Origin: Streptomyces sp. NRRL WC-3549
GTDB taxonomy: Bacteria > Actinomycetota > Actinomycetes > Streptomycetales > Streptomycetaceae
DNA length: 6,329 nucleotides
NCBI RefSeq assembly: GCF_000721935.1
Contig: NZ_KL585424.1
Span: forward strand, 32,194-38,522
Direction of reading: 5' to 3'
Of this stretch, positions 1-6,329 are shown in pieces (positions within the stretch are counted from its first letter, which is position 1; the number at the start of each line of letters is the position of its first letter). The notes below the pieces were generated by a model that was not told the origin of the DNA, made no database searches, and worked only from the letters and a program-made list of their open reading frames with translations. Both the position numbers and the translations under genes were made by a program.

Positions 1-213
1 GGCCAGCCGCTGGGCTGCCCGCTCGATCTCACGAAGATCCAGCCGCCAGCGCTGCTTGTGCTTGTAGCCGCGCACAGCGACATCACCGACGATGACATGG
101 TTGCTGCTCTGGAACGCATACCGGGACAGATTGAGGTCCGGGGCTGCACGCACCAAACAGTCCGCGGTCCGCTCGGTCAGGATCCGGCGCGCCTCCTGCG
201 GCGAGATCAGCAC
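1..213 (-). CDS. Unrecognised protein, N-terminal 71 codons, runs off left edge
   Basis: An open frame starts at a GTG (213-211) and stays open to the window edge. About four fifths of its codons end in G or C, as expected for a real actinobacterial gene, while the other frames here are low-complexity Arg/Pro/Ala shadows. The product begins MLISPQEARRILTER and has an amphipathic N-terminal helix region, two probable beta strands (around VIVGDVAV and RWRLDL) and a further helix (REIERAAQRL). That layout could fit a small winged or excisionase-like DNA-binding fold, but I see no diagnostic motif and do not assign a function. The start has no Shine-Dalgarno of its own. Its GTG overlaps the stop of a 27-codon ORF as GTGCTGA, so translation is probably coupled. 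It lies downstream of tniQ on the same strand and could be the first cargo gene of the element or a transposon accessory gene. Confidence 0.6.
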   Translation of the reverse strand, partial: MLISPQEARRILTERTADCLVRAAPDLNLSRYAFQSSNHVIVGDVAVRGYKHKQRWRLDLREIERAAQRLA

Positions 214-290
214 GAGGCGCAGGTGGTCGTGACGACGCCGGCTTGCCCCGGTGCCGCAACTGGCGGAATGGTAGTGAAATGCGTGAACAC
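207..290 (-). CDS. Possible 27-aa leader peptide upstream of the left-edge gene
   Basis: A GTG at 290-288 lies 7 nt after a good Shine-Dalgarno (AAGGAG, 298-303) and opens a 27-codon frame (MFTHFTTIPPV..., ending TTTCASC) that stops at 209-207. Its stop overlaps the GTG of the next frame. The only strong ribosome binding site between tniQ and the left-edge gene belongs to this short frame, so it is either a leader that delivers ribosomes to the downstream gene or the remnant of a frameshifted N terminus. About three quarters of its codons end in G or C. There is no signal peptide or known motif. The call rests on the start signal and overlap only. Confidence 0.4.
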   Translation of the reverse strand: MFTHFTTIPPVAAPGQAGVVTTTCASC

Positions 291-297
291 GGTGTCT

Positions 298-303
298 CTC
301 CTT
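298..303 (-). promoter_or_regulatory. Ribosome binding site for the 27-codon ORF
   Basis: AAGGAG on the minus strand, 7 nt before the GTG at 290-288. It is the only strong Shine-Dalgarno between tniQ and the left edge, so it decides where translation of this two-frame unit begins. Confidence 0.5.
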
Positions 304-474
304 GAATCGGTGAAGGGTGCCTGAGCGGCGCGAAAATCCGGGGCTGCGACTGAGCGCACGGAGGGCTGCGGCACCTGTCCTGTCCAGAGGTCCACGAAGC
401 GCGCTTGGGCACAAGGCACGCCGACCGAGGCGGAAGAGCCGGAAGTACCACGTCGATTCCGGTGTGCAGGACGG
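304..474. other. Spacer between tniQ and the downstream unit
   Basis: I see no convincing gene, terminator or promoter here. The open frames crossing it on both strands are rich in Arg, Pro and Ala and look like chance frames of GC-rich DNA. A TTGACC overlaps the tniQ stop codon on the minus strand, but no -10-like element lies at the right distance, so I do not call a promoter. Transcription of the left-edge gene may read through from the transposition operon. Confidence 0.4.
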
Positions 475-1596
475 TCAAGATGGCTCCCATCCACCGGTCA
501 GGGAAGATCTACCGGCCTCCTCGGTGGCCTCTCGGGAGCGGGAATCGATGAGGAAAGTGGTGCGCTCGCTGTGCTCCACCGGACGACGGGCCGGGAGAGG
601 GACCGCCCACAGGCCGGCACCGGCCGGCTGCTCCGTACCGTCTGTTGCTCCGAGACGAGCGACCCACTGCTCCAGCAGAGCACCAGCATTCGCGCCGTTG
701 CCGGGCCAGCGCCCGATCCGGGAGCAGGCTGCGAGCCAGTCGCCGAGCCACAAGCGCCCCGTGCGGCGGCCGAGCTCTGTCAGCAGGATCCCGGTCGCCG
801 CAGGGGCTCCGTACGCCACGGCCGTCTCCCGCAGACGCATCTGCCAGCCGTGATCCACCAGAAGACGGGCAACGGCGACCGTGTCGGGATAGGTGATCAG
901 TGCGTGTGCTGTGACGGCGGACGGTGAGCGGCCCGTGAGCGAGGACAGGAGAGCGGTCCGTGCGTGCCAGACGGCCTCCTGCTTCCATCCCTGCACCTGC
1001 CACGACCACACCATCGCGGCAGCCAGTTCCACCACCGCACGAGCCTGAGGATGAGTGCGCAGCAGAGCGGTGTGATGCTCGTGGGCCGAGAGGACCTCAG
1101 GCAGAGACTCAAGATTGATGGCGCAGGCCCGCTCACAGTTGGCCAGCAGCCACCTCCGGTGCCGACGGCAGATGTGGCCGGCTGCCTCCGGATATACCAG
1201 GACGGGCTGTTGAGGTGACCAGAAGCGGCCGCAACATTGCAGGCAGGCCGCCACCCATGCCTTCCCCGGGGCATACCAGGCCGCCCGGGGAACAGGGCCT
1301 TCCTCAAGCCGCTCGTGCGTGAAGGCGAATCCAGGGAGCAGAGCGGCGAGCTGGGCTACTGAGGTACCGGTGAAGCGGGCGAAGGCTGCCCGTGCAGGCG
1401 CGTTGAGATACAGCTCCAGCCCGTTGCGCGGCGTTCCGGTGATCCCGGCACTTAGTGGTCCTGTCATGACGCCGCGGACCAGGTCCTGGACGGACATGCG
1501 GTATCCGTGGGCGAGCCGCCGGCTCCAGGAGCCAGTCAGCTCCCCAGCAACGGGCGGCACCTGCACCAGCGCACGAGGCACAGCAGAGACTTCCAC
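475..1596 (-). CDS. tniQ: TniQ/TnsD-family transposition targeting adaptor
   Basis: TniQ-family proteins recognise or dock at the target and recruit the TnsC ATPase in Tn7-like and Tn5053-like elements. With the GTG start at 1596-1594 the product is 373 aa. The N terminus carries the family's opening pattern (VQVPPVAGELTGSWSRRLA, residues 11-29), normally seen within the first 30 residues of TniQ. A zinc-binding motif follows: C118-x2-C121 and C143-x2-H146, the latter in HICRRHRRWL. The rest is helical with a polar, unmotifed C terminus. The start is chosen because AAGGAA (1604-1609) sits 7 nt upstream; the same frame is open to a GTG at 1692, but that would add 32 residues unlike the family and has no ribosome binding site. 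Only one zinc motif is clear and no extra DNA-binding domain is visible, so it is closer to a compact TniQ than to the longer TnsD. It is the only target-selection protein visible. Confidence 0.87.
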   Translation of the reverse strand: MEVSAVPRALVQVPPVAGELTGSWSRRLAHGYRMSVQDLVRGVMTGPLSAGITGTPRNGLELYLNAPARAAFARFTGTSVAQLAALLPGFAFTHERLEEGPVPRAAWYAPGKAWVAACLQCCGRFWSPQQPVLVYPEAAGHICRRHRRWLLANCERACAINLESLPEVLSAHEHHTALLRTHPQARAVVELAAAMVWSWQVQGWKQEAVWHARTALLSSLTGRSPSAVTAHALITYPDTVAVARLLVDHGWQMRLRETAVAYGAPAATGILLTELGRRTGRLWLGDWLAACSRIGRWPGNGANAGALLEQWVARLGATDGTEQPAGAGLWAVPLPARRPVEHSERTTFLIDSRSREATEEAGRSSLTGGWEPS

Positions 1597-1764
1597 AGTC
1601 AAGTTCCTTAGAGAGCGGGGGACCACGCCGGTGGCACGCGGGAGACGACTCGGGCCAGGAAACGAAGCAGAGAGGAGAAGAAGGGGGTGCACTGGCGCCA
1701 GGAACCTGTTGCGCCCGGATCCGGCCGAGGCCTCACAGACCTGGTCGCAGTCAGCAGGTGTTGC
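1597..1764. other. 168-nt gap between tnsC and tniQ
   Basis: This is the only real gap in a module whose other junctions overlap. It contains the tniQ ribosome binding site and a 10-bp palindrome, CTGGCGCCAG, at 1692-1701. I do not see a promoter or a terminator. The upstream extension of the tniQ frame through it shows no resemblance to TniQ proteins. Confidence 0.45.
1604..1609 (-). promoter_or_regulatory. Ribosome binding site deciding the tniQ start
   Basis: AAGGAA on the minus strand, 7 nt before the GTG at 1596-1594. It supports this internal GTG over the GTG at 1692, and means tniQ is translated independently rather than by coupling to tnsC. Confidence 0.6.
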
Positions 1765-2802
1765 TCAGCTGTTGGTATCCCGGCGAGAAGCGCGTGAACC
1801 CTTCGTTGCCTGCACGTCGAGGATGACCTTCGACAGAGACTTCTTCGTGATCGCCTGGCTGCCGTCCAGGACGGCGCAGATCGCGGCCTCACGTACGAGC
1901 TGGGACAGGCTGGCCAGCACGCCTCCCGTCCGCAGATGGATGTAGTCCGCGTGGCGTTCGAGAGTCCCGGCCCGGTGGCGTTTGAGTCGCAACGCCGACT
2001 CCACCTCTCTCAACAGCCTTCGCCACACCTGTTTCTGGTGCTCGGTCCCATTGAGCAGAGGAAGTGAGCGCAGGACCTTGAACCTGGCGGCGAGCTGGGC
2101 ACCGCGCGGGCCCGTCAGCAACGGCGCCGTCTCCACATCCACACCAGCCAGAACAAACGTTGCGGGGATCCGCTCTGCCAGCGACTTCAGCTGGTCGGAC
2201 GTGTCGGCCCCCGGACGTGTCCGGGTGTTGAGAAGGTGCACATCATCGATGAACACGATCTGGGTACCCCGCTCGCACAGGACGGCGCACACCGCGTTGG
2301 TGATCGTGGTCTCGGTCATCCCATCGTGCACGGGAAGACACAGAAATCGTGCCAGTGCCGTGACGAGCGTCTTCGGCGTATACGAGGGAGGGATGCCGAG
2401 GAATGCGACCGGCAGGGTGTCAGCACGGTCGGGATGCTGGCGCCGGTACTTGAGCTCAAAGCTCCGGGCCATCTCCATAAGAGTGGTGGACTTCCCCGTA
2501 CCAGGGGGACCGGAAACAATCAGCCCACGTCGCGCGGAGCCCTCCTGATGACGGTTGAGGACCAGGAGCACCCTCAATTGCTGCAGACTCTGCTCCATGG
2601 AAGCGGTCGTCAGCGTCACGAACTTGGAGTGATAGTCCAGCTGGGAACGGCCCGTCCACGTCGGGTCACTCACCGGCAGAGCAACTTCACGCTGCTGCGC
2701 AAGATAGGACCTCCACCGGAAGTAGGTGACGATCGGATTGCACACCGACCCTTCGTCCCCCAGACCTCCCTCGGGAGGGAACCCCGTGCCTACAGCAACC
2801 AC
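1765..2802 (-). CDS. tnsC: TnsC/TniB-type AAA+ transposition regulator ATPase
   Basis: TnsC-type ATPases bind target DNA with ATP, take the signal from TniQ and activate the TnsB transposase. The 345-aa product (from the GTG at 2802-2800) has a Walker A motif GPPGTGKS at residues 98-105, a Walker B IVFIDD at 182-187 followed by VHLL, a sensor-1-like strand FVLAGVD at 216-222, and the AARFKVL segment (238-244) that TniB proteins carry after it. The length is typical of TniB/TnsC ATPases of the Tn5053 and actinobacterial Tn7-like groups and much shorter than Tn7 TnsC. The start is chosen because GGAGGAGGA (2806-2814) lies 3 nt upstream; the frame is open further up to 2886, but that part overlaps tnsB and reads as low-complexity Arg/Gly. 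The start overlaps the last 13 nt of tnsB, so the two are probably coupled. All nucleotide-binding motifs look intact. Confidence 0.92.
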   Translation of the reverse strand: MVAVGTGFPPEGGLGDEGSVCNPIVTYFRWRSYLAQQREVALPVSDPTWTGRSQLDYHSKFVTLTTASMEQSLQQLRVLLVLNRHQEGSARRGLIVSGPPGTGKSTTLMEMARSFELKYRRQHPDRADTLPVAFLGIPPSYTPKTLVTALARFLCLPVHDGMTETTITNAVCAVLCERGTQIVFIDDVHLLNTRTRPGADTSDQLKSLAERIPATFVLAGVDVETAPLLTGPRGAQLAARFKVLRSLPLLNGTEHQKQVWRRLLREVESALRLKRHRAGTLERHADYIHLRTGGVLASLSQLVREAAICAVLDGSQAITKKSLSKVILDVQATKGSRASRRDTNS

Positions 2803-4925
2803 TGGTCCTCCTCCGCGCTCGCGTCCGTACGGACAGCGGAACCCCCCGAAGCCGCGGGGACGTCTCCCAGCGGCGCCCCGTCCCAACCGGCCAGAATCTC
2901 GTCGTCCTCGTCCGGAACAGTCTCGTCGTCCATGTCAGGCGCCTCGTACACACCGGTCAGCCCGAACGACAACGTCGGAGCGCTCAACAGGTCCAGCCCC
3001 GCCGCCGGCACAGCCAACGTCTGGACCGCACGGGACTTGGCCACCACACGCTGCTCGCGGCGCGACAGATTCCCGTTGCCCGACGCCCGCTTCAGGAAAT
3101 CATCCAGAGCCAACGCAAGCTGCGCCTCGTGCTCATCACGCCCCTGGGTCCGTTCGACGACCTTGCACAGGTGCTCCCAGACATGGTGGGTGAACGGCTG
3201 GCTTACCTGGGTGGCATGGATCCAGGGCACCTCCCTGAACCCTTCCGGAAGGCGCACCCAGATCCGAGTCACGTCGTAGGGGTTGTAGTGCACCTCCCAG
3301 AGGCCCTTCTGCGCTCCCACACCGGAGCTCTCGCCGCGGGACCCGTTGAGACACTTGTCGTCATACGTGCGGTAGTCGAACCTGATCCCGTTGTCAGTGA
3401 TCGCCTGCCAGCGCACCGGCAGAAGTTCCACGTAATCGTCCGTGCCCAACGGCACCGGCACATACCCCACCACCGGCAACAACGCCGCCCACATCTCACA
3501 CGGAGTGAGAGCCTTCTTCGGCATCAGAGGATGGCGCAGGCCTTCATGCGGACGGTGATGCCACAGCACCAACTGCTCATCCAGGAGCTCCTGCAACTCC
3601 CGCAAATTCCACAGCTTTTCCTCACCTGCCTTCGAACCACGCTCGGACAGGTTCGATCCGATGTAGCCGGGTACCCACTGCCAGTACAACGAGTTCAACG
3701 AGCCGAACGTCCGCTCCACGTGGCCCTTGGCCGGCCCGTTGCCCGGCGGGACGGGCTGCAACGAGATCCCCAGGCTCTCGCACGCGGCCCGCGTAGCGGG
3801 CGACACGAAGACCTTGCCCTGATCAACCACGATCGTCTCGGGCACGATCACCGGACGAGCCGCCGCCTCCTCCAGCCGCCTATCCAGGCTGACCAGCCGT
3901 TCATACGGGATGACCGACGCGGACATACGCAACGCCTCGTCCCAACCAGGCTGCATCACCTTCGGGGTCATCATCTGCGCCAACAGCACCGCAATGTCCG
4001 TCAGTTTGCTTCCCGGCGGACGCAAAATCGCCCACAGGCCTCCGATTGCCACATCCAGCGCCGTAGTCAGCTCCGGACGGCCCACCACTCCGTCGTCCAG
4101 AGCAACCAGCACATCAAGCGGCGTGCTGTCCATCATCACCAGCTCACCCGGACGCAACGCCACCGTCCGGGCGAACGGCGGAGCAGGCCGCGACGCCCGC
4201 GAACGCCGCTGCGCCACCGTCCCCTCCAGTCCGAGCTCCCTTTCCAGCTTGCGCAGAAGCTTGTTGAACGTCGACTGAGGCGGCGCCTCCACCACACCCA
4301 CGCCGTGTGCAGCGTCCAGCAGCCACTGGCACTGGCGGTGCATACGCTTGGCCCACCCCCGCGAACGGGATCGCGACTCCTCCTGCCGCAGCAGCTTCTC
4401 CAACACCGCCAGCACCCGCTTGTCGGCGCGGTCCAGCAACGAAGACCCCCGCTGCTTGGGCACCAGCTCCCACACGCCGCCCCGGCCGTACCGCTCACGC
4501 CACCTGCGCACCGTGGCCCGGCTGACCTTCCAGCCCGACGCCAGCAACTCGTCCGCCTTCGCCAGCTCCCGCTGCTCCAACGTCGTGCGTGCCGGGTCGT
4601 ACATTTCCCGCACCGGCCCGCGACCGCCCGGCACCGGATACCCGGTCTCGACCTCACGGACATGCCGTTCCATCGAGAAAGCCCGCTCGCGCACCTCCTC
4701 CGGCAAAGTGGCCAGCAGACCGTACTGGGGCGCCTTCAGTGGCGACGGCCCTCCGACCACCTCGAATCCCGGGCTGCTGAACAGTGCGGACAGCCCGAGC
4801 ACCGCCATCACGCCAGTGCTGCTCTGTTCGGTCAGCCAGACGCGTCCCGACTCCAGACCGCTCACCGTCCACCGGCGACCGTCGAAACGAACTTCCCCGT
4901 CGATTTCCAGCACGGGCCGCGTCAC
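2790..4925 (-). CDS. tnsB: TnsB-type DDE transposase (Mu/Tn7/Tn5053 integrase superfamily)
   Basis: This is the strand-transferring transposase: it binds the transposon ends, cuts the 3' ends and joins them to target DNA. The 711-aa product has N-terminal helix-turn-helix segments (around residues 118-150, with SRATVRRWRERYGRGGVWELVP; a second helical region from 165 to 226 includes PPQSTFNKLLRKL). The RNase H-like catalytic core carries D266 in MMDSTPLDV, D368 in VVDQGKVF and E404 in GHVERTFG, a D,D35E spacing. Residues about 500-572 (LPVRWQAI ... VPWIHATQ) match the beta-barrel C-terminal domain of Mu-type transposases. The tail (662-711) is strongly acidic, as expected for a region contacting TnsC. 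The GTG start overlaps the tnsA stop as GTGA, with GGAGGGG (4931-4937) 5 nt upstream. Length and catalytic residues suggest a functional enzyme. Confidence 0.95.
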   Translation of the reverse strand: MTRPVLEIDGEVRFDGRRWTVSGLESGRVWLTEQSSTGVMAVLGLSALFSSPGFEVVGGPSPLKAPQYGLLATLPEEVRERAFSMERHVREVETGYPVPGGRGPVREMYDPARTTLEQRELAKADELLASGWKVSRATVRRWRERYGRGGVWELVPKQRGSSLLDRADKRVLAVLEKLLRQEESRSRSRGWAKRMHRQCQWLLDAAHGVGVVEAPPQSTFNKLLRKLERELGLEGTVAQRRSRASRPAPPFARTVALRPGELVMMDSTPLDVLVALDDGVVGRPELTTALDVAIGGLWAILRPPGSKLTDIAVLLAQMMTPKVMQPGWDEALRMSASVIPYERLVSLDRRLEEAAARPVIVPETIVVDQGKVFVSPATRAACESLGISLQPVPPGNGPAKGHVERTFGSLNSLYWQWVPGYIGSNLSERGSKAGEEKLWNLRELQELLDEQLVLWHHRPHEGLRHPLMPKKALTPCEMWAALLPVVGYVPVPLGTDDYVELLPVRWQAITDNGIRFDYRTYDDKCLNGSRGESSGVGAQKGLWEVHYNPYDVTRIWVRLPEGFREVPWIHATQVSQPFTHHVWEHLCKVVERTQGRDEHEAQLALALDDFLKRASGNGNLSRREQRVVAKSRAVQTLAVPAAGLDLLSAPTLSFGLTGVYEAPDMDDETVPDEDDEILAGWDGAPLGDVPAASGGSAVRTDASAEEDQWLL
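2806..2814 (-). promoter_or_regulatory. Ribosome binding site deciding the tnsC start, inside tnsB
   Basis: GGAGGAGGA on the minus strand, ending 3 nt before the GTG at 2802-2800. It lies within the codons for the acidic end of TnsB (AEEDQWLL), so the TnsB C terminus and the TnsC start signal share the same bases. Confidence 0.65.
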
Positions 4926-5734
4926 AGCTGCCCCTCCGTCTCCGGGTGGGCCGACACCGTCATGACGCGCTCATGGAGCGGCCGGTTGAGAGCTGTACTC
5001 AATACACCTCTCCACAGCGCATGGAAGACAGCCGGCCACACCGCGATCGGGTCACCCAGCAGGCGCACACCCTCCACCAGGGGCCTCAGAACGCGGAAAC
5101 ACTCCGTGACGCGGGACAGCCCGTCCGGTGCACACCGCGGATGCCGGTATCCGGCAAGCCAGCGGACGTTGGCTTCGACTGCCGCGGAAGGCGGGCCCAC
5201 CAGCCTGTAGTGCCATCCAGCTGCCTCGGCCGCGGACTCGACATGCAGGGCCCGCCGGACCAGGCGCCGACCGGCACCGCGGGCACCTGCACAGTCGATG
5301 AGCACACCGCTGCCATTGGCGAGCCTCGCCATGAGATGCGGCGCATGTGACACCACGTTCCCGCCCCGGCCCCGCCACATCAGTTCCACCGGCCGGCAGG
5401 CGACAGCAATCACCTCAGGGTCACGGTCCAGCAGCATCACCTGGGTCCGCATCGCCCCGAACCCGTAGTGCACGTGACGCCCGGACGTAGCCATCCACCA
5501 CCAACCCGGAGCGATGCGCCGCCCCTTGAGTACCGGGAACTGCTGAACAGGGACGCACTCCTCCAGCGGATACTCTCCGGCCGCTTGAAGCCATGGAGTC
5601 TGATGCTCCTGGCCGGCACCATCCACATACCGGGCCTCCACCAACGCCGGATCTACCCGACGGGCACCGAAACGGGGCAAGGAGGCGGCAGCGGGCGTCA
5701 GCAACGCCGGCTTCTGCGCGGACAAGGGGATCAC
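4922..5734 (-). CDS. tnsA: TnsA-like transposase endonuclease subunit, catalytic residues apparently lost
   Basis: TnsA cuts the 5' ends of Tn7-like elements and so makes movement cut-and-paste. With the GTG start at 5734-5732 the product is 270 aa. Family landmarks in order: PGWWWMATSGRHVHY (76-90), VMLLDRDPEVIAVACRPVEL (99-118), VVSHAPHLMAR (127-137), VLIDC (144-148), GWHYRLVG (173-180), NVRWLAGYRHPR (189-200), then a C-terminal helical domain (AVWPAVFHALWRGVLSTALNRPL, 231-253). In active relatives, as I recall them, the motif after HVxY is ESWLER-like and the second is HxPDF-like. Here these read GFGAMR (91-96) and HAPHLM (130-135), so the expected Glu and Asp are absent, and no QxK/VDVK-type third motif is clear. 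The start is uncertain: AAGAAGGG (5746-5753) is 11 nt upstream, rather far; the frame is open to 5896 but that stretch does not resemble the family. The gene is coupled to tnsB by a GTGA overlap. Confidence 0.85.
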   Translation of the reverse strand: MIPLSAQKPALLTPAAASLPRFGARRVDPALVEARYVDGAGQEHQTPWLQAAGEYPLEECVPVQQFPVLKGRRIAPGWWWMATSGRHVHYGFGAMRTQVMLLDRDPEVIAVACRPVELMWRGRGGNVVSHAPHLMARLANGSGVLIDCAGARGAGRRLVRRALHVESAAEAAGWHYRLVGPPSAAVEANVRWLAGYRHPRCAPDGLSRVTECFRVLRPLVEGVRLLGDPIAVWPAVFHALWRGVLSTALNRPLHERVMTVSAHPETEGQL

Positions 5735-5832
5735 GAGATTGAAGGCCCTTCTTGAGGCAGGGACACAGATCAGGCGCCCAGCGGACGTCTTCTCGCTGGG
5801 GCGGGGAGCGGGCAGCGGGCACAGCTTCGGAC

Positions 5833-5854
5833 TCCGGCATGAAGGCATGCCGGA
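5833..5854. repeat. Perfect 8-bp inverted repeat upstream of tnsA
   Basis: TCCGGCAT (5833-5840) and ATGCCGGA (5847-5854) are perfect complements around a 6-nt loop, directly followed by the palindrome CGGATCCG (5851-5858). It lies about 100 nt before the chosen tnsA start, where an operator or a structured leader could act. It could also be chance in GC-rich DNA. Confidence 0.4.
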
Positions 5855-6020
5855 TCCGCACCAGAGGCAACGGCCAAAGCGTCGAGAATCACGCAAGGCC
5901 GATGAATGCCTTCGACGTCACCAGCGCCTGTCCGGAGGCGGACACGACGGATCGCTCAGTGTGAAAGGCAGGGAAAGGAACGCCGGCGCCCGGCACGCGG
6001 GCAGCCAGGAGAAGAACGAA

Positions 6021-6040
6021 CACCTTCGTCGGCGAAGGTG
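6021..6040 (-). terminator. Stem-loop, possible terminator of the right-edge gene
   Basis: CACCTTCG (6021-6028) and CGAAGGTG (6033-6040) form a perfect 8-bp stem with a 4-nt loop. On the minus strand the hairpin is followed by the T-rich TTCGTTCTTCTCC (6020-6008), which makes a factor-independent terminator for transcription arriving from the right-edge gene plausible. It ends about 140 nt after that gene's stop. The T-tract is weak, so an operator or a chance repeat is possible. Confidence 0.4.
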
Positions 6041-6094
6041 CGCGAGCATGACAGCGTCAGCGGCCCTCGGGGGACCTCAGGAGTCGAGCTCCGT

Positions 6095-6117
6095 CTCCCT
6101 GCTCCGACGGCAGGGAG
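6095..6117. repeat. Perfect 8-bp inverted repeat, second hairpin
   Basis: CTCCCTGC (6095-6102) and GCAGGGAG (6110-6117) are perfect complements around a 7-nt loop. No T-rich run follows on either strand, so it is a weak terminator candidate. It lies between the right-edge gene and the first hairpin and may work with it, or act as a protein-binding site. Confidence 0.35.
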
Positions 6118-6178
6118 CATGACGACGATGATCCGCGCGACCCCTCGGCGCGATGCAAGCGGCCGCGCGGCGTATGCG

Positions 6179-6329
6179 TCAGGCCGGGTCAAGCGACACG
6201 AGGGTCGCCAACTGGTCGAGGAAAGCGATGTACTGACGAGGCGGGAGAGACCTCAGCTCCTGACGCGTCATGCCCATCACCGTCCCCTGCTCCACCGCCG
6301 GCCGCGGCTCGGGCTCAGGCGCCCTGGCG
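6179..6329 (-). CDS. Unrecognised protein, C-terminal 49 codons, enters from right edge
   Basis: A frame open from the window edge ends at a TGA (6181-6179). It encodes a Pro/Glu-rich linker (APEPEPRPAVEQ) followed by a compact, probably helical end (MTRQELRSLPPRQYIAFLDQLA, then TLVSLDPA). Codons favour G or C in the third position, as in the other genes here. I do not recognise the family. An in-frame ATG lies just before MTRQEL, so a separate 30-aa gene is conceivable, but a continuous longer protein is more likely. It reads in the same direction as tnsA, about 440 nt upstream of it, and is probably host DNA or a neighbouring element gene depending on where the transposon end lies. Confidence 0.5.
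   Translation of the reverse strand, partial: ARAPEPEPRPAVEQGTVMGMTRQELRSLPPRQYIAFLDQLATLVSLDPA

Follow-up and report, generated by a model that had tools for sequence, protein, structure and literature searches.

A Tn7-like operon of Streptomyces chromosome ends with a conserved TnsA that has lost its nuclease residues and is a likely non-cutting scaffold

The window analyzed here, a stretch of 6,329 nucleotides from Streptomyces sp. NRRL WC-3549, codes for a TnsA protein that has lost its nuclease residues while the protein itself is kept. On balance, we favor the view that it belongs to a Tn7-like element of chromosome ends, in which TnsA likely serves as a non-cutting scaffold and TnsB alone would carry out a copy-type transposition. 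The Tn7-like character of the operon is given by a TnsB with the DDE triad, the AAA+ ATPase TnsC, and TniQ, all encoded in the window.

The tnsA-like gene (4922..5734, minus strand; 270 aa) was characterized through profile matching, its predicted fold, and dN/dS. The NF033179 (TnsA_like_Actin) profile recovered its product with 249.6 bits (E = 2.1e-74; curated cut-off 110 bits), and the predicted model displays a restriction-endonuclease-like domain followed by a C-terminal winged helix, as in 1f1z; the latter bears out the original prediction that the TnsA fold is retained. A PDB search with an alignment of the clade lacking the catalytic residues (hereinafter the dead clade) found no TnsA, and one with a mixed alignment, to which intact relatives were added, matched TnsA-type chains (9bw1, E = 4e-5; PseTnsAB just E = 0.2). 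In sequence alignments, Met95, His133, and Ala149 stand where an active TnsA endonuclease has its catalytic Glu, Asp, and Lys/Arg, a combination that is accordingly absent. The loss of the Glu and of the Asp (to His133) had been predicted; the Lys/Arg is also gone. Aligned to Tn7 TnsA with hhalign, Met95 falls on Glu63 and the Asp region is misaligned; hence, the Asp and Lys positions were taken from other alignments, including one with PseTnsA, whose catalytic triad is named in PMC13228271.

These changes were compared between the main clade on the wider tree, which includes the window protein (80 rows), and intact relatives (76 rows), the latter defined by Glu at position 91 and Asp at position 133. 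Gly91 (codon 5462..5464, minus strand, as for all codons here) aligns with the Glu that opens the ESxxE motif in the intact relatives and is Gly in 77 and Glu in one of the main-clade rows. His133 (5336..5338), at the catalytic Asp of the HxPD motif, is Gln in 52, His in 24, and Asp in four of them, and the nearby Asp147 (5294..5296) is retained in 79. Given the definition of the intact rows, the independent contrasts are those at positions 95, 114, and 149: at Met95 (5450..5452; equivalent to Tn7 Glu63 by the hhalign offset) Glu occurs in 0/80 main-clade versus 75/76 intact rows; at Arg114 (5393..5395), the Gln of the SQPF motif, Gln occurs in 4/80 (otherwise Arg in 73 and Ser in three) versus 76/76; and at Ala149 (5288..5290), the catalytic Lys/Arg, either basic residue occurs in 1/80 versus 74/76.

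A search for homologs showed that the catalytic Glu and Asp are both absent in all 120 listed homologs (of 847 matches), and on the tree (from which matches with fewer than 150 aligned residues, identical rows, L198, and the duplicate L001 were removed) one change parts dead from intact TnsA. The window TnsA yields dN/dS values of 0.21, 0.26, 0.16, and 0.22 against four relatives, and TnsB values of 0.16 and 0.26 against two; TnsA of this clade is under purifying selection as strong as that on TnsB. From these sequence comparisons, the catalytic loss is a conserved clade trait and no accident. A pseudogene or sequencing error was ruled out by the strong selection and by changes common to 120/120 listed homologs. 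Another dead group of 10 rows (L034, L045, L073, and others), joining the main clade via long branches, has lost both Glu residues in 10/10 and has the HxPD Asp in 8/10. No second NF033179 protein was recovered in the window's genome (assembly 85.5% complete), and no second, active TnsA was found in its own operon; Pfam TnsA-N matched nothing anywhere, controls included, so that this search says nothing about a second TnsA.

Among the operon partners, TnsB and TnsC have intact motifs. The tnsB gene (2790..4925, minus strand) codes for a 711-aa DDE transposase with Asp266, Asp368, and Glu404, a triad conserved in the aligned rows (of 298, D in 239, D in 234, and E in 231, with gaps in 51, 60, and 63 and other letters in the remainder). 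The product of tnsC (1765..2886, minus strand; start not fixed) is an AAA+ ATPase matching PF13401 and PF05621 (TniB) above cut-off, with Walker residues conserved in the aligned rows, and tniQ (475..1692, minus strand; 405 aa) matches PF06527 with 32.2 bits (cut-off 27). In L143, L239, and L243, scanned representatives of other dead subclades, TniQ is fused to helicase-associated repeats.

The window edge truncates a fifth operon gene, of which the first 71 codons remain (1..213, minus strand), read as a frame that matches the fifth-gene profile; on the contig it runs on to G000:C44:31003, with part of it read as N. Its assignment to the Endonuclease_7 family derives from a Pfam scan of its relatives, the window's copy being linked to them by the fifth-gene profile: PF02945 (cut-off 23.6) was detected in 5/5 scanned relatives (39.8, 40.7, 41.3, 45.6, and 42 bits), Pfam having been applied to few of the 235 listed neighbor frames. 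The predicted catalytic residues (D-H...N; Asp264 and His265 in L131) align, if weakly, with those of T4 endonuclease VII and Hpy99I and are invariant in 9/9 aligned rows; a fold search with a poor AlphaFold model (pTM 0.61) returned no match, to a His-Me finger or otherwise, under E = 0.001. The gene is present, after tniQ, in all 10 loci of the window's subclade that have tnsB, tnsC, and tniQ (the window, L131, L132 with the identical L133 and L134, L136-L141, and L240 of genome G522). In L140, a tniQ remnant lies in between; in L141, tniQ and the fifth gene form a single open frame; and in L137, an open copy is followed by a second, decayed one. Another subclade member, L142, has tnsA alone, with tnsB and the fifth gene absent within 10 kb. 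Outside the subclade, the gene was found in none of the 47 dead main-clade loci with tnsC and 5 kb or more of sequence past it, indicating that the dead TnsA does not require it. More distant, stand-alone relatives also exist without adjoining tns genes.

The dead loci concentrate at chromosome ends. Of the 24 found on contigs >5 Mb, 21 are at most 65 kb from an end (a limit chosen after the distances were seen), as against 1/60 intact loci (Fisher 1.3 × 10–15, kinship ignored); counted by genome, the figures are 20/22 versus 1/39. The intact loci are mostly deep inside the chromosome, at a median of 1.9 Mb. These counts cover a subset of the listed loci (those outside it include G392:C1:8377294, G047, and G626:C1:5280141), with mirror copies in terminal repeats taken once and with two unclassifiable fragments and double fragments of one locus left out. 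Because the dead loci are monophyletic on the tree, location and loss share a single history and are not independent events. All 21 end-located members are transcribed inward, with tnsA as the operon gene closest to the end, and on some chromosomes mirror copies occur at both ends. In two exceptions (G626 and G007), the dead locus is near mid-contig; on these contigs, dnaA maps to positions 1 kb and 244 kb, showing that they were opened near the origin and making mid-contig the expected site of the chromosome ends. In L258, the dead locus is a decayed fragment 363 kb inside. Hence, the clade shows the terminal placement on linear replicons that marks telomeric transposons (21/24, with two more explained by the dnaA position). 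The window's own location may follow suit, judging from its likeness to G522, in which mirror copies of a member of the same subclade stand 47 kb from either end: the window's 74-kb contig, on which no telomere was identified, and the G522 end share the tns operon and a UvrD-type helicase gene in the same order, the latter preceding tnsA by 12-18 kb, on the side that faces the end in G522.

How would such a system move? A structural role for TnsA is the natural inference from the kept fold, the lost residues, and the selection. With TnsA likely reduced to a non-cutting scaffold, nicking and joining of the 3′ ends would fall to TnsB alone, resulting in copy-type transposition. The 5′ flanks would remain attached to the donor, whose chromosome end would thereby survive the copying. 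Cleavage by an active TnsA would instead sever the donor's end with its telomere, which would explain why the loss of cutting has been retained. The cointegrates expected for a dead TnsA agree with published Tn7 genetics, in which, according to PMC8649781, catalytic point mutations in tnsA abolish cut-and-paste but not replicative transposition. In the window's subclade, the endonuclease VII-type protein might act on the branched intermediate of TnsB-only transposition, standing in for the resolvases of tnsA-less Tn7-like elements. Compensation by a serine or tyrosine resolvase was ruled out on the window's 74-kb contig, where neither type gave a match in the sequence searched (all but 3,276 bases); the resolvase-family matches of the genome (three to PF00239 and four to PF00589) are all on other contigs. 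When the 900 bases that follow the fifth gene were compared across 10 loci, no shared transposon terminus emerged: similarity holds for about 100 bases past the stop between L132 and L140 and over most of the 900 bases between L131 and the window's locus, and in the other pairs it ends at the stop or close to it. A fuller but less probable scenario, which we offer tentatively, is that TnsA cutting was given up so that the chromosome tip could be copied to another replicon with the donor intact, and that one lineage recruited the endonuclease VII-type enzyme, linked to TniQ by fusion or coupling, as the resolver of the branched intermediate.

The fifth gene also invites other readings. Its protein could make the 5′-strand cut in place of TnsA, or cut the branched intermediate at once, with the element leaving as a discrete piece. 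The constancy of the gene after tniQ in 10/10 loci, the joint frame in L141, the extra decayed copy in L137, and the invariant catalytic residues would suit this proposal, which we nevertheless deem unlikely: endonuclease VII enzymes recognize branched DNA, not transposon ends, the gene is missing from 47/47 dead loci outside the subclade, L142 has tnsA without tnsB or the fifth gene nearby, and the distant relatives stand alone. The protein might otherwise choose the target together with TniQ by reading telomere DNA that is folded or branched, its nuclease motif being secondary, seeing that it occupies the place of the TniQ-fused helicase-associated repeats of L143, L239, and L243 and is in frame with tniQ in L141; yet the invariance of D-H...N would be unexpected for a binding-only role, and we hold this improbable.

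Two further readings concern TnsA and the operon as a whole. Continued cutting by the TnsA pocket through relocated residues, such as Glu117 and Asp147 as a metal pair, is suggested by the prevalence of Glu at position 117 in the main clade (66/80 rows, versus an acidic residue in about 1% of intact rows), by the near-invariant Asp147, and by the model, in which Glu117 starts the strand preceding that leading to position 133. However, position 117 is Arg in 13/80 main-clade rows, none of the main-clade columns 45-262 reaches 80% Lys conservation, and the helix of the catalytic Glu has acquired no further conserved acidic residue, Asp103 and Asp105, with which it ends, being frequent in intact rows as well; the chances of this reading are slim. 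Scarcely more probable is that the operon is a domesticated chromosome-end device, for example for terminal-repeat exchange, with TnsA merely holding TnsB and TnsC. The end location, fixed inward orientation, and mirror copies would fit such a device, but the TnsB DDE triad, the TnsC Walker residues, and TniQ are kept under purifying selection, and copies with stops or in fragments resemble mobile-element turnover. A copy-type element with a non-cutting TnsA is the reading we favor.

The cutting residues of TnsA can evidently be lost while the protein stays, with a whole clade keeping the dead subunit under selection. The tie to chromosome-end life suggests a motive, as excision would strip the donor's telomere, and it offers a direct test of terminal-repeat exchange between Streptomyces replicons and strains. 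If the fuller scenario above is true, the element would be a Tn7-like machine that copies telomeres and has exchanged its nuclease, and such a candidate natural swap in a Tn7-type system could be useful for choosing between replicative and simple insertion.

Among known systems, Tn7 TnsA (PDB 1f1z and 1t0f) has the catalytic residues Glu63, Asp114, and Lys132, at which the window protein has Met, His, and Ala. The intact NF033179 branch (e.g., L002-L024), belonging to the same family, likewise has TnsB and TnsC adjoining TnsA in scanned loci with enough sequence, with few exceptions, but keeps the ESxxE, Q, HxPD, and DVR/K motifs. A telomeric transposon has one transposon end, with the telomere as its other boundary. 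Such elements, reportedly described by Hsieh et al., are said to place Tn7-type machinery at Streptomyces chromosome ends, as in the dead clade. They are already known, and it is the chromosome-end link of a dead-TnsA clade that we present as new; a literature search over titles and abstract openings turned up no paper that describes a dead TnsA or places an endonuclease VII gene in a Tn7-like operon. PMC12669027 cites Hsieh et al., 2025 (Science 387 eadp1973) on telomeric transposons of linear bacterial genomes. The tnsA-less Tn7-like elements (Tn5053 type and type V-K CAST) transpose without 5′ cutting via cointegrates, according to PMC8649781 and PMC13228271, and transposition without 5′ cutting would likewise be expected of the window's element. 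Unlike these elements, the window's clade, with no resolvase match on the window's contig, keeps its TnsA under selection.

The tns operon lies on the minus strand of the window and comprises tnsA (4922–5734), tnsB (2790–4925), tnsC (1765–2886), tniQ (475–1692), and a fifth gene that the window edge cuts off after its first 71 codons (1–213); as had been claimed from the sequence, there is a four-base overlap between tnsA and tnsB. Directly outside position 1, part of the fifth gene is masked as N in the contig. The TnsA-like protein matches the profile NF033179 (TnsA_like_Actin; 249.6 bits, cut-off 110). TnsC and TniQ score above the respective Pfam cut-offs, and TnsB has matches to DDE families that score below theirs.

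Same-family relatives from other Streptomyces and actinobacterial genomes carry the motifs ESWLERD, SQPF, HAPDYF, and DVR, which reveal what the window protein has lost. We aligned it with the best 120 of its 847 homologs: in all 121 rows, position 91 (numbering of the window protein) is Gly or Ala, position 95 Met, and position 133 His, Gln, or Ser, while none has Lys or Arg at 149; Asp147 is retained in 119. The original prediction of a lost nuclease site is borne out, with one amendment concerning the glutamate. The residue it singled out, Gly91, corresponds to the first of the two Glu residues in the motif, and Tn7 TnsA has no Glu there either (Leu59, by the hhalign offset); the catalytic second Glu, Glu63 of Tn7, pairs with Met95 in hhalign, and is lost as well. 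PMC13228271 gives the PseTnsA triad as Glu34, Asp71, and Lys87 (matched with a residue offset of two, counted by hand); in a weak profile match (E 0.2), the HxPD Asp and the Lys/Arg of mixed relatives fall on their PseTnsA counterparts. Structure prediction, a check proposed with the original prediction, gave a confident model whose closest solved structures are TnsA, consistent with a retained fold.

In a tree of 166 rows, a single change parts the 90 lacking the catalytic residues (hereinafter dead) from the 76 retaining them (intact), with support of 94 for this split; the main clade, whose 80 dead rows include the window, has support of 97. Glu91 occurs in 1/80 main-clade rows and Asp133 in 4/80, counts that are partly by construction, as intact was defined by these two residues; Glu95 is found in 0/80 and Lys/Arg149 in 1/80, and in 75 and 74 of the 76 intact rows, respectively. 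Arg114 replaces the Gln of SQPF in 73 of the 80. The ten dead rows outside the main clade are a second dead group (fetched loci L034, L045, L050, L073, L075, L080, and L084–L087): all have lost both Glu residues and two have lost the HxPD Asp, which 8/10 keep. Of its four loci on contigs over 5 Mb, three are no more than 65 kb from an end and one is opposite dnaA. A main-clade relative (L167:9773–10711) combines Glu91 with Ile95 and His133, so individual residues of the dead site do drift. Single long open frames spanning tnsA and tnsB, possibly TnsAB fusions, were seen at one dead and one intact locus (L085:9137–12499, 1121 codons; L076:6002–9166, 1055 codons). The dN/dS ratio (Nei-Gojobori), a further check suggested earlier, is 0.16–0.26 for TnsA in comparisons with four relatives, and for TnsB, compared with two, it is 0.16 and 0.26; hence, the dead TnsA is conserved about as strictly as the TnsB transposase.

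The location of fetched TnsA-like frames was counted on contigs over 5 Mb, in statistics that ignore kinship (dead loci have one origin on the tree): 21/24 dead loci lie less than 65 kb from a contig end versus 1/60 intact loci within that distance. In all 21, tnsA is closest to the end and transcription runs inward. Of the other three dead loci, one is a decayed fragment 363 kb inside, and two are situated near mid-contig. We expected the contigs of the latter two (genomes G626 and G007) to have been opened at the origin; dnaA, looked up thereafter, lies at 1 kb and 244 kb, respectively, and at about mid-contig in most other chromosomes searched. The window's subclade is represented by genome G522, where mirror copies occur at 47 kb from either end. 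The window itself is on an unplaced contig of 74 kb; this contig has the tns operon and a UvrD-type helicase gene, in the same order, in common with the terminal region of G522, and is collinear with S. griseus NCTC13033 over most of about 17 kb.

This subclade is further distinguished by the fifth gene, located after tniQ and about 400 codons long, which codes for an Endonuclease_7 domain. It is present in 10/10 subclade loci having tnsB, tnsC, and tniQ (window's genome, L131, L132 [L133 and L134 identical], L136–L141, and L240; L135, too short, and L142, with tnsA alone, are left out), and in 0/47 dead main-clade loci outside the subclade, each covering tnsC plus 5 kb or more past it. The motif W-D-H-C-H...R-G-P-x-C-x-x-C-N is invariant in nine rows (in P-x only x varies), and aligns weakly with Hpy99I and T4 endonuclease VII (E 0.03 and 0.4). 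A genus-wide search recovered close copies (over 490 bits) in the window's genome, G522, and G549, beside tniQ or what remains of it. It also recovered more distant relatives; a tns operon adjoined these in 0/14 regions fetched, though one region had a weak match to TnsA about 6 kb off and one had a TnsC match about 8 kb off. At L141:12932–16405, a single open frame spans tniQ and the endonuclease VII gene; at L137:13299–15155, an open copy of the latter precedes a decayed copy that belongs to a different type, the kind of arrangement a module swap could leave. Next to the fifth gene, the window's genome and L131 both have a gene (G000:C44:29808–30917, on the window's contig; L071:7808–8917) with no Pfam match, whose DADFI...GNLIDCKAT resembles a PD-(D/E)XK nuclease.

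At three scanned loci of other dead subclades, TniQ exists as a fusion with several helicase-associated (HA) repeats (L143:13762–17283, L239:10971–14555, L243:8959–13509), possibly a target selector for chromosome ends. Directly upstream of tnsA, several dead loci share a conserved gene, about 470 codons long (L243:4557–5975, L098:3299–4708, L239:5217–6632, L092:5663–7246), with weak, below-cut-off TniQ matches in two of these four (L243 and L098).

In Tn7-like transposition, the 3′ ends are cut and joined by TnsB, and the 5′ ends are normally cut by TnsA. According to PMC8649781, catalytic mutations in tnsA eliminate cut-and-paste transposition yet leave the replicative route in place, and resolvases tend to occur in tnsA-less elements. 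An element whose TnsA is dead but conserved would be expected to form Shapiro-type intermediates and copies. Copying would offer a safe route at the chromosome tip, because full excision would remove the donor's telomere, and the fifth protein may act on the branched product. We infer these steps, and consider copy-type transposition likely.

Our literature search, which covered few subscription papers, turned up neither a dead TnsA clade nor operons of this kind with an endonuclease VII gene. Telomeric transposons in Streptomyces have reportedly been described by Hsieh and colleagues in 2025.
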